Source of the DNA: Gemmatimonadaceae bacterium
Lineage (GTDB): Bacteria; Gemmatimonadota; Gemmatimonadetes; Gemmatimonadales; Gemmatimonadaceae
Assembly: GCA_025358925.1 (NCBI GenBank)
Contig: JANYHT010000029.1
Location: forward strand, 124,001 to 188,000
Reading direction: 5' to 3'
Length of the DNA stretch: 64,000 bases
A model generated the notes under the pieces. The model was given only the letters and a program-made list of their open reading frames with translations. It had not been told where the DNA came from and searched no databases. The translations under genes were made by a program, and so were the position numbers. This document shows positions 1-64,000 of the stretch, piece by piece (within the stretch, counting starts at the first letter, position 1; every line of letters begins with the position of its first letter).

Positions 1-803
1 GCGTCAATTGTTCGTCGAGCAATCGTATCCACCAACGATGGTGCGAACAATTTGAGAAAGCGACCGATCTTACCACGCCATGTCATCACCACGTCGCGAT
101 CGCGACGCACGACCGCACGTAGAATGATGCGACAACATGTGTCGACGGCCATCGACTCCGCGGTGGTGCGCTGAAATCCGCGATCGCCAAATGGCTGTCC
201 GTTGGGTGCAAGCGCATGGCGATTGATCTCGGACAAGACGAAACCAGGATACACGACGGTGACGCTCACGCCGGTCTGCTGTAGTTCAATGCGCAGACTG
301 TCAAAAAAACCGGCCATCGCGTGTTTTGTCGCCGCGTATGCCGTGCGTTTGGGAACGCCCGTGAGTCCGGTCAAACTGGAAATCGCAACGATGCGACCGC
401 GTGACAGTTTCAGATGCGGTAAGGCGTACGCGGTGCTCCACACGCTGCCGAGGTAGTTGACGCGCATCAGCGTCGCAAAGAGCGAAAGATCGGTAATATC
501 TTCGAACCGGCCGCTCGCACCAATTCCGGCATTGTTGATGAGGATATCGATGCGACCGAAGTGTGCGACCGCCTGTTCGATCATCGCTTTGCACGACGCT
601 TCCACGCTGACATCGGTGGTCAGCACCAATGCCTCGGCGCCGAGCGCGCGACACGCGAGGGCGACGTGTTCGAGTTGCGCGGCGTTGCGCGCCGCGAGTA
701 CGAGTCGCGCGCCATGGGCCGCGCACTGCGTGGCTAATTCGGCGCCAATCCCGTGTGATGCGCCTGTCACGACAACCACGAGTTGATCGAAGACTTTACT
801 CAT
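1..803 (-). CDS. Short-chain dehydrogenase/reductase (3' end cut by window edge)
   Basis: Classical SDR NAD(P)-dependent oxidoreductase; the substrate cannot be told. Reading from the ATG at 803, the Rossmann nucleotide-binding motif TGASHGIG lies at residues 13-20, NNAG at 90-93, the catalytic Ser at about 142-143 and YAATK (catalytic Tyr and Lys) at 156-160. About 267 residues are visible and the frame is still open at base 1, so the stop lies outside the window. The start is 8 bases after the stop of the DUF2007-like gene at 811-1059, which suggests co-transcription. The family includes 3-oxoacyl-ACP reductases and many uncharacterised oxidoreductases; a basic C-terminal part (around RRDRDVV) resembles the DltE-like SDR group, but this is only an impression. 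Confidence 0.9.
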   Translation of the reverse strand, partial: MSKVFDQLVVVVTGASHGIGAELATQCAAHGARLVLAARNAAQLEHVALACRALGAEALVLTTDVSVEASCKAMIEQAVAHFGRIDILINNAGIGASGRFEDITDLSLFATLMRVNYLGSVWSTAYALPHLKLSRGRIVAISSLTGLTGVPKRTAYAATKHAMAGFFDSLRIELQQTGVSVTVVYPGFVLSEINRHALAPNGQPFGDRGFQRTTAESMAVDTCCRIILRAVVRRDRDVVMTWRGKIGRFLKLFAPSLVDTIARRTID

Positions 804-810
804 GCGCGGT

Positions 811-1059
811 TCATGCGCGACCCAACCGATTGGTATCGCCAAACGGTGCGTCGAACGTCGACGAACTGTCAAATGGCGCATCGAGAATGCGCAACGCGAG
901 CGCCGACTCAGCATGCCGCACCGCGAGTTGTATCGCCACGCCCGCGACGTCGCCGCGCAGCACCACTGCCGCGATACCATGCGTTTCGAGGACATGGCGC
1001 GTAATCTGCGCTTCAGTCTCGCTCGCGAAATTTCGGATGATCACCATCGCTTCGGCCAT
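811..1059 (-). CDS. Small DUF2007-like protein
   Basis: An 82-residue protein whose beta-alpha-beta start (MAEAMVIIRNFASETEAQ, then a helix, then GIAAVVLRGD) resembles DUF2007, called a putative signal-transducing domain and distantly PII/ACT-like. DUF2007 proteins typically begin with a strand and a helix that selects the residues scanned, as here. It has no signal peptide or membrane segment, so it is probably cytoplasmic. It sits directly upstream of the SDR gene (8 bases between stop and start) and is probably in the same transcript. No function can be assigned beyond the family. Confidence 0.65.
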   Translation of the reverse strand: MAEAMVIIRNFASETEAQITRHVLETHGIAAVVLRGDVAGVAIQLAVRHAESALALRILDAPFDSSSTFDAPFGDTNRLGRA

Positions 1060-1112
1060 GTCGCGAACATACGCTGTCGATCACGACGCGACGAGGGGTG
1101 TACATTGACAGC

Positions 1113-1649
1113 ATGCCTCCTTCCTTCGGCATTTTCGTGCTCGCCGAACTCCCTGGAGAGGCGGGCATCATCGTGCGTGACATTCAACAGCGCTACGATC
1201 CCAAGCTGGCCCGACTCACCCCGCCGCATATCACGTTGGTGGGTTCGTCTGGCGTGGGCTCTATTCCAACGGATACGCCGGTGGAGCAGATTCGTGCGGC
1301 GTTAGCGCCTATCGCCGCCAGTACAGCGCCGCTGTCTCTGCCATTTGGACCGCCGCATCGCTTCATGCAGACGGAGATTGTGTCATTGCCGCTCGATCAA
1401 AATGGACCGTTGCGCATGTTGCATGAACGTATCGCGCGGTGTGGGCTGCCGTTTCGTCCGGCGCGTTTCATGTTTTCGCCACACTGCACACTCAGTTTCT
1501 ATCCGACATTGACGCCCGAATCTGAGCGTGAACTTCTGGCGTTACGGGTCGAGGCACCTTGTGTTGTGGAACGCCTCCAAGTGTATCTGACGCGCGATCC
1601 GCAGCCGTCGAAGAAGCTCTTTGAGTTAGAGCTAAAAGCCGGGGAATAG
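1113..1649 (+). CDS. 2'-5' RNA ligase / 2H phosphoesterase family protein
   Basis: A 178-residue 2H phosphoesterase-fold protein. The two HxT motifs that define the superfamily are present: HIT at residues 39-41 (in PPHITLV) and HCT at 124-126 (in SPHCTLSFY). Family members cleave or ligate 2'-5' or cyclic phosphodiester bonds in RNA or nucleotides; the substrate here is unknown. I use the ATG at 1113. An in-frame GTG at 1098 would add five residues. The gene runs opposite to the DUF2007-like gene with only about 50 bases between starts, so the two share a divergent promoter region. It converges with the gene at 1656-2144. Confidence 0.85.
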   Translation: MPPSFGIFVLAELPGEAGIIVRDIQQRYDPKLARLTPPHITLVGSSGVGSIPTDTPVEQIRAALAPIAASTAPLSLPFGPPHRFMQTEIVSLPLDQNGPLRMLHERIARCGLPFRPARFMFSPHCTLSFYPTLTPESERELLALRVEAPCVVERLQVYLTRDPQPSKKLFELELKAGE

Positions 1650-1655
1650 GACGGA

Positions 1656-2144
1656 CTACCGGCTGTCGGGGCGGAGTTTCGCATACGATTGCGTCGCGTG
1701 CTTGAGGCCGAGTATCGCGGAAGAAAGGAGTTCGTATTCGGTGTGTAAGTCGTTCAGCTTTTCGACGCTGTGCTGCGTGAGCTGTCGCGATGCTTGTTCG
1801 GCGATGGAGTGGCGCCGCAGATATTCCCGCGATGAGAGCCACATTGCGTTGGCAGCTTGACGCACTTCGGCGTCGTCGGACGCCGGCACGGTCGCGCACA
1901 CTTTCTCGAAATGGCGCACACACTCCGCGAGCGCGAGATCGCACGTGTCGACGAGGGCATGCGTGGCTTCGAGTTCGGTCTGGGCGACGCGCAAATCCTG
2001 CAAATGCGAGAGTCGTTCGTGCTGACGGCACGTTTCGACCGCCGTACGACCAAGGGCGTCGGCAACGGCGAGCGGACCGCGAATCTCCAGCGCGGTCGCG
2101 TCGTCCATCATTTGCGCGTTGGCAGCAGTGGGAGTGAAAGGCAT
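1656..2144 (-). CDS. Hypothetical helical protein
   Basis: A 162-residue protein I do not recognise. From the ATG at 2144 it is almost wholly predicted helical, with long stretches rich in Ala, Leu, Glu and Arg (for example around ALAECVRHFEKVC) and no signal peptide or membrane segment. This suggests a coiled-coil or four-helix arrangement. The frame is open upstream to 2318, but the extra residues are Pro-rich and overlap the crotonase start, so 2144 is preferred. It is convergent with the RNA ligase-like gene (6 bases apart) and divergent from the crotonase gene. Confidence 0.55.
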   Translation of the reverse strand: MPFTPTAANAQMMDDATALEIRGPLAVADALGRTAVETCRQHERLSHLQDLRVAQTELEATHALVDTCDLALAECVRHFEKVCATVPASDDAEVRQAANAMWLSSREYLRRHSIAEQASRQLTQHSVEKLNDLHTEYELLSSAILGLKHATQSYAKLRPDSR

Positions 2145-2316
2145 GGAGTGGTGCACGGAAAAGGACTGAATCGTTACGAGTGGGGAATGATTTAGTGGGC
2201 TAACCGGTGTCAGCGGTAGTGGGTTTGCGAGCAAGAAACGGTTCTCGTGCGAGGCGAAGGTGGCGGGCAACGGGTAAATTCCTTGCGGAACTCCCTCCCT
2301 CTTTCGGGTTTCGCGC

Positions 2317-3108
2317 ATGTCCTACGAACATCTCCTCGTCAGCAATAGCGCCGATGGCGTGTGCGTCATCACGCTCAATCGCCCGGAGCGACTGAACGCC
2401 GTCAATCCAAAACTTTCCGACGAATTGCCGCTCGCGATGAACCAAGCGGCGGCAGATGACGCGGTACGTGTTGTCGTCATCACGGGATCCGGCCGCGGTT
2501 TCTGCGCTGGACTCGATCTCGGCGATGCCGCATCGATAAGTGGCGACACACGGGCGACACGCATTGATCCGTATCGATGGGTCGGACGGTGGGTGCAATC
2601 CATTACTGCGTGCGAGAAGCCCGTCATCGCGGCGATCAACGGTGCCGCCGCCGGCGCGGGATTTGGGCTCGCGCTCGCATGTGACGTGCGACTCGTTGCG
2701 GCGAGCGCAAAGTGTACCGCTGGCTACGTGCGTCGCGGGCTCTCACCAGATGCGGGCGTGAGTTGGTTTTTGCCGCGGCTCATTGGTCATGCGAGAGCGA
2801 TGGACATTGTGCTCACCGGTCGCGATATGGATGCCGGCGAAGCGGAGCGCATTGGGCTGGCGGCGGTCGTGTATGCGGACGATGTGTTCGCTGAACGTGT
2901 GCAGGCGTATGCGACGCGTATGGCGAGTGGTCCGCCAATCGCCCTGGCACTGACCAAGCGCCTCATGTTGGGCAGCAGCACGACGACACTGGACGCACAG
3001 CTGCGCGACGAACTCACGCACATCAAGAGTTGCTTTGTGACGAAGGATGTACGCGAAGCACTGGCGGCATTTCAGGGAAAGCGACTGCCGGTATTTCGCG
3101 GGGAGTAG
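2317..3108 (+). CDS. Enoyl-CoA hydratase/isomerase family protein (crotonase)
   Basis: A 263-residue crotonase, close to the usual family length of about 260. The substrate-binding and oxyanion segment GRGFCAGLDLGD sits near residues 65-76 and the second oxyanion loop NGAAAGAGFGLALACD near 108-123. The motif around RRGLSPDAGVSWFLPRL has the acidic catalytic position as Asp, as in PaaG/PaaB-type hydratase-isomerases. Likely role: hydration or isomerisation of an enoyl-CoA in fatty-acid or aromatic-acid breakdown. No other beta-oxidation gene is nearby, so the pathway is not set by context. Confidence 0.92.
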   Translation: MSYEHLLVSNSADGVCVITLNRPERLNAVNPKLSDELPLAMNQAAADDAVRVVVITGSGRGFCAGLDLGDAASISGDTRATRIDPYRWVGRWVQSITACEKPVIAAINGAAAGAGFGLALACDVRLVAASAKCTAGYVRRGLSPDAGVSWFLPRLIGHARAMDIVLTGRDMDAGEAERIGLAAVVYADDVFAERVQAYATRMASGPPIALALTKRLMLGSSTTTLDAQLRDELTHIKSCFVTKDVREALAAFQGKRLPVFRGE

Positions 3109-3116
3109 CCGCGCGG

Positions 3117-4298
3117 CTAGTGTCGTCCGGGATTGAACCGCAACGACCCCGGCAAGGCGTTCAGCAGCGGACCCAACTCACTCGCACGGTCGAGCGATGT
3201 GACGAACGTGAGCCCATGAATGCTTACAACCAGCATGCCGGAAATACCGTATGCGACGACGCAGCCGGTGTCCGCGTGAATCACGTTGCCTGATGACTCG
3301 ATGCAATGCGCTTCCCCCATCACACCATTCCCTGCGTCATCGAGATCGCGCACGCGACGCAGTGCTGCCCACGTGCCCACGTCATCCCACCCAAACGCGC
3401 CCGGCAACACGGCCACGTTGCTGCTGCGCTCGAGCAACCCGCGGTCAATCGACACAGACGTCACCAGTGACGCAAACGCCTCCAGCTTACCGTCCGTGAG
3501 CATCGGCAATCCGCTGCTCAATTCCGCGCAATGGGCCTTGAGTTCGCGCAACACAACTTTCGCACGCCACACAAAGATGCCGGTATTCCAGAGCGCACCT
3601 TGATCGATCAGCATATCGGCCAACGCGGCGGTTGGCTTTTCGACGAAATGCTCAACGCGACAGGCGCCCCCTTCGGCACGCGAGTTTAGCGGATCGATCG
3701 ACGCTCCAGGTTGCAGATAGCCGAATCCAGTTTCAGCACGTGTGGGGCGCGAGCCAATGGTGATGAGTAATGATTCGGTGGCTGCAATGGTCGCCGCGCG
3801 GCGGACGGTGTCGCGAAATTCGCCCGCATCGCCCACCGATAGATCGGCATGGAGTGCGCAAAATACGGTGTCGGGTCCGGCACGCCGCGCCACTTCTGTT
3901 GCGCCCCACGCCAACGCCGCTGCGGTGCCGAGTGGCCGCGGTTCGACCAACATGTTGGCCTTGGGCACATCGGGAATGGCTTCGTGTAACGCGTCGGCGA
4001 TATCCGCACTGGTGACGACAAGCACTCGTTCTGGCGGAATCATCGGCGACAAACGCGAGACGGTTTCTGCGATCAGCGGCGTTTCGCCAACGAGCGCGAG
4101 GAGCTGCTTGGGCTTTTTGGGCGTGCTCAGTGGCCAGAAGCGCGTGCCGATCCCGCCCGCAAACACCACCGCCCACAGTGACACGTTGGTGTCGAGGAGC
4201 GGCTCCATTTCCAGTTCGTCCATCGTTTCCGTGAGGACGGCTGGCTCGATGACAATTGTGGTGTCAATACTGGGAGCGCTGGCTCGTGGCTCGGTCAT
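3117..4298 (-). CDS. manC: Mannose-1-phosphate guanylyltransferase
   Basis: A 393-residue nucleotidyltransferase that makes GDP-mannose from mannose-1-phosphate and GTP, a precursor for polysaccharides and glycans. The signature AGGIGTRFWPLS followed by KPKQLL lies near residues 47-65. Further conserved pieces are EPRPLGTAAALAW, FVEKP near the middle and NTGIFVW. The C-terminal PMI cupin domain of bifunctional ManC/AlgA proteins is absent, so this is the monofunctional form. ATG at 4298 is chosen; an upstream in-frame start at 4376 would overlap the divergent DUF1835 gene. The N-terminal extension of about 40 residues before the nucleotide-binding loop is unusual. Confidence 0.9.
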   Translation of the reverse strand: MTEPRASAPSIDTTIVIEPAVLTETMDELEMEPLLDTNVSLWAVVFAGGIGTRFWPLSTPKKPKQLLALVGETPLIAETVSRLSPMIPPERVLVVTSADIADALHEAIPDVPKANMLVEPRPLGTAAALAWGATEVARRAGPDTVFCALHADLSVGDAGEFRDTVRRAATIAATESLLITIGSRPTRAETGFGYLQPGASIDPLNSRAEGGACRVEHFVEKPTAALADMLIDQGALWNTGIFVWRAKVVLRELKAHCAELSSGLPMLTDGKLEAFASLVTSVSIDRGLLERSSNVAVLPGAFGWDDVGTWAALRRVRDLDDAGNGVMGEAHCIESSGNVIHADTGCVVAYGISGMLVVSIHGLTFVTSLDRASELGPLLNALPGSLRFNPGRH

Positions 4299-4456
4299 CG
4301 CAGGCGCGTAAGGAGTGAATGGCGTGTCGTCACTGGCGCGAGCGCCGCCGACCTCACAACATACCAACGGCGCCACGGCACGGCAGCATCATTTCTGTGC
4401 CTCCGACCCCGTTGCGCTGCGCGGTACGTGGTCCCGTCCTGAACCCCGAGTCTCAA

Positions 4457-5488
4457 GTGCTCACATTGCACGTCACCAACGGTGACGGTGCCGCAAGCGG
4501 TCTCACTCGGTCTGGACTCCCGGGCGACATCCTCTCTTGGCGCGATATTTTGCACGATGGTCCGGTTCCATCCGACGACAATCTTCAGAGTTTTCGTGCG
4601 ACGCGCGCCGAATTTCTTGCCACACGCGGCTGGGCGTCAGCCTCCGATGTGATCGCGGATCTCGCCGCACGCGACACTCGGCTGACTGATACTGGAGTAG
4701 CGGATGAAGTCGTGCTGTGGTTTGAGCCCGACCTGTTTGATCAACTGCAACTCATGCAGGTGCTCGGCCGTTTTGCGTCGCGCGCATCTAGCGACAGACC
4801 ACGGGTGACGATCGTTCCGGCTGACTGCTTTCTTGCGCCGCTGACACGGGACAAATTTGCGCCGTTATACAATGCGCGGCGCGACATAACAGCAAGCGAC
4901 ATCACGCACGGCGCCGACGCGTGGCGCGCTTTCACATCTTCATCACCGCAGGCACTGGCGACGATGGCGGATCGATTGGACGCGAGCATTGGCGCGCGAA
5001 CGTACAGCGTGAATATGGAGGCGCGATTGCCGCATCTCGCCGCAGCCTTACGGCGGCAGCTTGAAGAATTCCCCGACGCGCAGCACGGATTGTCGCGCAC
5101 AGAACGGCAACTGTGCGAAGCGTTGTATCCTGGACAACTGACATTGGCGAAACTCTTTCAAACTTCATCGCAGGCCAGCGAATCGTGGGCGTTTTTGGGC
5201 GATTGGAGTTTCGCGTGGTATACGCAGCGGTTGAGTGATTGCTTGCGTCCGTTGGTGATGCATGCAAATAACACACGCGTTGTTGCGCCAGTACGCGATG
5301 CCGATGGTCGCGGGTTTTGGGAGCGGAGTGTCATCCTGACGCCATTTGGACAAGAAGTCGTGCGCGAGCGCGCCGATGCGCTAGAGGAAAACGGCATTGA
5401 TCGCTGGATTGGTGGGACACATCTGACGACCGCGCGGCATTGGCGGTGGGATGGTAGCGTGCATCGTCTGGTAGAGCGGTTGCAATAG
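4457..5488 (+). CDS. DUF1835 domain-containing protein
   Basis: About 343 residues from the GTG at 4457. The start LTLHVTNGDGAA, then LPGDILSWRDILHDGPV, is the hallmark of DUF1835, a family of unknown function that is sometimes N-terminal to DUF3658. Later parts (VLWFEPDLFDQLQLMQVL near residue 90 and LTLAKLFQ near 230) fit the same family. The frame is open from an ATG at 4319, but those 46 residues are basic, low-complexity and unlike the family N-terminus, so the GTG is preferred. It lies divergent to manC. Confidence 0.75.
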   Translation: MLTLHVTNGDGAASGLTRSGLPGDILSWRDILHDGPVPSDDNLQSFRATRAEFLATRGWASASDVIADLAARDTRLTDTGVADEVVLWFEPDLFDQLQLMQVLGRFASRASSDRPRVTIVPADCFLAPLTRDKFAPLYNARRDITASDITHGADAWRAFTSSSPQALATMADRLDASIGARTYSVNMEARLPHLAAALRRQLEEFPDAQHGLSRTERQLCEALYPGQLTLAKLFQTSSQASESWAFLGDWSFAWYTQRLSDCLRPLVMHANNTRVVAPVRDADGRGFWERSVILTPFGQEVVRERADALEENGIDRWIGGTHLTTARHWRWDGSVHRLVERLQ

Positions 5489-5504
5489 GTCCAACAACTG
5501 CGAG

Positions 5505-5667
5505 CCGCGAATGACGCGAATTACGCGAATTACGCGTATTGAACCCTGAGCTCTCGGGATGCGTAGCGACCCGCGATGTTGATTTCTTTAATTAAAAAAA
5601 CTGCCATTTATCGTTGATTGCTATGCTGCCGCATCGCGATCGGAGCACATTCGCGTCATTCGCGGTC
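5505..5667. repeat. Dispersed non-coding repeat, copy A
   Basis: A block starting with stacked GCGAATTACGC words and running through CCCTGAGCTCTCGGGATGCG, an A-rich centre and GCATCGCGATCGGAG. It recurs about 230 bases downstream with roughly 80% identity. It holds no open frame that looks like a gene. It lies in the gap between the DUF1835 gene and the PLP-enzyme gene (5489-5966). Confidence 0.75.
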
Positions 5668-5737
5668 AGTTTTTCCGTCGCGGTCAGTTTTTCCGTGACT
5701 GTTTGCACGACAATGATAGGAGGCTGGAAACTGCCAA

Positions 5738-5886
5738 CCGCGAATTACGCGAATTGAACCCTGAGCTCTCGGGATGCGTAGCGACCTGCGAGGTTGATTT
5801 TTCTAATCAAAAAAACTGCTATTTACTGTAGATTGCTACGCAGCCGCATCCTGATCGGAGAACGTTCGCGACATTCGCGGTAGTAT
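5738..5886. repeat. Dispersed non-coding repeat, copy B
   Basis: Second copy of the block at 5505-5667 in the same orientation. It starts with CCGCGAATTACGCGAATTG and shares the words CCTGAGCTCTCGGGATGCG, ATTGCTA and GCCGCATC. The left-end word also occurs as an inverted pair at 11071-11220. It ends about 80 bases before the ATG of the PLP-enzyme gene, so it may lie in that gene's promoter or leader. Confidence 0.75.
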
Positions 5887-5966
5887 CCGTGCGTTTCCGT
5901 AGTTTCTGTTCGTATCCGCGTCCGTGCAGTTGTGTGGTAGCAATATTGGCCCGTCGCATCCTTCGC

Positions 5967-7478
5967 ATGAACGCAAACCTAGATTTCGTGATGCAAACAT
6001 CCACGCCAAGCAACGATTCGCTGCTCGCGCTCTTCGAGGCAGACACATCGCTTGCGGCGGCGCAGCCAATTCTTGCGCTCGTTGCGCAATATCTCGCCGA
6101 CACGCGAAGCGGCGACGGTCCGGTTTCCACCGCTCGTTCAGCACAGGAGGTCGCGGATCGCCTCGCTGGACCGATGCCGCGCAGTGGGAGACCATTGGCC
6201 GAAGTCGCTGCGCGCATTTCGACGTTGTTGTTGGATGATGTCAACCGCCTCATGCATCCGATGGCCGTTGGACATCAAGTGTCCGCACCGCTGCCCGCGA
6301 CTATTTGGACCGAGTCACTTATTGCGGCGTTGAATCAATCGCTCGCCGTCCAAGAAATGTCTCCGAGTTTCCGACCACTTGAAAGACAAGTCATTCGCTG
6401 GTGCACCGAGTTAGTCGGGTGGGGCAAACACGCCGGTGGCACGATGACCTCAGGCGGCACCGAGGCAACGTTTACCGCACTCCTCGCGGCGCGTAGTCAC
6501 TGCATCCCCGATGTGTGGACAAACGGAGTTGGTGTAAATCCACCGGTGCTTGTGTGCGGCGAACATGCGCACTACGCCGTCACGCGCGCGGCGGGCGAAA
6601 TGGGACTTGGCCTATCGCGCGTGGAGATCATTCCGTCGCGCGACCATCGAATGGACGTGGATGTGCTGAACGCACGACTCGTCGCACTGCACGCGGCAGG
6701 AACGCGAGTGATGGCCGTCGTGGCGACCGCAGGATGTACCGCCACTGGAGCCTTTGATGACATTGAACGCATCGCGGATGTATGCGTGGTCCACAATAAT
6801 GTGTGGCTGCACGTGGACGCAGCGCATGGTGGTGCTGCAATGTTATCTCCGGTGCACCAACATCGCGTGCGCGGAATCTCGCGAGCGCGATCGGTGGCGT
6901 GGGATCCGCACAAAACTTTGCTGCTTCCATTGTCTGCTGGTCTCCTGCTCATGCGCGACGAACGCGACTTGCAAGTCGCCTTCGCGCAAACCGCGCCGTA
7001 TTTGTTTGCACACGATAGCGACGAGACGCGCTTGTGGGACTCCGGCACACGCACGTTCCAGTGCTCCCGTCGATCTGATGTGCTGAAGTTGTGGGTTGCA
7101 TTCGAGCGATACGGTGCCGAGCAATTGGCCGCGATGTACGAGCGACTTTGTAATACTACGTCTACGTTGCATGCGCTCCTATGCCGACGGAGTGACTTCG
7201 CGCCCCTACATACGCCCGAGTCCAACATTCTGTGTTTCGCGTGGACTCCGCTAGGCGTCACAGAGGCCGATCGCGACGAGCTGACGGACGCCTTACGCGA
7301 GCGCTACAATCGTAGCGGGCGCGGGTGGCTGACCGCCACTACGCTCGACGGACGGCGAGTATTGCGCGTGACGATCATGAACGTTCGGACCACGTCCGCG
7401 CACATGCAGCGACTGGCGGACGGACTCGCGGACGAAGGCGCGGCACTGCTTGCTGAGAGAAAATTCGCAGCAATGTGA
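5967..7478 (+). CDS. PLP-dependent decarboxylase / aspartate aminotransferase-fold enzyme
   Basis: A 503-residue group II decarboxylase-like enzyme (glutamate, DOPA or cysteine-sulfinate decarboxylase superfamily). TSGGTEA at 161-167 binds cofactor phosphate, HVDAAHGG at 282-289 holds the cofactor-ring Asp, and DPHKT at 313-317 has Lys316 as the likely Schiff-base residue. The substrate cannot be read from the sequence; glutamate, 2,4-diaminobutyrate or an aromatic amino acid are all possible. The ATG at 5967 is used because the in-frame stretch from 5889 lies within or beside the repeat. The stop overlaps the open frame leading into the next gene. Confidence 0.88.
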   Translation: MNANLDFVMQTSTPSNDSLLALFEADTSLAAAQPILALVAQYLADTRSGDGPVSTARSAQEVADRLAGPMPRSGRPLAEVAARISTLLLDDVNRLMHPMAVGHQVSAPLPATIWTESLIAALNQSLAVQEMSPSFRPLERQVIRWCTELVGWGKHAGGTMTSGGTEATFTALLAARSHCIPDVWTNGVGVNPPVLVCGEHAHYAVTRAAGEMGLGLSRVEIIPSRDHRMDVDVLNARLVALHAAGTRVMAVVATAGCTATGAFDDIERIADVCVVHNNVWLHVDAAHGGAAMLSPVHQHRVRGISRARSVAWDPHKTLLLPLSAGLLLMRDERDLQVAFAQTAPYLFAHDSDETRLWDSGTRTFQCSRRSDVLKLWVAFERYGAEQLAAMYERLCNTTSTLHALLCRRSDFAPLHTPESNILCFAWTPLGVTEADRDELTDALRERYNRSGRGWLTATTLDGRRVLRVTIMNVRTTSAHMQRLADGLADEGAALLAERKFAAM

Positions 7479-7585
7479 CAAATAGTTTGCGAGATGCTGC
7501 ACCAGAGCACAGGATCAAGGAGCGCGCGATACCGTTCGTCCCATACACGCACGTCGGTCGTGCCTCATTCCCTCCGGAGAACCCG

Positions 7586-8872
7586 ATGTCCGCCGATATT
7601 CCCGCACCAACCGCCGAGCAATTCGCCGCCTTCACGAACGGCGATGAAACAACACTCGCGACGGTCTACCGTGAACGCTATGCGGCATTGATCAACGTCG
7701 CAAAAGAATCGCTCGGCACCGATCTCACGCCGTTCAGTGGCCGCGTTGTGCAACAAGCGATGCTGTCAACGTGGGCGCGCCGCGCGACATTCCAGAATGC
7801 CATCGGCATGGTGTCATTTCTCTCGGAAGCCGTGGGCGAAGAATCAACGCTGCAGAAAAAAAAGCATGCGTCACTCCGACAGCGTGATGGTTCGTCAGCC
7901 ACATCGAGTCACATTACGATACCGACCGAGGAGGAAGCGGTCGCGCAACTCAAAGCGGCGTTGCACGCCCCGCCAGTCGATCACGAGGCCAGTCGCGCCG
8001 CATCGCGCGCTGCACAAAAGGCGCATGCCGCCGAACACGTACAAAAAGTTGGAAAGTCCGGTGGCTGGGTAGTGCCGACGGTGCTCGTCGTTGCAGTGGC
8101 CGGTGGACTATTTGGTATTCTCAAGTACGCAAACATGAAAGGTGCTGACGAGGCCGTCGACAAAGCGCTCTCCGCCGATGATGCGCGCGACATCTCTGCA
8201 CGCCGCGGACAGCGCGGCAACGTCACACTCGGCGACGATAGTAAAGCGAAACTCGGCTCAGATTCGCACGTGAAAGTACCCGCGAAATTTGGGACGACGA
8301 TGCGCACCGTTGCGGTGCAAGGGGCAGCCGAGTTCACTGTCGCGCCCGGCAATCCGATGCCATTCGAAGTCCGTCACGGTACGACCAGTATCATCGCGAC
8401 GGGCACAAAGTTTTCAGTACGCGCATACCCAGAAGACAGCACCGTTGATGTCGGTGTTGATGAGGGCGCAGTCACCGTACACGTGAAGGATGGGAAAGAA
8501 GACCGGAAACTCGCGGCCGGCGCGGCGTTGCATATTGCCAAAGACGGCACGATGTCGGATCTCACCGGCAATGCGAAAGAGGCCGCGATGAGTTGGACTC
8601 GTGATTCATTGGTGTTTGTTGACGCGCCCGTCAGCGTGGTCGTGTCGGAACTTGTACGCTGGTTCGACTCAAAGTTGTCGCTCGGTGATCCGTCGCTCGG
8701 TTCGCGAAAAGTGACGATGCGCACATCGCTTGCATCGTCCGGTGACGCATTGAAAGCCTTGGCGACCGCCGCAAATCTCAGCGTCGGATTCGACAAAGAA
8801 GACAAAGTGGTCTTGAGTGATGCGGGCGTTGCACCTGCCGTAAAGGCGCCACCGAAAAAGAAAAGAAAGTAG
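7586..8872 (+). CDS. FecR-like membrane protein with sigma-70 region 2-like N-terminus
   Basis: A 428-residue single-pass membrane protein. Residues 10-85 (FTNGDETTLATVYRERY, then ARRATF and a VSFL segment) resemble a degenerate ECF sigma-70 region 2. A membrane helix lies at about 161-180. The periplasmic part holds a FecR domain at about 215-335 (TKFSVRAYPEDSTVDVGVDEG) and a C-terminal DUF4974/STN-like repeat at about 360-412. It ends in a Lys-rich tail. FecR proteins normally have a short anti-sigma helix at the N-terminus and signal with a TonB receptor; neither a separate sigma gene nor a receptor is adjacent. GGAGA at 7576-7580 supports the ATG at 7586. Confidence 0.75.
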   Translation: MSADIPAPTAEQFAAFTNGDETTLATVYRERYAALINVAKESLGTDLTPFSGRVVQQAMLSTWARRATFQNAIGMVSFLSEAVGEESTLQKKKHASLRQRDGSSATSSHITIPTEEEAVAQLKAALHAPPVDHEASRAASRAAQKAHAAEHVQKVGKSGGWVVPTVLVVAVAGGLFGILKYANMKGADEAVDKALSADDARDISARRGQRGNVTLGDDSKAKLGSDSHVKVPAKFGTTMRTVAVQGAAEFTVAPGNPMPFEVRHGTTSIIATGTKFSVRAYPEDSTVDVGVDEGAVTVHVKDGKEDRKLAAGAALHIAKDGTMSDLTGNAKEAAMSWTRDSLVFVDAPVSVVVSELVRWFDSKLSLGDPSLGSRKVTMRTSLASSGDALKALATAANLSVGFDKEDKVVLSDAGVAPAVKAPPKKKRK

Positions 8873-9001
8873 AGTTGGTGACGTAGGACACGTTCGCTAC
8901 GGATGAGCATTTTCTATCGGCACAGATAGTGCACGGCACGGGTTCAAGCAGCGACATCAATCCATGTTTCTGCGAGAACCCGTTTTCCGAGGGAGTGCCT
9001 A

Positions 9002-9652
9002 GTGAGAAAACTCTACCTTTTAGCGACGTCTCTCGGCTTCGCTGCAGTATCCTCCGCCACGGCGCAGGTGGTGTCTGTCGCAGCGCCGGTTGTTGGAAGC
9101 ACGGTTGTGAACTTCGAGTCACTCGCACTTGGCGCAGCGGCTGCCGGTGCATTCACTGGATTCGGAGTGACCGTGAGTGGCGGATGCTTTCTCGCGAACA
9201 GCTTTGCCTCCGCAGGGTTTGGCGCCGGAAACACAAGACAGGCCGGTAACATCCCGACTAGCAGTACCGCCTGTACAGCCGGAACCGCGCAGCAGCCAGT
9301 GACGCTCACCTTCGCCAGTTCGCTCAATTACTTCGGTTTGGTTGGCGTATCAAACAGCAACCTTGATCCCGTTGGACCAGGGCGCATCACGTTGACGAAC
9401 GTACGCGGTGCCGTGACTGTGCTAACGACCGATTTCTTCAACGGAACGAGTCCGGCGTTTGTGGGCTTCACCGATGGTCTCGGTTTTAACAGTGTCACGA
9501 TTTCCGCTGACGTGAACGGTGTGTTTGGCGTTGACAACATCAGCTTTCGCTCACCAAGCACATCGGTGCCAGAGCCGTCAACCGTTGTACTCTTTGTTGC
9601 CGGATTACTCGGCGTTTGGATTATCTCGCGTCGAAAGCATCTGACATACTGA
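9002..9652 (+). CDS. PEP-CTERM (exosortase-sorted) secreted protein
   Basis: A 216-residue exported protein with GTG start at 9002. The N-terminus is a typical signal peptide (RKLYLLATSLGFAAVSSATAQ, read in two parts) cut after about residue 22. The C-terminus has VPEPST, a hydrophobic helix and the basic tail RRK, the PEP-CTERM sorting signal for EpsH/exosortase. The middle is Gly/Ala/Thr-rich, predicted beta, with two Cys. Such proteins are surface or extracellular-matrix proteins. No exosortase gene is in the window. A strong terminator follows at 9705-9731. Confidence 0.85.
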   Translation: MRKLYLLATSLGFAAVSSATAQVVSVAAPVVGSTVVNFESLALGAAAAGAFTGFGVTVSGGCFLANSFASAGFGAGNTRQAGNIPTSSTACTAGTAQQPVTLTFASSLNYFGLVGVSNSNLDPVGPGRITLTNVRGAVTVLTTDFFNGTSPAFVGFTDGLGFNSVTISADVNGVFGVDNISFRSPSTSVPEPSTVVLFVAGLLGVWIISRRKHLTY

Positions 9653-9704
9653 AGAGTTTGACGCTCGCGTGCCGCACACTGCGCGGCATCAACGCCACAA
9701 AAAA

Positions 9705-9731
9705 AGCCCGCTGACATTGTGTCAGCGGGCT
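9705..9731. terminator. Bidirectional rho-independent terminator
   Basis: An 11-base-pair perfect stem, AGCCCGCTGAC / GTCAGCGGGCT, with a five-base loop (ATTGT). It is preceded by a run of A and followed by CTTTTCT, so it can serve both the PEP-CTERM gene (+) and the thioredoxin gene (-). Confidence 0.9.
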
Positions 9732-9746
9732 CTTTTCTGACCAATC

Positions 9747-10298
9747 TTACAAGGCCTTTTTGACCGCGTCATTAATATTTTGCGATCCGCCAACGCCGGT
9801 ATAAATCACTTTTCCAACCTTATCAAGCACGACGACATAACTCGTTGCGGGCGCATCATACGCGCCCGACACCGCACCTTTACGGTCGTAGAGCATGATG
9901 CCGGGCATCGGTGTTGCCTTCTGCCACGCTTTCACTCGGTCGATGGACTGATTGATCGACACGGCGACCGTGATGAATTGTGCCTTGCCAACATATTTCG
10001 TCGCGGCCGCGCGCATGGCAGGCTCAAGCTGTTTGCAGTTGCCGCACCAGGTCGCCCAAAACTCTAACACCACGGGAGTTTTGCCGAGATAGGACGCGAG
10101 GTCGACGGTTTTGCCATCTAACGTTTCGAGTGGACCCCCAGGACCTTTTTCGCCCAGTGCAATGCCGACGTCCTGGGCCGCAACGGTGCCGTGCGCGGTG
10201 AGTGGTCGTGCGAGCGTGGCGCTGAACAGCGCGAAGAGGGCCAGCGACAAACGGAACGACGCATTCGCAACACGAATAGCAGGCAGGGCAAAGCGCAC
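9747..10298 (-). CDS. Thioredoxin-like redox protein, exported
   Basis: A 183-residue thioredoxin-fold protein with GTG start at 10298. A signal-anchor or signal peptide covers residues 10-40. The redox motif WCGNC is at residues 84-88 within VVLEFWATWCGNCKQLEP, and a cis-Pro segment follows near APATSYVV. It likely reduces periplasmic disulfides with electrons from the DsbD-like membrane protein encoded 15 bases upstream at 10313-11041. The frame is open far upstream in this register (to 11105), but that part is a shadow of the DsbD-like gene. Confidence 0.88.
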   Translation of the reverse strand: MRFALPAIRVANASFRLSLALFALFSATLARPLTAHGTVAAQDVGIALGEKGPGGPLETLDGKTVDLASYLGKTPVVLEFWATWCGNCKQLEPAMRAAATKYVGKAQFITVAVSINQSIDRVKAWQKATPMPGIMLYDRKGAVSGAYDAPATSYVVVLDKVGKVIYTGVGGSQNINDAVKKAL

Positions 10299-10312
10299 GA
10301 AAGACTCCGGGA

Positions 10313-11041
10313 TCAGAAGTAAACCTGACCCATTTTGACAAGGTAGTACTCCGCCATGCCGATCATGACGAAGGCAAAGCCGCGTTTCACCCACACCATC
10401 CATGTGCCGGCGCGCGGCAGCCGCGTGACTGCACCTGCAGAAAGCCCGACGATGACCAACAGCGTACACATGCCGAGCGAGAACGTGAACAGATAGAGGA
10501 AGCCGAGTGCTGCGCTGCCGGTGGTACTGACCCACGTGAGGACGGCGGCCATGACCGGCGCAGAGCATGGTGCGGCAACTAAGCCTGATGCGGCGCCCAT
10601 TATGAACGCACCGGCGACGCGGCCCCCCGTGCCGGCGTTGGAAGCGCGTTGCAGGATGGACGACGGAACGCGGACGGGGAGCACGTCGAGCATGGACAGC
10701 GCGGCCAGCATGAGCAAATTGGCCATAGCGAAAAAGGCCCATGGATTGGCGCTCACTGTGCCGAACATCGTACCCGTAAGTCCGGCCAAAAGTCCCAGTC
10801 CCGCGTAGACTGAGGCGAGTCCCAGCACGTAAGTGAGGGACAGCAGGAGGGGTCGCCAACGCGAGGCGATGGCGGTGCCGGCGCGTTCTGCCGCAGATTG
10901 TCCGCCGACGATCGCGGCGGTGATCGGGATCATCGGGTAGACGCAGGGCGTCAGCGACGTAAGGACTCCGGCGCCAAAGAGAAGCGGGAGAGCTGCGGCC
11001 GGATTGCCGGAGAGCTGGGAGGCGACGTCGGAGAGTTGCAT
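10313..11041 (-). CDS. DsbD/CcdA-type membrane thiol transporter
   Basis: A 242-residue integral membrane protein with about six hydrophobic segments. It corresponds to the DsbD transmembrane beta domain or CcdA. The two essential Cys are in [10 protein letters not shown] (about residue 33) and [10 protein letters not shown] (about residue 152), each flanked by Pro as in the family. It moves electrons from cytoplasmic thioredoxin across the membrane to an exported thiol protein, probably the thioredoxin-like product of the next gene. ATG at 11041; an alternative start nine codons upstream exists. Confidence 0.88.
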
Positions 11042-11070
11042 CAGTACTGAAATATAGTGGTACTGCAAGC

Positions 11071-11220
11071 CGCCAATTACGCGAATTGAACCGAATGGGG
11101 GACACGGGGGTGAGTCGCCGAGGAGTCTTTCATCTCGTGCTTTTCAACTTCAAGAATACGGTTACGCAGTTGTCGCGACGTCATTCGTCGCAGGTTGGGT
11201 TCAATTCGCGTAATTCGCGG
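11071..11220. repeat. Inverted pair of the GAATTACGCGAATTGAACC repeat
   Basis: The left arm at 11071-11092 (ending AATTACGCGAATTGAACC) and the right arm at 11198-11220 (starting GGTTCAATTCGCGTAATT) are reverse complements over about 22 bases, with 105 bases between them. The same word starts repeat copy B at 5738. The pair lies between the DsbD-like gene and the ettA start, so a transcript across it could fold into a long hairpin in the ettA leader. Confidence 0.75.
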
Positions 11221-11301
11221 TACGCAGTTCGCGGTCCCGAAGTACTCGTGCCGCTAGATTGCACGCGAGAAACATCCAAACCCTTTAGCACCAGCACTCG
11301 C

Positions 11302-12978
11302 ATGGCACCGCAGTTCATTTACGTGATGAAGAAGTTGCGCAAGGTCGTTCCCGTCTCGCGCATCATTCTCGACGATATCTGGTTGTCGTTTTATCCTGGC
11401 GCCAAGATTGGCGTGCTGGGCGCAAACGGCGCGGGTAAGTCGTCGTTGTTGCGCATCATGGCTGGTGTGGACCAGGATTTTCAGGGCGAAGCGTGGGCTG
11501 CGCAGGGCACCAAGATTGGCTACCTGCCGCAGGAGCCGCAGCTCGATGCGACGCTTGATGTGCGTGGCAATGTGGAGCTCGCCGTGAAAGTGCAGCGCGA
11601 TTTGCTGAACGAGTTCAACGACATCTCCATGAAGTTTGCCGAACCGATGAGTGATGCGGCGATGGAGAAGTTGTTGGATCGACAGAGCAAAGTGCAGGAG
11701 CGCATTGATACGCTCGATTTGTGGAATCTCGATAACACGATTGAGATCGCGATGGACGCGTTGCGCTTGCCGCCCGGTGATGCCGACGTCTCAACGTTGA
11801 GTGGTGGTGAGCGTCGTCGCGTGGCATTGTGTCGCGTGTTGCTTGAGCAGCCGGACATGTTGCTGCTGGACGAACCCACCAATCATCTTGACGCGGAAAG
11901 TGTTGCGTGGTTGGAGCGCTTCTTGTCGGAGTTTGCGGGAACGGTGGTGGCCATTACCCATGATCGATATTTCCTCGACAATGTGGCGCAATGGATTCTT
12001 GAGCTAGATCGTGGCAAGGGTATTCCTTGGGAAGGCAACTACTCTAGTTGGCTCGATCAGAAGCGTACGCGACTGCAGCAAGAAGAGAAAACAGAGAGTG
12101 CGCGTCAGCGTGCGTTGCAACGCGAGTTGGAGTGGGTGCGTTTGGCACCGCGCGCTCGGCAGGCGAAGAACAAGGCGCGTGTGCAGGCGTTTGAAGAGTT
12201 GGAGAGTGAAGAAAGCCAAGAGCGCGTCTCCACCAACGAAATTGTCATTCCAGTGCCGCCGCGCTTGGGCAACGACGTGGTGATTGCGAAGAGCGTCTCG
12301 AAGGCGTACGGCGACAAGTTGCTGTATGACGATTTGTCGTTCGCGTTGCCGCGCGGTGGCATTGTTGGCGTGATTGGTCCAAACGGCGCGGGTAAGACAA
12401 CGCTATTCCGGATGATTATTGGTACTGAGGCACCAGATTCCGGCTCGCTGAAAACGGGTGAGACGGTGCAGTTGGGCTATGTCGATCAATCGCGTACGCT
12501 CGATCCGACGAAAAGTGCGTGGCAAGAAATTTCTGGTGGCGTGGAGCTCATCACGGTGGGTAAGCGTGAGATGAATTCACGCGCGTATTTGAGTTCGTTC
12601 AATTTTCGCGGCAATGATCAACAGAAGAAAGTTGGCGATTTAAGCGGTGGTGAGCGGAACCGATTGCATCTCGCGAAGACGTTGATGGCGGGTGCGAACG
12701 TATTGTTGCTGGACGAACCAACGAACGACTTGGATGTGGATACGTTGCGCGCGCTGGAAGTAGCGCTGTTGGATTTTGCGGGCTGCGCGGTGGTGATCAG
12801 TCACGATCGTTGGTTTTTGGATCGGATCGCGACGCATATTTTGGCGTTTGAGGGTGAGTCGGAGACGGTGTGGTATGAGGGGAATTATGGGGCGTACATC
12901 GAAGATTTAAGACGGCGTAAGGGTGCGGATGCGGATCAGCCGCATCGGATCAAGTACAAACCGTTAGTGCGGAAGTAG
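11302..12978 (+). CDS. ettA: ABC-F family ATPase, energy-dependent translational throttle protein
   Basis: A 558-residue soluble twin-ATPase of the ABC-F family, matching the length of EttA (about 555). EttA binds the ribosomal E site and gates entry into elongation according to the ATP/ADP ratio. Domain 1 has Walker A GANGAGKS near residue 38 and [13 protein letters not shown] followed by [11 protein letters not shown]. Domain 2 has [21 protein letters not shown] and [11 protein letters not shown]. Between them is the charged linker (P-site tRNA interaction motif) rich in Arg and Glu. The start [14 protein letters not shown] fits EttA; 72 extra in-frame upstream codons span a repeat and are not coding. 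Confidence 0.93.
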
Positions 12979-13096
12979 GGGTGTGCTAAGATGGCATCAC
13001 GGTCTGAGTCGTAGCAGGTGATTACAAAGCGGCGGCGTGACTTCGCCTCGCGACTGTCGAAGGTGTGGGTCTCAACAGCAGTGCGAGGGGCGAGTC

Positions 13097-13585
13097 ATGG
13101 AGCGAGGGCGAGTGGTGTTGGCTGGAGTCGCGATGCTAATACTGCTCGCGTGTTCGTCGACCGATGACACCGACTTTCTCACGGTGCGTGGCGCAATGCG
13201 CACGCCGGCTGGTGTGCAGCTGAACGCGCGCGTTGAGCAGGGCGGCCGGACAACAAACGTGAGTCACGCGGACATCATGCGTGTGCAGTCGGATGGTCAA
13301 TCGTATGCGCGTGTTGATGTCAGTCGCAGTGGTGCGATGCGCGTGGTCGTGGTGGCGATGACGTCGCTCGCTGATACGATTGCAATTGGTGACGTCGAAA
13401 TGCCGTTGACGAAAGGGTTCGTGTATGGCGTGACGGTGTCGCGCGAAGCGGCGGGCAAGGCGACGTTCTGCTTTGGATGCTCGGGAGTGCAGAAGTTTCC
13501 GTTGCGTAGCAGCGAGCGAAACAGCACGGATTCGCTGTGGCTGACTATTTCAAACGCCGCGCCGTGTAAGGGGTGCGTGTACTAA
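13097..13585 (+). CDS. Small lipoprotein, unknown function
   Basis: A 162-residue lipoprotein. From ATG 13097 the signal peptide ends in the lipobox LLAC with Cys19. The rest is predicted beta-rich with two pairs of Cys, CFGC and CKGC, near the C-terminus. These CxxC pairs could bind a metal or form disulfides. I do not recognise the family. The stop overlaps the convergent gene at 13582-14067 by 4 bases. Confidence 0.65.
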   Translation: MERGRVVLAGVAMLILLACSSTDDTDFLTVRGAMRTPAGVQLNARVEQGGRTTNVSHADIMRVQSDGQSYARVDVSRSGAMRVVVVAMTSLADTIAIGDVEMPLTKGFVYGVTVSREAAGKATFCFGCSGVQKFPLRSSERNSTDSLWLTISNAAPCKGCVY

Positions 13586-14067
13586 CCCCTGCGTGCTGCG
13601 CGAGTCGCTTTCGGCCGTGACGGGTCGCACGCAATTGACGAAAATACCACTGGTACGTCGAGCTCTGGTGCTCCGATAACTATTGCGTCCGACAAGTAGC
13701 GCGCGAAACCAGTCAGCGTGCGTCCATCGCGCGATCGCACGAGTGATGTTTGCCATCCTTGCAACCCAGTGAAGATCCGCACGAGCACCGAATCTCCGCG
13801 CCGATACCATTTGCTGCGTTGTTCCCACACGGCGCGCGATGACGCTGCGACGCGAGGGAAGAATACTTGCCCCGTGTCTTGCAACACCACGGTGTCGAAT
13901 GTGCTGTCGCGCGCGACCACGGCAACGCTGCCCGTTGGTCCAAGCGGGCGGTTGATGCGCCAACAACCCGTTATGCGCGTGAGTGTTTGGGCGGATACGT
14001 CTGTTGACGAGATGGTGGGCGCGCCGACGAAGGCAGCTACAATTGCGATGACGCGAAGCGAGGACAT
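13582..14067 (-). CDS. Secreted hypothetical protein
   Basis: A 161-residue protein with a signal peptide (MSSLRVIAIVAAFVGAPTIS, processing near SAQT). The mature part starts TGCWRI, similar to the GCWR openings common in exported small beta-barrel (lipocalin-like) proteins of this phylum, and is predicted beta-rich. There is no recognised family. It is convergent with, and overlaps by 4 bases, the CxxC lipoprotein gene. Confidence 0.6.
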   Translation of the reverse strand: MSSLRVIAIVAAFVGAPTISSTDVSAQTLTRITGCWRINRPLGPTGSVAVVARDSTFDTVVLQDTGQVFFPRVAASSRAVWEQRSKWYRRGDSVLVRIFTGLQGWQTSLVRSRDGRTLTGFARYLSDAIVIGAPELDVPVVFSSIACDPSRPKATRAARRG

Positions 14068-14132
14068 AGTGTGAATGTTACGGCGTGGGCCAACGAGGCG
14101 CTGTTGTGTGAGTGTGACGACATGCGAACAGT

Positions 14133-14240
14133 TTGGACGAATTCGATGCGGCTCACCATGTCGCAGCGTGGGCGATTAGTGAAGTGACATTGTCGGCGTA
14201 TCGATATTTCGAGATGCTAAGGAAGACAACGCCTATGCCA
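14133..14240 (+). pseudogene. Relic of the C-terminus of a class A beta-lactamase-like gene
   Basis: The translation WAISEVTLSAYRYFEMLRKT (about 14169-14230) matches QAISEVALVAYRYFEMIGKT, the C-terminus of the intact serine hydrolase gene at 24324-25241. The DNA is also clearly similar. Nothing upstream corresponds to the rest of that gene. The frame runs on to 14384 with unrelated residues. The rest of the gap to 14478 holds nothing I can name. Confidence 0.75.
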
Positions 14241-14478
14241 TACATGGTACTGTTGGCCGAAGTCCTCGCAAGCATCGGATATGCACTATTAAAGTCGCAC
14301 TTGTGGATGCCCGAGGGCATCGGACCTCCCAGCGCGGGTGCCCTAGCTCGCGCTGCTGCCGACACTGCGGCCGCTGGCCGATGAGCAGGAGAAGGATCGA
14401 GAAGCCGCAGTGCAGCATTCCACCAACTCTCCTACGTTTGAGGCATGCACCGTAACAACGCTGCGCGAACGCTTCGAT

Positions 14479-15801
14479 CTACAGATCCGCGTCACCGTCG
14501 TACTCGAACCCCTCGTCGAGGAACGCCGACGCTATCGTCGCGCAATCGGCCTCACTCGTCTCGTGTTGCCGCATGTCCGCGTACCATGACGATCGAATTG
14601 TCGCGACCATGTCGCTGACCACAGCATCCGCCTCGACTCGAGTTAATGAAAATCGTTCCGCTTGCGAAAGCAGATTGGTGCGCCGTGCGCGTCGTCCCGT
14701 TCGTCCGCACACCATCGCTAAGTCGCGTTCGTGACTGCCAACTCGCGGATCAGGTGTCACGTCGTACGCGGGAGCGAGTCGCCAGTCATGCGCGGTGGCG
14801 ATCAGCGCATGATTGCGAGGATGATCATCAAGGTTTGAGACCAACGCATTGAACACCATGCGCCGAAAGAGTTCACGTTGATCCTCGTCCGGCCGCGCAG
14901 ACCATCGTCGCAGTTCGTCGGCCAGTAGCACGTACGACCACCGATCGCGAAGTTGCGGCGATTCATCGGCATTGAGCACCGTCAGTGCGCTGACCATCCG
15001 GTGACGTCGGTATTGCACCGACTCATTCGCGACGGGATCCAAACGCTCCCGGTCGAAACGCATGACCAGCAACACGCGTGCACGACCGACGCGAACGAGA
15101 CGCGTGATTGGCGTGGTAATCCCGCAGCGACGCGCGAGCGCGAGCATGCCCGCTTCAACGGACGCGTTGGTCCACCGATCATCACGCGCGGGAAACTTCG
15201 CGAGCCAAAGCCCAGTCTCGTCCTCAACCACACTCTTGGGTCGAGCGCCGCCCATCGACGTTCCGCCGTCCCGCATCAACACCTCAGCGTGTCGCAATCG
15301 TTCGGGAAGTGCTGATGAAGGATGTGACTCAATGAGCCGTGCCGTTTCCATTAATTCCGGCAGTCGCACGATTCGATTGTATGCCCAGAGCGCTGCGGGC
15401 TCCGCGTTACGTCCAAACGACAGCGCACCAGCCCGGTCTTCAGGCGACGCAAGCAAGTAGTCAACTTCGGTCAACGCCGACCGTCCGAGCGCGCGTTGAA
15501 TGACCAATCGTCCCCACGCATCGGGCGACGAGTCACGCAACGCGCCGAAAATTCCGCCGAGTGCTGCTGTTTCTTGCACGCGGTCCGACAACGGCAGGTG
15601 ATACGAATCCATCGGCACCGCATCAGGGCGTGCGCGATAACGGCGCCCGTAAACGAAGCGACCGACTGTGCCAGCACTCGTTTGCTCTTGTGAAAAACGT
15701 CCGCAGGTTATCGTCTCGGTCGAATTCGGAAGTTGCACATAGACGTAGCAGTCTTGCACATGTCCGCGCGCAGCGCTGACGGAAGCTTCTGCGCGCGGCA
15801 T
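14479..15801 (-). CDS. hipA: HipA-family Ser/Thr kinase toxin
   Basis: A 440-residue HipA-type kinase toxin. HipA of E. coli phosphorylates GltX and causes persistence; the target here is unknown. The family markers are in order: an N-terminal subdomain ending in GIFGALRDSSPDAWGR, GGARPKS (phosphate/nucleotide loop), WLAKFP with the ATP-contacting Lys, the catalytic segment SNLDDHPRNHAL and the metal-binding Asp in LAPAYDVTPDP. The ATG at 15801 overlaps the hipB stop (TGATG), so toxin and antitoxin are translationally coupled. All kinase elements look intact. Confidence 0.9.
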   Translation of the reverse strand: MPRAEASVSAARGHVQDCYVYVQLPNSTETITCGRFSQEQTSAGTVGRFVYGRRYRARPDAVPMDSYHLPLSDRVQETAALGGIFGALRDSSPDAWGRLVIQRALGRSALTEVDYLLASPEDRAGALSFGRNAEPAALWAYNRIVRLPELMETARLIESHPSSALPERLRHAEVLMRDGGTSMGGARPKSVVEDETGLWLAKFPARDDRWTNASVEAGMLALARRCGITTPITRLVRVGRARVLLVMRFDRERLDPVANESVQYRRHRMVSALTVLNADESPQLRDRWSYVLLADELRRWSARPDEDQRELFRRMVFNALVSNLDDHPRNHALIATAHDWRLAPAYDVTPDPRVGSHERDLAMVCGRTGRRARRTNLLSQAERFSLTRVEADAVVSDMVATIRSSWYADMRQHETSEADCATIASAFLDEGFEYDGDADL

Positions 15802-16133
15802 CAGAAATCGTCGTCCAAACGCGCTGTGAGCGAGGCTCGGTTTCCAAGTCTCGCCGCAGCAAGCGTCTCTCCCTCCCGATCCCGATTGGGTTGCGCAACC
15901 TCGGCCAACTGGTCGAGCAGTCCCAGTGCCCAGAGCGCTGCGGCATATGCGGCGATTCCAGTGCCCGGAGCGCCGCTTTCGACGTTGCGTATTGTGTTGA
16001 GCGATACGCCCGATCGCCGAGCAAGGTCTTGTTGGCGCCAACCGCGACGGAGACGGGCGGTCTCGATATGACTTCCCATCAGCGTGATGGCGTCCTGCGT
16101 TGCGCCGACCGTGTTGATCGAATTCCTACCCAT
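15801..16133 (-). CDS. hipB: HipB-type HTH antitoxin
   Basis: A 110-residue XRE-type helix-turn-helix protein. RLRRGWRQQDLARRSGVSLNTIRNVESG, read in parts, is the DNA-binding domain at about residues 27-54. It is the antitoxin and autorepressor for the overlapping hipA gene. Start 16133 is used; an internal ATG at 16079 would remove 18 residues before the HTH. The C-terminal tail (about 35 residues) is charged and probably flexible. A 17-base inverted repeat lies just upstream at 16150-16195. Confidence 0.88.
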   Translation of the reverse strand: MGRNSINTVGATQDAITLMGSHIETARLRRGWRQQDLARRSGVSLNTIRNVESGAPGTGIAAYAAALWALGLLDQLAEVAQPNRDREGETLAAARLGNRASLTARLDDDF

Positions 16134-16149
16134 GTCACCTCAGCGCCGT

Positions 16150-16195
16150 AATAACAGCGTTAAAAGCTATATATCGCTCTATTTAAGGCGTTATT
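16150..16195 (-). promoter_or_regulatory. Candidate hipBA operator/promoter
   Basis: AATAACAGCGTTAAAAG (16150-16166) and CTATTTAAGGCGTTATT (16179-16195) form an imperfect inverted repeat around an AT-rich core (CTATATATCG). It sits 17-62 bases upstream of the hipB start. HipB proteins repress their own operon by binding such palindromes, so this is the likely operator. Confidence 0.6.
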
Positions 16196-16300
16196 GCCAC
16201 TAACGCAAGGCAGCGTTTTGTTTGCCAGCTACGTATCCCGTGCGTCGACACCCGTTCGACGAGTTTCTCCATCTCTTGGAAAACGTCGCTTCGCCGTGGG

Positions 16301-17413
16301 TCAATCAGTAGTGGCCGAATTCATTCGTCGTATCGCCACCACTGCACACAATCCCACCGCAAACAACAACAATCGCAACACACTCGGCTCCGGCACCACC
16401 GTCGGCCCCACCGTATCAAATGCACCATTCAAAAACGCCTGCACACGTCCCGGCGCTCGCAACGAAGAAAATGCAAACGTCAACACGCGATTATCGTCGT
16501 CGAGATTGAACTCGTCGCGCTGATGCACGAAACCGAGAAAGACACCGGTACCCACACCAGTGCGGAGATCAAGCCAATCGTCAGGTGGTAAAAAATTGTC
16601 AACCATCCATCCGTCGGCTGGTGCGATGTCGAAAATGCCGGCACCATGCGTCTCGATCTGAAACACCGCCATCGGACCTCCGCTCAGCCACGTCGTGGTA
16701 TACGTATAGCGAAACAGCGGACCGGTTGTCGTGACGGATGCGACCACGTCGATTTTCGTATCGTTGTTATTTGCCAGATACGTTGCTTGCAGCTCAGCGA
16801 TGTCGCCGACACCGGTATGATCTGACAACGGCAGTTCGTCGTCGGTGCGGATGGTCGGGTACATCACGTCCAAATTACTTTTGCCGTGCCCAACGCCAAG
16901 CACGTGCCCCATCTCATGCGCACCAAGATTAAACGCTTCTTTCAGATTGGTGACGCCGCGATCAATCTCCATTTCGCCAGCAGTTGGCGTATGATTGCCA
17001 CTCGCGTCTTTCACGTTTGGATCGTACGCCGGACCACCTTCGCCTTGATGTTTGTTACCGTCCGCATCTTTGACCGTGCCGGCTGGAGACCACTTCACGC
17101 TGACGACATTTGGCACATTTACTGCGGACGCAACATCAGTCACGGCGAGTTTGATATTGCGATTCTTGAGCGTCGGATCGTCAAACCACAGCTTCATGCC
17201 CGCAATAAGCTTCGCGCGCCGTCCAGGTAACGCACCCGCATCTGGATCAGGCGGTAGGTAGACGGTGATGGTCGTGTTGTTCCCCCATCGCACGAGCCCG
17301 TGACTTCCTGCATCCCGCTCGGGCGATTGTGCGTTCGACGTGCGCGAAGCAAAAAGCAACACCATCGCCACACCGACGCGGCGCACCGCGTGTCCTGCTG
17401 TTTGAGTGATCAC
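16301..17413 (-). CDS. PEP-CTERM zinc metalloprotease (metzincin/matrixin type)
   Basis: A 370-residue exported protease. The GTG at 17413 has AGGA upstream and gives a signal peptide (VRRVGVAMVLLF, then SNA). The zinc site HEMGHVLGVGH (HExxHxxGxxH) and the following VMYPT Met-turn define the metzincin clan, closest to matrixins. A second, beta-rich domain follows, then VPEPSV, a hydrophobic helix and RRMN: a PEP-CTERM sorting tail. So this should be an exosortase-processed, surface or secreted protease. A longer frame to 17584 exists but has no signal peptide at its start. Confidence 0.88.
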   Translation of the reverse strand: MITQTAGHAVRRVGVAMVLLFASRTSNAQSPERDAGSHGLVRWGNNTTITVYLPPDPDAGALPGRRAKLIAGMKLWFDDPTLKNRNIKLAVTDVASAVNVPNVVSVKWSPAGTVKDADGNKHQGEGGPAYDPNVKDASGNHTPTAGEMEIDRGVTNLKEAFNLGAHEMGHVLGVGHGKSNLDVMYPTIRTDDELPLSDHTGVGDIAELQATYLANNNDTKIDVVASVTTTGPLFRYTYTTTWLSGGPMAVFQIETHGAGIFDIAPADGWMVDNFLPPDDWLDLRTGVGTGVFLGFVHQRDEFNLDDDNRVLTFAFSSLRAPGRVQAFLNGAFDTVGPTVVPEPSVLRLLLFAVGLCAVVAIRRMNSATTD

Positions 17414-17678
17414 GATAGCCGTCCTGGGGAAGCCGTCGATAGTGCGCCAATAAAACACCCATATTATTGACATCGATAAAATCCCTCGCACCTCCTTGCA
17501 GCGCAACTGAGTCTCATGTTGAAGCGTACTCATCATTTCTGAAAAGAATTTTGTGCTTGTGGGATCGTTGCGTCGACTGCGCAACGACTACGTGGAGCAG
17601 GATTTCTTACGAGAAAATACTCACGCGACGCACACGGTATTGTCTCAACTCGTGGTGGTCGTCTATCCTCTATTCAGT

Positions 17679-18146
17679 ATGCAAACCGCACCACGCCTGA
17701 CCGTTCCGTTGCGCATCACGGTAGTGCACCCACCGCCGGGCGTGCGCTTCGCCATTCAACACGGCAAATCAGAGATCACCGAGCCCTCCGCAGTCTCGCC
17801 GGAAACCATCGTCTTCAACGTCATGATCACTGTTGATGACACGGCAATGCACCAGCCACCACGACTACTCGGCGCCGTTGTACAGGGGCCACGAACCGCT
17901 CGATTTATGTATGTGAATTCGGGCACTCGCGCCGGACAGTTCGACTCGCGGTGGGATCGTCGAGCGAAAGTGCCGCTGTCGGTGATATCGTGGGAGGTGA
18001 TTCGCCAACAGCAAGCAACACCTAACTCGTGTGTCGCCGTGAGTATTGAAGGTCGTTCGCGCGATGGTGGTCCGAACTGCGCGACGGTGCAGCTGATCGG
18101 CACTGGGTGGCACGTCGCGCCACAAGAAAACAAAAATGTTGATTGA
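17679..18146 (+). CDS. DUF5990 family protein
   Basis: A 155-residue protein matching the pattern of DUF5990: RITVVHPPPGVRFAIQHGKSE near the start, LGAVVQGPRTARFMYVN in the middle, RAKVPLSVISWEVI, and RDGGPNCATVQ near the end. The family has no known function and is usually a small cytoplasmic protein. The start of the next gene overlaps its end by 11 bases, which suggests an operon with the glyoxalase-like gene. Confidence 0.8.
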   Translation: MQTAPRLTVPLRITVVHPPPGVRFAIQHGKSEITEPSAVSPETIVFNVMITVDDTAMHQPPRLLGAVVQGPRTARFMYVNSGTRAGQFDSRWDRRAKVPLSVISWEVIRQQQATPNSCVAVSIEGRSRDGGPNCATVQLIGTGWHVAPQENKNVD

Positions 18147-18756
18147 CCACTTGGTGTACGCGACACCCGATGTCGAACACAGTATCACCGAACTTGAAAC
18201 ACGACTCGGCATTCGCGCATCACTCGGCGGACAACATATAGGCAAAGGCACACGCAACGCGTTGTTGGCCCTCGGTCCACGTACCTATCTCGAAATTGTC
18301 GGACCAGATCACACGCAGCCAACACCAGCATCACCGCGTTGGTTTGGCATCGATACGTTAACGGCGCCCCGACTCGTGACGTGGGCGGTGTACAGTCCAG
18401 CGCTCACGCAATTGTGCAAGGTCGCCACGCGCGACGGCGTATACCTTGGCGAGCTAGGTGCGGGAAAGCGTACGCGACCAGACGGCGTGCAATTGTCATG
18501 GGAGTATACGGATCCGCGCGCAATGCTTGCAGATGGACTGGTGCCATTCTTCATCGATTGGGGTGAGTCGCCACATCCAGCGGCGCAGGCCGAGCGAGGA
18601 CTGACGTTGGTGGAGCTGCGGGCAGAGCATCCGTCGCTCGATATCGTTGTGCGCATGCTGGACGTTTTAAAAGTCGTTATTCCAGTAACGAAAGCCTCGA
18701 CGTCCGCGTTGTGTGCAATCATTGCAGGACCAAATGGACGAATAGCGCTGCGCTAA
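18136..18756 (+). CDS. Glyoxalase-like (VOC superfamily) protein
   Basis: A 206-residue protein of the Glyoxalase_3 type. It opens IDHLVYATPDVEHSI, the standard VOC strand-helix start with a metal-ligand His. TYLEIVGPD near residue 53 and FFIDWGESPHPA near 138 are family hallmarks. VOC proteins are metal-dependent lyases, isomerases, dioxygenases or resistance proteins; the reaction here is unknown. It overlaps the DUF5990 gene by 11 bases and probably shares its transcript. Confidence 0.82.
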   Translation: MLIDHLVYATPDVEHSITELETRLGIRASLGGQHIGKGTRNALLALGPRTYLEIVGPDHTQPTPASPRWFGIDTLTAPRLVTWAVYSPALTQLCKVATRDGVYLGELGAGKRTRPDGVQLSWEYTDPRAMLADGLVPFFIDWGESPHPAAQAERGLTLVELRAEHPSLDIVVRMLDVLKVVIPVTKASTSALCAIIAGPNGRIALR

Positions 18757-18857
18757 AGCAGTGTGCGTATAACGGGATCTCGACGACGCGTATGGCCGAC
18801 GGTGACGAACCGCTGTAACTATCGTGTCCCGCCCGACCCTTGCCCGAGCCCGTTGTC

Positions 18858-21800
18858 ATGCAAAAACGCTTACTGTTGTCCGTCGCCTTGCTCGCACTCA
18901 CGGCGGCGACACCAATCAAACCTTCCCTGCTGTCGGGACTCGTATGGCGAAATATCGGCCCATTTCGCGCGGGTCGTGTGTCCGCGGTCACAGGCGCCGT
19001 TGGTGAAGCCGGCACATTCTACATCGGTCTTCCCGCAGCGGGCGTTTGGAAAACGACAAGCGGTGGCCAAACGTGGTATCCGATCTTTGACGGGATCAAA
19101 GAGGTATCGTCGATCGGTGCCGTTGAAGTTGCACCATCGAATGCCAACATCATCTACGTCGGCACCGGCGACCTGGTCACGGGCGGCGCAATTAATGAAG
19201 GCAACGGCGTCTACAAGTCGACCGATGCCGGTAAGAGCTGGAAGCACATTGGCCTTGAGGCAACGAAGCAAATTCCGTCCATCATTGTTGACCCGCGCAA
19301 CCCCGATGTCGTGCTGCTCGCGGCGCAGGGCGACATTCATGTAAAAAGTGAATCGCGTGGTGTGTATCGCAGCACCGACGGTGGTGCTTCATGGACCAAA
19401 ACACTCTTTGTGAACGATTCAACCGGCTTGCAAAAGCTCGCCATTGCGTATGATCGGCCCGACGTGGTGTTCGCGACGTCAGTGAGTCACTACACACCAC
19501 CGCCAACCGCAAGCGGTGCCGCGCCCGCGTCAACACCGCGCGCTGGCGCTGGCAGTGCGCTGTTCAAGTCCGTCGACGGCGGTGTCACGTGGAAAGAAGT
19601 GTCCGGCGGCGGTTTGCCGCGATTAACCGGCCGCACGTCCGTCGCGGTGGCGAATACGACCAATGCGCAACGCGTCTTCGTCATCACCAACGACGGACTC
19701 TATCGATCTGACAACGGCGGGACATCGTGGCGTCAGATGGATGCCGCTGACACGCGCATCCGCAACGGACAAGGCGGCTATAGTTGCGGTGTGTACATCG
19801 ATCCAAAAAATCCGGACGTGTTGTACACGTTGAACACGGCGAGCTACAAATCCACAGACGGCGGGAATTCATTCACGGGTTTGAAGGGTGCGCCGGGCGG
19901 CGATGATCCGCAACAGCTTTGGATCGATCCAACCAACGGACAACGCATGCTGTTTGGTTATGACCAAGGCGCGATTGTTTCACTCGATGGTGGTGGTGCG
20001 TGGAGTTCGTGGTACAACCAGTCTACCGAACAGCTCTACCACATTTCGGCGGACAATTCATTTCCATATTTCGTGTATGCGTCGCAACAAGATGCTGGTG
20101 CAATTCGCACGCGGTCGCGCGGCAATCTCGGCGCGATCACGCCGATGGATTGGAGCCCGGTGCCGGGATGGGAGTGGGGGTCGATCATCGCGGATCCGCT
20201 CAACCCCAACATCGTGTACGCGAGTGGATCGGGCATCAGAAAAATCAGCTATCCGAGCGAGCAGTGGAGTAACGTCAGTCCCGCCATCAATACCGATTTA
20301 CGTTTGCGTAGCAACAACACCGCGCCGCTGGTGTGGAGCCCGTTCAATCAACATCAATTGCTCACTGGCTTTCAGTTTGTCATGTCCACCATTGATGGCG
20401 GTGCCCATTGGACAAAGTACAGCCCCGATCTCGGCTATCCGAAAGGTGCCAAGGTGCCGATGGATACCGCGACGCCAGTTCCGGGAACGCCGCTCGGTGG
20501 TGCAATTGAATCGATCGCCGCATCGTCGATCCAGCGTGGTGTGGTGTGGGTTGGTACCGACAACGGATTGATCAAGTTGACGCGTGACGATGGCAAGACA
20601 TGGGATGACGTGAGTATTCCTAACTTACCGTTTCCAACGCGTGCCTTGATGTCGTCGATTGATGCCTCGCACTTCGATGCCGCAACGGCATATGTGGCCG
20701 TCGACATACATCGCACCGGCGAATACGCGCCGTACATCTATCGCACCCACGATTTCGGAAAGTCGTGGACGCGCATCACAACCGGCCTCATTATGAATGC
20801 GGCCAGTGGAAGTTTTGCGCGTGTGGTGCGTGAGGATCCCAAAAAGCGTGGGTTGCTCATTGCCGGTACCGAGAGCGCGATGTACGCGTCGTTTGATGAC
20901 GGGGACAATTGGCAATCGCTCATGGCCAATTTGCCGACGACGTCGTATCGCGATGCAGCGTTCAAGGGCAATGACTTGGTCGTTGGTACATATGGTCGCG
21001 GCGCGTGGGTGTTAGATGGTTTCTCCGTGTTGCGACAGATGACGTCAACCGTTGCGGATGAAGCGGTGCATTTGTTCAAGCCGGATGATGCCGTGCGTAT
21101 GCGTCGGAACGTTGGCGACAACACGCCGTTTCCGCCGGAAGTGCCGCATGCGCTCAATCCACCGGATGGCATGATTGTGTACTACGCGTTGGCCGCAACG
21201 TCGACGAGTGAAATCACGCTCGATGTGATGGATTCTTCGGGCGTATTAGTTCGGCACATGTCGAGTGTTGCTGTCGCGCCCGCATCTGAAGCGGCGCGTC
21301 CACCGCATCCAAACTTTTGGGTTGCTGAGCCGCAATCGCTTCCAATACAGGAAGGACTCAATCGAACAAACTGGGATTTGCGATATGATGCACCGCCAGC
21401 ATTCAGTCACAGCTTCGAGATTAATGCAAATCCCGGACTGACGCCAACATCGCCAGAAGGCGCGTTGGTTGGAACAGGCGTGTACACGCTCAAACTGACG
21501 GTGAATGGAAAGTCGTTCACGCAAACGGCCCGTGTGACCAACGATCCTCGCTCTCCTGCATCCGCAATCGCACTCCGCGCACAAGGGCAGTTGGTGCAAA
21601 AAATTCAAGACGGCATTCGCAACTCCTACGCCAATTACCAACAAGTCGCTTCGCTTCGAACCGCCATCACGGCCACTAAACTCGCCGATTCAACATCGGA
21701 TGTTGCGAAAGCGATCGCCGCCTTTCGCGCGAAGCTCGATACGGTTGGTGGCAATGCTGCCGGCGGTGGATTTGGCGGACGCGGTGGTGGTCGCGCGCCT

Positions 21801-22046
21801 CAACCAAATTTTGCCACGGTGCACGGCCGTTTCGTCACGCAATTGGACACGCAGGAAAAAGGCGATGGCGCACCAACAGCATCGATGCTCACAGCGCTCA
21901 CGTCAACGTGTCGCGATCTCAACACTGCACTTACACGTTGGCATTCGCTCGTCACTACTGACGTTCCGGTGTTGAATTCGCTGCTGTCTAGGAACGGTAT
22001 ACCGAATATATCTGTATCGAAAAGCACCTCCACTCCTCGCTGCTGA
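18858..22046 (+). CDS. VPS10/sortilin-type BNR beta-propeller protein, exported
   Basis: A 1062-residue exported protein. The signal peptide is at residues 1-20 (KRLLLSVALLALTA). Then W-N-I-GP-GR (about 30-41) and many BNR/Asp-box repeats of the S-T/D-DGG-SW type (for example KSTDAGKSW, RSTDGGASW, KSTDGGNSF, RTHDFGKSW) build beta propellers like those of sortilin/VPS10 and xyloglucanase-type hydrolases. The C-terminal 300 residues contain an Ig-like segment (NWDLRYDAPPAF) and a Gly-rich stretch. The function is not established for bacterial members. A second, N-terminally shorter paralogue is at 37314-40349. Confidence 0.85.
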   Translation: MQKRLLLSVALLALTAATPIKPSLLSGLVWRNIGPFRAGRVSAVTGAVGEAGTFYIGLPAAGVWKTTSGGQTWYPIFDGIKEVSSIGAVEVAPSNANIIYVGTGDLVTGGAINEGNGVYKSTDAGKSWKHIGLEATKQIPSIIVDPRNPDVVLLAAQGDIHVKSESRGVYRSTDGGASWTKTLFVNDSTGLQKLAIAYDRPDVVFATSVSHYTPPPTASGAAPASTPRAGAGSALFKSVDGGVTWKEVSGGGLPRLTGRTSVAVANTTNAQRVFVITNDGLYRSDNGGTSWRQMDAADTRIRNGQGGYSCGVYIDPKNPDVLYTLNTASYKSTDGGNSFTGLKGAPGGDDPQQLWIDPTNGQRMLFGYDQGAIVSLDGGGAWSSWYNQSTEQLYHISADNSFPYFVYASQQDAGAIRTRSRGNLGAITPMDWSPVPGWEWGSIIADPLNPNIVYASGSGIRKISYPSEQWSNVSPAINTDLRLRSNNTAPLVWSPFNQHQLLTGFQFVMSTIDGGAHWTKYSPDLGYPKGAKVPMDTATPVPGTPLGGAIESIAASSIQRGVVWVGTDNGLIKLTRDDGKTWDDVSIPNLPFPTRALMSSIDASHFDAATAYVAVDIHRTGEYAPYIYRTHDFGKSWTRITTGLIMNAASGSFARVVREDPKKRGLLIAGTESAMYASFDDGDNWQSLMANLPTTSYRDAAFKGNDLVVGTYGRGAWVLDGFSVLRQMTSTVADEAVHLFKPDDAVRMRRNVGDNTPFPPEVPHALNPPDGMIVYYALAATSTSEITLDVMDSSGVLVRHMSSVAVAPASEAARPPHPNFWVAEPQSLPIQEGLNRTNWDLRYDAPPAFSHSFEINANPGLTPTSPEGALVGTGVYTLKLTVNGKSFTQTARVTNDPRSPASAIALRAQGQLVQKIQDGIRNSYANYQQVASLRTAITATKLADSTSDVAKAIAAFRAKLDTVGGNAAGGGFGGRGGGRAPQPNFATVHGRFVTQLDTQEKGDGAPTASMLTALTSTCRDLNTALTRWHSLVTTDVPVLNSLLSRNGIPNISVSKSTSTPRC

Positions 22047-22083
22047 TCCCTCCCTAATCCCTATCCCCTAATCCCTCATCCCT

Positions 22084-24327
22084 ATGAAGCTTCTCGCGCT
22101 CTTGCTCGTGCTGCCCGCCGCGAACATTGTCGACGATCCCCCAATGCGTGGCTACACGCCCGCATCAGCGAAAATCGAGCGTGAGTGGGAAGCGAAGTTT
22201 CGTGCGATTCCAGAGCCATCGCGTATGCGCGAAGCGATGCGACGACTCTCGGCGCGACCGCATCACTTGGGGTCACCGTACGGGAAGGACAATGCGGAGT
22301 GGATACGCGCGCAGTTTGCGTCGTATGGATTTGACGCGCGCATCGAACGCTTTGATGTGTTGTTTCCGACGCCGAAAGTACGTGTCGTTGAGCTGGTCGC
22401 ACCAACAAGGTTTGTCGCGAAGCTTGAAGAGCCCGCGTTGAAAGAAGATCCGACGTCGAATCAAAAGAGCGAGCAGCTTCCCACGTACAATGCGTATTCG
22501 GCGGACGGTGATATCACGGCGCCGCTGGTGTATGTGAATTACGGGGTGCCCGCAGACTACGAGCAGCTTGAGCGACGCGGTATTTCGGTGAAGGGTGCGA
22601 TTGTCATTGCGCGGTATGGTGGTTCGTGGCGCGGTATCAAACCGAAGGTTGCGTACGAACATGGTGCCGTGGGTGCGCTGATTTATTCGGATCCTAAGGA
22701 TGATGGTTTTGCTGAAGGGGAAGCGTATCCAGCGGGACCGTATCGTCCGAAGGATGGTGTGCAACGTGGCAGTGTGCTGGACATGCCAACGTATCCCGGT
22801 GATCCGCTCACACCCGGTGTTGGTTCGTCACCAGGAGCTAAGCGGCTTGATCGCAAAGACGCTGTGACGATCATGAAAATTCCAGTGTTGCCCATCTCGT
22901 ATGCGGATGCGCAACCGTTGCTTGCGGCGTTGAGTGGACCTGTGGCGCCGTCGTCATGGCGCGGTGGTTTGCCAATCACGTATCGCATCGGACCTGGCGC
23001 GGCGCGCGTACATCTCAAGCTCGAATTTGATTGGAAGCAAACGCCGCTGTATAACGTGATTGCAACACTCAAAGGTGCAACAAATCCGGATGAGTGGGTG
23101 ATGCGCGGCAATCATCACGACGGTTGGGTAAATGGTGCGGAAGATCCAATCTCCGGATTGATTGCCGAGTTGGAGGAGGCGCGTGCGTTGGGAGAGTTGG
23201 TGAAGCAGGGGTGGAAGCCCAAGCGCACCATCGTGTACGCCGCATGGGACGGGGAAGAACCATCGTTACTTGGCTCGACCGAATGGGTGGAAGAACACAT
23301 GACCGAGTTGCGTGCGAAGGGTGTGTTCTATCTCAATAGCGATGGCAACGGACGTGGCGTGTTGAATGTGTCGGGCTCGCATTCGCTCGAGCGATTTGTC
23401 ACGGAAGTGGCAAATGATGTGCAAGATCCGGAAGCGCGTGTGACGGTCGCGCAGCGGTTGCGTGCGGCGCGTGTCGTGTCTGGCGCGGCCGAGGCGCGTT
23501 CGCGTAGCGATTTGCGTATTGATGCGATGGGTTCTGGATCCGACTTCACGCCATTTTTGCAACATGCCGGCGTGCCAACGTTGGATGCGAGTTTTGGTGG
23601 TGAAGATGGCGGTGGAATTTATCATTCTATTTACGACAGTTTCTATTGGTACACGCACTTCAGTGATACGTCGTTTGTGTACGGCCGTGCGCTTTCGCAG
23701 GTGGCGGGCACGATGATCATGCGTGTGGCCAGCGCGGATGTGTTGCCCGCGGAGTTTGGGAATTTGGCGGAGACCTCACGTCGGTATCTGACGGAGCTTG
23801 CCGCATTGCGTGAAAGCACCGCGAAAGAGATTGACGAGTTGAACAAGCAGATTGCAGACGGTGCGTTTGCGATGGTGAATGATCCGCGTAATCCGTTGCG
23901 CGCACCGAAAGCGCAAGCGCCCGCGCCACACATAAATTTTGCACCCATCGAAAACGCGTCGGATTCGTTAGACCGTGCGGCGGCGCGATTTGAGAAAGCG
24001 TACGGCGCGTTGGCGGGGAGTGCGGCGAGCAGCGCTGCGTTGGCTCAAGTGAATGCGCTGCTACGTCAGGCCGATCAGGCATTGTTAATTCCCGAAGGGT
24101 TGCCCAAGCGACCGTGGTATCAGCATGCGCTGTATGCGCCGGGTTTCTACACTGGGTACGGCGTGAAAACGATGCCCGGAGTGCGTGAGGCGATTGAGCA
24201 GAAGGATTGGGTGTTAGCGGAGGAGCAGGTTGGAAAGTTGGCGGCGGCGTTGTCGCGCGAGGGTGCCTTGGTATCGCGTGCGGCGGTGTTGTTGGAGCAA
24301 GCGACCAATGTGCGGCCGGTGCCATGA
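22084..24327 (+). CDS. M28-family zinc peptidase, glutamate carboxypeptidase II-like
   Basis: A 747-residue exported peptidase with a short signal peptide (LLALLLVLPAANI). It has a PA insertion domain (about 120-280), the M28 catalytic domain and a C-terminal transferrin-receptor-like dimerisation domain (about 590-740). The two-zinc site is complete: His in GNHHDGW, bridging Asp in GAEDPISG, the EE pair in AAWDGEEPSLLGSTEW, Asp in YLNSDGNG and His in GGIYHSIYD. It likely trims peptides or N-acylated amino acids outside the cytoplasm. Its stop overlaps the next start (ATGA), so the serine hydrolase is translationally coupled. Confidence 0.9.
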   Translation: MKLLALLLVLPAANIVDDPPMRGYTPASAKIEREWEAKFRAIPEPSRMREAMRRLSARPHHLGSPYGKDNAEWIRAQFASYGFDARIERFDVLFPTPKVRVVELVAPTRFVAKLEEPALKEDPTSNQKSEQLPTYNAYSADGDITAPLVYVNYGVPADYEQLERRGISVKGAIVIARYGGSWRGIKPKVAYEHGAVGALIYSDPKDDGFAEGEAYPAGPYRPKDGVQRGSVLDMPTYPGDPLTPGVGSSPGAKRLDRKDAVTIMKIPVLPISYADAQPLLAALSGPVAPSSWRGGLPITYRIGPGAARVHLKLEFDWKQTPLYNVIATLKGATNPDEWVMRGNHHDGWVNGAEDPISGLIAELEEARALGELVKQGWKPKRTIVYAAWDGEEPSLLGSTEWVEEHMTELRAKGVFYLNSDGNGRGVLNVSGSHSLERFVTEVANDVQDPEARVTVAQRLRAARVVSGAAEARSRSDLRIDAMGSGSDFTPFLQHAGVPTLDASFGGEDGGGIYHSIYDSFYWYTHFSDTSFVYGRALSQVAGTMIMRVASADVLPAEFGNLAETSRRYLTELAALRESTAKEIDELNKQIADGAFAMVNDPRNPLRAPKAQAPAPHINFAPIENASDSLDRAAARFEKAYGALAGSAASSAALAQVNALLRQADQALLIPEGLPKRPWYQHALYAPGFYTGYGVKTMPGVREAIEQKDWVLAEEQVGKLAAALSREGALVSRAAVLLEQATNVRPVP

Positions 24328-25241
24328 TGCGTGTGTGCTGGGCGTCACTCGTGCTGCTTGCTGCATCGCGTGTGGGTGCGCAGGTGCCGTCACACGCTGA
24401 TGTGTTGTGGGAGAAGACGACGTCGCAGATCACGGCCATCGCCTCAAAGCTTGATGGTGTGATGGGGGTGTCGATTGTGGATCTCACTGATGGTCGGAGC
24501 TTCGCATTGCGCGCCGATCAGGTGTTTCCGACGGCGAGCACCATCAAGCTGCCGTTGCTGCTGGAGTTGTATCGACAGGATCAGGCGGCGCATGCGGGTG
24601 CGACCGGTATGGCGCGGTTGACCGATCGTTATACGGTGGACACCGCAGATTTTGTTGACGACAGTCGCATCATGGCTGGGCTAACGCATGGCGTGACGGT
24701 ATTCACGAATCGTGATCTCGCGCAATTCATGATTGCCGTGAGTGACAATGCGGCCACCAATCTACTGATCAAGCGCGTGGGCATGGACAACGTGAATGCG
24801 ATGCTGCGTGCGCAGGGACTGATGCACACGCAATTGCGGCGCAAGATGATTGACCTCGCGGCTGCTCGTCGCGGCGATGAGAACGTTGCTACGCCGCGTG
24901 AGATGACGAAGTTGCTCGAGGCGATTTGGAAAGAGCAAGTGTTGAATGCAGCGATGACGCGCGCGTTTCTTGAGCAGTTATCGACGGCGAAAGCGAGTCG
25001 CATACCGCGACTGTTGCCGACGAATGTGCGCGTTGCGGATAAATCGGGTGAGTTGGACGGTGTGCGCGCGGACGTGGGCATTGTGTACGTGGCGCGTCGG
25101 CCGTTCGCGATTTGTGTGATGACCACATTGGATCGCGATGAGCGCGCAGCAGAGCAGGCGATTAGTGAGGTCGCGTTGGTGGCGTATCGATATTTTGAGA
25201 TGATCGGGAAGACGTCGCCGTATGGTCGGGTGATGCCGTGA
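24324..25241 (+). CDS. Class A beta-lactamase-fold serine hydrolase
   Basis: A 305-residue exported protein with a signal peptide (SLVLLAASRVGA). Class A landmarks are TASTIK (Ser70-x-x-Lys73), VSDNAATN (SDN130) and DKSGE at the KTG234 position. In the omega-loop, counting back from GDENVATP (the GDxRDTTTP equivalent), the positions of the deacylating Glu166 and Asn170 are Met and Ala. So true beta-lactamase turnover is doubtful, and a penicillin-binding or esterase-like role is possible. ATG 24324 overlaps the peptidase stop; 24327 is equally possible. A fragment of a paralogue is at 14133-14240. Confidence 0.85.
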   Translation: MMRVCWASLVLLAASRVGAQVPSHADVLWEKTTSQITAIASKLDGVMGVSIVDLTDGRSFALRADQVFPTASTIKLPLLLELYRQDQAAHAGATGMARLTDRYTVDTADFVDDSRIMAGLTHGVTVFTNRDLAQFMIAVSDNAATNLLIKRVGMDNVNAMLRAQGLMHTQLRRKMIDLAAARRGDENVATPREMTKLLEAIWKEQVLNAAMTRAFLEQLSTAKASRIPRLLPTNVRVADKSGELDGVRADVGIVYVARRPFAICVMTTLDRDERAAEQAISEVALVAYRYFEMIGKTSPYGRVMP

Positions 25242-25280
25242 ACGCTGTTGTCGCCCGCGCCCGCGCCTTTGCGCGCGACC

Positions 25281-25316
25281 ACGTTACATCGAAATATTCG
25301 CTGTATAAATCGACGG
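25281..25316. repeat. Short repeat shared with 43206-43243
   Basis: ACGTTACATCG, then AATATTCGCTGTATAAATC, aligns with the sequence at 43206 with four mismatches in the first 31 positions. Both copies lie upstream of toxin-antitoxin genes (107 and 405 bases before the antitoxin starts). Confidence 0.55.
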
Positions 25317-25388
25317 GGGTAATCGTGGGAGAGCCTCGTTAGGTGTACACCTCCACGCATTCGCTTGACTTCTGCGATCGATTGGGCC

Positions 25389-25406
25389 AGTCTTACTGGT
25401 AAGACT
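25389..25406 (+). promoter_or_regulatory. Perfect palindromic operator upstream of the AbrB-type antitoxin
   Basis: AGTCTTACTGGTAAGACT is an 18-base palindrome (8-base arms, TG centre), 16 bases before the antitoxin ATG. A TTGACT at 25365-25370 could be the -35 box. AbrB/MazE-type antitoxins autoregulate by binding such sites. AGGAGA just downstream (25410-25415) is the ribosome binding site. Confidence 0.7.
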
Positions 25407-25422
25407 AACAGGAGACTGGCAG

Positions 25423-25686
25423 ATGAATGAAACCGCGACGACCACGCTGTCCTCCAAAGGACAGGTCGTCATCCCAGAAGAAATCCGCATGCGGCTCGGT
25501 TTGAAGGCGGGCGCGCAGTTTGTCGTGGTCGGCGATCGCGATGTCGTCGTCCTCAAAATGCTAGAACCGCCTGCGCTTAAAGATTTTCAAGGATTGGTCG
25601 CCCGTGCGCGGCGCGCGGCCAAGCAGGCAGGCCTGAAGCCAGCAGACGTAGCGAACGCGGTCGCAAAGGTGCGACGCGCGAAGTGA
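25423..25686 (+). CDS. AbrB/MazE-type antitoxin (swapped-hairpin DNA-binding)
   Basis: An 87-residue protein. TTLSSKGQVVIPEEIRMRLGLKAG, read in parts, is the AbrB/SpoVT DNA-binding motif at residues 6-30. The C-terminal half is Ala/Lys/Arg-rich and helical, the part that normally wraps and neutralises a toxin. It is followed after two bases by a PIN-domain toxin gene, so the pair is a VapBC-like module with an AbrB-type antitoxin. The antitoxin is intact, while the toxin has an in-frame stop. Confidence 0.88.
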   Translation: MNETATTTLSSKGQVVIPEEIRMRLGLKAGAQFVVVGDRDVVVLKMLEPPALKDFQGLVARARRAAKQAGLKPADVANAVAKVRRAK

Positions 25687-25688
25687 GA

Positions 25689-26096
25689 ATGGTCGTCGAC
25701 ACCAACGTCGTGGTGTCGGGCCTGATGTTCGGTGGTACACCCGCCCGCGTACTCTCCGCGTGGAGGGCCGGTGTCACGTTGGTCGTCTCATCAGCAATTC
25801 TTGAGGAGTATTGACGCGTTGGGTTGGAACTCACGAAAGGGCACATCGAGTTACAGGAAACTCTCGAGACGTTGCTCACGCTCATCGCCGTGCATGCGAT
25901 TGTGATCGATGCGCCCGCGTTGTCAGAACACGTGTCCGATGATCCCGATGATGACAAGTTCCGGGCGGCAGCGTTGGCGGGTGGTGCGAAGCTGATTGTC
26001 TCTGGCGACAAACATTTGCTGCGGGTGTCTGGCTGGTCGAATATTGAAGTACTCAAGGCGCGACAATTCGTGGATCAATATCTCGCGGGCCGGTGA
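25689..26096 (+). pseudogene. PIN-domain toxin gene interrupted by an in-frame TGA
   Basis: The frame from ATG 25689 gives MVVDTNVVVSGLMFGG with the first PIN Asp, and continues to SSAILEEY. Codon 42 is TGA (25812-25814). The same frame then continues without any shift (RVGLELTK) through the DDPDDDKF acidic site and LIVSGDKHLL to the stop at 26094. In relatives (PF13470/COG1569-like) the motif is EEYRRV, so a CGA to TGA change is the simplest explanation. A TTG at 25824 could restart translation, but the product would lack the first catalytic Asp. The RNase activity is therefore probably lost, leaving the antitoxin unpaired. Confidence 0.85.
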
Positions 26097-26150
26097 CACC
26101 TAACGAGCGTTGCTGCTGACGACGCTCAGCGGTGCGCGCTGTAACTCGTT
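26096..26150 (+). other. Candidate attC recombination site
   Basis: It begins ACACCTAACGAG, with the R''-like core ACCTAAC and an AACGAG L''-like box. An internal GAGCG/CGCTC partial stem follows, and it ends with the CTCGTT L'-like box. The length of about 55 bases (61 when closed with the cassette start) is in the attC range. Directly after it, CGTTCAC is repeated (26147, 26157, 26165). Confidence 0.5.
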
Positions 26151-26356
26151 CACGTCCGTTCACTCGTTCAGCGCTTCCTATTCAGAGCGTTCGCAACAGA
26201 ATCCTGCGTTGAGGATGTAGATAAAGCCTGTTTTGCTTTGACAATACGTGCCGCCGCCGTCGAATTTTGATCACCCAAAGTCCATGTACGAAAATGATGG
26301 GATGCGATGCCGTAATCGCGCGATGGCGGTCACGCGCGCGCCGTGCTGCGTCGTGT

Positions 26357-26900
26357 TTACGCAGCGTATTTCAGTTTCGCCAGCATTTCAATGTTGTGTA
26401 CCTGGCAATACAACGTCCATTGTCCATCGACTTTGGCGCGACCGCGGAGCGTGAAGCGAATCGAGCTTCTTGTTGTAGCGAATATTGCCGAACACCGGTT
26501 CGACGGTTGCGAACCGTTGCGCAACCGCGAGCCCGCCCGCGAAGACTTTCGCAATGTCCGCATCCAGCGTGCTGATGCACCGCGCGATTGTCGTGAAGTG
26601 CGGCGCGTGATCGCCGCAGCGCGCCATGAAGGTCACGTGCTCCTGGCGCGCGCGCTCAATCCCGCGACTGCCGACGATCCCCTGGGCGTACGCGAATAAC
26701 ACCACCTTCAACAGCACCGCTGGTGGATAGGCCGGCCCCCCCGTCTCGATGTTGCGAAACCGCGCGTCGAAGTGCGACAGGTCGACGGCGTGATCGAGCA
26801 GGTGATTGAACGCGTGCTCGATCGTCCCGGGCAAGAGCTGCCGGGCCAAGTCGACCGCGATCAAGCGCGGCTGCGTATCGATGTATTTGTATTTCGCCAT
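26357..26900 (-). pseudogene. IS1182-type transposase remnant
   Basis: From ATG 26900 the N-terminal part (IDTQPRLIAVDLARQLLPG, then GGPAYPPAVLLKVVLFAYAQ and MARCGDHAPHFTTIA) is that of IS1182/IS5-group transposases. After about residue 130 the protein jumps straight to the family C-terminus (EPVFGNIRYNKKLD). It then continues in another frame as RFTLRGRAKVDGQWTLYCQ to the stop at 26357. So the catalytic middle of roughly 250-300 residues is deleted and a frameshift is present. It cannot be active. Terminal inverted repeats were not found. Confidence 0.8.
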
Positions 26901-27411
26901 CCCGTCCTCGACGAATCGATGACTTGCGTGCACATTCGCGATCAACAACGCCTCGATCACGTATGCACGACTCCGACCTTTTGCTACATCTTCGTTATGC
27001 CGCTCATCGTAGGCGAACGCGATGAAACAGGCACACGACGCACCACAGGGCGCATGCGTTGTCGCGATTTCTGCCCGCCGGTTGTTTGGTGTTCTTGCCG
27101 TCTACCCGCACCATCAGGCGAACATGAGTCTATTCCTGGATCGTCGTACGCAGTGGCCATGCTGGGCGACGTCATGCTCTTGACGCCCAACTGTGTCCGG
27201 GCAGGCCGCTGTTCTCGCCGACTCCTCAGCGCCTGATGCAATTGGCGTATCGGAAGCGCGCTCTGCGCGCATCTTTTGGGAGCGCCCGCTGCAGGAGCGA
27301 GCGTCAGCCAATCGTTCGGCGTCCGGCGTGCAACATGACCGTTCGGCGATAACACGCATTGCCACTTAGCGACAGATTCAGACCTCTTGCAGGAGCCGAT
27401 CGAAAACTCCA
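26901..27411. other. Intergenic stretch without a recognisable gene
   Basis: Between the transposase remnant and the kinase gene. Open frames exist on both strands (for example 26984-27418 minus), but their translations are Arg/Pro/Ser-rich and look like non-coding sequence. A small palindromic patch, AGCGCGCTCTGCGCGC, lies near 27256. No promoter stands out for the kinase gene. Confidence 0.5.
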
Positions 27412-29436
27412 GTGCCAACCGACTCCCGAAGTCTTCGCGAGCGCCTTCAACAGGTGCTGGGTACCACCTACACGATAGATCGTGAGCTGGGTGGTGGCGG
27501 CATGTCGCGCGTGTTCCTTGCGGAGGAACGCGCCCTCGGTCGCAGAGTCGTCATCAAGGTGCTTGCTCCGGAGATCGCTCAAGAATTGTCCGCCGAGCGA
27601 TTTGCACGCGAGGTTCGGCTGTCTTCACAGCTCCAGCATCCGAACATCGTCGCCATCTTGACGGCTGGTGACGCCGACGGGCTCGCGTACTACACGATGC
27701 CGTTCGTGGACGGAGAGTCGTTGCGTTCGGAACTTGCGCGCCTCCCGGTCGGCGACCGCCTCCCGCTGACGACGGCGCTCGACATTCTCCGGGACGTCGC
27801 CCGTGCACTCGCATACGCACACGGCCACGGAATCGTACACCGGGACATCAAGCCGGAAAATGTGTTGCTCGCGTTCGATGCCGCAGTGGTTGCGGACTTT
27901 GGCGTCGCGAAAGCAACCACTGTGGCGCGAAGGGCCACCAACAAGGAAACCAGTGCGGCCCTCACTCGAGACGGCGTCATGCTCGGAACGCCGGCGTATA
28001 TGTCGCCGGAGCAGGCGGCCGGCGACCCAGACGTCGAGTATCGGGCCGACATTTATTCGTGGGGAGTTCTGGCCTATGAGCTGTTGGCCGGCGTACACCC
28101 GTTCGCCGATCGAACTTCTGTCCAAGCGCTCGTTCGAGCGCAGCTAACGGAGTTTCCACGGCCGCTCAGTGAGGCCGCGCCGTCCCTGTCACCGCCGCTG
28201 GGCGCGCTGGTCATGAAGTGCCTCATGAAGAACCCAGCCGAACGGCCCGAAAGCGCCCGGGAGATTCTCGAGGCGCTCGCGGCGCCGGTCGACCGAGTCC
28301 CCGCGCTACGCGCTCGTCGCACGCCATGGCTCGTGGCAATAGCTGTCGTCGTGGTAGCGCTGACATTTGGCGCCTTCTGGCCGTCTCGCGAGGCGAATCG
28401 CAACGGCGCATCGGCAAGCGGAACGGCGGCATCGCCTCCGACCGCATACGACGCGTATTTGCGAGGCAAAGTGCGTGTAAGCAGCGAAAATCGCTCCGAC
28501 AACGACGCGGCGATCGAAACATTGCGAAAAGCCATTGTTGCCGACCCGAAGCTCGCCCCCGCGTACGCAACGCTCGCGCGCGCGTATGCGATCAAGTCCT
28601 TCTATTTCGCACCCGATTCGGAAAGAAAGCAGTTCATCGAAGACGCCGAAGTAGCAGTGGAGAAGGCCCTCTCCCTCGATCCAAAACTGGGAGAGGCACA
28701 CTTTGCTCGCGGCCTGCTCCTGTGGACGCCCGGAAGGCGTTTCCCGCACGAAGAGGCGATTCGCGCGTATCGGCAGGCGCTCGCCCTTGACTCCTCGCTC
28801 GACGAGGCACATCACCAACTGGCGCTGGTGTACATGCACATCGGGATGTTCCACAAGGCGCAGGCCGAGCTAACGAAGGCCTTGGACATCAACCCAGGGA
28901 ACACGCTGGCTCGCTTCCGGCTCGGCGTACTCGATATTTATCGCGGCGATTTTGCCCGCGCGCATGCCGTCTTCAAGAGCACGCCGCTCGAGCGTAATCC
29001 GACACTGTGGGCGTTTCAAGAAGCGACCGCGCTGTTCGGGCTCGCTCGCGAAGCCGAAGCCGCAGCACTGATCGACAAGTTCTTGCGCGGCTTTCCCCAG
29101 GATGAGGGCGGCGTCGGTCACAGCGTGCGGGCGATGCTGCTGGCGAAGGCAGGTCGCCGCAGTGAAGCTGAAGCTGCGATCGCAAAGTCGGTCGAGCTGG
29201 GACGCAACTTCGGTCACTTCCACCACGCCGCCTACAACATTGCCTCGGCGTACGCCCTGCTTGGGATGAACGACAATGCGGCGGCGTGGTTGCAAGACTC
29301 GGCGGACAACGGCTTTCCCTGCTACCCGCTGTTCGCGTCTGATACCCAGCTGGACGGACTACGCCGCGATCCCCGGTTCACGGCGATGTTCGCGGCGCTC
29401 AAGCGCGAGTGGGACGCTCGGATGCGGAGTTTGTGA
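27412..29436 (+). CDS. Ser/Thr protein kinase with TPR repeats
   Basis: A 674-residue PknB-type kinase. The domain at about 20-285 has the Gly loop GGGGMSRV, VIKVL (Lys), HRDIKPENVLL (catalytic loop), DFGVAKA and GTPAYMSPEQ. A single membrane helix (LVAIAVVVVALTFGAFW) at about 303-320 anchors it. The outer part is a chain of TPR-like repeats (about 345-670: AIETLRKAIVADPKLAPAY, AYRQALALDSSLDEA and others). The start is GTG 27412. Such kinases sense something through the exported TPR half and phosphorylate cytoplasmic targets; neither is known here. The codon and base use look slightly more GC-rich than the neighbours, and the gene sits among relics, so transfer is possible. Confidence 0.9.
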   Translation: MPTDSRSLRERLQQVLGTTYTIDRELGGGGMSRVFLAEERALGRRVVIKVLAPEIAQELSAERFAREVRLSSQLQHPNIVAILTAGDADGLAYYTMPFVDGESLRSELARLPVGDRLPLTTALDILRDVARALAYAHGHGIVHRDIKPENVLLAFDAAVVADFGVAKATTVARRATNKETSAALTRDGVMLGTPAYMSPEQAAGDPDVEYRADIYSWGVLAYELLAGVHPFADRTSVQALVRAQLTEFPRPLSEAAPSLSPPLGALVMKCLMKNPAERPESAREILEALAAPVDRVPALRARRTPWLVAIAVVVVALTFGAFWPSREANRNGASASGTAASPPTAYDAYLRGKVRVSSENRSDNDAAIETLRKAIVADPKLAPAYATLARAYAIKSFYFAPDSERKQFIEDAEVAVEKALSLDPKLGEAHFARGLLLWTPGRRFPHEEAIRAYRQALALDSSLDEAHHQLALVYMHIGMFHKAQAELTKALDINPGNTLARFRLGVLDIYRGDFARAHAVFKSTPLERNPTLWAFQEATALFGLAREAEAAALIDKFLRGFPQDEGGVGHSVRAMLLAKAGRRSEAEAAIAKSVELGRNFGHFHHAAYNIASAYALLGMNDNAAAWLQDSADNGFPCYPLFASDTQLDGLRRDPRFTAMFAALKREWDARMRSL

Positions 29437-29477
29437 GATTTTGGACGTTATGCGCTCTCCCTTGAAAGAAAAGACTA

Positions 29478-29882
29478 TTAGACGCTACGCGCCGAAAGGT
29501 TTGTGTAACAGCCTTCCTTGGCGAGTGAGTTCGAGTCGCAGCGCATCATGGTGGGGCGCAGCAGGATATTGGCGCTATGCCGCAATTTCGTTGTCCATGC
29601 TCTCCTTCGCGCCCAGCGACTGATCTTGGTGACGCGCGCGACAGAGATCACCGAGCCAGTGGCTGCCGTCTGATTTCCGTAATACAGCAACATCGAGCCG
29701 TTGGCACGCCTGAGCAATGACGGCTCCGTTCCGGAAAGGCTGAGATCCACGGCCGTCCGCAGAACGTTCTTTGGAGCAGACAGGGCGGCTATTGCTGGAG
29801 CGCGCTGCAGCTCAACTTTGGCGTTGAGTTTGTAGAATAAGTCGACGCGACGTTCATACTCCAGAATGCAGCCATACCGAAA
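29478..29882 (-). other. Unidentified open frame without a clear start
   Basis: An open frame of about 134 codons on the minus strand, from just after a TGA at 29883-29885 to the stop at 29478. The first part (CILEYERRVDLFYKLNAKVE, then AAGALS-like and RTAVDLSLSG) looks protein-like. There is no ATG start; GTG 29750 would give 90 residues. It may be a fragment of a lost gene. Family unknown. Confidence 0.3.
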
Positions 29883-30219
29883 TCATTCGCTACACGATGA
29901 TCGTCAGGCTCCGAGCACTATTGGCCGTCGATTTCGTCGTAGAAGTCGCGCAGAATTCCACGACGACTAATCCTACATCTTCGTTAGCGAGCTTCTCTCA
30001 GTATTCAGGCCAGGCCAAGTTGACTCATCGTATTCGCGGAGTACCGAGTACTGCGCCACGCCTTGAACAGATTGGCCTATCTGATGGCGAGCGAATGGAG
30101 TGCGCCGCGAAGTTTGCAAATGAGAGCCTGCTCGGATCATTCTCGCAAGGCGAAATCTCACTCGCGTGCCCGCAATGCTTAGCTGGCATGATTCGCGGAC
30201 TCGGGGCTCGGCCCAATCC

Positions 30220-30360
30220 ACAATTTGCTGGAAATCGCATTACCGTCACGGTCGTCTGCGCATCGCGCGCCGCTTCCCGCAACGACAAATGCTCCCGTTC
30301 GATCTTCTCGACGAGCCGCTGCTTCAACTCGCGACTGTACCGATGCTGTGCTCGCTCCAT
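30220..30360 (-). pseudogene. IS3-type transposase OrfA N-terminal fragment
   Basis: From ATG 30360 the protein starts MERAQHRYSRELKQRLVEKI then LSLREAARDAQTT, a helix-turn-helix start typical of IS3/IS911 OrfA. It loses similarity after about 45 residues, and the frame runs on as junk to 30025. No OrfB or inverted repeats are present. The stretch 29883-30219 on either strand holds nothing else I can name. Confidence 0.65.
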
Positions 30361-30428
30361 TGGTCCACCTCTCCGTTTGACCTCGGTGATGTGTAGACGC
30401 TAATCAGGATGTGGCGCGTACGTGGAAG

Positions 30429-33125
30429 TCACCGCTCGACAACCGTGTTGCCAGTGCGTTTGATCAATTGTTGCCAGTTTACGAGCACCTTGATCTTGGG
30501 CGGTGCTGTTGGCAGCCCCTTGAGAAACACAAATTCTTTTCCGTTGGGGAACACATCCCAGCCCTGTCCTTCGCCCTCTTGGATGTAAACGTCGGAGAAC
30601 AGCGCATCGCGTCTCACCACCTCCATCTGCCCCTGCGTCGCAAGCCTGGCCGCCATGATGTGCGAGGGCGAGCGATAGTAGATTGTGCGACCATCGGGCG
30701 ACCACCGCGGCAGAATCCCACCGCCGACAGAAACCGGAATGCGCGCGCCCGGCCCCGGAATGGGGCGCAGGTACACTTCCGGCGCGCCAATCTCGTTTGA
30801 TTGATACGCAAGCCACTTTCCGTCGGGAGAAACGCGAGGGTTGGTTTCGTCGGCTGGCCCTGTGACGAACGGCTTCAATGACGACAACGAGTCGGTGGGT
30901 GCGAGGTAGATGTCGCGCGGACCATCGATTGTGCGGATTGCCGAAAATCCGCCAATGGGACCTGGCGCGATCTCCGCAAGACTGAAGCGCTTGAGCAGTA
31001 CCGAGTCCGCACCACTGCCATCCCACGGACGCGATATGATCCGTGTTTCTGCCGCTTTTCCGTTCACATACAGAATTTGGCGACCATCGCGTGACCATGT
31101 CGGTCGATAGCTGGAGCTGTCCGACGTGAACCGGCTGACCGAGCCATTTTGAAGATCGTGAATCCAGATGTTCCCACTGTTGAACAAGCCGCCTGAAATG
31201 CGAACCGCGAGCCGACGTCCATCTGGAGACGGTGAAGGATCCGCGTATGCGCGAGGCACGAACGGCAACACGCGTTCGGTTCCACGCTGATCCACAACAA
31301 CGACGGACGTCGTTGGCGCCGCAATCTGCGACTCATACACCAGCCACCCGTTCTGCGCGACGGACAACATCGCAGTGGTTGCAAAGTCAAACATCAGGTT
31401 TTCGACAATGCGAACGGCAGAACCAGTTACGCCACGTTTGCGCAGTGAGAAGGGCGCAGCGTACACCATTCCACCGGGGCGCCCAAACAACACATAGCCG
31501 GGCGCGGCGAAGTGCGGTGAGAAACCACGCACGCCGAGTGGTACGACAGCGCCGTCACCGAGCGAAACTATCGCGAGTTCTGCGGAGTCGGGGAGCGTGG
31601 CCTTTCCCCGCAACAGTGTTACGAGCGCATGCGTGCTTCCCGGCAGAATCTCTGGCTGGTGGATGGCTTGAATGCCAGCGGCAGTGTCAGGCGCAACAAG
31701 TCGGCGGGGCGAATCACCCTCGGCATTGGTGAGCCAGAGTTCCGGACCGCGCGTGTAGATGATCCGGTTGTCGTCTCCCCAGCTCGAACTCGTGCTCGAA
31801 CCGATGCCGGTAACGAGCGTTACCGGAGTTCCGCCGCTCACAGGGATCTTCATGAGCTGCTGAGAAAACGGCGATGAATACAGCAACCACTTGTTGTCCG
31901 GCGAGATCGTGGGAAACGCGACGTTCTCTGCGCCCTTCACAACGTGGGACGTCGAATTATCCGCACTCCGAACAAAGAGTGTGCGCGGCGAATTCAGCGT
32001 CTTCGCAGAGAACGCCAGCAGCGAACCGTCGCGTGAAATGGCAACGCGATTGCCGCTCGAAAGGTTGCTGATCCCAACGGAGTCTGGCAGCACCACCTCG
32101 AACTGGCCAAGCCACGATGCGGGCGGCGTGCGAGTGCCCAACCAGATGGCGACGCCGACCGCGGTGACCATCGCGGTCCACGCCAGCAGTTCACGCGCAC
32201 GAATGCGCGAAACATGTGTTGCTCGAGCATTCGCATTCGCATTTGCAGAGGCCTGGCGCGTGCCACCGGGCATGCTCACTGACCGCTGTCCTGCAATCGC
32301 TGCCGCAAAGTCTGCGGCCGACATGAACCGATCGGCCGGTAATTTGGCCAACGCGGTCATCACCGCAGCGTCAACAAGTTCCGGCACAGTTGCGCGCGAT
32401 GCGGAGAGCGGTGCCGCCACACCAGTCAGCACGCGTGCAATAATCGCCTGCGCGGTCGGCCCCGTAAACGGCGGCTCACCTGCCAGCATTTCGTACGTCA
32501 CCGCGCCGAGTGCATAAATATCCGCCCGCGCGTCGACCGCTTTATCCCCCATCGCCTGTTCGGGCGCCATGTAGTGCGGCGTGCCGAGACTCAAGCCGGT
32601 TTGCGTCATCCGCTGCCCACCGGCGTGTTGCACCGCGAGCGCTATACCAAAATCCGCGACAAGCGCGTGCCCGCCCTGCAACAAAATGTTTTCCGGTTTG
32701 ATATCGCGATGAATCACGCCGCGTTCGTGCGCATATTGCAACGCGTCGGCCACTTCGCGCGCAATACGTACGGCGTCGTCAATTGGCAATTGTGTCTCGC
32801 GATCAAGCCGCCCGCGCAATGTTTCGCCTTCTACAAACGGCATCACATAAAACAATTGTCCGTCGGCACTCCCACTGTCGAACAACGGCAGAATGTGCGG
32901 ATGCTGCAGATTCGCCGTCGTTTTTATTTCCGCGAGAAACCGCTCGGCCCCAAGTACGGCGGCCAGTTCCGGGTGCAATACTTTAATTGCGACCTGTCGC
33001 GCGTGCCGCACATCGCGCGCGAGATACACCGTCGCCATGCCGCCACGACCGAGTTCGCGATCGAGGGTGTAGCGGTCTGCGAGGGCGGCTTTGAGCGTTT
33101 CCACGAGGTCGGGCATCGCGCACAA
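30429..33125 (-). CDS. Ser/Thr protein kinase with WD40-like (PD40) propeller
   Basis: An 898-residue PknB-type kinase. Kinase domain about 20-280: GRGGMATVYLA, VAIKVLHPEL, HRDIKPENILL, DFGIA and GTPHYMAPEQ. A membrane helix (LLAWTAMVTAVGVAIWLG) lies near 315-333. The outer half is a TolB-like beta propeller with PD40 motifs such as ISPDNKWLLYSS, PSPDGRRLAVRI, VSPDGKWLAYQS and WSPDGRTIYYRS. ATG 33125 or 33116 can serve as start. It is divergent from the DHFR-family gene. The ligand is unknown. It differs from the two other kinases in the window, which have TPR outer halves. Confidence 0.92.
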   Translation of the reverse strand: MCAMPDLVETLKAALADRYTLDRELGRGGMATVYLARDVRHARQVAIKVLHPELAAVLGAERFLAEIKTTANLQHPHILPLFDSGSADGQLFYVMPFVEGETLRGRLDRETQLPIDDAVRIAREVADALQYAHERGVIHRDIKPENILLQGGHALVADFGIALAVQHAGGQRMTQTGLSLGTPHYMAPEQAMGDKAVDARADIYALGAVTYEMLAGEPPFTGPTAQAIIARVLTGVAAPLSASRATVPELVDAAVMTALAKLPADRFMSAADFAAAIAGQRSVSMPGGTRQASANANANARATHVSRIRARELLAWTAMVTAVGVAIWLGTRTPPASWLGQFEVVLPDSVGISNLSSGNRVAISRDGSLLAFSAKTLNSPRTLFVRSADNSTSHVVKGAENVAFPTISPDNKWLLYSSPFSQQLMKIPVSGGTPVTLVTGIGSSTSSSWGDDNRIIYTRGPELWLTNAEGDSPRRLVAPDTAAGIQAIHQPEILPGSTHALVTLLRGKATLPDSAELAIVSLGDGAVVPLGVRGFSPHFAAPGYVLFGRPGGMVYAAPFSLRKRGVTGSAVRIVENLMFDFATTAMLSVAQNGWLVYESQIAAPTTSVVVVDQRGTERVLPFVPRAYADPSPSPDGRRLAVRISGGLFNSGNIWIHDLQNGSVSRFTSDSSSYRPTWSRDGRQILYVNGKAAETRIISRPWDGSGADSVLLKRFSLAEIAPGPIGGFSAIRTIDGPRDIYLAPTDSLSSLKPFVTGPADETNPRVSPDGKWLAYQSNEIGAPEVYLRPIPGPGARIPVSVGGGILPRWSPDGRTIYYRSPSHIMAARLATQGQMEVVRRDALFSDVYIQEGEGQGWDVFPNGKEFVFLKGLPTAPPKIKVLVNWQQLIKRTGNTVVER

Positions 33126-33263
33126 ATTGCGCTTCGGACCACCACTTGGCGACCGCCTAACCGCGCTAAGCGACGCGACGGATGGACTATCTTATCGTTC
33201 ACCGCTTCCCTATTGTGCCGCTGCAACAGAAGCGTGTGTGAGGCGTCCAACCGGAGGCATAAG

Positions 33264-33926
33264 ATGACACGAGTTCGCGTTAATAGTTTCACCATCTCGC
33301 TCGATGGATACGGAGCCGGCCCAAATCAAGACATCAACAATCCACTCGGCATTGGCGGGACGGATCTGCCCGAGTGGCTATTTCCTACACGTGCGTTCCA
33401 GCGGACCTTGTTCGGGAAGGACGGCGGCACGACGGGAGTTGACGATGACTTCGCCGCTCGTGGCTTTGAGAATGTTGGGGCTTGGATTCTCGGGAGGAAC
33501 ATGTTTAGCCCTCTTCGTGGACCTTGGCCGGACATGAACTGGAAAGGCTGGTGGGGAGACAATCCACCGTATCACGTTCCGGTCTTCGTCCTGACGCATC
33601 ATGCGCGTCCACCCATCGAGATGGAAGGCGACACGACGTTCCATTTCGTCACGGGCGGCATTCGCGAAGCGCTTGAAAGGGCACGCGCGGCGGCAGGAGG
33701 AATGGACGTGCGCGTCGGCGGTGGGGCGAACACCATCCAACAGTATCTTCGCGAGCGCCTCATTGATGAACTGCACATTGCTATCGCACCCGTCCTGCTT
33801 GGCGGAGGAGAACGGCTGTTCGAAGGGGTTGATTCGCGGGCTCTGGGATACGAATGCGTCGAATTCGTAGCATCGGAGAAGGCCACGCACGTCGTCCTAC
33901 GGCACAAAGGGCGCGCGGACGTCTAG
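33264..33926 (+). CDS. Dihydrofolate reductase family protein (RibD C-terminal type)
   Basis: A 220-residue DHFR-fold protein of the RibD_C group. The start MTRVRVNSFTISLDGY is the usual opening. HHARPPIEMEGDTTFHFVTGG in the middle and VGGGANTIQQYLRERLIDELHIAIAPVLLGGG, read in parts, are the family NADPH-site segments. Members are common stand-alone reductases of unknown substrate and frequent integron or accessory cargo. GGAGG at 33252-33256 supports ATG 33264. In-frame sequence upstream to 32574 is a shadow of the kinase gene. Confidence 0.88.
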   Translation: MTRVRVNSFTISLDGYGAGPNQDINNPLGIGGTDLPEWLFPTRAFQRTLFGKDGGTTGVDDDFAARGFENVGAWILGRNMFSPLRGPWPDMNWKGWWGDNPPYHVPVFVLTHHARPPIEMEGDTTFHFVTGGIREALERARAAAGGMDVRVGGGANTIQQYLRERLIDELHIAIAPVLLGGGERLFEGVDSRALGYECVEFVASEKATHVVLRHKGRADV

Positions 33927-33976
33927 CAACCGGTTGCAGTGGGCAGCGCTTCGCACCGCAGCCCTAGCCAGCGTTA
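33925..33976 (+). repeat. Imperfect palindrome, degenerate attC-like
   Basis: Directly after the DHFR-family stop. GTCTAGCAACCGG-TTGCAGTG... ends with CAGCGTTATACC. GTTATAC deviates from GTTRRRY at one position, and GTCTAGC deviates from RYYYAAC at one position. The inner part GGGCAGCGCTTCGCACCGC can fold. It is weaker than the site at 26096. Confidence 0.3.
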
Positions 33977-34040
33977 TACCGAACAGCGCGAAATTGACGA
34001 CAATGCCTCCGGTGATAACTTGGTGATCATCGGAGGTATC

Positions 34041-34167
34041 GCCGCGAAAGCACGACTCGTGCAAAGCGGTAACTCGCGTGGCGTCCGACTTCCGAAGCCC
34101 CTCATCGCACAAGCCGGACCCGCGGACGAGGTGGACTTACGCATTCGTGCCGGTGCGATCCCCCATG
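34041..34167 (+). pseudogene. MazE/AbrB-type antitoxin relic
   Basis: The translation AKARLVQSGNSRGVRLPKPL and AGPADEVDLRIRAGAI is the N-terminal DNA-binding half of a MazE-type antitoxin, usually starting MKARLVQIGNSRG. The start Met is replaced (GCG AAA), and the C-terminal toxin-binding half is missing: the frame goes into unrelated sequence. No toxin gene follows. Confidence 0.7.
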
Positions 34168-34404
34168 TGCAAATTCTTCGGGCTACTTGGCACCCAGCTA
34201 TAGTATTTGGATGGGCCCCTGCGGCAGTGTTGCTGAGGCCTCTGTGTTTCCGTTCAGCCATTCATCGCTGCAGTTGCACGGTCTGAATGCATTTGCAGCG
34301 GCATTCCTCGGCGGCGCATTGGGTTGGCCTCTTAGCTGTCGCGCTGCTGACGTGGCTTGCTGCATCTGCGGTAGCCTAAAGAAGTCCTGCGCGCCAAATG
34401 CACT

Positions 34405-34567
34405 CGGCCCGCCACTCCACGCGCTCGTCCACGTCTCGCGTGAAGACGGTTGCAACGTGCTCGAGAAGATCGACGATTCCGAATACGGGAAATTTGCTTG
34501 GGTTGTCGAGCCCGAAGGCAACAAGGTAGAACTGTGGCGACCACCTGCTGGCCAATCACTAGTGTAG
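34405..34567 (+). pseudogene. C-terminal fragment of a VOC (glyoxalase-like) gene
   Basis: EDGCNVLEKIDDSEYGKFAW, then VVEPEGNKVELWRPP, is the C-terminal strand set of a VOC-family protein, with the metal-ligand Glu in KVELW. The N-terminal half is absent: upstream codons in this frame (34187-34404) are Cys/Ala-rich and not VOC-like. No start codon belongs to the fragment. Confidence 0.65.
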
Positions 34568-34624
34568 TCGGCATCACCTCTCTCGATTGCGTCGCGCTCC
34601 ACGAACTCGTACGATATTTCGCAT

Positions 34625-35128
34625 ATGGAAATCAGAGATCCGACACTTTTTCTGAACTATCTTGCGAGCACCCACCAACGCACGCGACGCGTGATCGCGT
34701 GCATACCGCCCGACGATATCGAATGGGCGCCCGCTGCCGGAAAATTTTTGTTCGGCGATCTCGTGCGCCATCTCACGAATATCGAGCGCTACATGTACGC
34801 AGAAAACGTGCATGGGAAACCGTCACGATTCGCGGGGCAGGGTCGCGAGTATGCCAATGGCTACGACGCAACGGTGGCGTACTATGATCGACTGCACGAG
34901 GAGTCGCGCATACTCTTCACCGCGCTCAGCGCCGAGCAGATGCAAGTGAAGTGTGTAACGCCTGCGGGAGTGCCGATTACGACGTATAAGTGGTTGCGGG
35001 CGATGTTCGAACATGAGGCACATCACCGCGGGCAACTGTATTTGATGCTTGGTTTACGAGGTGTGACAACACCGCCGATTTTTGGTTTGACGGCCGAAGA
35101 GCTTGCGGCGAAATCGCGCGCGTCGTAG
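34625..35128 (+). CDS. DinB family protein
   Basis: A 167-residue four-helix-bundle protein of the DinB/YfiT superfamily. One metal-ligand His is in DLVRHLTNIERYMY (about residue 49), and the pair in FEHEAHHRGQLYLMLGLRG (about 138-142) completes the three-His site. DinB proteins include thiol-S-transferases (bacillithiol, mycothiol), and many members have unknown roles in stress. ATG 34625 is within 60 bases of the VOC fragment. It is followed closely by the gene at 35173. Confidence 0.88.
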   Translation: MEIRDPTLFLNYLASTHQRTRRVIACIPPDDIEWAPAAGKFLFGDLVRHLTNIERYMYAENVHGKPSRFAGQGREYANGYDATVAYYDRLHEESRILFTALSAEQMQVKCVTPAGVPITTYKWLRAMFEHEAHHRGQLYLMLGLRGVTTPPIFGLTAEELAAKSRAS

Positions 35129-35172
35129 GTGTGCGCGTTCAACAACACGAACTTCAGCTGAGGTAGGACAGA

Positions 35173-35535
35173 ATGGTTACGATAGAAATTACTGACGGGA
35201 CGCTCGTGCTCGACGTACACGGTCTTGATAAACTCTGGAGCTTGCGCAGCACTCTGCGTATTCCGTTAGCGCACGTAAAGAGCGCGGAAACTGCCGCCGG
35301 ACTGGAGCGCGGCTGGTTTGATGGCTTGAAACTGGGCGGCACTTTTATTCCCGGCGTATTAACGGCCGGAACGTTCTACACTCGCGACGGATTTGTGTTT
35401 TGGGACGTGCATGACAATGCGCGTGCGATACGCATCGCGCTGGAAGACGAGACGTATCGAGAACTGATTGTAGAAGTGGAAAGTCCGGAGACTGCGGTTA
35501 CAACTATTAATCACGCGATCAAGCGCGCGACATAA
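35173..35535 (+). CDS. Conserved hypothetical protein with PH-like fold
   Basis: A 120-residue cytoplasmic protein. The pattern IEITDGTLVLDVHGLDKLWSL, then LRIPLAHVKSAE, GGTFIPGVLTAGTFYTRDG, FWDVHDNARAIRI and YRELIVEVES suggests the bacterial PH-like beta-sandwich (seven strands and a C-terminal helix). Such proteins are common in soil bacteria and their function is unknown. It is probably co-transcribed with the DinB gene 45 bases upstream. Confidence 0.7.
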   Translation: MVTIEITDGTLVLDVHGLDKLWSLRSTLRIPLAHVKSAETAAGLERGWFDGLKLGGTFIPGVLTAGTFYTRDGFVFWDVHDNARAIRIALEDETYRELIVEVESPETAVTTINHAIKRAT

Positions 35536-35583
35536 ACAATTGATCGGCCAGCGCTCACGTTGGTCGCGCGAGTAATTTGCCTC

Positions 35584-36094
35584 ATGGACAAAGTCATCGT
35601 TATCAGTAGCGCGCGCGCCGGCATCGGAGCCGAACTCGCGCGGCAGCTTGTCGAGACGGGCGCCAAAGTCGTGCGCGCGGCGCGGCGGCGTTGAGTAACT
35701 GTGCGCCGCGGACTTGGCGCACTTTGGTCGCATCGATGTGTGGGTCAACAACGCCGGCCGTGGCATCCCTAAGGTGCGGTCAAGAGCGCGGTCAACATGT
35801 TGTGCGCATCGCTGCGCGCTGAACTGCATGCAACGCATCCAGACATCAAGGTCACCGTCGTACTGCCCGGCGTCGTTGCAACAGACTTCGGACGGAACGC
35901 ACTCGGCGGGCGGAGTCGACAACCGTAACATTCCCGGCGCTCAACCGCTTAAGGCGGCCGTGAAAACCATTGTCGACGTGATCGAGTATCCAACATCAGA
36001 AGCCTATACGAGCTCGTTTATCGCGGAGACGATTGCTCGGTATCGTCGCGATCCGAAGGCCTTCGAGGCGGTGATCGCGTTGCGGCGATATTGA
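35584..36094 (+). pseudogene. Decayed short-chain dehydrogenase gene
   Basis: Pieces of one SDR appear in order but in different frames: MDKVIVISSARAGIGAELAR (NAD site, TGxxxGIG weakened to SSARAGIG), then stop after AARRR. Next comes AHFGRIDVWVNNAGRGIP, a large gap where the catalytic Ser and YxxxK should be, and then MLCASLRAELHATHPDI, VTVVLPGVVATDFG and a C-terminal helix ending VIALRRY. At least two frameshifts and a deletion of the active site are needed to explain it. It is not functional. Confidence 0.85.
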
Positions 36095-36144
36095 AATTTT
36101 GGTTGCATCGAGTAGTCGCGCTCGGACACTTTCCAAGGACGACG

Positions 36145-36612
36145 ATGACCGGCATTTTCGCTCCACTCATCAAGCACGTTCGCGCCCAGATCCAACACGC
36201 ATCGACACGCCGGTTATTCGGCGTCGTAATTTCCGTTACAGCATCGCTGTTTTCATACGCCTGCGCGGCGCCATTCGCGCGTGTTTGGAGTTTGAAAGAC
36301 AGCGAGGCGGCGGTTTACGGAGCAGTGTATGACAGCACGACGCATCGTGCGATTGGCGGCGCACGTGTGCGCGTATTCCGCGCGGATGGCCAGGAAATTG
36401 GCCGTGTTACAACAAGCAGTGTTGGCCGCTGGGAATTTGTGTTTCCACGTTCGGTGAACGCTGCATGGATCGCCATCGAGCACGCCGGATACGCCTCCGC
36501 GTGCATAACAAACGACACACCTGCGTCGGCGTCCACGACAAAGACGGCCCATTTTGTGTCGCTCCCTCGAGAGGCATCGCCGACAATACCGCAGCAGTGC
36601 CTTCGACTGTAA
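36145..36612 (+). CDS. Exported protein with CarboxypepD_reg-like domain
   Basis: A 155-residue protein. An N-terminal hydrophobic stretch (FGVVISVTASLFSYACA) is a signal peptide or possible lipobox, after an unusually long basic n-region. Then AVYGAVYDSTTHRAIGGARV, RADGQEIGRVTTSSVGRW and WIAIEHAGYAS form one carboxypeptidase regulatory-like (Ig/transthyretin-like) domain. AAGGA before ATG 36145 supports this start; a TTG at 36091 is also open. Function unknown, probably cell-surface. Confidence 0.6.
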   Translation: MTGIFAPLIKHVRAQIQHASTRRLFGVVISVTASLFSYACAAPFARVWSLKDSEAAVYGAVYDSTTHRAIGGARVRVFRADGQEIGRVTTSSVGRWEFVFPRSVNAAWIAIEHAGYASACITNDTPASASTTKTAHFVSLPREASPTIPQQCLRL

Positions 36613-36641
36613 TCGGAAACTTTTCCTCAGGAGTAGTTCAC

Positions 36642-37109
36642 ATGTCGATCCCCACGATCCGCCCGTTTCTCTGGTTCGGTCAAAACGCCGAAGACGCAGC
36701 AAACTTTTACGTGTCGATCTTCAGAAACTCAAAGATCATTAGTGTGATGCCGTCTCCCGATCCGAAAACGCCGATGGGCGTTGAGTTCGAGATTGACGGG
36801 CAACGTCTCATCGCCTTTAACGGCGGTCCGCACTACACGCTCACCGAAGCGGTGTCACTAATGGTGCATTGCAAGACGCAGGAGGAAGTCGACACTTACT
36901 GGAGTGCGCTAACCGCCGATGGTGGAACACCGAGCCGGTGCGGATGGCTCAAGGACAAGTTTGGCTTGTCGTGGCAGATCATCCCCGAAGCGTTGACCAC
37001 GCTGATGACCGACAAGGATGCAGCACGAGCGGGACGCGTGGTGCAAGCGATGTTGAAAATGACAAAGATCGATATCGCGGGCTTGCAAACGGCGTATGAT
37101 GCGTCGTAG
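36642..37109 (+). CDS. VOC family protein (PhnB / 3-demethylubiquinone methyltransferase-like)
   Basis: A 155-residue VOC protein of the PhnB-like group. It opens IRPFLWFGQNAEDAANFYVS and has EFEIDGQRLIAFNGGPHYT, VSLMVHCKTQEEVDTYW, WLKDKFGLSWQIIPEAL and a C-terminal helix. These are standard for the family annotated as 3-demethylubiquinone-9 3-methyltransferase-like. The true substrate is unknown. CAGGAG 12 bases before ATG 36642 is the ribosome binding site. Confidence 0.9.
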   Translation: MSIPTIRPFLWFGQNAEDAANFYVSIFRNSKIISVMPSPDPKTPMGVEFEIDGQRLIAFNGGPHYTLTEAVSLMVHCKTQEEVDTYWSALTADGGTPSRCGWLKDKFGLSWQIIPEALTTLMTDKDAARAGRVVQAMLKMTKIDIAGLQTAYDAS

Positions 37110-37153
37110 ACACGGCACAATGACGCGTTTGGTGTTCGGCCCGACCGATCGCT

Positions 37154-37252
37154 GGCATCACGATTGAGATTCGTTTCGAAGACGGCGCTGTGGTACGAGA
37201 AGCGTTTAACAGTGTACCGCGAGCGCACAACTTCCTCGCGAAACAGTTGTAG
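37154..37252 (+). pseudogene. Small C-terminal gene fragment
   Basis: The 32-codon stretch GITIEIRFEDGAVVREAFNS and then AHNFLAKQL ends in TAG and reads like the end of a small protein, but has no start. It may be the tail of a lost gene in the 37110-37313 gap. Low certainty. Confidence 0.25.
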
Positions 37253-37313
37253 GACCGCGAAGTATTTCTCCGCGGCCGCGTGGTGACACACTCATGTTCG
37301 GTCGGTGTTGTCG

Positions 37314-40300
37314 TTAGGGCACAAATGCCCGTGGCGCGAGCGGCGCGATCACGTGCGGCGATCCCTTCAGCAGCTCGTTAATCTTCGCTACCCGTGTTTG
37401 CATAATGTTGTCGAATCGTGACGCGGCTTCATCACTCTCCGTGCGCAATTCACCAGCACGCAGTAGCTCGCCGGCCGTTGGCGCCATCATCGGGCGCGAA
37501 ATCATCCCCGCCACCGTCTGCACTTCTTCGCGCAGTCGCGGATACTGACGATAGCCCAGTCCCGCAACCGGACGGGCCAACACGGAATCGCGGAACTGTT
37601 TGAGATCTTTCAGCGCGCCATCGATTTCCGTGAGTGCTTGATTCGCCGTGCGCGCGCTGCTGTCGCGCGCCGTCGCGCGCAACGTGACCTGCAGCGCGGT
37701 CATCTGACGTGACACATCGTCAATGTTGGTGATCACGCGGTTAACCCGTGACGCGATATCGTCCATGCGACGTGCGGCGCCATGCTGCGCGACGAGTTGC
37801 GCCGCGCTCATATCAGAACGCGGGTCGAGTTGCACAGTCACATTTGTCGTGTAGTTCTTGCCGTCAGCCGTGAGCGTGACGGCGTACACACCAGGCAAGA
37901 CGAACGGCGCACCAGCAGGCCCAAATCCTTCGAACGCCTGCGCGAGCGCATCCTGCGTCGCAGCGCGTCGGCGTGCACGCAACGCCGACAGCGACGTGTC
38001 AATCGGCGCACCGCCGCCCTCCGCTGCATCGGTCCCCGCACCACGACCACGACCACCACCGCCGGGCGCGGCGTCGTAACGTAAATCCCAGCTCACGCGA
38101 TTCAGGCCAGCGTCATCGAGCACGCGATTCATGCGACGTACCACGCGACCGTCCTTGTCGGCGATGCTGACGTTGACCTCGGTCGGTGGTTGCGCTTTAA
38201 GAAAGTACGTCAGCATTGCGCCGTCTGGTGGATTCTCCGCGCGGTATGTTTTCTGTCCGAGATTGCCGTCTTTATTCCACTGGTTCCAACGGATCGCGGT
38301 TGGTGCAGGAAACAGTGTGGCGTCGGTGTTCATCGCCGCACCCAATTGCTGGAGCGCCGTAATGTCGTCAAGGATGTACAGGCCACGTCCGTGCGTGGCT
38401 AGCAACAGATCATTCTCGCGCGGATGAATTTGAATGTCACGCACCGGTACGATGGCCAGTTCTCCGCGCAGACTCACCCAATGCGTACCGCGATCCCACG
38501 ACGCCCACGCACCCATTTCGGTGCCGAGGAACAAGAGGTTGCGATTTTTTGGATCTTCGCGCACGACGTGGGTCCATGCGGCATTGGCCGGTAGGTCGCC
38601 CATGATTGGTTTCCACGTCTTGCCGAAATCTGCCGTCATATACACGTACGGCGCGTAGTCGTCATCCTGATGATGATCTGCCACCACGTACGCGGTGCCA
38701 ACGTCAAAGTGCGATGCCTCGACTGTGGCTAACCATGCCGCAGGCTTGAGGCCTGGCACGTTTTTAAACACGCTGCTCCACGTCTTGCCACCATCACGTG
38801 TGACCTGCACAACGCCGTCATCACTGGAGGTCCAGATAAGCATCGAATCGAGCGGCGAAGGACTGATCGACAGCAACGTGCTGTGAAACTCGGCTGCCGT
38901 GTTGTCCACGACGATAGGCCCGCCGGAGTTCTGCTGCTTGGCGGGATCGTTGGTGGTGAGATCGGGTGAGATCACTTGAAACGAGTTGCCGTGATTGACG
39001 CTCTTGAACAACACGTTGCCGCCGAAATACACCACGCCCGGATTTTGCGGTGAAAGCGCAATCGGCGAATTCCAGTTGAAGCGATACTTATGTCCGATCA
39101 TCGCGTCGCCGACAGAACCGACGCGATTCGGATACGGATAAATAGTTTTCTGGGTGCCGGTGCGCGTGTCGGTGATGTTGAGCATCCCGCCTTGCGCATC
39201 GGAATAGATAAGCCACGGTTGGGCGATGTCGGGCACGGTGAAAAAGCCGTCGCCGCCGGAGACGGTGACCCAGTCGCTCTTCAAAATGCCGCCAAACAGG
39301 CCACGACTGGGCCCGCACCAGTTGCCATTGTCCTGCAAACCGCCGCATGTCATATACGGCTGCTGCATGTCGTAGTTGATGTGATAGAACTGCGTGAACG
39401 CAAACGTGTTCACCACTTCAAACGTCTTGCCCGCATCGAAGCTGATCTGCCAACCACCGTCGGATCCCTCCAGCAGACGCTTGGGATTGAGGGGATCAAT
39501 CCACATCGCCTGATGATCGCCGTGCACACTTTGCGCGATGGTACGAAAATTCAATCCGCCGTCTTCGGAGAGGTACAACGATCCAGATAACGTGTACACG
39601 CGATTCGGATTGATCGGGTCCACACGCAAGTCGGCGTAGTAGAACGGACGGAAATTAATATTGGGATCACGATTCACCATGCGCCAATGCGCACCGGCGT
39701 CATCAGAGCGCCACAACTCTCCTTCGGTTTTCGTTTCACTAATCACGTACACAATGTTCGGATCGCTGGGTGCCACAGCAACACCGATACGATCCATGTC
39801 GCCCTTGGGGAGGCCGATGTCGCGATCCTTGCCGGACAGCCGCTCCCACGTGTCGCCGCCATTCACTGACTTGTAGACGGCGGTATTGCCGCCACCGGAT
39901 TCAAGGTGCCACGCCCAGCGACGGTACGTGTACATGCCCGCATAGAGGACGTTCGAGTTTGCCGGATCGGACGAGATGTCAGAGCAAGCCGTTTGCGCGT
40001 CGACAAAGAGGACGCGCTTCCACGTAGCGCCACCGTCGACGGTCTTGAACACTCCACGTTCTTCATTCGGCCCCCATTCGCGACCCAAGCCGCACACGTA
40101 CACAAGATTCGGGTTTCTCGAGTCGACGATGATACGAGCGATCTTGTCCGTTTTCTCCAGTCCGATTTTCGTCCAATGCTCACCAGCATCAATCGACTTG
40201 TACATGCCGTCGCCGATTGATGCGTTGTTGCGCGGATTCCCTTCGCCAGTGCCTACGTAAATAACGTTTGGATCAGACGGTGCGATTGCGATAGCGCCAA

Positions 40301-40349
40301 TCGAACCGGCACTCTGCTTGTCGAAGATGGGCTTGAAGGTCGTGCCCAA
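37314..40349 (-). CDS. VPS10/sortilin-type BNR protein, apparently N-terminally truncated
   Basis: 1011 codons of a paralogue of the protein at 18858-22046. BNR/Asp-box repeats are abundant (KSIDAGEHW, KTVDGGATW, KSVNGGDTW, RSDDAGAHW, SEDGGLNF). A C-terminal Ig-like segment follows (VSWDLRYDAAPGGGGRGRG, read in parts), then a helical end. Relatives begin with a signal peptide and a WxNIGPxxxGR block before the TTFKPIFDKQ segment. Here the first codon is a TTG directly at that segment, and the 70 bases up to the antiporter gene contain no ATG in frame and no signal peptide. The gene probably lost its first 50-70 codons. Confidence 0.8.
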   Translation of the reverse strand: MGTTFKPIFDKQSAGSIGAIAIAPSDPNVIYVGTGEGNPRNNASIGDGMYKSIDAGEHWTKIGLEKTDKIARIIVDSRNPNLVYVCGLGREWGPNEERGVFKTVDGGATWKRVLFVDAQTACSDISSDPANSNVLYAGMYTYRRWAWHLESGGGNTAVYKSVNGGDTWERLSGKDRDIGLPKGDMDRIGVAVAPSDPNIVYVISETKTEGELWRSDDAGAHWRMVNRDPNINFRPFYYADLRVDPINPNRVYTLSGSLYLSEDGGLNFRTIAQSVHGDHQAMWIDPLNPKRLLEGSDGGWQISFDAGKTFEVVNTFAFTQFYHINYDMQQPYMTCGGLQDNGNWCGPSRGLFGGILKSDWVTVSGGDGFFTVPDIAQPWLIYSDAQGGMLNITDTRTGTQKTIYPYPNRVGSVGDAMIGHKYRFNWNSPIALSPQNPGVVYFGGNVLFKSVNHGNSFQVISPDLTTNDPAKQQNSGGPIVVDNTAAEFHSTLLSISPSPLDSMLIWTSSDDGVVQVTRDGGKTWSSVFKNVPGLKPAAWLATVEASHFDVGTAYVVADHHQDDDYAPYVYMTADFGKTWKPIMGDLPANAAWTHVVREDPKNRNLLFLGTEMGAWASWDRGTHWVSLRGELAIVPVRDIQIHPRENDLLLATHGRGLYILDDITALQQLGAAMNTDATLFPAPTAIRWNQWNKDGNLGQKTYRAENPPDGAMLTYFLKAQPPTEVNVSIADKDGRVVRRMNRVLDDAGLNRVSWDLRYDAAPGGGGRGRGAGTDAAEGGGAPIDTSLSALRARRRAATQDALAQAFEGFGPAGAPFVLPGVYAVTLTADGKNYTTNVTVQLDPRSDMSAAQLVAQHGAARRMDDIASRVNRVITNIDDVSRQMTALQVTLRATARDSSARTANQALTEIDGALKDLKQFRDSVLARPVAGLGYRQYPRLREEVQTVAGMISRPMMAPTAGELLRAGELRTESDEAASRFDNIMQTRVAKINELLKGSPHVIAPLAPRAFVP

Positions 40350-40419
40350 ACTCGGCGATATTACCTCGCCGACACCGCCGCGGAAAGGCTGGCATACAAA
40401 AGTCTGAGCACGCGATCCG

Positions 40420-42219
40420 CTACGATTGCTTTGGGGTGGCGACCGGCGGCATCAACGACGTAAACTCTCGCGTGGACATACGACCGCCGTTGCGTAGTGA
40501 CTCCACCACGTCGTCCGCGCGATCATCGTCGATGCCCAGTGACCGGAGCGAGTAATACGCCATGCCGAAGGCGAGCTCACGTTCGCCCATCAGGGCTTTC
40601 GTTACACCCATGCGCTCGAAGAGCGTCTGCTCCTGATCGCTGTGCGTGCGGACCACAATGTCGATGTCTGGATTGATGGCGCGTGCAAGGGTGATGATGT
40701 GTCGCGCGTGGTACGGATCCGGTGTCGCAATCACGAGCAGTCGCGCGTGCTCCGGATGCGTGTGCTCGAGAATGCCAGGACGCGTCGCATCGCCGTAAAT
40801 CGTCGCAACACCAACAGCGCGCATCGCGTCAACCACACGTCGTTCCTGCTCAACGGCTACAAACGGAATGCCGAGCCGTTGAAGTGCATCGCCGATGGTG
40901 CGGCCAACGCGACCATAGCCAATGAGGATCGCGTGATCAGGCGCATCGGCCGTAGGAATCTCGGTGGCGAGCAAGCGCGGGTCCTTCTGGCGCTCCAAAC
41001 GTTCGAGCAGCTTGGGACGTTTTGCGATCCACGCGCCGAGTCGATTCGCCGCCACGAAGAGCAATGGATTGAGCACGATTGTCACCAGCGCGGCCGCGAG
41101 AATGAGACTGCGCGCCGTTTCCGAGAGCACACCGATTGACACGCCAAGCCCAGCGAGAATAAACGAAAACTCGCCAATCTGACCGAGGGTTGCGGCCAAT
41201 CGCAGCGACGCGCGCAATGGATGTCGCAACATGACCATCAGCACCGCGCCCACGCCGGCGTTTCCAACAAGCACCGCGGCGACCGTCACTGCGACCTTTG
41301 CTGGCTCCGCAATAAAAATGCGTGGATCGATCAGCATACCCACCGACACGAAAAACAAGACGGCGAACGCATCCTGCAACGGCAAGGCATCCGCACCAGC
41401 GCGATAACTCAAATCCGACTCGCTGATCACCACGCCGGCCACAAATGCGCCAAGCGCGAAGGACACGCCAAACAGTGCAGCGGCGCCAACGGCCACGCCG
41501 AGTGCAACCGCAAGGACAGCCAGCGTAAATAGTTCGCGAGAGCCGGTCTTCGCGACGTGGGTGAGCAGCCACGGTACCGCGCGGCGTCCAACAACCGCCA
41601 TCAGGCCGATAAAGACGGCCACTTTGATGAGCGTGAGCGCGATCACCCACGGCACTCCACCGGATGGCGCAGTCGCGGCAGTCGTTGACGCGCCGAGCAC
41701 GCTCAACAACGTAGGCAGCAACACCAGCGCGATGACGATGACGAGGTCTTCGACCACAAGCCATCCGACGGCAACGCGACCGTCACTGGAGTCCAAGAGT
41801 CCGCGCGCTTCAAGCACACGCAGCACCACCACCGTGCTCGCCACCGAGAGTGCGAGACCGAACACAACGGCCGATGCTGACGCCCATCCCCACGACATCG
41901 CGACGGTCGCGCCGAGGGCAGTCGCGATCAGCATTTGGAAAAACGCGCCAGGCAGTGCGACGCGCCGCACGCGCATGAGGTCACCCGGCGAGAAGTGCAA
42001 CCCCACACCGAACATGAGAAGGATGACACCAATTTCCGCGAGCTGACTCGCGAGTTCGCCATCTCCGACAAACCCAGGCGAATGCGGGCCGATCACGATG
42101 CCCGCGAGCAGATAGCCGACGAGCGGCGGCAGTCCGACGCGCGATGCCACCAAGCCCAAGACGAAGGCCGTGGCAAACGCGGCAGCGATGGTAAACAGCA
42201 GTGCAGTTTCGTGCGGCAT
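40420..42219 (-). CDS. KefB/YbaL-type monovalent cation:proton antiporter with TrkA-N domain
   Basis: A 599-residue CPA2-family transporter. About 12 membrane helices cover residues 1-390 (for example VGYLLAGIVIGP, IGVILLMFGVGLHFS, and SFALGAFVAGVVISESDLSY, which contains the acidic pair expected in the ion path). A soluble TrkA-N (RCK) domain follows from about 415: ILIGYGRVGRTIGDAL binds NAD(H) and IYGDATRPGILEH is its second motif. It exports K+ or Na+ in exchange for protons under redox or pH control. It reads most like YbaL/RosB. Confidence 0.9.
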   Translation of the reverse strand: MPHETALLFTIAAAFATAFVLGLVASRVGLPPLVGYLLAGIVIGPHSPGFVGDGELASQLAEIGVILLMFGVGLHFSPGDLMRVRRVALPGAFFQMLIATALGATVAMSWGWASASAVVFGLALSVASTVVVLRVLEARGLLDSSDGRVAVGWLVVEDLVIVIALVLLPTLLSVLGASTTAATAPSGGVPWVIALTLIKVAVFIGLMAVVGRRAVPWLLTHVAKTGSRELFTLAVLAVALGVAVGAAALFGVSFALGAFVAGVVISESDLSYRAGADALPLQDAFAVLFFVSVGMLIDPRIFIAEPAKVAVTVAAVLVGNAGVGAVLMVMLRHPLRASLRLAATLGQIGEFSFILAGLGVSIGVLSETARSLILAAALVTIVLNPLLFVAANRLGAWIAKRPKLLERLERQKDPRLLATEIPTADAPDHAILIGYGRVGRTIGDALQRLGIPFVAVEQERRVVDAMRAVGVATIYGDATRPGILEHTHPEHARLLVIATPDPYHARHIITLARAINPDIDIVVRTHSDQEQTLFERMGVTKALMGERELAFGMAYYSLRSLGIDDDRADDVVESLRNGGRMSTREFTSLMPPVATPKQS

Positions 42220-42302
42220 GCGGGAATGGGCATGTGTAATGACGCGCCTCTCCTCGGGCGCCCGTACGGTGGCTGCAAGTTAGCGCAACGGCGACGGCTA
42301 TT

Positions 42303-42416
42303 ATGACGCATCGTACCACGTTCGCGCTGGATGAACGGACCGCCCTGATCCTCGGGCTGGTCTCCACGAACAACCTCGATGATTTTTCAGTGGCACCGAG
42401 AATACTTCGCGATTGA
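42303..42416 (+). pseudogene. Fused VapB/VapC micro-relic
   Basis: A 37-codon frame. MTHRTTFALDERTA is the usual N-terminus of an RHH-type VapB antitoxin. LVSTNNLDDFSVAPRIL looks like the last strand-loop of a PIN toxin (V-T-N-N-x-x-D/H-F). An internal deletion of a VapBC pair would give this product. It is too short to fold or act. Confidence 0.45.
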
Positions 42417-42506
42417 CCTGATTCGCCGTTTCCTCTTCTGACGGACCGGTACGCAGATCTGGTGTTATTCGATTGAATTTCCGCCGCCGCCGCTTAGAGT
42501 CATCCC

Positions 42507-43142
42507 ATGAGGAGCCAAGGCGTGGTCGCGAAAAAGGCGAAACGATTGTGTGAACACTGGGCGCGCACCGTTGTCATCGGTATCGCGCTGCTCTTGGCAA
42601 TCACGTCGGACAATGCGCGTGGGCAGCGACGACCTCCGCTTCCCGCCGCGCCACGTGCGAAGCCAACGCCCGCGACGGTCACGCCAACCGCGAGCGTAAG
42701 CGGCGTCGTCTTTGACAGCGTCGCCATGCAGCCGTTGTCCGGTGCGGTCGTGCAGGTCGTGTCGATGGACGACCGTTCGCACATCCGCACCGCGACATCA
42801 AACGACGCCGGCGAGTTTCTCGTCGACTCGCTTCCACTCGGCGCATATGTCTTGGGCTTTCTGCATGATCGGCTCGACGTGTTGGGTATTGAAAGCGCAT
42901 TGCATCGTATTGACATGCAAACATCGGACAACGTCGAAGTGCGGCTCGTGATCCCTTCAGCGGCGACGATCATCACACACCGCTGCGGGAACGCGCCATT
43001 AGGGCAAGCACCATCGATGTATATCGGAGTGGTGCGTCCAACACGAACGCTCACGCTTATAGCGCACCGTTGGTCTCTTGGTTGCCATCGCGTCGCTCGT
43101 GCTCTTGACGATCGTCGGAATCGGTGGCGTGAGTGGCTTTAG
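42507..43142 (+). CDS. Exported CarboxypepD_reg-like protein, C-terminus probably frameshifted
   Basis: A 211-residue frame. A hydrophobic segment (TVVIGIALLLAITS) acts as signal peptide. Residues about 60-140 form a carboxypeptidase regulatory-like domain (ASVSGVVFDSVAMQPLSGAV, AGEFLVDSLPLGAYVLGF). Related proteins continue with a second repeat after IGVVR. Here the frame turns into Arg-rich sequence. Another frame at 43060-43174 encodes a membrane-helix tail (GLLVAIASLVLLTIVGI, then GQPAPPQP and stop). The gene is therefore likely damaged. It is divergent from the antiporter gene. Confidence 0.55.
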   Translation: MRSQGVVAKKAKRLCEHWARTVVIGIALLLAITSDNARGQRRPPLPAAPRAKPTPATVTPTASVSGVVFDSVAMQPLSGAVVQVVSMDDRSHIRTATSNDAGEFLVDSLPLGAYVLGFLHDRLDVLGIESALHRIDMQTSDNVEVRLVIPSAATIITHRCGNAPLGQAPSMYIGVVRPTRTLTLIAHRWSLGCHRVARALDDRRNRWREWL

Positions 43143-43205
43143 CGGTGATGGGCAGCCAGCTCCGCCGCAACCGTAGCACCCACCGCGACTACCAGTTTAT
43201 CGAGT

Positions 43206-43243
43206 ACGTTGCATCGCAATATCCGCTATATAAATCAGCGACG
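43206..43243. repeat. Short repeat shared with 25281-25316
   Basis: ACGTTGCATCGCAATATCC then GCTATATAAATC; see the partner at 25281. It lies between the damaged regulatory-like gene and a histidine-kinase relic, 405 bases before the VapB start. Confidence 0.55.
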
Positions 43244-43300
43244 ATGATAGTGGCACCCGCTCCACGGAGCACGACGAGATCGCCGACTGGCTCGTGCGCC

Positions 43301-43618
43301 TCACCTCATGGCCGCCAGAAATGCCGACTTGGCGTCGTTCGCCTCACGAGCGACGGTGTTGGAGGCGGTGAGCTCACGATTCGTGTGCTCCAATCGGCGC
43401 ATCGCCTCCTTCAACGCCGTGGTACGCTCTTTCACTTTGCTTTCCAGGGCAATCGCTGCTTGGAAGAGCGAAAAGGAGTTTTCCTGCACGTCCATGTCTC
43501 GCTTGACACGATTCATCAGCACTTCGTTGATGCGCGCAAGCTGGCTATTGGTTTCCTCGAGGGCCTCGCAGCGCGCTCGAAGCGCTTCGACCGCGCGAAA
43601 ATCGAAAATGCATTGACA
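43301..43618 (-). pseudogene. Sensor histidine kinase fragment (coiled coil before the H-box)
   Basis: The translation LARINEVLMNRVKRDMDVQE, then LFQAAIALESKVKERTTALK, LEHTNRELTASN and AKSAFLAAMR, is the signalling helix that leads to FLAAMSHELRTP in hybrid sensor kinases. The frame stops one codon after FLAAM, exactly before the phospho-acceptor His. No start, sensor domain, DHp or ATPase domain remains. Confidence 0.75.
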
Positions 43619-43651
43619 TCATACATTGATGAAAAGTATTGTACATGTATG
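43613..43651 (+). promoter_or_regulatory. vapBC promoter with palindromic operator
   Basis: TTGACA at 43613-43618 and TATTGT at 43637-43642 (18-base spacer) form a good sigma-70 promoter. CATACAT (43620-43626) and ATGTATG (43645-43651) are perfect inverted arms around it. The vapB ATG at 43649 lies inside the right arm, so the mRNA would be nearly leaderless, and operator binding would cover the promoter. Confidence 0.65.
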
Positions 43652-43942
43652 TCTAAATCACCCAAGCGCGTGCGCGAGCCGGTGCAGGTGTACCTCGACC
43701 AAGATGACCGTGATCTCTTGCTGGAGGCCGCGCGTATCAGCGCGCTCCCACAGACAGAAATCCTACGTCGCGGACTGCGCCGAGTGGCGGCGGATTTACT
43801 GGCGCAACACCGACCAGGCGCGTCGCTCGACCAGTTGATTGGGTCGCTCGGCACCGCAGACGATATTCCAGCGGATCTCGCCGCACGCCACGACGAATAC
43901 TTGTATCGCAGCGGAGAGGCAGATGACTCGAGTGGCGATTGA
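43649..43942 (+). CDS. vapB: VapB-type antitoxin (ribbon-helix-helix)
   Basis: A 97-residue antitoxin. VREPVQVYLDQDDRDLLLEA and ALPQTEILRRGLRRVA match the strand and two helices of an RHH DNA-binding domain at residues 8-50. The acidic tail (DDIPADLAARHDEYLY, then DDSSGD) is the likely toxin-binding part. The toxin ATG at 43923 lies inside its last codons (20-base overlap), so the two are translationally coupled. It is intact. Confidence 0.85.
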   Translation: MSKSPKRVREPVQVYLDQDDRDLLLEAARISALPQTEILRRGLRRVAADLLAQHRPGASLDQLIGSLGTADDIPADLAARHDEYLYRSGEADDSSGD

Positions 43943-44345
43943 TACTGGGGCGTTGTTGGCGTTGGCGAGTCCGCGCGATCAATATCACGTGCGCGCTGTA
44001 ACCATCGCGCGACGGTTCGTTGCGCTCGGTGGCCGTTGGGTCGGATCGGTGCTGGTCCTCGCAGAGTTGCACGGGCACATGTTGCAGCGGCGCGGGCCGA
44101 CAGTGGCGCGAAACATTCTCAGCACACTGCGCCAGGATCCTGCATACGAGTGGCGCGAGGTGACGGTCGACCTGATCGATGTGGCGAATAGCGCGTGGCT
44201 CGAGCGTTTCGGTGATCAACACTTTTCCCTCACCGACGCTGTCACGTTCGCGTTGATGAAACGCGAGCGCATTAAGACCGCCTTTGCGTTCGATCAAGAT
44301 TTTGTCACAGCAGGCTATCGGTTGCTGGACGAGTCCGCCGTCTGA
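43923..44345 (+). CDS. vapC: VapC-type PIN-domain ribonuclease toxin
   Basis: A 140-residue PIN-domain RNase. The acidic metal site is complete: Asp in VAIDTGALLAL (residue 6), Glu in VLAELHG (about 43), Asp in SLTDAVTFALM (about 99) and Asp in AFAFDQDF (about 118). VapC toxins cut tRNA or rRNA and are held by VapB. Directly after it (44346-44468) I see no gene. Confidence 0.88.
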   Translation: MTRVAIDTGALLALASPRDQYHVRAVTIARRFVALGGRWVGSVLVLAELHGHMLQRRGPTVARNILSTLRQDPAYEWREVTVDLIDVANSAWLERFGDQHFSLTDAVTFALMKRERIKTAFAFDQDFVTAGYRLLDESAV

Positions 44346-44468
44346 CTCGGCGCGCAGATTTTTTTGGTCGATGACGGTCGCCTAATGGCGCACTGACGCA
44401 TAGTGTCGCGGTGCTCATCAATTGTGATTTTGCAGTTCATGATTGCCGATGCAATAAAACTCTTTCGC

Positions 44469-44510
44469 ATATCGGAATGTGCATATTGCACATCCAGTGC
44501 GTTTCGATAT
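44469..44510. repeat. Nested palindrome
   Basis: ATGTGCA / TGCACAT arms (44477-44483 and 44487-44493, TAT loop) sit inside ATATCG (44469) / CGATAT (44505). It is not followed by a T-run. It could be a protein-binding site or a recombination hairpin left by a lost element. Confidence 0.4.
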
Positions 44511-44560
44511 CTAATTGCGCGCGTCGCGTCGGCTGGGGCAGCAGGGGTTGGGGCTTTGCT

Positions 44561-45100
44561 TTATATCGCGTAGGAGATTGCGCGCGCGCATAACGGCACG
44601 TTGTCGGTAGCGTCGGCGGCGAGTGAAACACGATTTACGTTTAGCATGCCCCAACCGCCGCCGCCGCCGTTCGCGGCGTAGGTGCGTTGCAGGGAAGCGT
44701 TAGCGAGAGACGTCGTGCCCGGGGCGAGTTGATCCAACTTTCTGCGTTGCGGCCAGAGCGTCGGCGCTGTTTTACCATTCACCACCACGCGATCGTTTTG
44801 GATGCCGGGCATTGATTCCGAGGTCCGCTCGACGTTGTCTGAAGACTCGGCATGCCTAGTCGACGTCCCATCGATCTCTTGATCGGTTTCTAAGTCCAAG
44901 CGAGCGCCGAGCAATTGAAGCAGCGCTATCAGGCTGTTTGTACGTCCAACATCTTTCAACTGATGCAACGCGCGTCGCTGACACATCGAACAGCCGCGCA
45001 TCATCATCTGGCGTGTGGCCGCGAGAGTTTCTCAGCGCGCGCACGTATTCGGTGAGCTGTTGGGCTGTTGCAATCGAGAATCGTTTCGAAATGAACTAGA
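44561..45100 (-). pseudogene. HipB-type HTH antitoxin with a frameshift
   Basis: One frame gives TAQQLTEYVRALRNSRGHTP then LFDVSATRVASVE, an XRE/HipB HTH. The next frame, from the same point, gives DVGRTNSLIALLQLLGARLD then LETDQEID, the HipB C-terminus. Loss of two bases near 44963 (GTTGAAAGATGTT instead of an extra AA) explains the shift. There is no good start codon upstream. The second frame runs on to 44561 with residues I cannot place (WPQRRKLDQLAPGTTSL). No hipA follows. Confidence 0.65.
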
Positions 45101-45101
45101 C

Positions 45102-45190
45102 ATTTATGTTTAGCAGTTATTAGTAAACGTTTTTGTTTATTTTCTTGAACTATAATTCGCTAAAAATAAACTTAAACATTTACTTCCTAG
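45102..45190 (-). promoter_or_regulatory. AT-rich promoter/operator island
   Basis: About 90 bases far richer in A and T than the rest of the window. ATTTATGTTTAGC (45102-45114) and GCTAAAAATAAAC (45159-45171) are inverted with two mismatches. GTTTA/TAAAC words recur between them, and TATAAT lies at 45151. It is upstream of the frameshifted HipB gene and is probably its old promoter and operator. From 45191 to 45443 I see no gene. Confidence 0.5.
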
Positions 45191-45443
45191 GCACTCAACT
45201 AATCTGTGTATAAACGGACCAACGGGATGACGCGGTCATTGGCGTGGCGGGATTGCGGTAGCAGCGAGCTCGAAGGAAATTGAGAATGCTTGGCGTCCAC
45301 CGCGTCGGTCCATACCGATTTTTCTGCTGACGTAGCGCGCACCAAACGCGTGCGTGTTGGCCAATGATGCTCGCGCTCCCGTCGGGCGTTCGTCGCACTT
45401 CACGTCCGCGCATCGGCGTCGGAAGGGTCGTGTTGCGGATGAA

Positions 45444-45471
45444 ATGGGGCGTCCCCTAAGGAACGCCCCAT
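45444..45471 (-). terminator. Hairpin downstream of the lipoprotein gene
   Basis: ATGGGGCGT / ACGCCCCAT arms (9 base pairs) with a 10-base loop, 30 bases after the stop of the minus-strand gene at 45501. There is only a short T-run on the minus side (ATTTC), so it may act with Rho or as an RNA-end stabiliser. Confidence 0.6.
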
Positions 45472-45500
45472 CTCGTTTGCTATCCGATCATCCAGCCCTG

Positions 45501-47537
45501 TCAGGGAGCAGAATTTCTCAGCACGATCTGCATGTCGAGGTAGCCGACCGCGCCGCGATCATGGCCCAACAGAGAAATCGTGTGCGGGCCGGGCTCGACT
45601 GAAAGCGAGTACACCGCCGGTCCAACGTCCGCACAACCGTCATGCGTCCAGAACCCGGTCGCGGAGACGTAGAAGCTGTTGCCCGACGTCGGCACCGACG
45701 CGGTCTTCTCAACGCCATCCACCCAAATGCGGAGATCGTTATCAATGCGCACAGTGATCTCCATGATCCCGGCGACCGGCACGCTGACGCTCTTCGTAAC
45801 GAAGATATCCTTGTTTTCCGGGAACGTCGCCGTGAGTGGGCCGCTCGCGGTGATTAAGCAGCCGTCATACTTACCAAAAAACGGCGAGAGCGATCCGATT
45901 GTAGTGCTCGTCGCGGGCGCCGGATTTGGCCAGTAACTGGGCTGCGGATCGCCAGCGTTAAATGGCCCGTAGCTGCTGTACCCTCCGCTGCCGAAATCCA
46001 GCAACGTCGCGGGCAGCGTGATGCCCGTCGCGGTAAATTGGACTGATCCAGTCAGCACAGGAACCGCACCACCGTTGCTCGGGTCGCCGAAATGTGTTGA
46101 CAGCGGCTGGAACGGATCCACTCCGTCGCGGGGGCCGTTAACGTCGCTACCCGCCAACCCACGGCCGCAGGCAAACAATTGGTTGGCTCCAGCGATTCCC
46201 GAAATCGTCCACGTTGAGCTCACCGCACCGCTCGCATCCGACGGAGTTCCGACCCCTGCACCGAATCCGGCGCATTCAGTCGCGGTACCCGCGAAGCGCA
46301 CCCACGCACCCGGCACTGGATTACCGCCAAGATCGGTGACGAGCACTTTGGGATCGATGGGCAACGTGCTGCCCGGCGTCGCGACCTGTCCATCACCCGA
46401 CGAGATTTTCAGCTTCGCTGGCAGCGCAAACTGAAAATCGCTGAAGTCGAGCGTGAAGCCGCCCGCACCCACATCAAGCCTTCTGCTGGCTGCATTAAGC
46501 GCCTTTGGCAGCAGTAGGGACACGAGCTGTCCTCCGGCTGCCTTGAACGCACCATGCGCGAGGTCGCGGAACAAGCCTTTGATCGACCCTGCAGCGAAGG
46601 ACGGCTCACACGCATGCGCATGCGGCAATGCGGCAAGCGTGTTCGGGGCATCGAACCGATGCAGCGTTACGCGTTCTCTTTGCTGGATGCTCATCGCCGG
46701 TGGCAGCGTAGCGGTTACGCCACAAATGAACACTGTTGCACCGTTTACCAGTGCGGTTGCGGAAAGTGCGGGATTAGCAGTAACGCGTACGCACGGACCG
46801 AACACCGGCAGATCCGTTACGCGCGGATTGAGAGGATCACAACCCTCCACGGTAATCGCCGACGTGGTGGTATTCGGCTGCGCAGGAATTGTTACGCCCA
46901 CCTGCCCGCCGCCAATCGGTGTCGTTACTTCTCCGCCGGTGGCGAAATTGATCGTCTGCGTTGAGCACGGACCAACGCCCGGTCTTGAACACAATGCGTA
47001 TCGCTCGATGCGGAATTTCACCGGCAATGTGCTTCCATCCTTCACTGCGACGAATTTGCTCGCGTCCACGTTCTTGAGCGCGCTCGGGCTCGCGGACGTT
47101 TCGACATCGGCAGAGCCGAGCATTGTCGTGCCAACACGTACCGTGATGCGATAGAACACATCGTTGGACGTTGGTACGTCCCAGTTGTAGTGATATTGGT
47201 CGTCGTGTGCGACGACGGTCACAGACAGCGCGTATGCGCCCGAAGTACCCTTGCACGACGCCGTAGCAGCGGCTGTCTCGTTCGCAGCATCAAGCGCACA
47301 GATGGTCACCGTGGGTTCCAGGTTCGGATTAAACGCACCTGCCTCGTAGCCCGGCGTTCCGCTGGGATCCGCCACCATCGGCGGCAGGAAAAAGAAATCG
47401 GTGTTCCCTCCGTGCGCGCCGTCGGCAATGACGAACGAAGGGGACCCGCGCAGCGACGCAGTGGGTTGCGTAGAGTCACCGCCTCGGCAACCAGCCAAGG
47501 CAAGTAACGCGAAACAGGACAGCAACGAGTACCGCAT
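45501..47537 (-). CDS. Large lipoprotein with Ig-like domain
   Basis: A 678-residue lipoprotein. The signal peptide ends in LALAGC with Cys19. Long beta-rich regions follow. Near 400-470 there is a bacterial Ig-like (Big_1-type) domain (VLVTDLGGNPVPGAWVRFAG, then GVGTPSDASGAVSSTW). The C-terminal part (about 530-678) has a PA14/CBM-like pattern: FGKYDGCLITASG, MEITVRIDNDLRIWVDG, FWTHDGCADVG and HTISLLGHDRGAVGYLD. It is likely a surface adhesin or glycan-binding protein. GGAGAA six bases before ATG 47537 supports the start over 47564. Confidence 0.75.
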   Translation of the reverse strand: MRYSLLSCFALLALAGCRGGDSTQPTASLRGSPSFVIADGAHGGNTDFFFLPPMVADPSGTPGYEAGAFNPNLEPTVTICALDAANETAAATASCKGTSGAYALSVTVVAHDDQYHYNWDVPTSNDVFYRITVRVGTTMLGSADVETSASPSALKNVDASKFVAVKDGSTLPVKFRIERYALCSRPGVGPCSTQTINFATGGEVTTPIGGGQVGVTIPAQPNTTTSAITVEGCDPLNPRVTDLPVFGPCVRVTANPALSATALVNGATVFICGVTATLPPAMSIQQRERVTLHRFDAPNTLAALPHAHACEPSFAAGSIKGLFRDLAHGAFKAAGGQLVSLLLPKALNAASRRLDVGAGGFTLDFSDFQFALPAKLKISSGDGQVATPGSTLPIDPKVLVTDLGGNPVPGAWVRFAGTATECAGFGAGVGTPSDASGAVSSTWTISGIAGANQLFACGRGLAGSDVNGPRDGVDPFQPLSTHFGDPSNGGAVPVLTGSVQFTATGITLPATLLDFGSGGYSSYGPFNAGDPQPSYWPNPAPATSTTIGSLSPFFGKYDGCLITASGPLTATFPENKDIFVTKSVSVPVAGIMEITVRIDNDLRIWVDGVEKTASVPTSGNSFYVSATGFWTHDGCADVGPAVYSLSVEPGPHTISLLGHDRGAVGYLDMQIVLRNSAP

Positions 47538-47687
47538 GATTTCTCCGCGAATGCGCATGAACATGTGACGTCGCCCTGATCTGAACTGACCAAGGCGGGT
47601 ATTGAGTGTCGCGAAGATACGGCGTCATTAGTCGGTTGACTAGAGGCGACTTGCGACGGCTCAGTCCGCTGCGCTTGGTGCTTTTCT

Positions 47688-50255
47688 TTAGTGCGTGCGC
47701 GCGAGCAACGCCTCAAACCCACGTTTGTTTCGAAGGTCACGCCACCACCAATGGACATTTCCGCCAACGCGAAATGAATGGTCGGGATTTGCCGCAACGT
47801 ACGACGTCAGCAGCGAGATTGCCTGATCGAGGTCGCCGAATTGTGCAAGCATCACGGCGCGGTATCCCGCCAGCTCTTGGCTCGGATCGACGGTGCGGTC
47901 GGCCTGCGAGCGCTCGAGCACCGCGCGCGCGCTGTCCAGCATCACTTTTCGTTGCGGTCCCTCCGCGAGCGAAAGGGCGCGTCGACCGACAATACCACCG
48001 ACGATCATGTGGGCGATACTGGACTGATACGCCTTCACCGGTGGCGGCGCTAACGAGTCAACCAGAGTGGCCAGTTGCCAAGCGCTCGCTGGATCCGGGG
48101 TCGCATCGGGCGAAAGCTGCAGCCACAATCGGCACATCGTGAAGGTGTAATTTCGCGAGAAACGTCGACCTCCCTCATCGCACCACTTTCGCGCATCAGC
48201 GAACAACTGCGTGTCGTACGAACCGTAGAAAAGGCGGCTCAAGATTGCTTGGGAATTGCCCAAAAATTCGTCGGCTTGATATGCTGTTTGCGCCTTCAAA
48301 AGAGCGGACGGAACATCCTTCTTGTCGTAATACAGCAGACTGAGGGTGGCGTACGCCGTCACCAGTCGGTCGTTCTTGCGGATCGCCGCGAGCAGATCGT
48401 CTTCGGCTTGCGTGAGGAGCGATTCCCGCACGCGCGCATCCAGCGTGCGACGACCGACTCTCCACTGTTCATACTTTACCGTCCCGCGCAACTCGAGGGC
48501 CTTCGCACTGTTTGCGTCAATGGCGAACGCCTCGGCCACGCGCGCCAATGCCGTGTCCAATAGCGGCGCAACTTCTGCTTCCTTGAGGTAGCGGCGGCGA
48601 TCGAGTGATACCTGGACTCGTTGCAGCGCCGGTTCGATCCATTGGTTGTCCGCCGCGCGCGCGAGACGAAGCAGCGAATCGGCTCTGTTCAGTACCGAGA
48701 TCGCGCTGTCGGCATTGGCGACACTCATCTTTCCCGCATCCTTGCGTGCAGCTTCGGCCCGGTTCAGTAGCGTCCACGCTGTGATGTTTTGTGTCGCGGC
48801 CTGTGCCTCGCGGACTTCGATCTCCGGCCCGATGACTTCACGCAACGCCCTCGACACATCGCGTGCGACCGATTCTTCCGCAGAAAACAGCGCATTCTTT
48901 GCGACGCGTATTGTCCTAGGCGATCCCAAATTGGCGCCGGACATGTCATACAGCCGAATGGTGATGCGCAAACGGCTACTGCCTTCCGGTTCGACCGTTC
49001 CTTCGACCAACGTGCCGACCTTCAGTGCGCGCGCTACGCTGTCGCGCGGCACTTCGGCACTCCGGAATTGCGCCACACCATTGGGAGAGATGACTGACAA
49101 CACGCGGAGTGTGGACAGCTCTCGGATCAGTGACTCGGTGAGTCGTTCGGCGGCCGGTTGCAATTCCACACTGTCTCCACCGGCAACGGTGAAATAGCGC
49201 ACCGCCACCTTTCGTGCGAGCGGATCCGACGTCGTGGTGCGCGCCCTAGCCGACGTCGTCAAATACGCGCCCGCAGCGCCCGCTACCAGGAGAGTCGCTC
49301 CGGCACCGATGGCCAACGGACTGCGCCACCACGGCCTTCTCGCAGCCCTCAGCCGCTGCGCGCCACTTGGCAGGCGCCGCTGAGTCGTGAGCCGCATGGA
49401 GACACGCCGTGTCGCCGTCGCGCCCATCGGTGTGCCGAGAATCTCGCAGAATTCGGCAGCGGTGCGCGGTCGATCGGCGGGTGACTTCTCCATTGCCGCC
49501 AGAATCGCCTCTTCGACCTCTTCGGGGGCGGATGGACGCACGACGCGAATGCTGGGCACGGCTTCAAGCGCGTGTTTCGCCATGATCGCCGTCGCGTTGG
49601 CACCGGAAAATGGCGGTTCTCCGGCGAGCATCTCAAACAGCATGCACCCCAAGCTGTAAATGTCCGCCGCCGGAGTTACCGGTTCACCCGTGAACTGCTC
49701 GGGACTCATATAAACCGGCGTGCCCATGGCCATGCCTGTTTGCGTCAGACGCTGCTGGCCCGCTTCAGTGCGCGCTCGCGCAATGCCGAAGTCGGCAACA
49801 AGCGCATGTCCGTTGGAGAGCATCACGTTTTCCGGCTTGATGTCCCGGTGGATGACTCCCTGCGCGTGTGCATACCCGAGTGCGTCTGCTACTTCGAGCG
49901 TGATCTGGATCGCGTCGTCGATCGAGAGCTGCTTCTCTCGATCGAGCTTGTCGCGCACCGACTCGCCATCCACGAACGGCATGACGTAATAGAAAAGTCC
50001 ATCGGCCTGACCCGAGTCGTGCAACCCTAAGATGTGCGGGTGCTGAAGCCGTGCGGCGAGCTTAATCTCGCGCTCAAAACGCTCGGCACCGATCGTGGCC
50101 GCGAGGTCCGGGTGGAGGAGCTTTATCGCGACGCGACGGTCGTGGCGGAGGTCGGTGGCCAGATACACCGTAGCCATGCCGCCGCGCCCGAGTTCCTTCT
50201 CGATTGCATACCGGTCCGCGATACTGGCCTGCAAGCGTTCAAGAATGTCGGACAC
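47688..50255 (-). CDS. Ser/Thr protein kinase with TPR-type outer half
   Basis: An 855-residue PknB-type kinase from GTG 50255 (frame open to 50468). Kinase domain about 15-280: GRGGMATVYLATD, VAIKLLHPDL, HRDIKPENVML, DFGIARA and GTPVYMSPEQ. A membrane helix (AIGAGATLLVAGAAGAYL) lies near 330. Next comes a TolB-N-like segment (FTVAGGDSVELQPAAERLTE, then SVISPNG) and a long helical TPR-like repeat region to the end. The TolB-N plus TPR outer half is common in kinases and adenylate cyclases of this phylum. Ligand and targets are unknown. Confidence 0.9.
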   Translation of the reverse strand: MSDILERLQASIADRYAIEKELGRGGMATVYLATDLRHDRRVAIKLLHPDLAATIGAERFEREIKLAARLQHPHILGLHDSGQADGLFYYVMPFVDGESVRDKLDREKQLSIDDAIQITLEVADALGYAHAQGVIHRDIKPENVMLSNGHALVADFGIARARTEAGQQRLTQTGMAMGTPVYMSPEQFTGEPVTPAADIYSLGCMLFEMLAGEPPFSGANATAIMAKHALEAVPSIRVVRPSAPEEVEEAILAAMEKSPADRPRTAAEFCEILGTPMGATATRRVSMRLTTQRRLPSGAQRLRAARRPWWRSPLAIGAGATLLVAGAAGAYLTTSARARTTTSDPLARKVAVRYFTVAGGDSVELQPAAERLTESLIRELSTLRVLSVISPNGVAQFRSAEVPRDSVARALKVGTLVEGTVEPEGSSRLRITIRLYDMSGANLGSPRTIRVAKNALFSAEESVARDVSRALREVIGPEIEVREAQAATQNITAWTLLNRAEAARKDAGKMSVANADSAISVLNRADSLLRLARAADNQWIEPALQRVQVSLDRRRYLKEAEVAPLLDTALARVAEAFAIDANSAKALELRGTVKYEQWRVGRRTLDARVRESLLTQAEDDLLAAIRKNDRLVTAYATLSLLYYDKKDVPSALLKAQTAYQADEFLGNSQAILSRLFYGSYDTQLFADARKWCDEGGRRFSRNYTFTMCRLWLQLSPDATPDPASAWQLATLVDSLAPPPVKAYQSSIAHMIVGGIVGRRALSLAEGPQRKVMLDSARAVLERSQADRTVDPSQELAGYRAVMLAQFGDLDQAISLLTSYVAANPDHSFRVGGNVHWWWRDLRNKRGFEALLARTH

Positions 50256-50484
50256 CGGAGGCTGCCTGGTCGAGGAGGGCGGGCGAACAAAATCCAATAT
50301 GGGCACCGCGCGGGCCGAAGGCCAGCCGACTTCGTGTCGTGACGACCCATAAAAGCGAGGTCGTCCGAACACTAGATGATGATGGGCTCTTGACGCCCCA
50401 AAGTGCAGTGTATGCCGACGATGTTTGTTCGGATTCGAGCGCGTGTGCTCCACCGAACTGAAGCGCATTTTTTCTGCCCTCGAA

Positions 50485-50513
50485 ATAGCATGACATCCGT
50501 GCTATCATGCTAT
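50485..50513 (+). promoter_or_regulatory. Palindromic operator upstream of the HigA-type gene
   Basis: ATAGCATGA (50485-50493) and TCATGCTAT (50505-50513) are perfect 9-base inverted arms with an 11-base spacer. TATCAT between them can be a -10 box. HigA proteins repress their own operon from such sites. It lies about 80 bases before the ATG at 50591. Confidence 0.65.
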
Positions 50514-50590
50514 GGTGCTGGGGTAGCAGCGCACTCGCATCACGTGTCGCGATGGTGGACGCTCACGTTGTAAGCTCCGAGCACACACGC

Positions 50591-50902
50591 ATGATTCGCA
50601 TCCCACGGCATCGTCAACCAACGCATCCAGGCGAGATGTTGCTGGAAGAATTTCTAACTCCCATGGGACTGACACAGCGCGAGCTTGCGGACGGCATCCG
50701 CGTGCCGTATCAGCGCGTCAACGAACTTGTGAATGGTCGGCGCGGCATTACTCCGCAAACGGCACTGCGTCTCGCCAAATTTTTCGGCACGACGCCCGAC
50801 GCGTGGATGAATCTGCAAGTACGGTGGGATCTCTATCACGCGCGGGTCGCGGAGTCTGTCGAATTGGGGCGTATCAAACGCGTGCGCGTGCGCTCACGAT
50901 GA
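50591..50902 (+). CDS. higA: HigA/VapI-type HTH antitoxin without an adjacent toxin
   Basis: A 103-residue XRE-type protein. THPGEMLLEEFLTPMGLTQR, then ELADGIRVPYQRVNELVNGR and GITPQTALRLAKFFGTTPDAWMNLQ, read in parts, are the full HigA signature. It normally follows a higB RelE-type toxin gene; here the preceding 80 bases after the operator contain no HigB. An in-frame ATG at 50507 gives 28 extra non-conserved residues. The antitoxin looks intact. It may be a remnant or act as a stand-alone regulator. Confidence 0.85.
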   Translation: MIRIPRHRQPTHPGEMLLEEFLTPMGLTQRELADGIRVPYQRVNELVNGRRGITPQTALRLAKFFGTTPDAWMNLQVRWDLYHARVAESVELGRIKRVRVRSR

Positions 50903-50936
50903 ACGCGTCCACGTCGCCTGCGGCTAACCTTCGCCG

Positions 50937-51827
50937 ATGACCGACCCGCACTTGCTCATCATCGACGCGCAATCGCTTGCCGGACGCGCGGCGCACGTCG
51001 CCGCAGACGACGTGACCAACGGCGTGCGTCTCTGGTGCCAGATGGCGCGTGGTGCCTTGATGGACGTGGGGGCGACACATCTCGTGGCGGCATGGGATCA
51101 CGACGGATCCACCTTTCGACACACCCTGTTTCCCACCTACAAGCATCGGCGCACCGGAGGTATGCGCGCGCGAATCACACCCATCCGCGCTGGTATAGAA
51201 CGCACCGGGATAATCAGCATGAGTGTCGCGAACTTCGAAGGCGACGACGTCGTGGCATCATTGATGGCGCGCTTTCGCACCCAAACACGCGTGACGCTGC
51301 TCTCGAACGATTCGGACTTGTTGCAGTTCGTCAGCGATGGGGTGGACGTGGCGACGTACGTTGGCGCCGGCAAAGGATTGAACGGCACACGCATTAAGAC
51401 ATGGAGTAGCGCCGACGTCCTCGCCAAATTCGGCGTGCCGCCGACGAATCTCGCCGCGTTCAAAGCGCTATGCGGAGAAGATGGCGACGACATCCCCGGC
51501 GTAAAAAACATTGGTAAAGGGACGGCGGCAACGCTGCTGCGACGATGGCAATCGCTCGAGCAGGCACTGGAGGCGATTGAATTTGTCGGTCGTCGCGATG
51601 ATACGGCGAAACTCGCTGGCCAGCACGAGCATGCACGGTTGATGCTGCAGTTGACGACGATTCGTCAGGACGCGCCGCTGTTGGCGTGTACGCTCGAGCA
51701 GTGTATCGCGAGTGCGATCCAATGGCCGGATGGTTCGATCGCGCGCGCGGCCTCGGTCACAGTTCGGGTGGACGCTGGTCCCGGACGTGAAGACGTGCCG
51801 TTTCCCGACGAGCCGCCACCGTGGTGA
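50937..51827 (+). CDS. 5'-3' exonuclease (FEN / Pol I N-terminal domain-like)
   Basis: A 296-residue stand-alone flap-endonuclease-type nuclease. LLIIDAQSLAGRA starts the PIN-like fold. Key acidic sites are AWDHDGSTFRH (arch start, with KHRR after it), FEGDDVVASL and LLSNDSDLLQFV. The helix-hairpin-helix is CGEDGDDIPGVKNIGKGTAATLL, read in parts. Such proteins remove RNA primers or flaps; the separate polymerase I may be elsewhere. The ATG is 34 bases after the HigA stop. The frame ends in an acidic, Pro-rich tail. Confidence 0.9.
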   Translation: MTDPHLLIIDAQSLAGRAAHVAADDVTNGVRLWCQMARGALMDVGATHLVAAWDHDGSTFRHTLFPTYKHRRTGGMRARITPIRAGIERTGIISMSVANFEGDDVVASLMARFRTQTRVTLLSNDSDLLQFVSDGVDVATYVGAGKGLNGTRIKTWSSADVLAKFGVPPTNLAAFKALCGEDGDDIPGVKNIGKGTAATLLRRWQSLEQALEAIEFVGRRDDTAKLAGQHEHARLMLQLTTIRQDAPLLACTLEQCIASAIQWPDGSIARAASVTVRVDAGPGREDVPFPDEPPPW

Positions 51828-51942
51828 GTGCCGCGGCGAAGGTGAGCCAACGGTCTTGCGCTTGCGGGGCGCTCGTGTGCGCCGTATCTCTGTCAGTTCT
51901 CAGTAGCTCGATTGCGTAATACGTTAGCAGAGGGAGTACCGC

Positions 51943-52110
51943 ATGCGCAAAGTCTTAGCAGCAGTGAGTTTGCTCGCGGTTTCCGCCTCGTCGGCATGGG
52001 CGCAGGGAAGTCAGGTCGTACCCGAACCGGCTAGCATGGCGTTGCTGGGTGCTGGCCTCGCCGCAGTCGGTTTCGTTGCGTGGCGTCGCAGCAAGAGCAA
52101 GAAGCCGTAG
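51943..52110 (+). CDS. Minimal PEP-CTERM protein (55 residues)
   Basis: A very short gene with clear signals: GAGGGAG at 51930-51936 and ATG at 51943. Residues 1-21 are a signal peptide (MRKVLAAVSLLAVSASSAWA), followed by only QGSQV, then VPEPAS, a hydrophobic helix (MALLGAGLAAVGFVAW) and RRSKSKK: a complete PEP-CTERM sorting tail. After signal peptidase and exosortase cleavage almost nothing would remain. It may serve as a tiny anchored peptide, a sorting decoy or regulator, or be the leftovers of a larger gene. The signal peptide resembles that of the gene at 9002. A hairpin follows. Confidence 0.8.
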   Translation: MRKVLAAVSLLAVSASSAWAQGSQVVPEPASMALLGAGLAAVGFVAWRRSKSKKP

Positions 52111-52116
52111 TAAAGG

Positions 52117-52149
52117 GCTGCACCTCGTGCGTCTCGCGCGAGGTGCAGC
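52117..52149 (+). terminator. Hairpin after the minimal PEP-CTERM gene
   Basis: GCTGCACCTCG / CGAGGTGCAGC, an 11-base-pair perfect stem with an 11-base loop that can pair further (GCG...CGC). It is 7 bases after the stop. No T-run follows, so it may be a Rho-assisted terminator or an RNA stabiliser. Confidence 0.6.
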
Positions 52150-52244
52150 GGCGACACCGAACGAACGTGATCGTCGCGTTGCGATGAGGCTTCCCTGAAC
52201 GCGTGTATTCGTCGCCAGACCGCATCCTTCACGAAAAGGTGTCT

Positions 52245-52679
52245 GTGAAAACCGCGCGCGAACTCCTCGCTCAAAAAGGCACAACAGTCGTCGCCGTCGC
52301 TCCATCGGCCACGGTGTTAGCGGCCGCCCACATTATGGGTGATGGCGGCTTCGGCGCCGTGCTTGTCATGGACGGTACGACGCTCGTTGGCATTTTCACG
52401 GAACGCGATACACTGCGTCGTGTGGTTGCTGCCGAACGTAATCCGTCCACGACGTCAGTGTCTGAAGTGATGACCACATCAATGATCACGTGCATTCCCG
52501 AAACGACGGTGGACGAGTGCGGGGCAATTATGACGCGCCATCGCATTCGTCACTTGCCCGTCGTCGACGGTGTCGAGCTGCTTGGACTGGTGAGCATCGG
52601 TGATTTGCTTGCGCACCGCGTGCGCGAACAAGAGGACACCATTCGTTATCTCAACGATTACATGTTTAACGTGCGATAG
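52245..52679 (+). CDS. CBS-domain pair protein
   Basis: A 144-residue protein made of two CBS domains: VVAVAPSATVLAAAHIMGDG then GAVLVMDGTTLVGIFTERDTL (first), and MITCIPETTVDECGAIMTRHRIRHLPVVDG then GLVSIGDLL, read in parts (second). Stand-alone CBS pairs bind adenine nucleotides and sense cell energy. The GTG at 52245 with AAAAGG before it is the best start; GTGs at 52239 and 52203 are also in frame. A strong terminator follows. Confidence 0.88.
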   Translation: MKTARELLAQKGTTVVAVAPSATVLAAAHIMGDGGFGAVLVMDGTTLVGIFTERDTLRRVVAAERNPSTTSVSEVMTTSMITCIPETTVDECGAIMTRHRIRHLPVVDGVELLGLVSIGDLLAHRVREQEDTIRYLNDYMFNVR

Positions 52680-52683
52680 CGTA

Positions 52684-52720
52684 AAACGCCCGACGCTGCG
52701 TATGCCAGCGTCGGGCGTTT
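52684..52720. terminator. Bidirectional rho-independent terminator
   Basis: AAACGCCCGACGCTG / CAGCGTCGGGCGTTT, a 15-base-pair perfect stem with a 7-base loop, between the converging CBS gene and the LVIVD gene. The A and T ends of the stem give short U-runs on both strands. Confidence 0.85.
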
Positions 52721-52753
52721 CGTGTGTTACTTACCGGACAACACGCACGTGCC

Positions 52754-54718
52754 CTACATCACTGTCGTCTGCAAATCCAGCAACGCCTTCTTCAACAAAT
52801 CAACCTTCTTCGCGTCGCAACTACGATCCCCGTCAAGCTGCGATGACAGCTTCGTGAGCGCCGCATTCCGCTGCGCACCTGTGGCCTTCTCCGCGCTTGA
52901 AATGGAGGAGCGAATTTCTGCGATCCGTGATGGATTTACGCAGCCTTTGCGCTCAAGTTGATCGGCGTATGACTTGGCCAACGAGAAGCTTGCCGGCCAC
53001 TCGATTTTTGGCTGTCCTTGCGCGTTGAGATACGTCCACTTCACCGTCTTCGCCGCGTCGATCTCATTTTGCGAGATGTACTGACTCGGCACTAATTCTG
53101 CCACGTCGAGTCCACGGGCGATTTCCGAGCTGATCATGCTGCCGTTGTACCAGTACACCGACCACGAGCCACCCATCGCCATGCGCGTGGAGTCTACCGG
53201 CCCACGATCAAACGACGCAATCTCCATCGGATGCTTTGCGTCAGTCCAATCGAATACCGAAATGCCCCCTTGGTACCACGACTGCACCATCACGTCTCGG
53301 CCTGGAATTGGAATCAGCGATCCGTTGTGCGCGACGCAGTTTTCGTTGGCGGTCTGTACGGCGGGCAGTTTGTAATAGCTTTGGAACTTGAGTTTTTTGT
53401 TTTCGATTGTAAAGATCGCATCGGCACCCCATTCTGGCTTGTCGCCGACACGGCACTTGGGCGAGCTGCCACCGCCCCACTCGTCGGAGAAGAGCAGTTT
53501 CGTGCCATCGTTGTTGAATGTGGCCGAGTGCCAATAGGCGAAATTAGAGTCGGCCACGGCGTCGAGGCGTATCGGGTTTACTGGGTCGCTGATGTCCAGC
53601 AACAACCCATGCCCTTCACAGGCACCTCCAGCGATGCCGAGTGCGGGATACACCGTGATGTCGTGACACTGTGAACGATCAGAGATAACGCCACTCGGTG
53701 CGGGTGCTGCCGCAAAGGTGCGATTTATTACGGCTTGAATCACACCACGAATTGCCGCGCTATCGGCGGCGTTCGCGGTGCCCGAGCCGCCGCGTGCTTT
53801 GACCACGCTATCGAGCATCGGGTGAATCATTTGCGGAGGAATAACCAGGTCGGCGCCGGACTGCGGATTTTTCGCGATAAATGCACCTGACGCGCGCGCG
53901 ACTGCGAGCGACTTTGCGGCGGCTTCCTTATCGGCATCGGACAAACCATGGCTCGGATTGTTTTTCAGACCAGCGAAAATATTGGCGCGACGCACGACGG
54001 CCGCCTTCGACGGATCAGCGAGTGGCACTTTGATGATTTCAATGCGCAACCGCGACGACGTCGGATCGTCCGCCTCCAAATTTCCCGCGCATCCTGCGAG
54101 CTCGTTCGGGGAGCGAATACCGGCTGAACCAGAAACGTAGATGTACACGTTTTGCTTGTCCTTCGGATCTTCCAGCACCGTGTGCGTGTGCGACCCACGG
54201 CATGTCTGAACATTCGCAATCAACTTCGGTGCCTTGATATCCGTGATGTCGAACACGCGCACGCCACGCATGCGCAGCTTGCTCACCGTATCCGCGACAC
54301 CACCCGGCAAACAGTCCGTGCGTCCATTGTTCGCTTCAGCGGACATGAACATCAAATTCCGGTAAACAGAAATATCGTTTTGCGATGCCGGGCAGCTGAA
54401 CGCAGTGACCAACACCGGTTTGGACGGATCCGATACGTCCCAAATTACCGGGCCATTGTAATTGCCTTGAATGGCGTACTTCCCGGTGAAGGCGAGATCG
54501 GAATTTGTGCTACCGAAGAAACCCGGCGGTGAGACGACTTTTGCGGTGACCCTCATGTTTGAGGATGCTTCGCCAGCGTTCAGCAGGCCGGCTTTCAGTC
54601 CGACGCGCGGATCCGTGGCCGGATTTGGACGCGGTGCCATGGGGGGCGTGTTGCGCGCGCACGCAGCGATACTCACGACGATCGCGACCGCTGTGGCACG
54701 ATGCGCAATGAACGACAT
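52754..54718 (-). CDS. LVIVD-repeat lipoprotein
   Basis: A 654-residue lipoprotein with lipobox SIAAC after the signal peptide (start ATG 54718; open frame to 54784). Repeats with the pattern VWDVSDPSKPVLV, VFDITDIKAPKLI, LLDISDPVNPIRL and VFDWTDAKHPMEI are LVIVD-type beta-propeller blades. HxxTVLEDPKD and HSATFNNDGTKLLFSDEWGGG lie between them. The C-terminal 100 residues are helical. Function unknown, probably in the outer membrane or periplasm. It lies downstream of the DUF305 gene on the same strand (80 bases). Confidence 0.8.
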   Translation of the reverse strand: MSFIAHRATAVAIVVSIAACARNTPPMAPRPNPATDPRVGLKAGLLNAGEASSNMRVTAKVVSPPGFFGSTNSDLAFTGKYAIQGNYNGPVIWDVSDPSKPVLVTAFSCPASQNDISVYRNLMFMSAEANNGRTDCLPGGVADTVSKLRMRGVRVFDITDIKAPKLIANVQTCRGSHTHTVLEDPKDKQNVYIYVSGSAGIRSPNELAGCAGNLEADDPTSSRLRIEIIKVPLADPSKAAVVRRANIFAGLKNNPSHGLSDADKEAAAKSLAVARASGAFIAKNPQSGADLVIPPQMIHPMLDSVVKARGGSGTANAADSAAIRGVIQAVINRTFAAAPAPSGVISDRSQCHDITVYPALGIAGGACEGHGLLLDISDPVNPIRLDAVADSNFAYWHSATFNNDGTKLLFSDEWGGGSSPKCRVGDKPEWGADAIFTIENKKLKFQSYYKLPAVQTANENCVAHNGSLIPIPGRDVMVQSWYQGGISVFDWTDAKHPMEIASFDRGPVDSTRMAMGGSWSVYWYNGSMISSEIARGLDVAELVPSQYISQNEIDAAKTVKWTYLNAQGQPKIEWPASFSLAKSYADQLERKGCVNPSRIAEIRSSISSAEKATGAQRNAALTKLSSQLDGDRSCDAKKVDLLKKALLDLQTTVM

Positions 54719-54797
54719 ACTGGAACGACGTGGTGGCCGGAGGGGCATAGGGAATGGTCTGGGTGAGCAAACGTGGAACAACACAAATCGCCGCCCT

Positions 54798-55502
54798 TTA
54801 CGACGGTGGCGGCGCGAATCCCATCTCGAGCATCATCGAGAGCATGCGTCGAATTTCGGTGGACTGATCCACTTCAACGTCGGAGGCAAATTTAAAAACG
54901 GACTCATCCTGCCCCGCGCCTTGCGACGAAAACAACGTTTTCACCATAGCGACGGCGCCGCGATGGTGTTGCATCATATACGTCAAAAACAATCGATCAT
55001 AGGTTGTACCGCGTGCGGCATCGAGTTCCTTCATCTGCGCATCATTCAGCATTCCCGGCATCACGGCCATGTCACGCATGCCCGGCATCGCGACCATGAC
55101 ATGGCCTGTCATCGCGGGCATGTCGTGATTCTCGGTCAGCTGGCCCGTCGAGTCAACGTTCGGCGTAATTTGGTTGCGGTCGGCGAGCCATGTTTGCATG
55201 AGCGTGATCTCATCGGACTGCGCGTTGATGATGCGCGCGGTCAGTCGTTGCACCGACGCACTGGCGCCGTGCGTCGGTGCCCATCGGGAGATCCTGATCG
55301 CTTGCGCGTGATGATGAATCATCCCGCGCATGAAATCGACGTCGGCCTGCGTGTAGGGATACCGCAGACTATCAGCGCGCGCGCGGGCGATTGCGCCAGC
55401 TGCACCCATCACGAATACCGGAGTCGACGGTCGCGCACTGGCGCAGCCGACCGCAGCCAAGGTAAACGCGATCCGGCACGCGGTGAAACGACTCAACCGC
55501 AT
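54798..55502 (-). CDS. DUF305 lipoprotein
   Basis: A 234-residue lipoprotein with lipobox AAVGC after a signal peptide (ATG 55502). Two ferritin-like helical halves carry the DUF305 signatures: DVDFMRGMIHHHAQAI and LFLTYMMQHHRGAVAMV. A Met/His-rich linker (HDMPAMTGHVMVAMPGM, GMRDMAVMPGM) lies between them and could bind copper or silver. DUF305 proteins are often found with copper-handling genes, though none is adjacent. It is divergent from the cupin gene. Confidence 0.88.
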   Translation of the reverse strand: MRLSRFTACRIAFTLAAVGCASARPSTPVFVMGAAGAIARARADSLRYPYTQADVDFMRGMIHHHAQAIRISRWAPTHGASASVQRLTARIINAQSDEITLMQTWLADRNQITPNVDSTGQLTENHDMPAMTGHVMVAMPGMRDMAVMPGMLNDAQMKELDAARGTTYDRLFLTYMMQHHRGAVAMVKTLFSSQGAGQDESVFKFASDVEVDQSTEIRRMLSMMLEMGFAPPPS

Positions 55503-55633
55503 TCGCAGCCGCGTGTTCGGGAGAAACCGAGAATGCCCGAGATCTTGAGACATCCGGTAAAATGTACTCGCTTCGAGTTGCTCGTGCTGGGAGGTTTGAT
55601 CACACTGTTTCACCACTCACGGGAGCTGGCACT

Positions 55634-56038
55634 ATGCGTATCAGGTTCGCGACCGCTTTGACCGTTCTGCTCGTTGTCGTGCTGTCGTACCCCGCACGCG
55701 CATCGGCGCAAGCGGTCGCCACCGCGCTCATGACAAAGGACCTGCCGGAATTCGTCGGCAAAGAGGTGGTCATGTCCACCGTGTTGTACCCGGCGGGCGT
55801 CGCGTCCAAGCCGCATCGGCATGACGCACACACTCTCGTTTATGTGCTGGAAGGGACGGTCATTATGCAGATCGCCGGCGGTGTCGCGATGACCCTCGCG
55901 CCGGGGCAAACGTTTTATGAAAATCCAACAGATGTGCATATCACGTCGCGCAATGCGAGTACGACGGCACCGGCGAAGATCCTCGTGTTCATGATCAAAG
56001 AGAAAGGCAAGTCGGCGACGCGACCAGCGCCGTTTTAA
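55634..56038 (+). CDS. Exported cupin-domain protein
   Basis: A 134-residue protein with a signal peptide (ATALTVLLVVVLSYPARASA) and a single small cupin barrel. The metal site is formed by PHRHDAHTLVYVLEG (His-x-His and Glu) and a second His near NPTDVHITSRN. The family covers many small binding or enzyme proteins and the substrate is unknown. GGGAG at 55621-55625 supports ATG 55634. Its stop overlaps the convergent DUF5916 gene by 4 bases. Confidence 0.85.
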   Translation: MRIRFATALTVLLVVVLSYPARASAQAVATALMTKDLPEFVGKEVVMSTVLYPAGVASKPHRHDAHTLVYVLEGTVIMQIAGGVAMTLAPGQTFYENPTDVHITSRNASTTAPAKILVFMIKEKGKSATRPAPF

Positions 56039-58326
56039 AACGCAAACATCTGCGTGTATTTCACGATGACACCAAACCCCGTCACAGGAGCGTCAGGCAT
56101 CGTAATTTTCTGCTCATTCAGCACGACGAACAGGTCACTGAGCGGATGATGGATAAGGTTGAACCGCAGGTTGGCATTGAGCTGATGCGCGCGCGGATCA
56201 TATTGCGCGAGCGCGTCGAAAAACATGTTCGTGGTGAAGCTGTAGTTCGTGCGTGCCGTCCAAAGCAGCGCTTCAAACTTTGCGTTCGGCAAGGTCAACG
56301 TTGCTTCGGTGTGTGACACGCCAACGGATGTGCTGAAGCGGGCGTTCGGTCGCGTCGTCACCAAGAGCTGCTGCGAATGCTGTGTCCCATTCCATAACCC
56401 ACCTTCGATCAGCGTGTACGTGGCTGACAGCTTTCGACTAGCGTTGGTCGCGCCTTTGAACTGCCAGTCGGTCCATGCGTAACCGCCCGCCGGAATCGGC
56501 GCGATGGCCTGATTGATGCGAAACGGCGACGCGATCCGCTGGAAGCGCGGGTTAACGGACAGCTCAAAAAAGGCACCGCTGCTCAAGAAAAATGTGTAGC
56601 CAGTGTGCAAATCTTTCGCGGAGATTTTCCCGTCCAGCGACTCGTAGTAATTCCATGTGATGTGTGGATGCATCTCACGTGTGCCGATACGTGCGAGCCA
56701 CGTGGGACGCGGGCGGATGCCAATGTCGGCGAGATATTTACGCGTGTCGGTGCGACGAAAAAATCCTAAGTCGTCCGCAAAGTCACGTCCGATCTCGAGC
56801 ACGCCAACTTTCGCATGAACAAAATTACCCTCGTGATTGACTGAAGAACGCCAAGCGAACTGACCGCCATTGCGACCAGGGGTGCGCGTACCGATCGCAT
56901 AACTACTCCAATCCCATGTGCCGGGCAGACGGAACGTCGCATCGACACCCGCGACGCGATTCCAATTGTGCGCGTTACCCGTACCGATCGCTTCGCGGTC
57001 GAGTACAATAAAACCCACGTCAGATCCAGGCGCCAAATTTTTGCGCAAGCGTAGCACGCCGTAACGGTTGGCCGGTGCGGTGGCGGATCGTTGCGTCTGG
57101 ATCGCGAGTGCACCGATAGTGAGCCCGCCTGCGGTGCCTGTGAGTCGAACGCCAGCGGGAATTGGCAGCGCGCGGCCGTCGGGTGAGAGGCCGATACGTC
57201 GACTGAAGAACAGCAACATGTCTTCGTCCGGTGTCGGCGCGAGCAACACGCGATTGTTGCGCGCGGCATCACCCACGTAAAAGATGCCCGAGTTTTCGAG
57301 AAAAAACTCACGTTTTTCGGGAAAGAACTGACTGAATTGCGTGAGGTTGACTTGCTGCTCATCCGCTTCGACCTGCGCGAAGTCGGGGTTGACCGACAGG
57401 TTGAACGCGAGATGTCGCGTCACGCCGTATGTGACATCGAGTCCGGCCGCCTCACTCGCAACGGTATGCTTGCCACCCAACTCGCGCACGGTGCGGCCCA
57501 CCGCATACGGCTTGATGCGAAGGTCCCGCGACGTGCCCTCAATCTCCAGTCCCTCAAGCGTGCCGGCCAATGAGACACGGGTGATGCTGAATGCACGCGG
57601 AATGGGCGCCCAGTATGTCACTTCGTTGCGATGCCGAATGCGTCGCGCAAAGTTGATGCCCCACCCCGTGTTGGTTCCCAACTGATAGCGCAGGGTGCGA
57701 AAGGGAATGGCCATCTCGACGGTCCAGCCATCAGCCGTGCGCTGCGTTTTCACGGTCCATACGCCATCCCAGCTGGTATTGACTTCACGTCCCTCGTTCG
57801 CCACTTGGCGATCCGCACGCGCACCATCGGCATTCGTAAGAAACACATAGCCGTTGCGTCGATCATGGAACGTGTCGAGCAACACTTCAAAATCATCCTG
57901 ATCGTCTTCTTTGAAATCTTTGCGAATATCGTTGACCACGATGTGTGAGGCCTCGCGATCGTGCAGGACGGCACCAACATAGAGAAACTCCGCGTCAAAC
58001 AGGACGCGCACCTCTGTCGCCTCTGTCGCTGGCTCGCCGGTGCGCGGTTCCGCTTGCGTAAATCCCGACGTAAGTAGGGCTGAATCCCATGCCGCTTCGT
58101 CAAGCTTACCGTCGATAGTGATCGGACGCGCCGTACGAACGGCGCGCATTGTACGCGAGTCTCGCGCCGTCGACGGAACGACCGGAGGAACGACCTGCGC
58201 GCCGAGGAGGGTGCTTGCGACAAAGGAAAGAACGACGGTGAGTGGTACGGTTTGGCAGGGTATCACGGGACGCGTATGTAGTGGACGGTATTCGGTCTGC
58301 TGCGAAACGTAGTGAGCGCCTAACAC
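56035..58326 (-). CDS. DUF5916 protein with CBM9-like domain, outer-membrane type
   Basis: A 763-residue exported protein. After a signal region (LTVVLSFVASTLLGA, about residues 28-43), a CBM9-like domain spans about 60-250 (ITIDGKLDEAAWDSALL, then DFEVLLDTFHDRRNGYVF and WDGVWTVKTQRTADGWTVEM, read in parts). The rest is the DUF5916 beta-strand-rich part (FNLSVNPDFAQVEADEQQVN, FFPEKREFFLENSGIF) that ends in alternating strands and a final aromatic residue (KYTQMFAF), as in outer-membrane barrels. Likely a surface carbohydrate-binding protein. The exact start is uncertain. Confidence 0.85.
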   Translation of the reverse strand: MLGAHYVSQQTEYRPLHTRPVIPCQTVPLTVVLSFVASTLLGAQVVPPVVPSTARDSRTMRAVRTARPITIDGKLDEAAWDSALLTSGFTQAEPRTGEPATEATEVRVLFDAEFLYVGAVLHDREASHIVVNDIRKDFKEDDQDDFEVLLDTFHDRRNGYVFLTNADGARADRQVANEGREVNTSWDGVWTVKTQRTADGWTVEMAIPFRTLRYQLGTNTGWGINFARRIRHRNEVTYWAPIPRAFSITRVSLAGTLEGLEIEGTSRDLRIKPYAVGRTVRELGGKHTVASEAAGLDVTYGVTRHLAFNLSVNPDFAQVEADEQQVNLTQFSQFFPEKREFFLENSGIFYVGDAARNNRVLLAPTPDEDMLLFFSRRIGLSPDGRALPIPAGVRLTGTAGGLTIGALAIQTQRSATAPANRYGVLRLRKNLAPGSDVGFIVLDREAIGTGNAHNWNRVAGVDATFRLPGTWDWSSYAIGTRTPGRNGGQFAWRSSVNHEGNFVHAKVGVLEIGRDFADDLGFFRRTDTRKYLADIGIRPRPTWLARIGTREMHPHITWNYYESLDGKISAKDLHTGYTFFLSSGAFFELSVNPRFQRIASPFRINQAIAPIPAGGYAWTDWQFKGATNASRKLSATYTLIEGGLWNGTQHSQQLLVTTRPNARFSTSVGVSHTEATLTLPNAKFEALLWTARTNYSFTTNMFFDALAQYDPRAHQLNANLRFNLIHHPLSDLFVVLNEQKITMPDAPVTGFGVIVKYTQMFAF

Positions 58327-58406
58327 TTACGGTCGACACCGCTGGACGTCATGTTATTCGGCTCTCGACACCATTCGTCGTTGGCCTTCACTCAACCTAG
58401 AAACGT

Positions 58407-59195
58407 ATGTCACGACAATCGCGAACCGTTGCAGTAGCGCTCTTCGCCGTGGGTGTAGGGGCCTGTGCGAAAGACGTACCCATTGCTGAACTGAAAGGCT
58501 CCTGCGCAGACGTTTACAAAGCGCAGGTCTGCACGTGGGCGAAGATGCAGGGCGACAGTGTCTTAGAAGTGGGAGCCACCGTTCCGATCGCCAGTATTGA
58601 AAATTCAACGGTGCAAGCGCCGATGGTGTGGCCGCCAGTGGCTGCAGCGGCGCTCGACATTCCCGAAGCCGCACGACAGAAGAGTGGACTCGTGCAATTT
58701 ACAATGTATTGGGAGGCGGGTGGACATCCACCGGGACCGTTTCTGACGCCACACTTTGACATGCATTTTAACCGCATTACTGCGGCGGAGCGGTCGGCCA
58801 TTGATTGCGTCGATCTAAGCAAACCCGTTTCGTTGCCAGCGGGATACGCGCTTCCGGACATCGCGTTGCCGCCCGACATGGCCAAGATGATGGGTGTGCC
58901 GACATTAGTTGGACTCTGTGTACCGCAAATGGGCATGCACGCGCTCGCATCGAGTGAGCTCGAGAGCAAGGAGACATTCCGGAGCAGCATGGTGGTCGGC
59001 TATTCGCGCGCTGCGCCGATTTTTATCGAGCCGATGGTGACGAAAGCGATGCTGTTGGAGAAGAAGTCTTTCGACCTCGCCGTGCCGAGCATTCCTGGCC
59101 TCACCGGAGCGCATCCAACAAAATTCCGCGCCGACTATGACGCGACGAAGCAAGAGTACCGGATGACGTTCTCCGCGTTTTCTACCGGTATGTAG
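58407..59195 (+). CDS. DUF5602/TTHB210-like lipoprotein
   Basis: A 262-residue lipoprotein with lipobox GVGAC (Cys20). PFLTPHFDMHFNRIT near residue 115 and the later PQMGMHALASSEL give a His/Met pattern. The HFDxHF motif reminds me of the DUF5602/TTHB210-like family, but I cannot confirm this. The product is probably periplasmic or outer-membrane. It is divergent from the DUF5916 gene, and a strong hairpin follows. Confidence 0.6.
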   Translation: MSRQSRTVAVALFAVGVGACAKDVPIAELKGSCADVYKAQVCTWAKMQGDSVLEVGATVPIASIENSTVQAPMVWPPVAAAALDIPEAARQKSGLVQFTMYWEAGGHPPGPFLTPHFDMHFNRITAAERSAIDCVDLSKPVSLPAGYALPDIALPPDMAKMMGVPTLVGLCVPQMGMHALASSELESKETFRSSMVVGYSRAAPIFIEPMVTKAMLLEKKSFDLAVPSIPGLTGAHPTKFRADYDATKQEYRMTFSAFSTGM

Positions 59196-59229
59196 AGCGG
59201 CGTTGCCCGATTTATTGGCAGTACTTCAG

Positions 59230-59261
59230 GCGGGCGCGGTGGGGAAACCCACCACGCCCGC
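59230..59261. terminator. Bidirectional hairpin terminator
   Basis: GCGGGCGCGGTGGG / CCCACCACGCCCGC with a GAAA tetraloop; one G-T wobble in a 14-base stem. It lies between the converging genes at 58407-59195 and 59265-59855. No clear T-run. Confidence 0.65.
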
Positions 59262-59264
59262 ATG

Positions 59265-59855
59265 TCAGTTCATAGACCAAGTAGTGCTGAGCATGACCCG
59301 ATCCCACGCGAGTCGGAGTTCACCATGAGGCCCTCCGACGTCGCGCGATGTAGTGAGCCACATGGAAAAACTCTCCAGTGGTGCGGCCACGCTTGTTTGC
59401 CGCATATCGATGCGCGCAATGTCGTTCGCGGGATTGTATGTCATCGCTGCCGCCATCGGCGACTGACCGACGTCCTTTTGGACGAGCAATTTCCATCCAG
59501 TGCGCATTGGTATTGCCTGCAAGACCCACGATCCCTTTGGTACCTTTGCGCCGCCAATCACCAAGTCCACATCGGTGGTCAGCATCGTTGCGCCATTCGC
59601 ACCAAGTCGCCACGATTTGTCATACGGAACAAGACTGTCCGTGAACAACGCACGTCCGCGCAGTTGCGGCTGACCATAGTCAATGCGAATGATCGACGGC
59701 TTCGCGGCGCCGCGCGCCGCGCTGTCTACCAACGTGAGCGTGACCTCCGTCGACGCACGTCCGCTTGGCGCGGCGCGCATGGCGCCTTGAGCCGCAAGCG
59801 GTAGGGTCACCACTGTACTTGTCACGGCCGCGAAGAACATTGTGCGGAATTGCAT
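59265..59855 (-). CDS. DUF2911 family exported protein
   Basis: A 196-residue protein with a signal peptide (MFFAAVTSTVVTLPLAAQG). The block SIIRIDYGQPQLRGRALFTD, then LVPYDKSWRLGANGATMLTT and GGAKVPKGSWVLQAIP, read in parts, is the DUF2911 signature. The function is unknown; it is a beta-sandwich-type periplasmic protein. It lies 83 bases after the last permease gene and may be read in the same transcript. ATG 59855; sequence upstream in frame overlaps the permease. Confidence 0.88.
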   Translation of the reverse strand: MQFRTMFFAAVTSTVVTLPLAAQGAMRAAPSGRASTEVTLTLVDSAARGAAKPSIIRIDYGQPQLRGRALFTDSLVPYDKSWRLGANGATMLTTDVDLVIGGAKVPKGSWVLQAIPMRTGWKLLVQKDVGQSPMAAAMTYNPANDIARIDMRQTSVAAPLESFSMWLTTSRDVGGPHGELRLAWDRVMLSTTWSMN

Positions 59856-59938
59856 GAGCTGTGGTCCGGAGAATGGAGGCGCACGGTCGTGCGCAATGAC
59901 TCGCTCGTCGCTAAGGATCCACTGCAGCCCCGCGACAA

Positions 59939-60829
59939 TCAATGGGCACGCAACGTCGCCGAAAACGCGTCGGTGAGCAGATTGAATCCGAGCACCGCCA
60001 TGGTGATCGCAATTCCGGGAAAGAACGGCAGCCACCACGCGACACGCAAAAATGCCTGCGATTGCCCGGCGAGCATCCCCCATGTCATCACGTTCGGATC
60101 ACCTAAGCCAAGAAACCCCAAACTTGCTTCGACGAGCAATACCTGTCCGAACAGCAGTCCAACGACCGTCAATGCGCCAGGCACAACGTTTGGCAGCACG
60201 GTTCGTCGAAGGATCTGCACGGTGGTAGCACCGGTTGCTTCTGCAGCAATCACGAACTCGGCGCGTCTGAGCGAGAGCACTTCACCGCGTACCACACGCG
60301 CCAGTACGGGCCATGACGTCAGGCCGAGTATCAGGATGAGACGATCAACACCCGGACCGAACAATGCCACGGCCACAACAACCAAAAAGAATCGAGGCAG
60401 TACTTGCAGCAGCTCTGTGACACGCGTGCACAATTGGTCCACCCAACCTCCGCAGTATCCGCCGAGCAAACCAACGAACATTCCGCAGGCGAACGACAAT
60501 GCGCTCACGGCCAACGCAATCAGCATGGAGGTGCGCGCACCAAAGAGCACGCCACTGAGCATGTCGCGACCAAGCGCATCGGTGCCGAAGGCATGCCGGG
60601 TTGACGGGGCGAGGAGTGGCGGGCCAACGATTGAAAACGGATCGACCGACGTCATGATCGGTCCGCACGTAGCCATTGCCACGACAATGCCTGCTAACAC
60701 CACACCGATTTTTCCAGACGGCAATCTGATCAATGCAGCGAATGCAGATCGCCACTCGAGCGCGCCGGTCGACGTCTCTCGCGAAGGCTTAAGCGAGTTC
60801 AACTCGTGGATCGCGCGCAGCGTAAACAA
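59939..60829 (-). CDS. Peptide/nickel-type ABC transporter permease, C-type
   Basis: A 296-residue DppC/OppC-like permease. DALGRDMLSGVLFGARTSML is the usual N-terminal signature of C-type subunits, and EATGATTVQILRRTVLPNVV is the EAA loop that contacts the ATPase. About six membrane helices, ending FNLLTDAFSATLRAH. It pairs with the B-type permease encoded just upstream. The start is a TTG at 60829 that overlaps the previous gene by 41 bases; a later start is possible. Confidence 0.9.
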   Translation of the reverse strand: MFTLRAIHELNSLKPSRETSTGALEWRSAFAALIRLPSGKIGVVLAGIVVAMATCGPIMTSVDPFSIVGPPLLAPSTRHAFGTDALGRDMLSGVLFGARTSMLIALAVSALSFACGMFVGLLGGYCGGWVDQLCTRVTELLQVLPRFFLVVVAVALFGPGVDRLILILGLTSWPVLARVVRGEVLSLRRAEFVIAAEATGATTVQILRRTVLPNVVPGALTVVGLLFGQVLLVEASLGFLGLGDPNVMTWGMLAGQSQAFLRVAWWLPFFPGIAITMAVLGFNLLTDAFSATLRAH

Positions 60830-61754
60830 GATCCGTGATCAAATTCACCACGACGACTGACACGGAAACGAGCATAAATATGCCCAGCAACACGGGGATA
60901 TCTCGCGATTGCAAGGCCGCGAGGAGAAGTCTCCCAATTCCCGGCCATCCGAACACCACTTCGACGACAACAGCGCCTGTGACAAGCTGGCCAGCGCGTC
61001 CGCCAATGACGGTGATCACCGGCAGCAGCGCGCGCGGCAACGTATGTCGCATCAGCACCCCAAATTCACTTACCCCTTTTCCGCGCGCCGTGCGAACGTG
61101 TTCCACGGTCATCTCGTGCGCCAGCGCACCGCGTGTCACGCGCACAAGCACGGCAAGTTCATGCGCGGCGAGCACAAAAGCGGGCAGCACCAAATGTCGC
61201 GCAAGGTCCCACAGATGCGCAGCGCCTTGCGTCGATCTACCAGCATCAAACATCCCTTGGACGGGGAAGAGTCCGCCGAGCAGCGCGAAGAGCAGAATGG
61301 CGAGTTGGCCGATTAAGAACACCGGTGTCGAATACATCGCCAGTGCGGTGCTGCTGATGCCGAGATCTCCGGCCGTGTGCGGGCGGCGCGCAGCGAGGAT
61401 GCCGAGGGGAAGTGCGCCGATGATTGCGATGAGCAGCGCCGTTCCTGTAAGCAGCAACGTGGCCGGCACACGTTCAAGAATCACGGACATCGCGCTACGG
61501 CCATACACATACGACGCACCAAGGTCGCCGACTGCGACGCGTTGCGCATAAATACCGAGTTGTTCAAAGAGCGGGCGGTCGAGTCCAAAGCGTTGCCGCA
61601 TGAACGCATAGTACGCCGAGTCGCCACTCTCACCGGCGAGTGCGATCACAGGGTCGCCGGGCGCGAGATGGACGAGCAGAAATCCGACCAGCACAATTCC
61701 GGCGACCGCTGGCAACAACTGCAGCAATCGCTGCAGTAGAAAACGCCCGCTCAT
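60789..61754 (-). CDS. Peptide/nickel-type ABC transporter permease, B-type
   Basis: A 321-residue DppB/OppB-like permease. FLLQRLLQLLPAVAGIVLVG is the usual first helix with LVHLAPGDPVIAL after it. The EAA loop is VRTARGKGVSEFGVLMRHTLPRALLPV, read in parts, and GPVVVEVVFGWPG-like residues (GAVVVEVVFGWPGIGRLL) follow. ATG 61754 overlaps the stop of the binding-protein gene (ATGA), so translation is coupled. About six membrane helices. Confidence 0.92.
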   Translation of the reverse strand: MSGRFLLQRLLQLLPAVAGIVLVGFLLVHLAPGDPVIALAGESGDSAYYAFMRQRFGLDRPLFEQLGIYAQRVAVGDLGASYVYGRSAMSVILERVPATLLLTGTALLIAIIGALPLGILAARRPHTAGDLGISSTALAMYSTPVFLIGQLAILLFALLGGLFPVQGMFDAGRSTQGAAHLWDLARHLVLPAFVLAAHELAVLVRVTRGALAHEMTVEHVRTARGKGVSEFGVLMRHTLPRALLPVITVIGGRAGQLVTGAVVVEVVFGWPGIGRLLLAALQSRDIPVLLGIFMLVSVSVVVVNLITDLVYAARDPRVELA

Positions 61755-63364
61755 GGCGTGCAAACTGCGGTTGCCGCGAAATGCGACGTTGGATCAAAGC
61801 CGTGACATCGCGCCACGTGCGCACGCGTGCCCAACGTCTCCACGAGCCACACATACGGTTGGTCGTGCACCGCGAGCCGTTGAATTTCTCCGTATAATCG
61901 TCGGCGTTCATCGACCACAAGCGCTGCACTCGCGAGATCAAAAAGACTGTCCATCACGCTATTGCGGTAACCCGCCATGTTCGAGAACGGAATGGGCGCG
62001 ATACTGGTGGACACATATTGTCGGCGCACACCGATTTCTGGATCGGTACCATTGCAATACGCCGCAATTGCCGTGTCAAAGTCACGCGCAGTAAATACTG
62101 TTTGCGCAAACACGGCCGATTCAAGCGTGACCACGCGCAGGTTAATACCAATCACGCGCAGTTGCGCGCGCAGCAGGTCGCCGTACGTCGATTGGCCCGG
62201 CAATACCTTGAAATTGATAACGAAAGGCGTACCCTCCGCGATGCCGGGCACATGACGTGCCGTACGAACGGCATCGCCACTGCGCACCCAGCCCACGCTG
62301 TCGAGCAACGCTGTTGCCCGTGCGGTGTCGTAGGCCGGAATCGGGAGCCCTGACGCGTACGCAAACGGAATTTGCGAGGAGATCGGCGCATCGGCGGCGC
62401 GTCCTTCCCCAAATAAGACGCGATCAAGAAACTGCGCCCGATTCACGGCATGCGCAACGGCGCGCCGGCTGCGCACATCGCGAAACCAAGGACGGTCAAG
62501 ATTAAAGCCCATCGTAATAATGCAATTGCCACCGCCAGCGCTGACGGAACCTGGCATCAGCCGCACCCGTGCGTCTCGCGCCAAACGTGCCCGTTCTGGT
62601 CCGGGCACAGTAAACAGCCAATCCACTTCGCCCGCCTCGAGTGCGATGACGCGCGTGCCAGCGTCAGGGATAATGCGCAATACCAATTGTTGAATAGCGG
62701 GAGCGCCGCCGAAGTATGCACGATTTGCAGCGTACCGAATTTCTCCGTTTGTTTGATAGGACACAAAACGAAACGGCCCCGTACCGACGGGTGCAAGGTT
62801 AGCGGGATTACGCAACGGATCTCGGCCGACGAATAAATGTCGCGGCATGATCGGCGCCTCGTCGACATCAAGCTGTTGTAGTAACGGCGCGTACGGATGA
62901 CGAAATACAAAATCTACGGTTGAGTCATCGACGGCAGTTACGCGCAACAGCGCGGGTGCCATAGAGGCGCGAGTGCGCGCGTGAAAGCGCAGCAACAGAC
63001 TGTCGAACGTGAACTTCACATCGGCCGACGTAAACGGTTGATCATCGTGCCAACGCACGCCCTGCCGCAAATGAAACCGATAGCGCGCACCCTCTGCGAA
63101 CACCTCCCAACGCGTCGCCAGCGCGGGTCGTGGCGCCAGCGCGCTGTCGAGCGTGAGCAGTCCATCGTATAGCAACGCCGCCGCCGTGTGCACACCGCCG
63201 TTGGTGGTAATCGCAGGATTGAGATGTCCTGGATCGCCTTCGATTGCGGCGACGAGTGTATTCGCGTCGTGCACGTGACGCTCGCCAACGCATGCGGTCA
63301 ATGCAGCCAGTATCGTGGCGACGAGGAACGTACTGAGCAAGGCGCACGCGCGATCACACCTCAC
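61751..63364 (-). CDS. ABC transporter substrate-binding lipoprotein (SBP family 5)
   Basis: A 537-residue extracytoplasmic binding protein, GTG start at 63364. The signal peptide ends in LAALTAC (lipobox). Family 5 hallmarks are GDPGHLNPAITTNGG, LATRWEVFAEGARYRFHLRQGVRWHDDQPFTSADVKFTFD, read in parts, and SRRAVAHAVNRAQFLD. It delivers peptides, nickel or oligosaccharides to the two permeases; the ligand is unknown. The GTG overlaps the TGA of the upstream permease gene. Family length is usually 500-550. Confidence 0.9.
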   Translation of the reverse strand: MRCDRACALLSTFLVATILAALTACVGERHVHDANTLVAAIEGDPGHLNPAITTNGGVHTAAALLYDGLLTLDSALAPRPALATRWEVFAEGARYRFHLRQGVRWHDDQPFTSADVKFTFDSLLLRFHARTRASMAPALLRVTAVDDSTVDFVFRHPYAPLLQQLDVDEAPIMPRHLFVGRDPLRNPANLAPVGTGPFRFVSYQTNGEIRYAANRAYFGGAPAIQQLVLRIIPDAGTRVIALEAGEVDWLFTVPGPERARLARDARVRLMPGSVSAGGGNCIITMGFNLDRPWFRDVRSRRAVAHAVNRAQFLDRVLFGEGRAADAPISSQIPFAYASGLPIPAYDTARATALLDSVGWVRSGDAVRTARHVPGIAEGTPFVINFKVLPGQSTYGDLLRAQLRVIGINLRVVTLESAVFAQTVFTARDFDTAIAAYCNGTDPEIGVRRQYVSTSIAPIPFSNMAGYRNSVMDSLFDLASAALVVDERRRLYGEIQRLAVHDQPYVWLVETLGTRAHVARCHGFDPTSHFAATAVCTP

Positions 63365-64000
63365 GTGCCAACGCCCCGAAGTTTCGACGCCTGCTCCGAT
63401 TCCAGCGCATCGCGCAGTCCATCGCCTACCAGATTGAACCCAAGGACGGTGAGCATGACCGCGAGTCCGGGCAGCAGGACTAACCGCGGTGCGTCGAAGA
63501 AGTGCACGCGTGCATCGCTGAGCATAGTGCCCCACTCCGGGGTTGGGGGTTGCGCTCCAAGACCAAGAAAACTCAAGCCGGAAATAGCCAACACCAGCTC
63601 TCCCATCTCCAGTGATGCGAGCACGGCGACGGCGGGCAACACACTTGGCAGAATATGACGCGACACGATGGCCGTGTGCGATACGCCAAGTGCTCGAGCA
63701 GCATCGACAAATGGACGCTCGCGAAGCGCGAGTACCAGTCCGCGTACTACGCGCGCGTACCCCACCCACCAGATGCTTGATAGGCCGAGCATCATGCCAG
63801 TCAGTCCAGGACCAACCATCCCAATAATCGCGAGCGCTAACAGCAAGCTTGGAACTGCAAGTAGCGCATCGACTATGCGCATGAGCACGTCGTCCACGAC
63901 GCCACCGAGGTAGCCCGCGAGCGCACCAACGCTGACGCCAACAGACAGTACGAGCAGGGTGGCAACAGACACAAGGCCAAGAGACCATCGCGCGCCGTAT
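63361..64000 (-). CDS. Peptide/nickel-type ABC permease, C-type (5' end outside window)
   Basis: At least 212 codons of a second C-type permease. The frame enters at 64000 as YGARWSLGLVSVATLLV, the middle of the family signature, so the first part lies beyond the window. The EAA loop ARALGVSHTAIVSRHILPSV and the end FNLVGDGLRDAL are typical. It differs clearly from the other C-type permease at 59939. It probably has its own B-type partner and ATPase genes to the right. Confidence 0.88.
   Translation of the reverse strand, partial: YGARWSLGLVSVATLLVLSVGVSVGALAGYLGGVVDDVLMRIVDALLAVPSLLLALAIIGMVGPGLTGMMLGLSSIWWVGYARVVRGLVLALRERPFVDAARALGVSHTAIVSRHILPSVLPAVAVLASLEMGELVLAISGLSFLGLGAQPPTPEWGTMLSDARVHFFDAPRLVLLPGLAVMLTVLGFNLVGDGLRDALESEQASKLRGVGT

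Follow-up and report, generated by a model that had tools for sequence, protein, structure and literature searches.

Results

A PEP-CTERM gene with almost nothing between its signals

The window analyzed here is a 64,000-nucleotide stretch of a Gemmatimonadaceae genome (G000; 4.0 Mb, 72 contigs), and it holds a gene for a 55-residue protein with the following features and neighbors.

51943..52110, plus strand: mini-PEP-CTERM gene, 55 aa, from the ATG at 51943 to a stop codon whose last base is 52110; G018 has an orthologue, and homologues occur in five genera
51943..52002, plus strand: predicted signal peptide, residues 1 to 20, with an A-x-A signal peptidase I site (AWA), from the A-x-A rule and conservation in ten minis
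52003..52017, plus strand: linker QGSQV, five residues, the entire predicted payload
52018..52107, plus strand: PEP-CTERM tail (VPEP, hydrophobic helix, RRSKSKKP), matched by PF07589 and TIGR02595
51930..51936, plus strand: Shine-Dalgarno sequence GAGGGAG, 6 nt 5' of the ATG, read from the sequence; GGGAG kept in G018
52117..52149, plus strand: perfect inverted repeat of 15 bp with a 3-nt loop, 3' of the mini (−31.5 kcal/mol; no U-tract)
50937..51827, plus strand: 5'-3' exonuclease (PF02739 and PF01367), upstream neighbor
52203..52679, plus strand: CBS-domain protein (PF00571), downstream neighbor; arranged alike in G018

From N to C terminus, the product consists of MRKVLAAVSLLAVSASSAWA / QGSQV / VPEPASMALLGAGLAAVGFVAWRRSKSKKP. 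A longer upstream start was considered and rejected, since the ATG at 51943 is the first start codon in a 60-codon open frame. The tail scored 32.1 bits with PF07589 (cut-off, 20.7) and 29 bits with TIGR02595 (cut-off, 16), and the latter match covers residues 26 to 52 of 55, which places the tail at the extreme C terminus. The N-terminal signal peptide, as read from the sequence, has a basic start, a hydrophobic core, and A-x-A, and is common to 10/10 minis of the family described below. The mature domain between the signals, which is usual in such proteins and lies outside their formal definition, is absent, with five residues in its place. The gene agrees with a PEP-CTERM protein on the sequence criteria of Haft et al. 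2006 (PMC1569441) that were tested. The preliminary description of this DNA had given the product the same anatomy and had noted a ribosome binding site and a following hairpin; the model matches, the GAGGGAG, and the 15-bp stem bear it out. The stem is kept in G018 with one loop change, and the hairpin probably marks the end of the transcript; a terminator scan found no canonical terminator at 52117-52149, and no sigma-70-like promoter was found.

The window genome carries 18 PEP-CTERM tails above the cut-off, and the window gene is the only miniature among them: the remaining 17 frames span 189 to 428 aa, against the 60-aa open frame of the mini. Two of these tails also lie inside the window (9563-9634, plus strand, and 16325-16396, minus strand) in full-size frames of 240 and 428 aa. 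The exosortase of G000 was recovered as a C-terminal fragment (51 bits) at the end of contig C36, with a DUF3485 gene after it; that of the sister species G018 is full-length. An exosortase was detected in 6/8 mini-bearing genomes of the family, counting the G000 fragment, and genome searches did not find one in G269 and G277, both of which are incomplete assemblies.

The minis form a family within the Gemmatimonadaceae

In G018 the gene recurs at equal length (93% amino acid identity) with the same genes on either side, and only this close sister shares the arrangement around the window mini. G017 carries a 60-aa homologue (63% identity, E value = 1.6 × 10−12), which is an oxidase-linked copy (see below). 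A profile built from three members (A1) and run against 395 genomes of the phylum recovered further full-length copies only within the Gemmatimonadaceae. With profile A2, ten minis of 53 to 77 aa, in eight genomes and five genera, scored 72 to 93 bits across the 179 Gemmatimonadaceae genomes (the window gene, itself among the profile members, scored 86.5), and ordinary PEP-CTERM proteins and everything else scored 55 bits or less; because A2 was built from the very ten minis that it recovers, the evidence lies in this separation and not in the absolute scores. In the alignment of the ten, the equivalents of M1, A15, and A20 are invariant and that of A18 is nearly so; what is conserved is the start, A-x-A, PEP, the helix, and the basic end. 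Sites of the GGAG, GGAGG, or GGGAG type precede most of the other minis.

Three stand-alone minis without an adjoining oxidase, all on minus strands, gave lower scores with the family profile: L329 (G351:C168:2646-2825; 60 aa), L330 (G402:C297:275-460; 62 aa), and L331 (G023:C145:12435-12593; 52 aa). These possibly arose independently. Other short PEP-CTERM frames, among them those on G009:C199, G009:C131, and G011:C190, were rejected because they lack a signal peptide and are either cut off at a contig edge or only the C-terminal part of a protein. Across the whole genome collection, the pattern GGAG-ATG-[KR]K-...-VPEP matched at least 118 stretches, and no mini was present at the loci inspected among the matches listed. 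A DUF305 gene lies close to the mini in the window (54798-55616, minus strand) and in G244 (L116 18750-19068, plus strand; recognized by eye), which is probably a coincidence.

The relatives searched contain short homologues and no longer orthologue of the window gene. Its derivation from a longer protein by deletion was rejected on these grounds, given short copies in five genera; together with the selection described below, the same-length homologues support the earlier view that the gene is not a fragment.

Most minis follow a single clade of copper amine oxidases

In six species from five genera (G017, G244, G269, G329, G277, and G112), a mini or a tandem pair of minis lies directly downstream of a copper amine oxidase gene on the same strand, with the mini start about 100 to 280 nt past the oxidase stop. 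The tandem pairs are those of G329 (G329:C52:86473-86854; L082, L114) and G269 (G269:C135:11754-12442; L083, L115), in which the signals are kept and the linkers have diverged. The hairpins 3' of each mini or tandem pair are strong (−21 to −34 kcal/mol), whereas those in the oxidase-mini gaps are mostly weaker (−11 to −22 kcal/mol).

We found 25 PF01179 genes in 23 of the 179 family genomes. The mini-linked oxidases are 41 to 58% identical to the G017 query, against 39% or less for the remainder, and the six form one clade (support, 92/87; one label change, in 94% of bootstrap trees). A mini is present at 6/6 oxidases of this clade and at 0/19 of the other family oxidases examined (Fisher test, P value = 6 × 10−6, uncorrected for ancestry). 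G017 and G244 provide an internal control, since each also has another oxidase, of the ordinary kind, that no mini accompanies. The clade scores 586 to 620 bits, under the 651-bit cut-off of PRK11504 (primary-amine oxidase). All six linked oxidases have lipobox-like signals (predicted lipoproteins), and such signals also occur in three unlinked ones. Since the positions of the copper-ligand histidines and the cofactor tyrosine are invariant in all full-length oxidases, the partner looks active from its sequence. Gene order and the clade-wide association show that, in the Gemmatimonadaceae, minis mostly stand at the end of an operon that also contains a copper amine oxidase of the lipoprotein type.

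The window copy lacks this partner. The gene upstream of it is the 5'-3' exonuclease and not a copper amine oxidase, genome searches gave no PF01179 match in G000 or G018, and the window contains no oxidase remnant. The tie was invisible to the preliminary description because the window species lost, or never had, the oxidase.

The tail of one tandem pair is under selection, and the linkers vary

The tails of the two G329 tandem copies differ by nine synonymous changes and one nonsynonymous change (P value = 4 × 10−5), and their linkers are unrelated; the tail in this pair is under purifying selection. Between G000 and G018, the mini has six changes (four nonsynonymous and two synonymous, none at second codon positions), too few to show codon-level selection for the window copy. 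Codon-level selection, which the preliminary description had proposed as a check, is shown for the tandem tail and not for the window copy. At the nucleotide level, these 6 differences in 168 nt compare with 15 in the 115 nt of the upstream spacer (P value = 3 × 10−5; P value = 0.002 against pooled spacers). Synonymous divergence between G000 and G018:C215 is 0.03 to 0.05 in the mini versus 0.28 in the adjoining CBS gene, as if the nucleotide sequence were constrained or had been recently exchanged.

The mini linkers, by contrast with the signals, run from 5 to 29 residues and are conserved in neither length nor sequence, and tandem copies can carry linkers as different as TITT and GVPVT. The residue following A-x-A (position +1) is Gly in 7/8 oxidase-linked minis, and each of the five unlinked minis has Gln or Leu there (Gln in the window and G018; the others are G351, G402, and G023). 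By a rough cleavage rule, +1 is Gly in 3/56 ordinary PEP-CTERM proteins. A Trp near the helix end is also commoner in the minis (6/9, versus 4/73 ordinary tails; P value = 4 × 10−5). As the mini copies share ancestry, neither the Gly nor the Trp counts are independent. This pattern says that mini function resides in the membrane segment and the processing signals and not in cargo.

Discussion

The window gene is real and belongs to a family, and the position of its relatives behind one type of copper amine oxidase suggests that minis work with a membrane partner enzyme. Our preferred reading, to which we assign a probability of about 0.5, is that the mini serves an amine-oxidase operon as an accessory peptide anchored in the membrane and is a probable exosortase substrate, with the window copy an orphan of unchanged architecture that lacks its partner. 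Sec would export the window peptide and signal peptidase I would cut after A20, leaving a 35-residue peptide. Five residues of it would project into the periplasm, PEP would sit where the chain meets the membrane, a single helix would cross it, and the basic tail would lie in the cytoplasm; the preliminary suggestion of a small membrane peptide fits this anatomy. Exosortase probably cuts near PEP, because all the recognition features of an exosortase substrate are kept. The likeliest role of a mini would be to help hold or place the oxidase at the membrane, or to receive its action there. As neither the window species nor its sister has the oxidase, the window copy would be an orphan, either with another partner or as a recent leftover, and the presence of the mini in both without a detected oxidase indicates that the gene can be retained over such a distance without the partner. 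Counting against an accessory role are the minis of G351, G402, and G023, which have no adjoining oxidase, and those of G269 and G277, in whose genomes no exosortase was detected.

The preliminary description had proposed that a cargo-less mini occupies exosortase and so sets the rate at which the 17 full-length PEP-CTERM proteins are processed. A genome with an exosortase and that many other tails, and a family in which conservation is limited to the signals around a variable linker, would fit such a decoy. We nevertheless consider it unlikely: it leaves the clade-wide oxidase link unexplained, and there would be little to tune in G329 and G277, where a single other PEP-CTERM tail was detected besides the two minis and the one mini, respectively, the latter genome also having no detected exosortase. 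At least in part, the evidence points to something other than exosortase tuning: in the relatives, the mini is coupled to a gene for a copper amine oxidase. We are equally doubtful that what matters is the short peptide freed by signal peptidase and exosortase, to be attached to the surface or secreted. The two predicted cuts would release roughly 5 to 30 residues, in oxidase-linked minis mostly beginning with Gly, but beyond this Gly the linkers have no common sequence, even between tandem copies. Less probable still is a substrate relationship, in which the oxidase-linked minis would be acted upon by their own copper amine oxidase through the N-terminal Gly that signal peptidase exposes. This Gly would present a primary amine on a CH2, as does aminoacetone, which a mammalian copper amine oxidase is reported to accept as a substrate (PMC3251558). 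Once oxidized, the Gly would become a reactive aldehyde at the end of a peptide held in the membrane and processed by exosortase, and this aldehyde could form cross-links with envelope or exopolysaccharide amines; oxidase and glycine would both have been lost in the window lineage.

Two further explanations concern the window copy itself. It may be a remnant, not yet decayed and without present function, left behind by loss of the oxidase or relocation of the mini, as the missing oxidase in G000 and G018 and the four nonsynonymous versus two synonymous changes between them would allow. Both species nonetheless keep an intact frame, Shine-Dalgarno sequence, signal site, PEP tail, and hairpin, the mini has changed far less than the spacer beside it, and no trace of an oxidase is present in the window, so that we rate this as improbable, on a par with the decoy. 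That the gene is a chance ORF, a deletion product, or an annotation artifact is very improbable: its shortness and the lack of a longer frame would fit, but it is contradicted by equally long homologues across five genera, by their conserved context, and by the purifying selection seen in one tandem pair.

PEP-CTERM tails are thought of as addresses on cargo. Here address and cargo come apart, in a conserved family whose members consist almost wholly of the address, carry no cargo, and go with a single enzyme clade, and the minis offer a minimal substrate for testing exosortase: where it cuts, what is attached, and whether the tail alone functions. In the literature searched, "exosortase" and "amine oxidase" do not occur together in any paper, and the sections of Haft et al. 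2006 (PMC1569441) consulted make no mention of cargo-less PEP-CTERM members in an enzyme operon.

The closest known system is PEP-CTERM/exosortase (EpsH; PF07589/TIGR02595), whose tail is defined in that paper as a module some 24 residues long. The window gene shares its signal peptide, PEP, helix, and basic cluster, and the window genome has the exosortase fragment and the DUF3485 gene. It differs in having 5 residues where the genome's other PEP-CTERM proteins have well over 100; the minis as a group differ in their commoner Trp near the helix end, and the relatives in being partners in an enzyme operon, whereas most PEP-CTERM genes are reported to be single-gene operons (Haft et al. 2006, PMC1569441). 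The partner of the relatives resembles known copper amine oxidases (PF01179; primary-amine oxidase, PRK11504) in its enzyme domain, copper-ligand histidines, and cofactor tyrosine; its clade differs in its sub-cut-off score, its lipobox-like signals, and its absence from the window genome. AcrZ has no sequence relation to the minis. To our knowledge, it has neither a cleaved signal nor a sorting tail. The likeness lies in the manner of working only: AcrZ is a short, one-helix membrane protein that modifies a larger partner, AcrB (PMC7267776).
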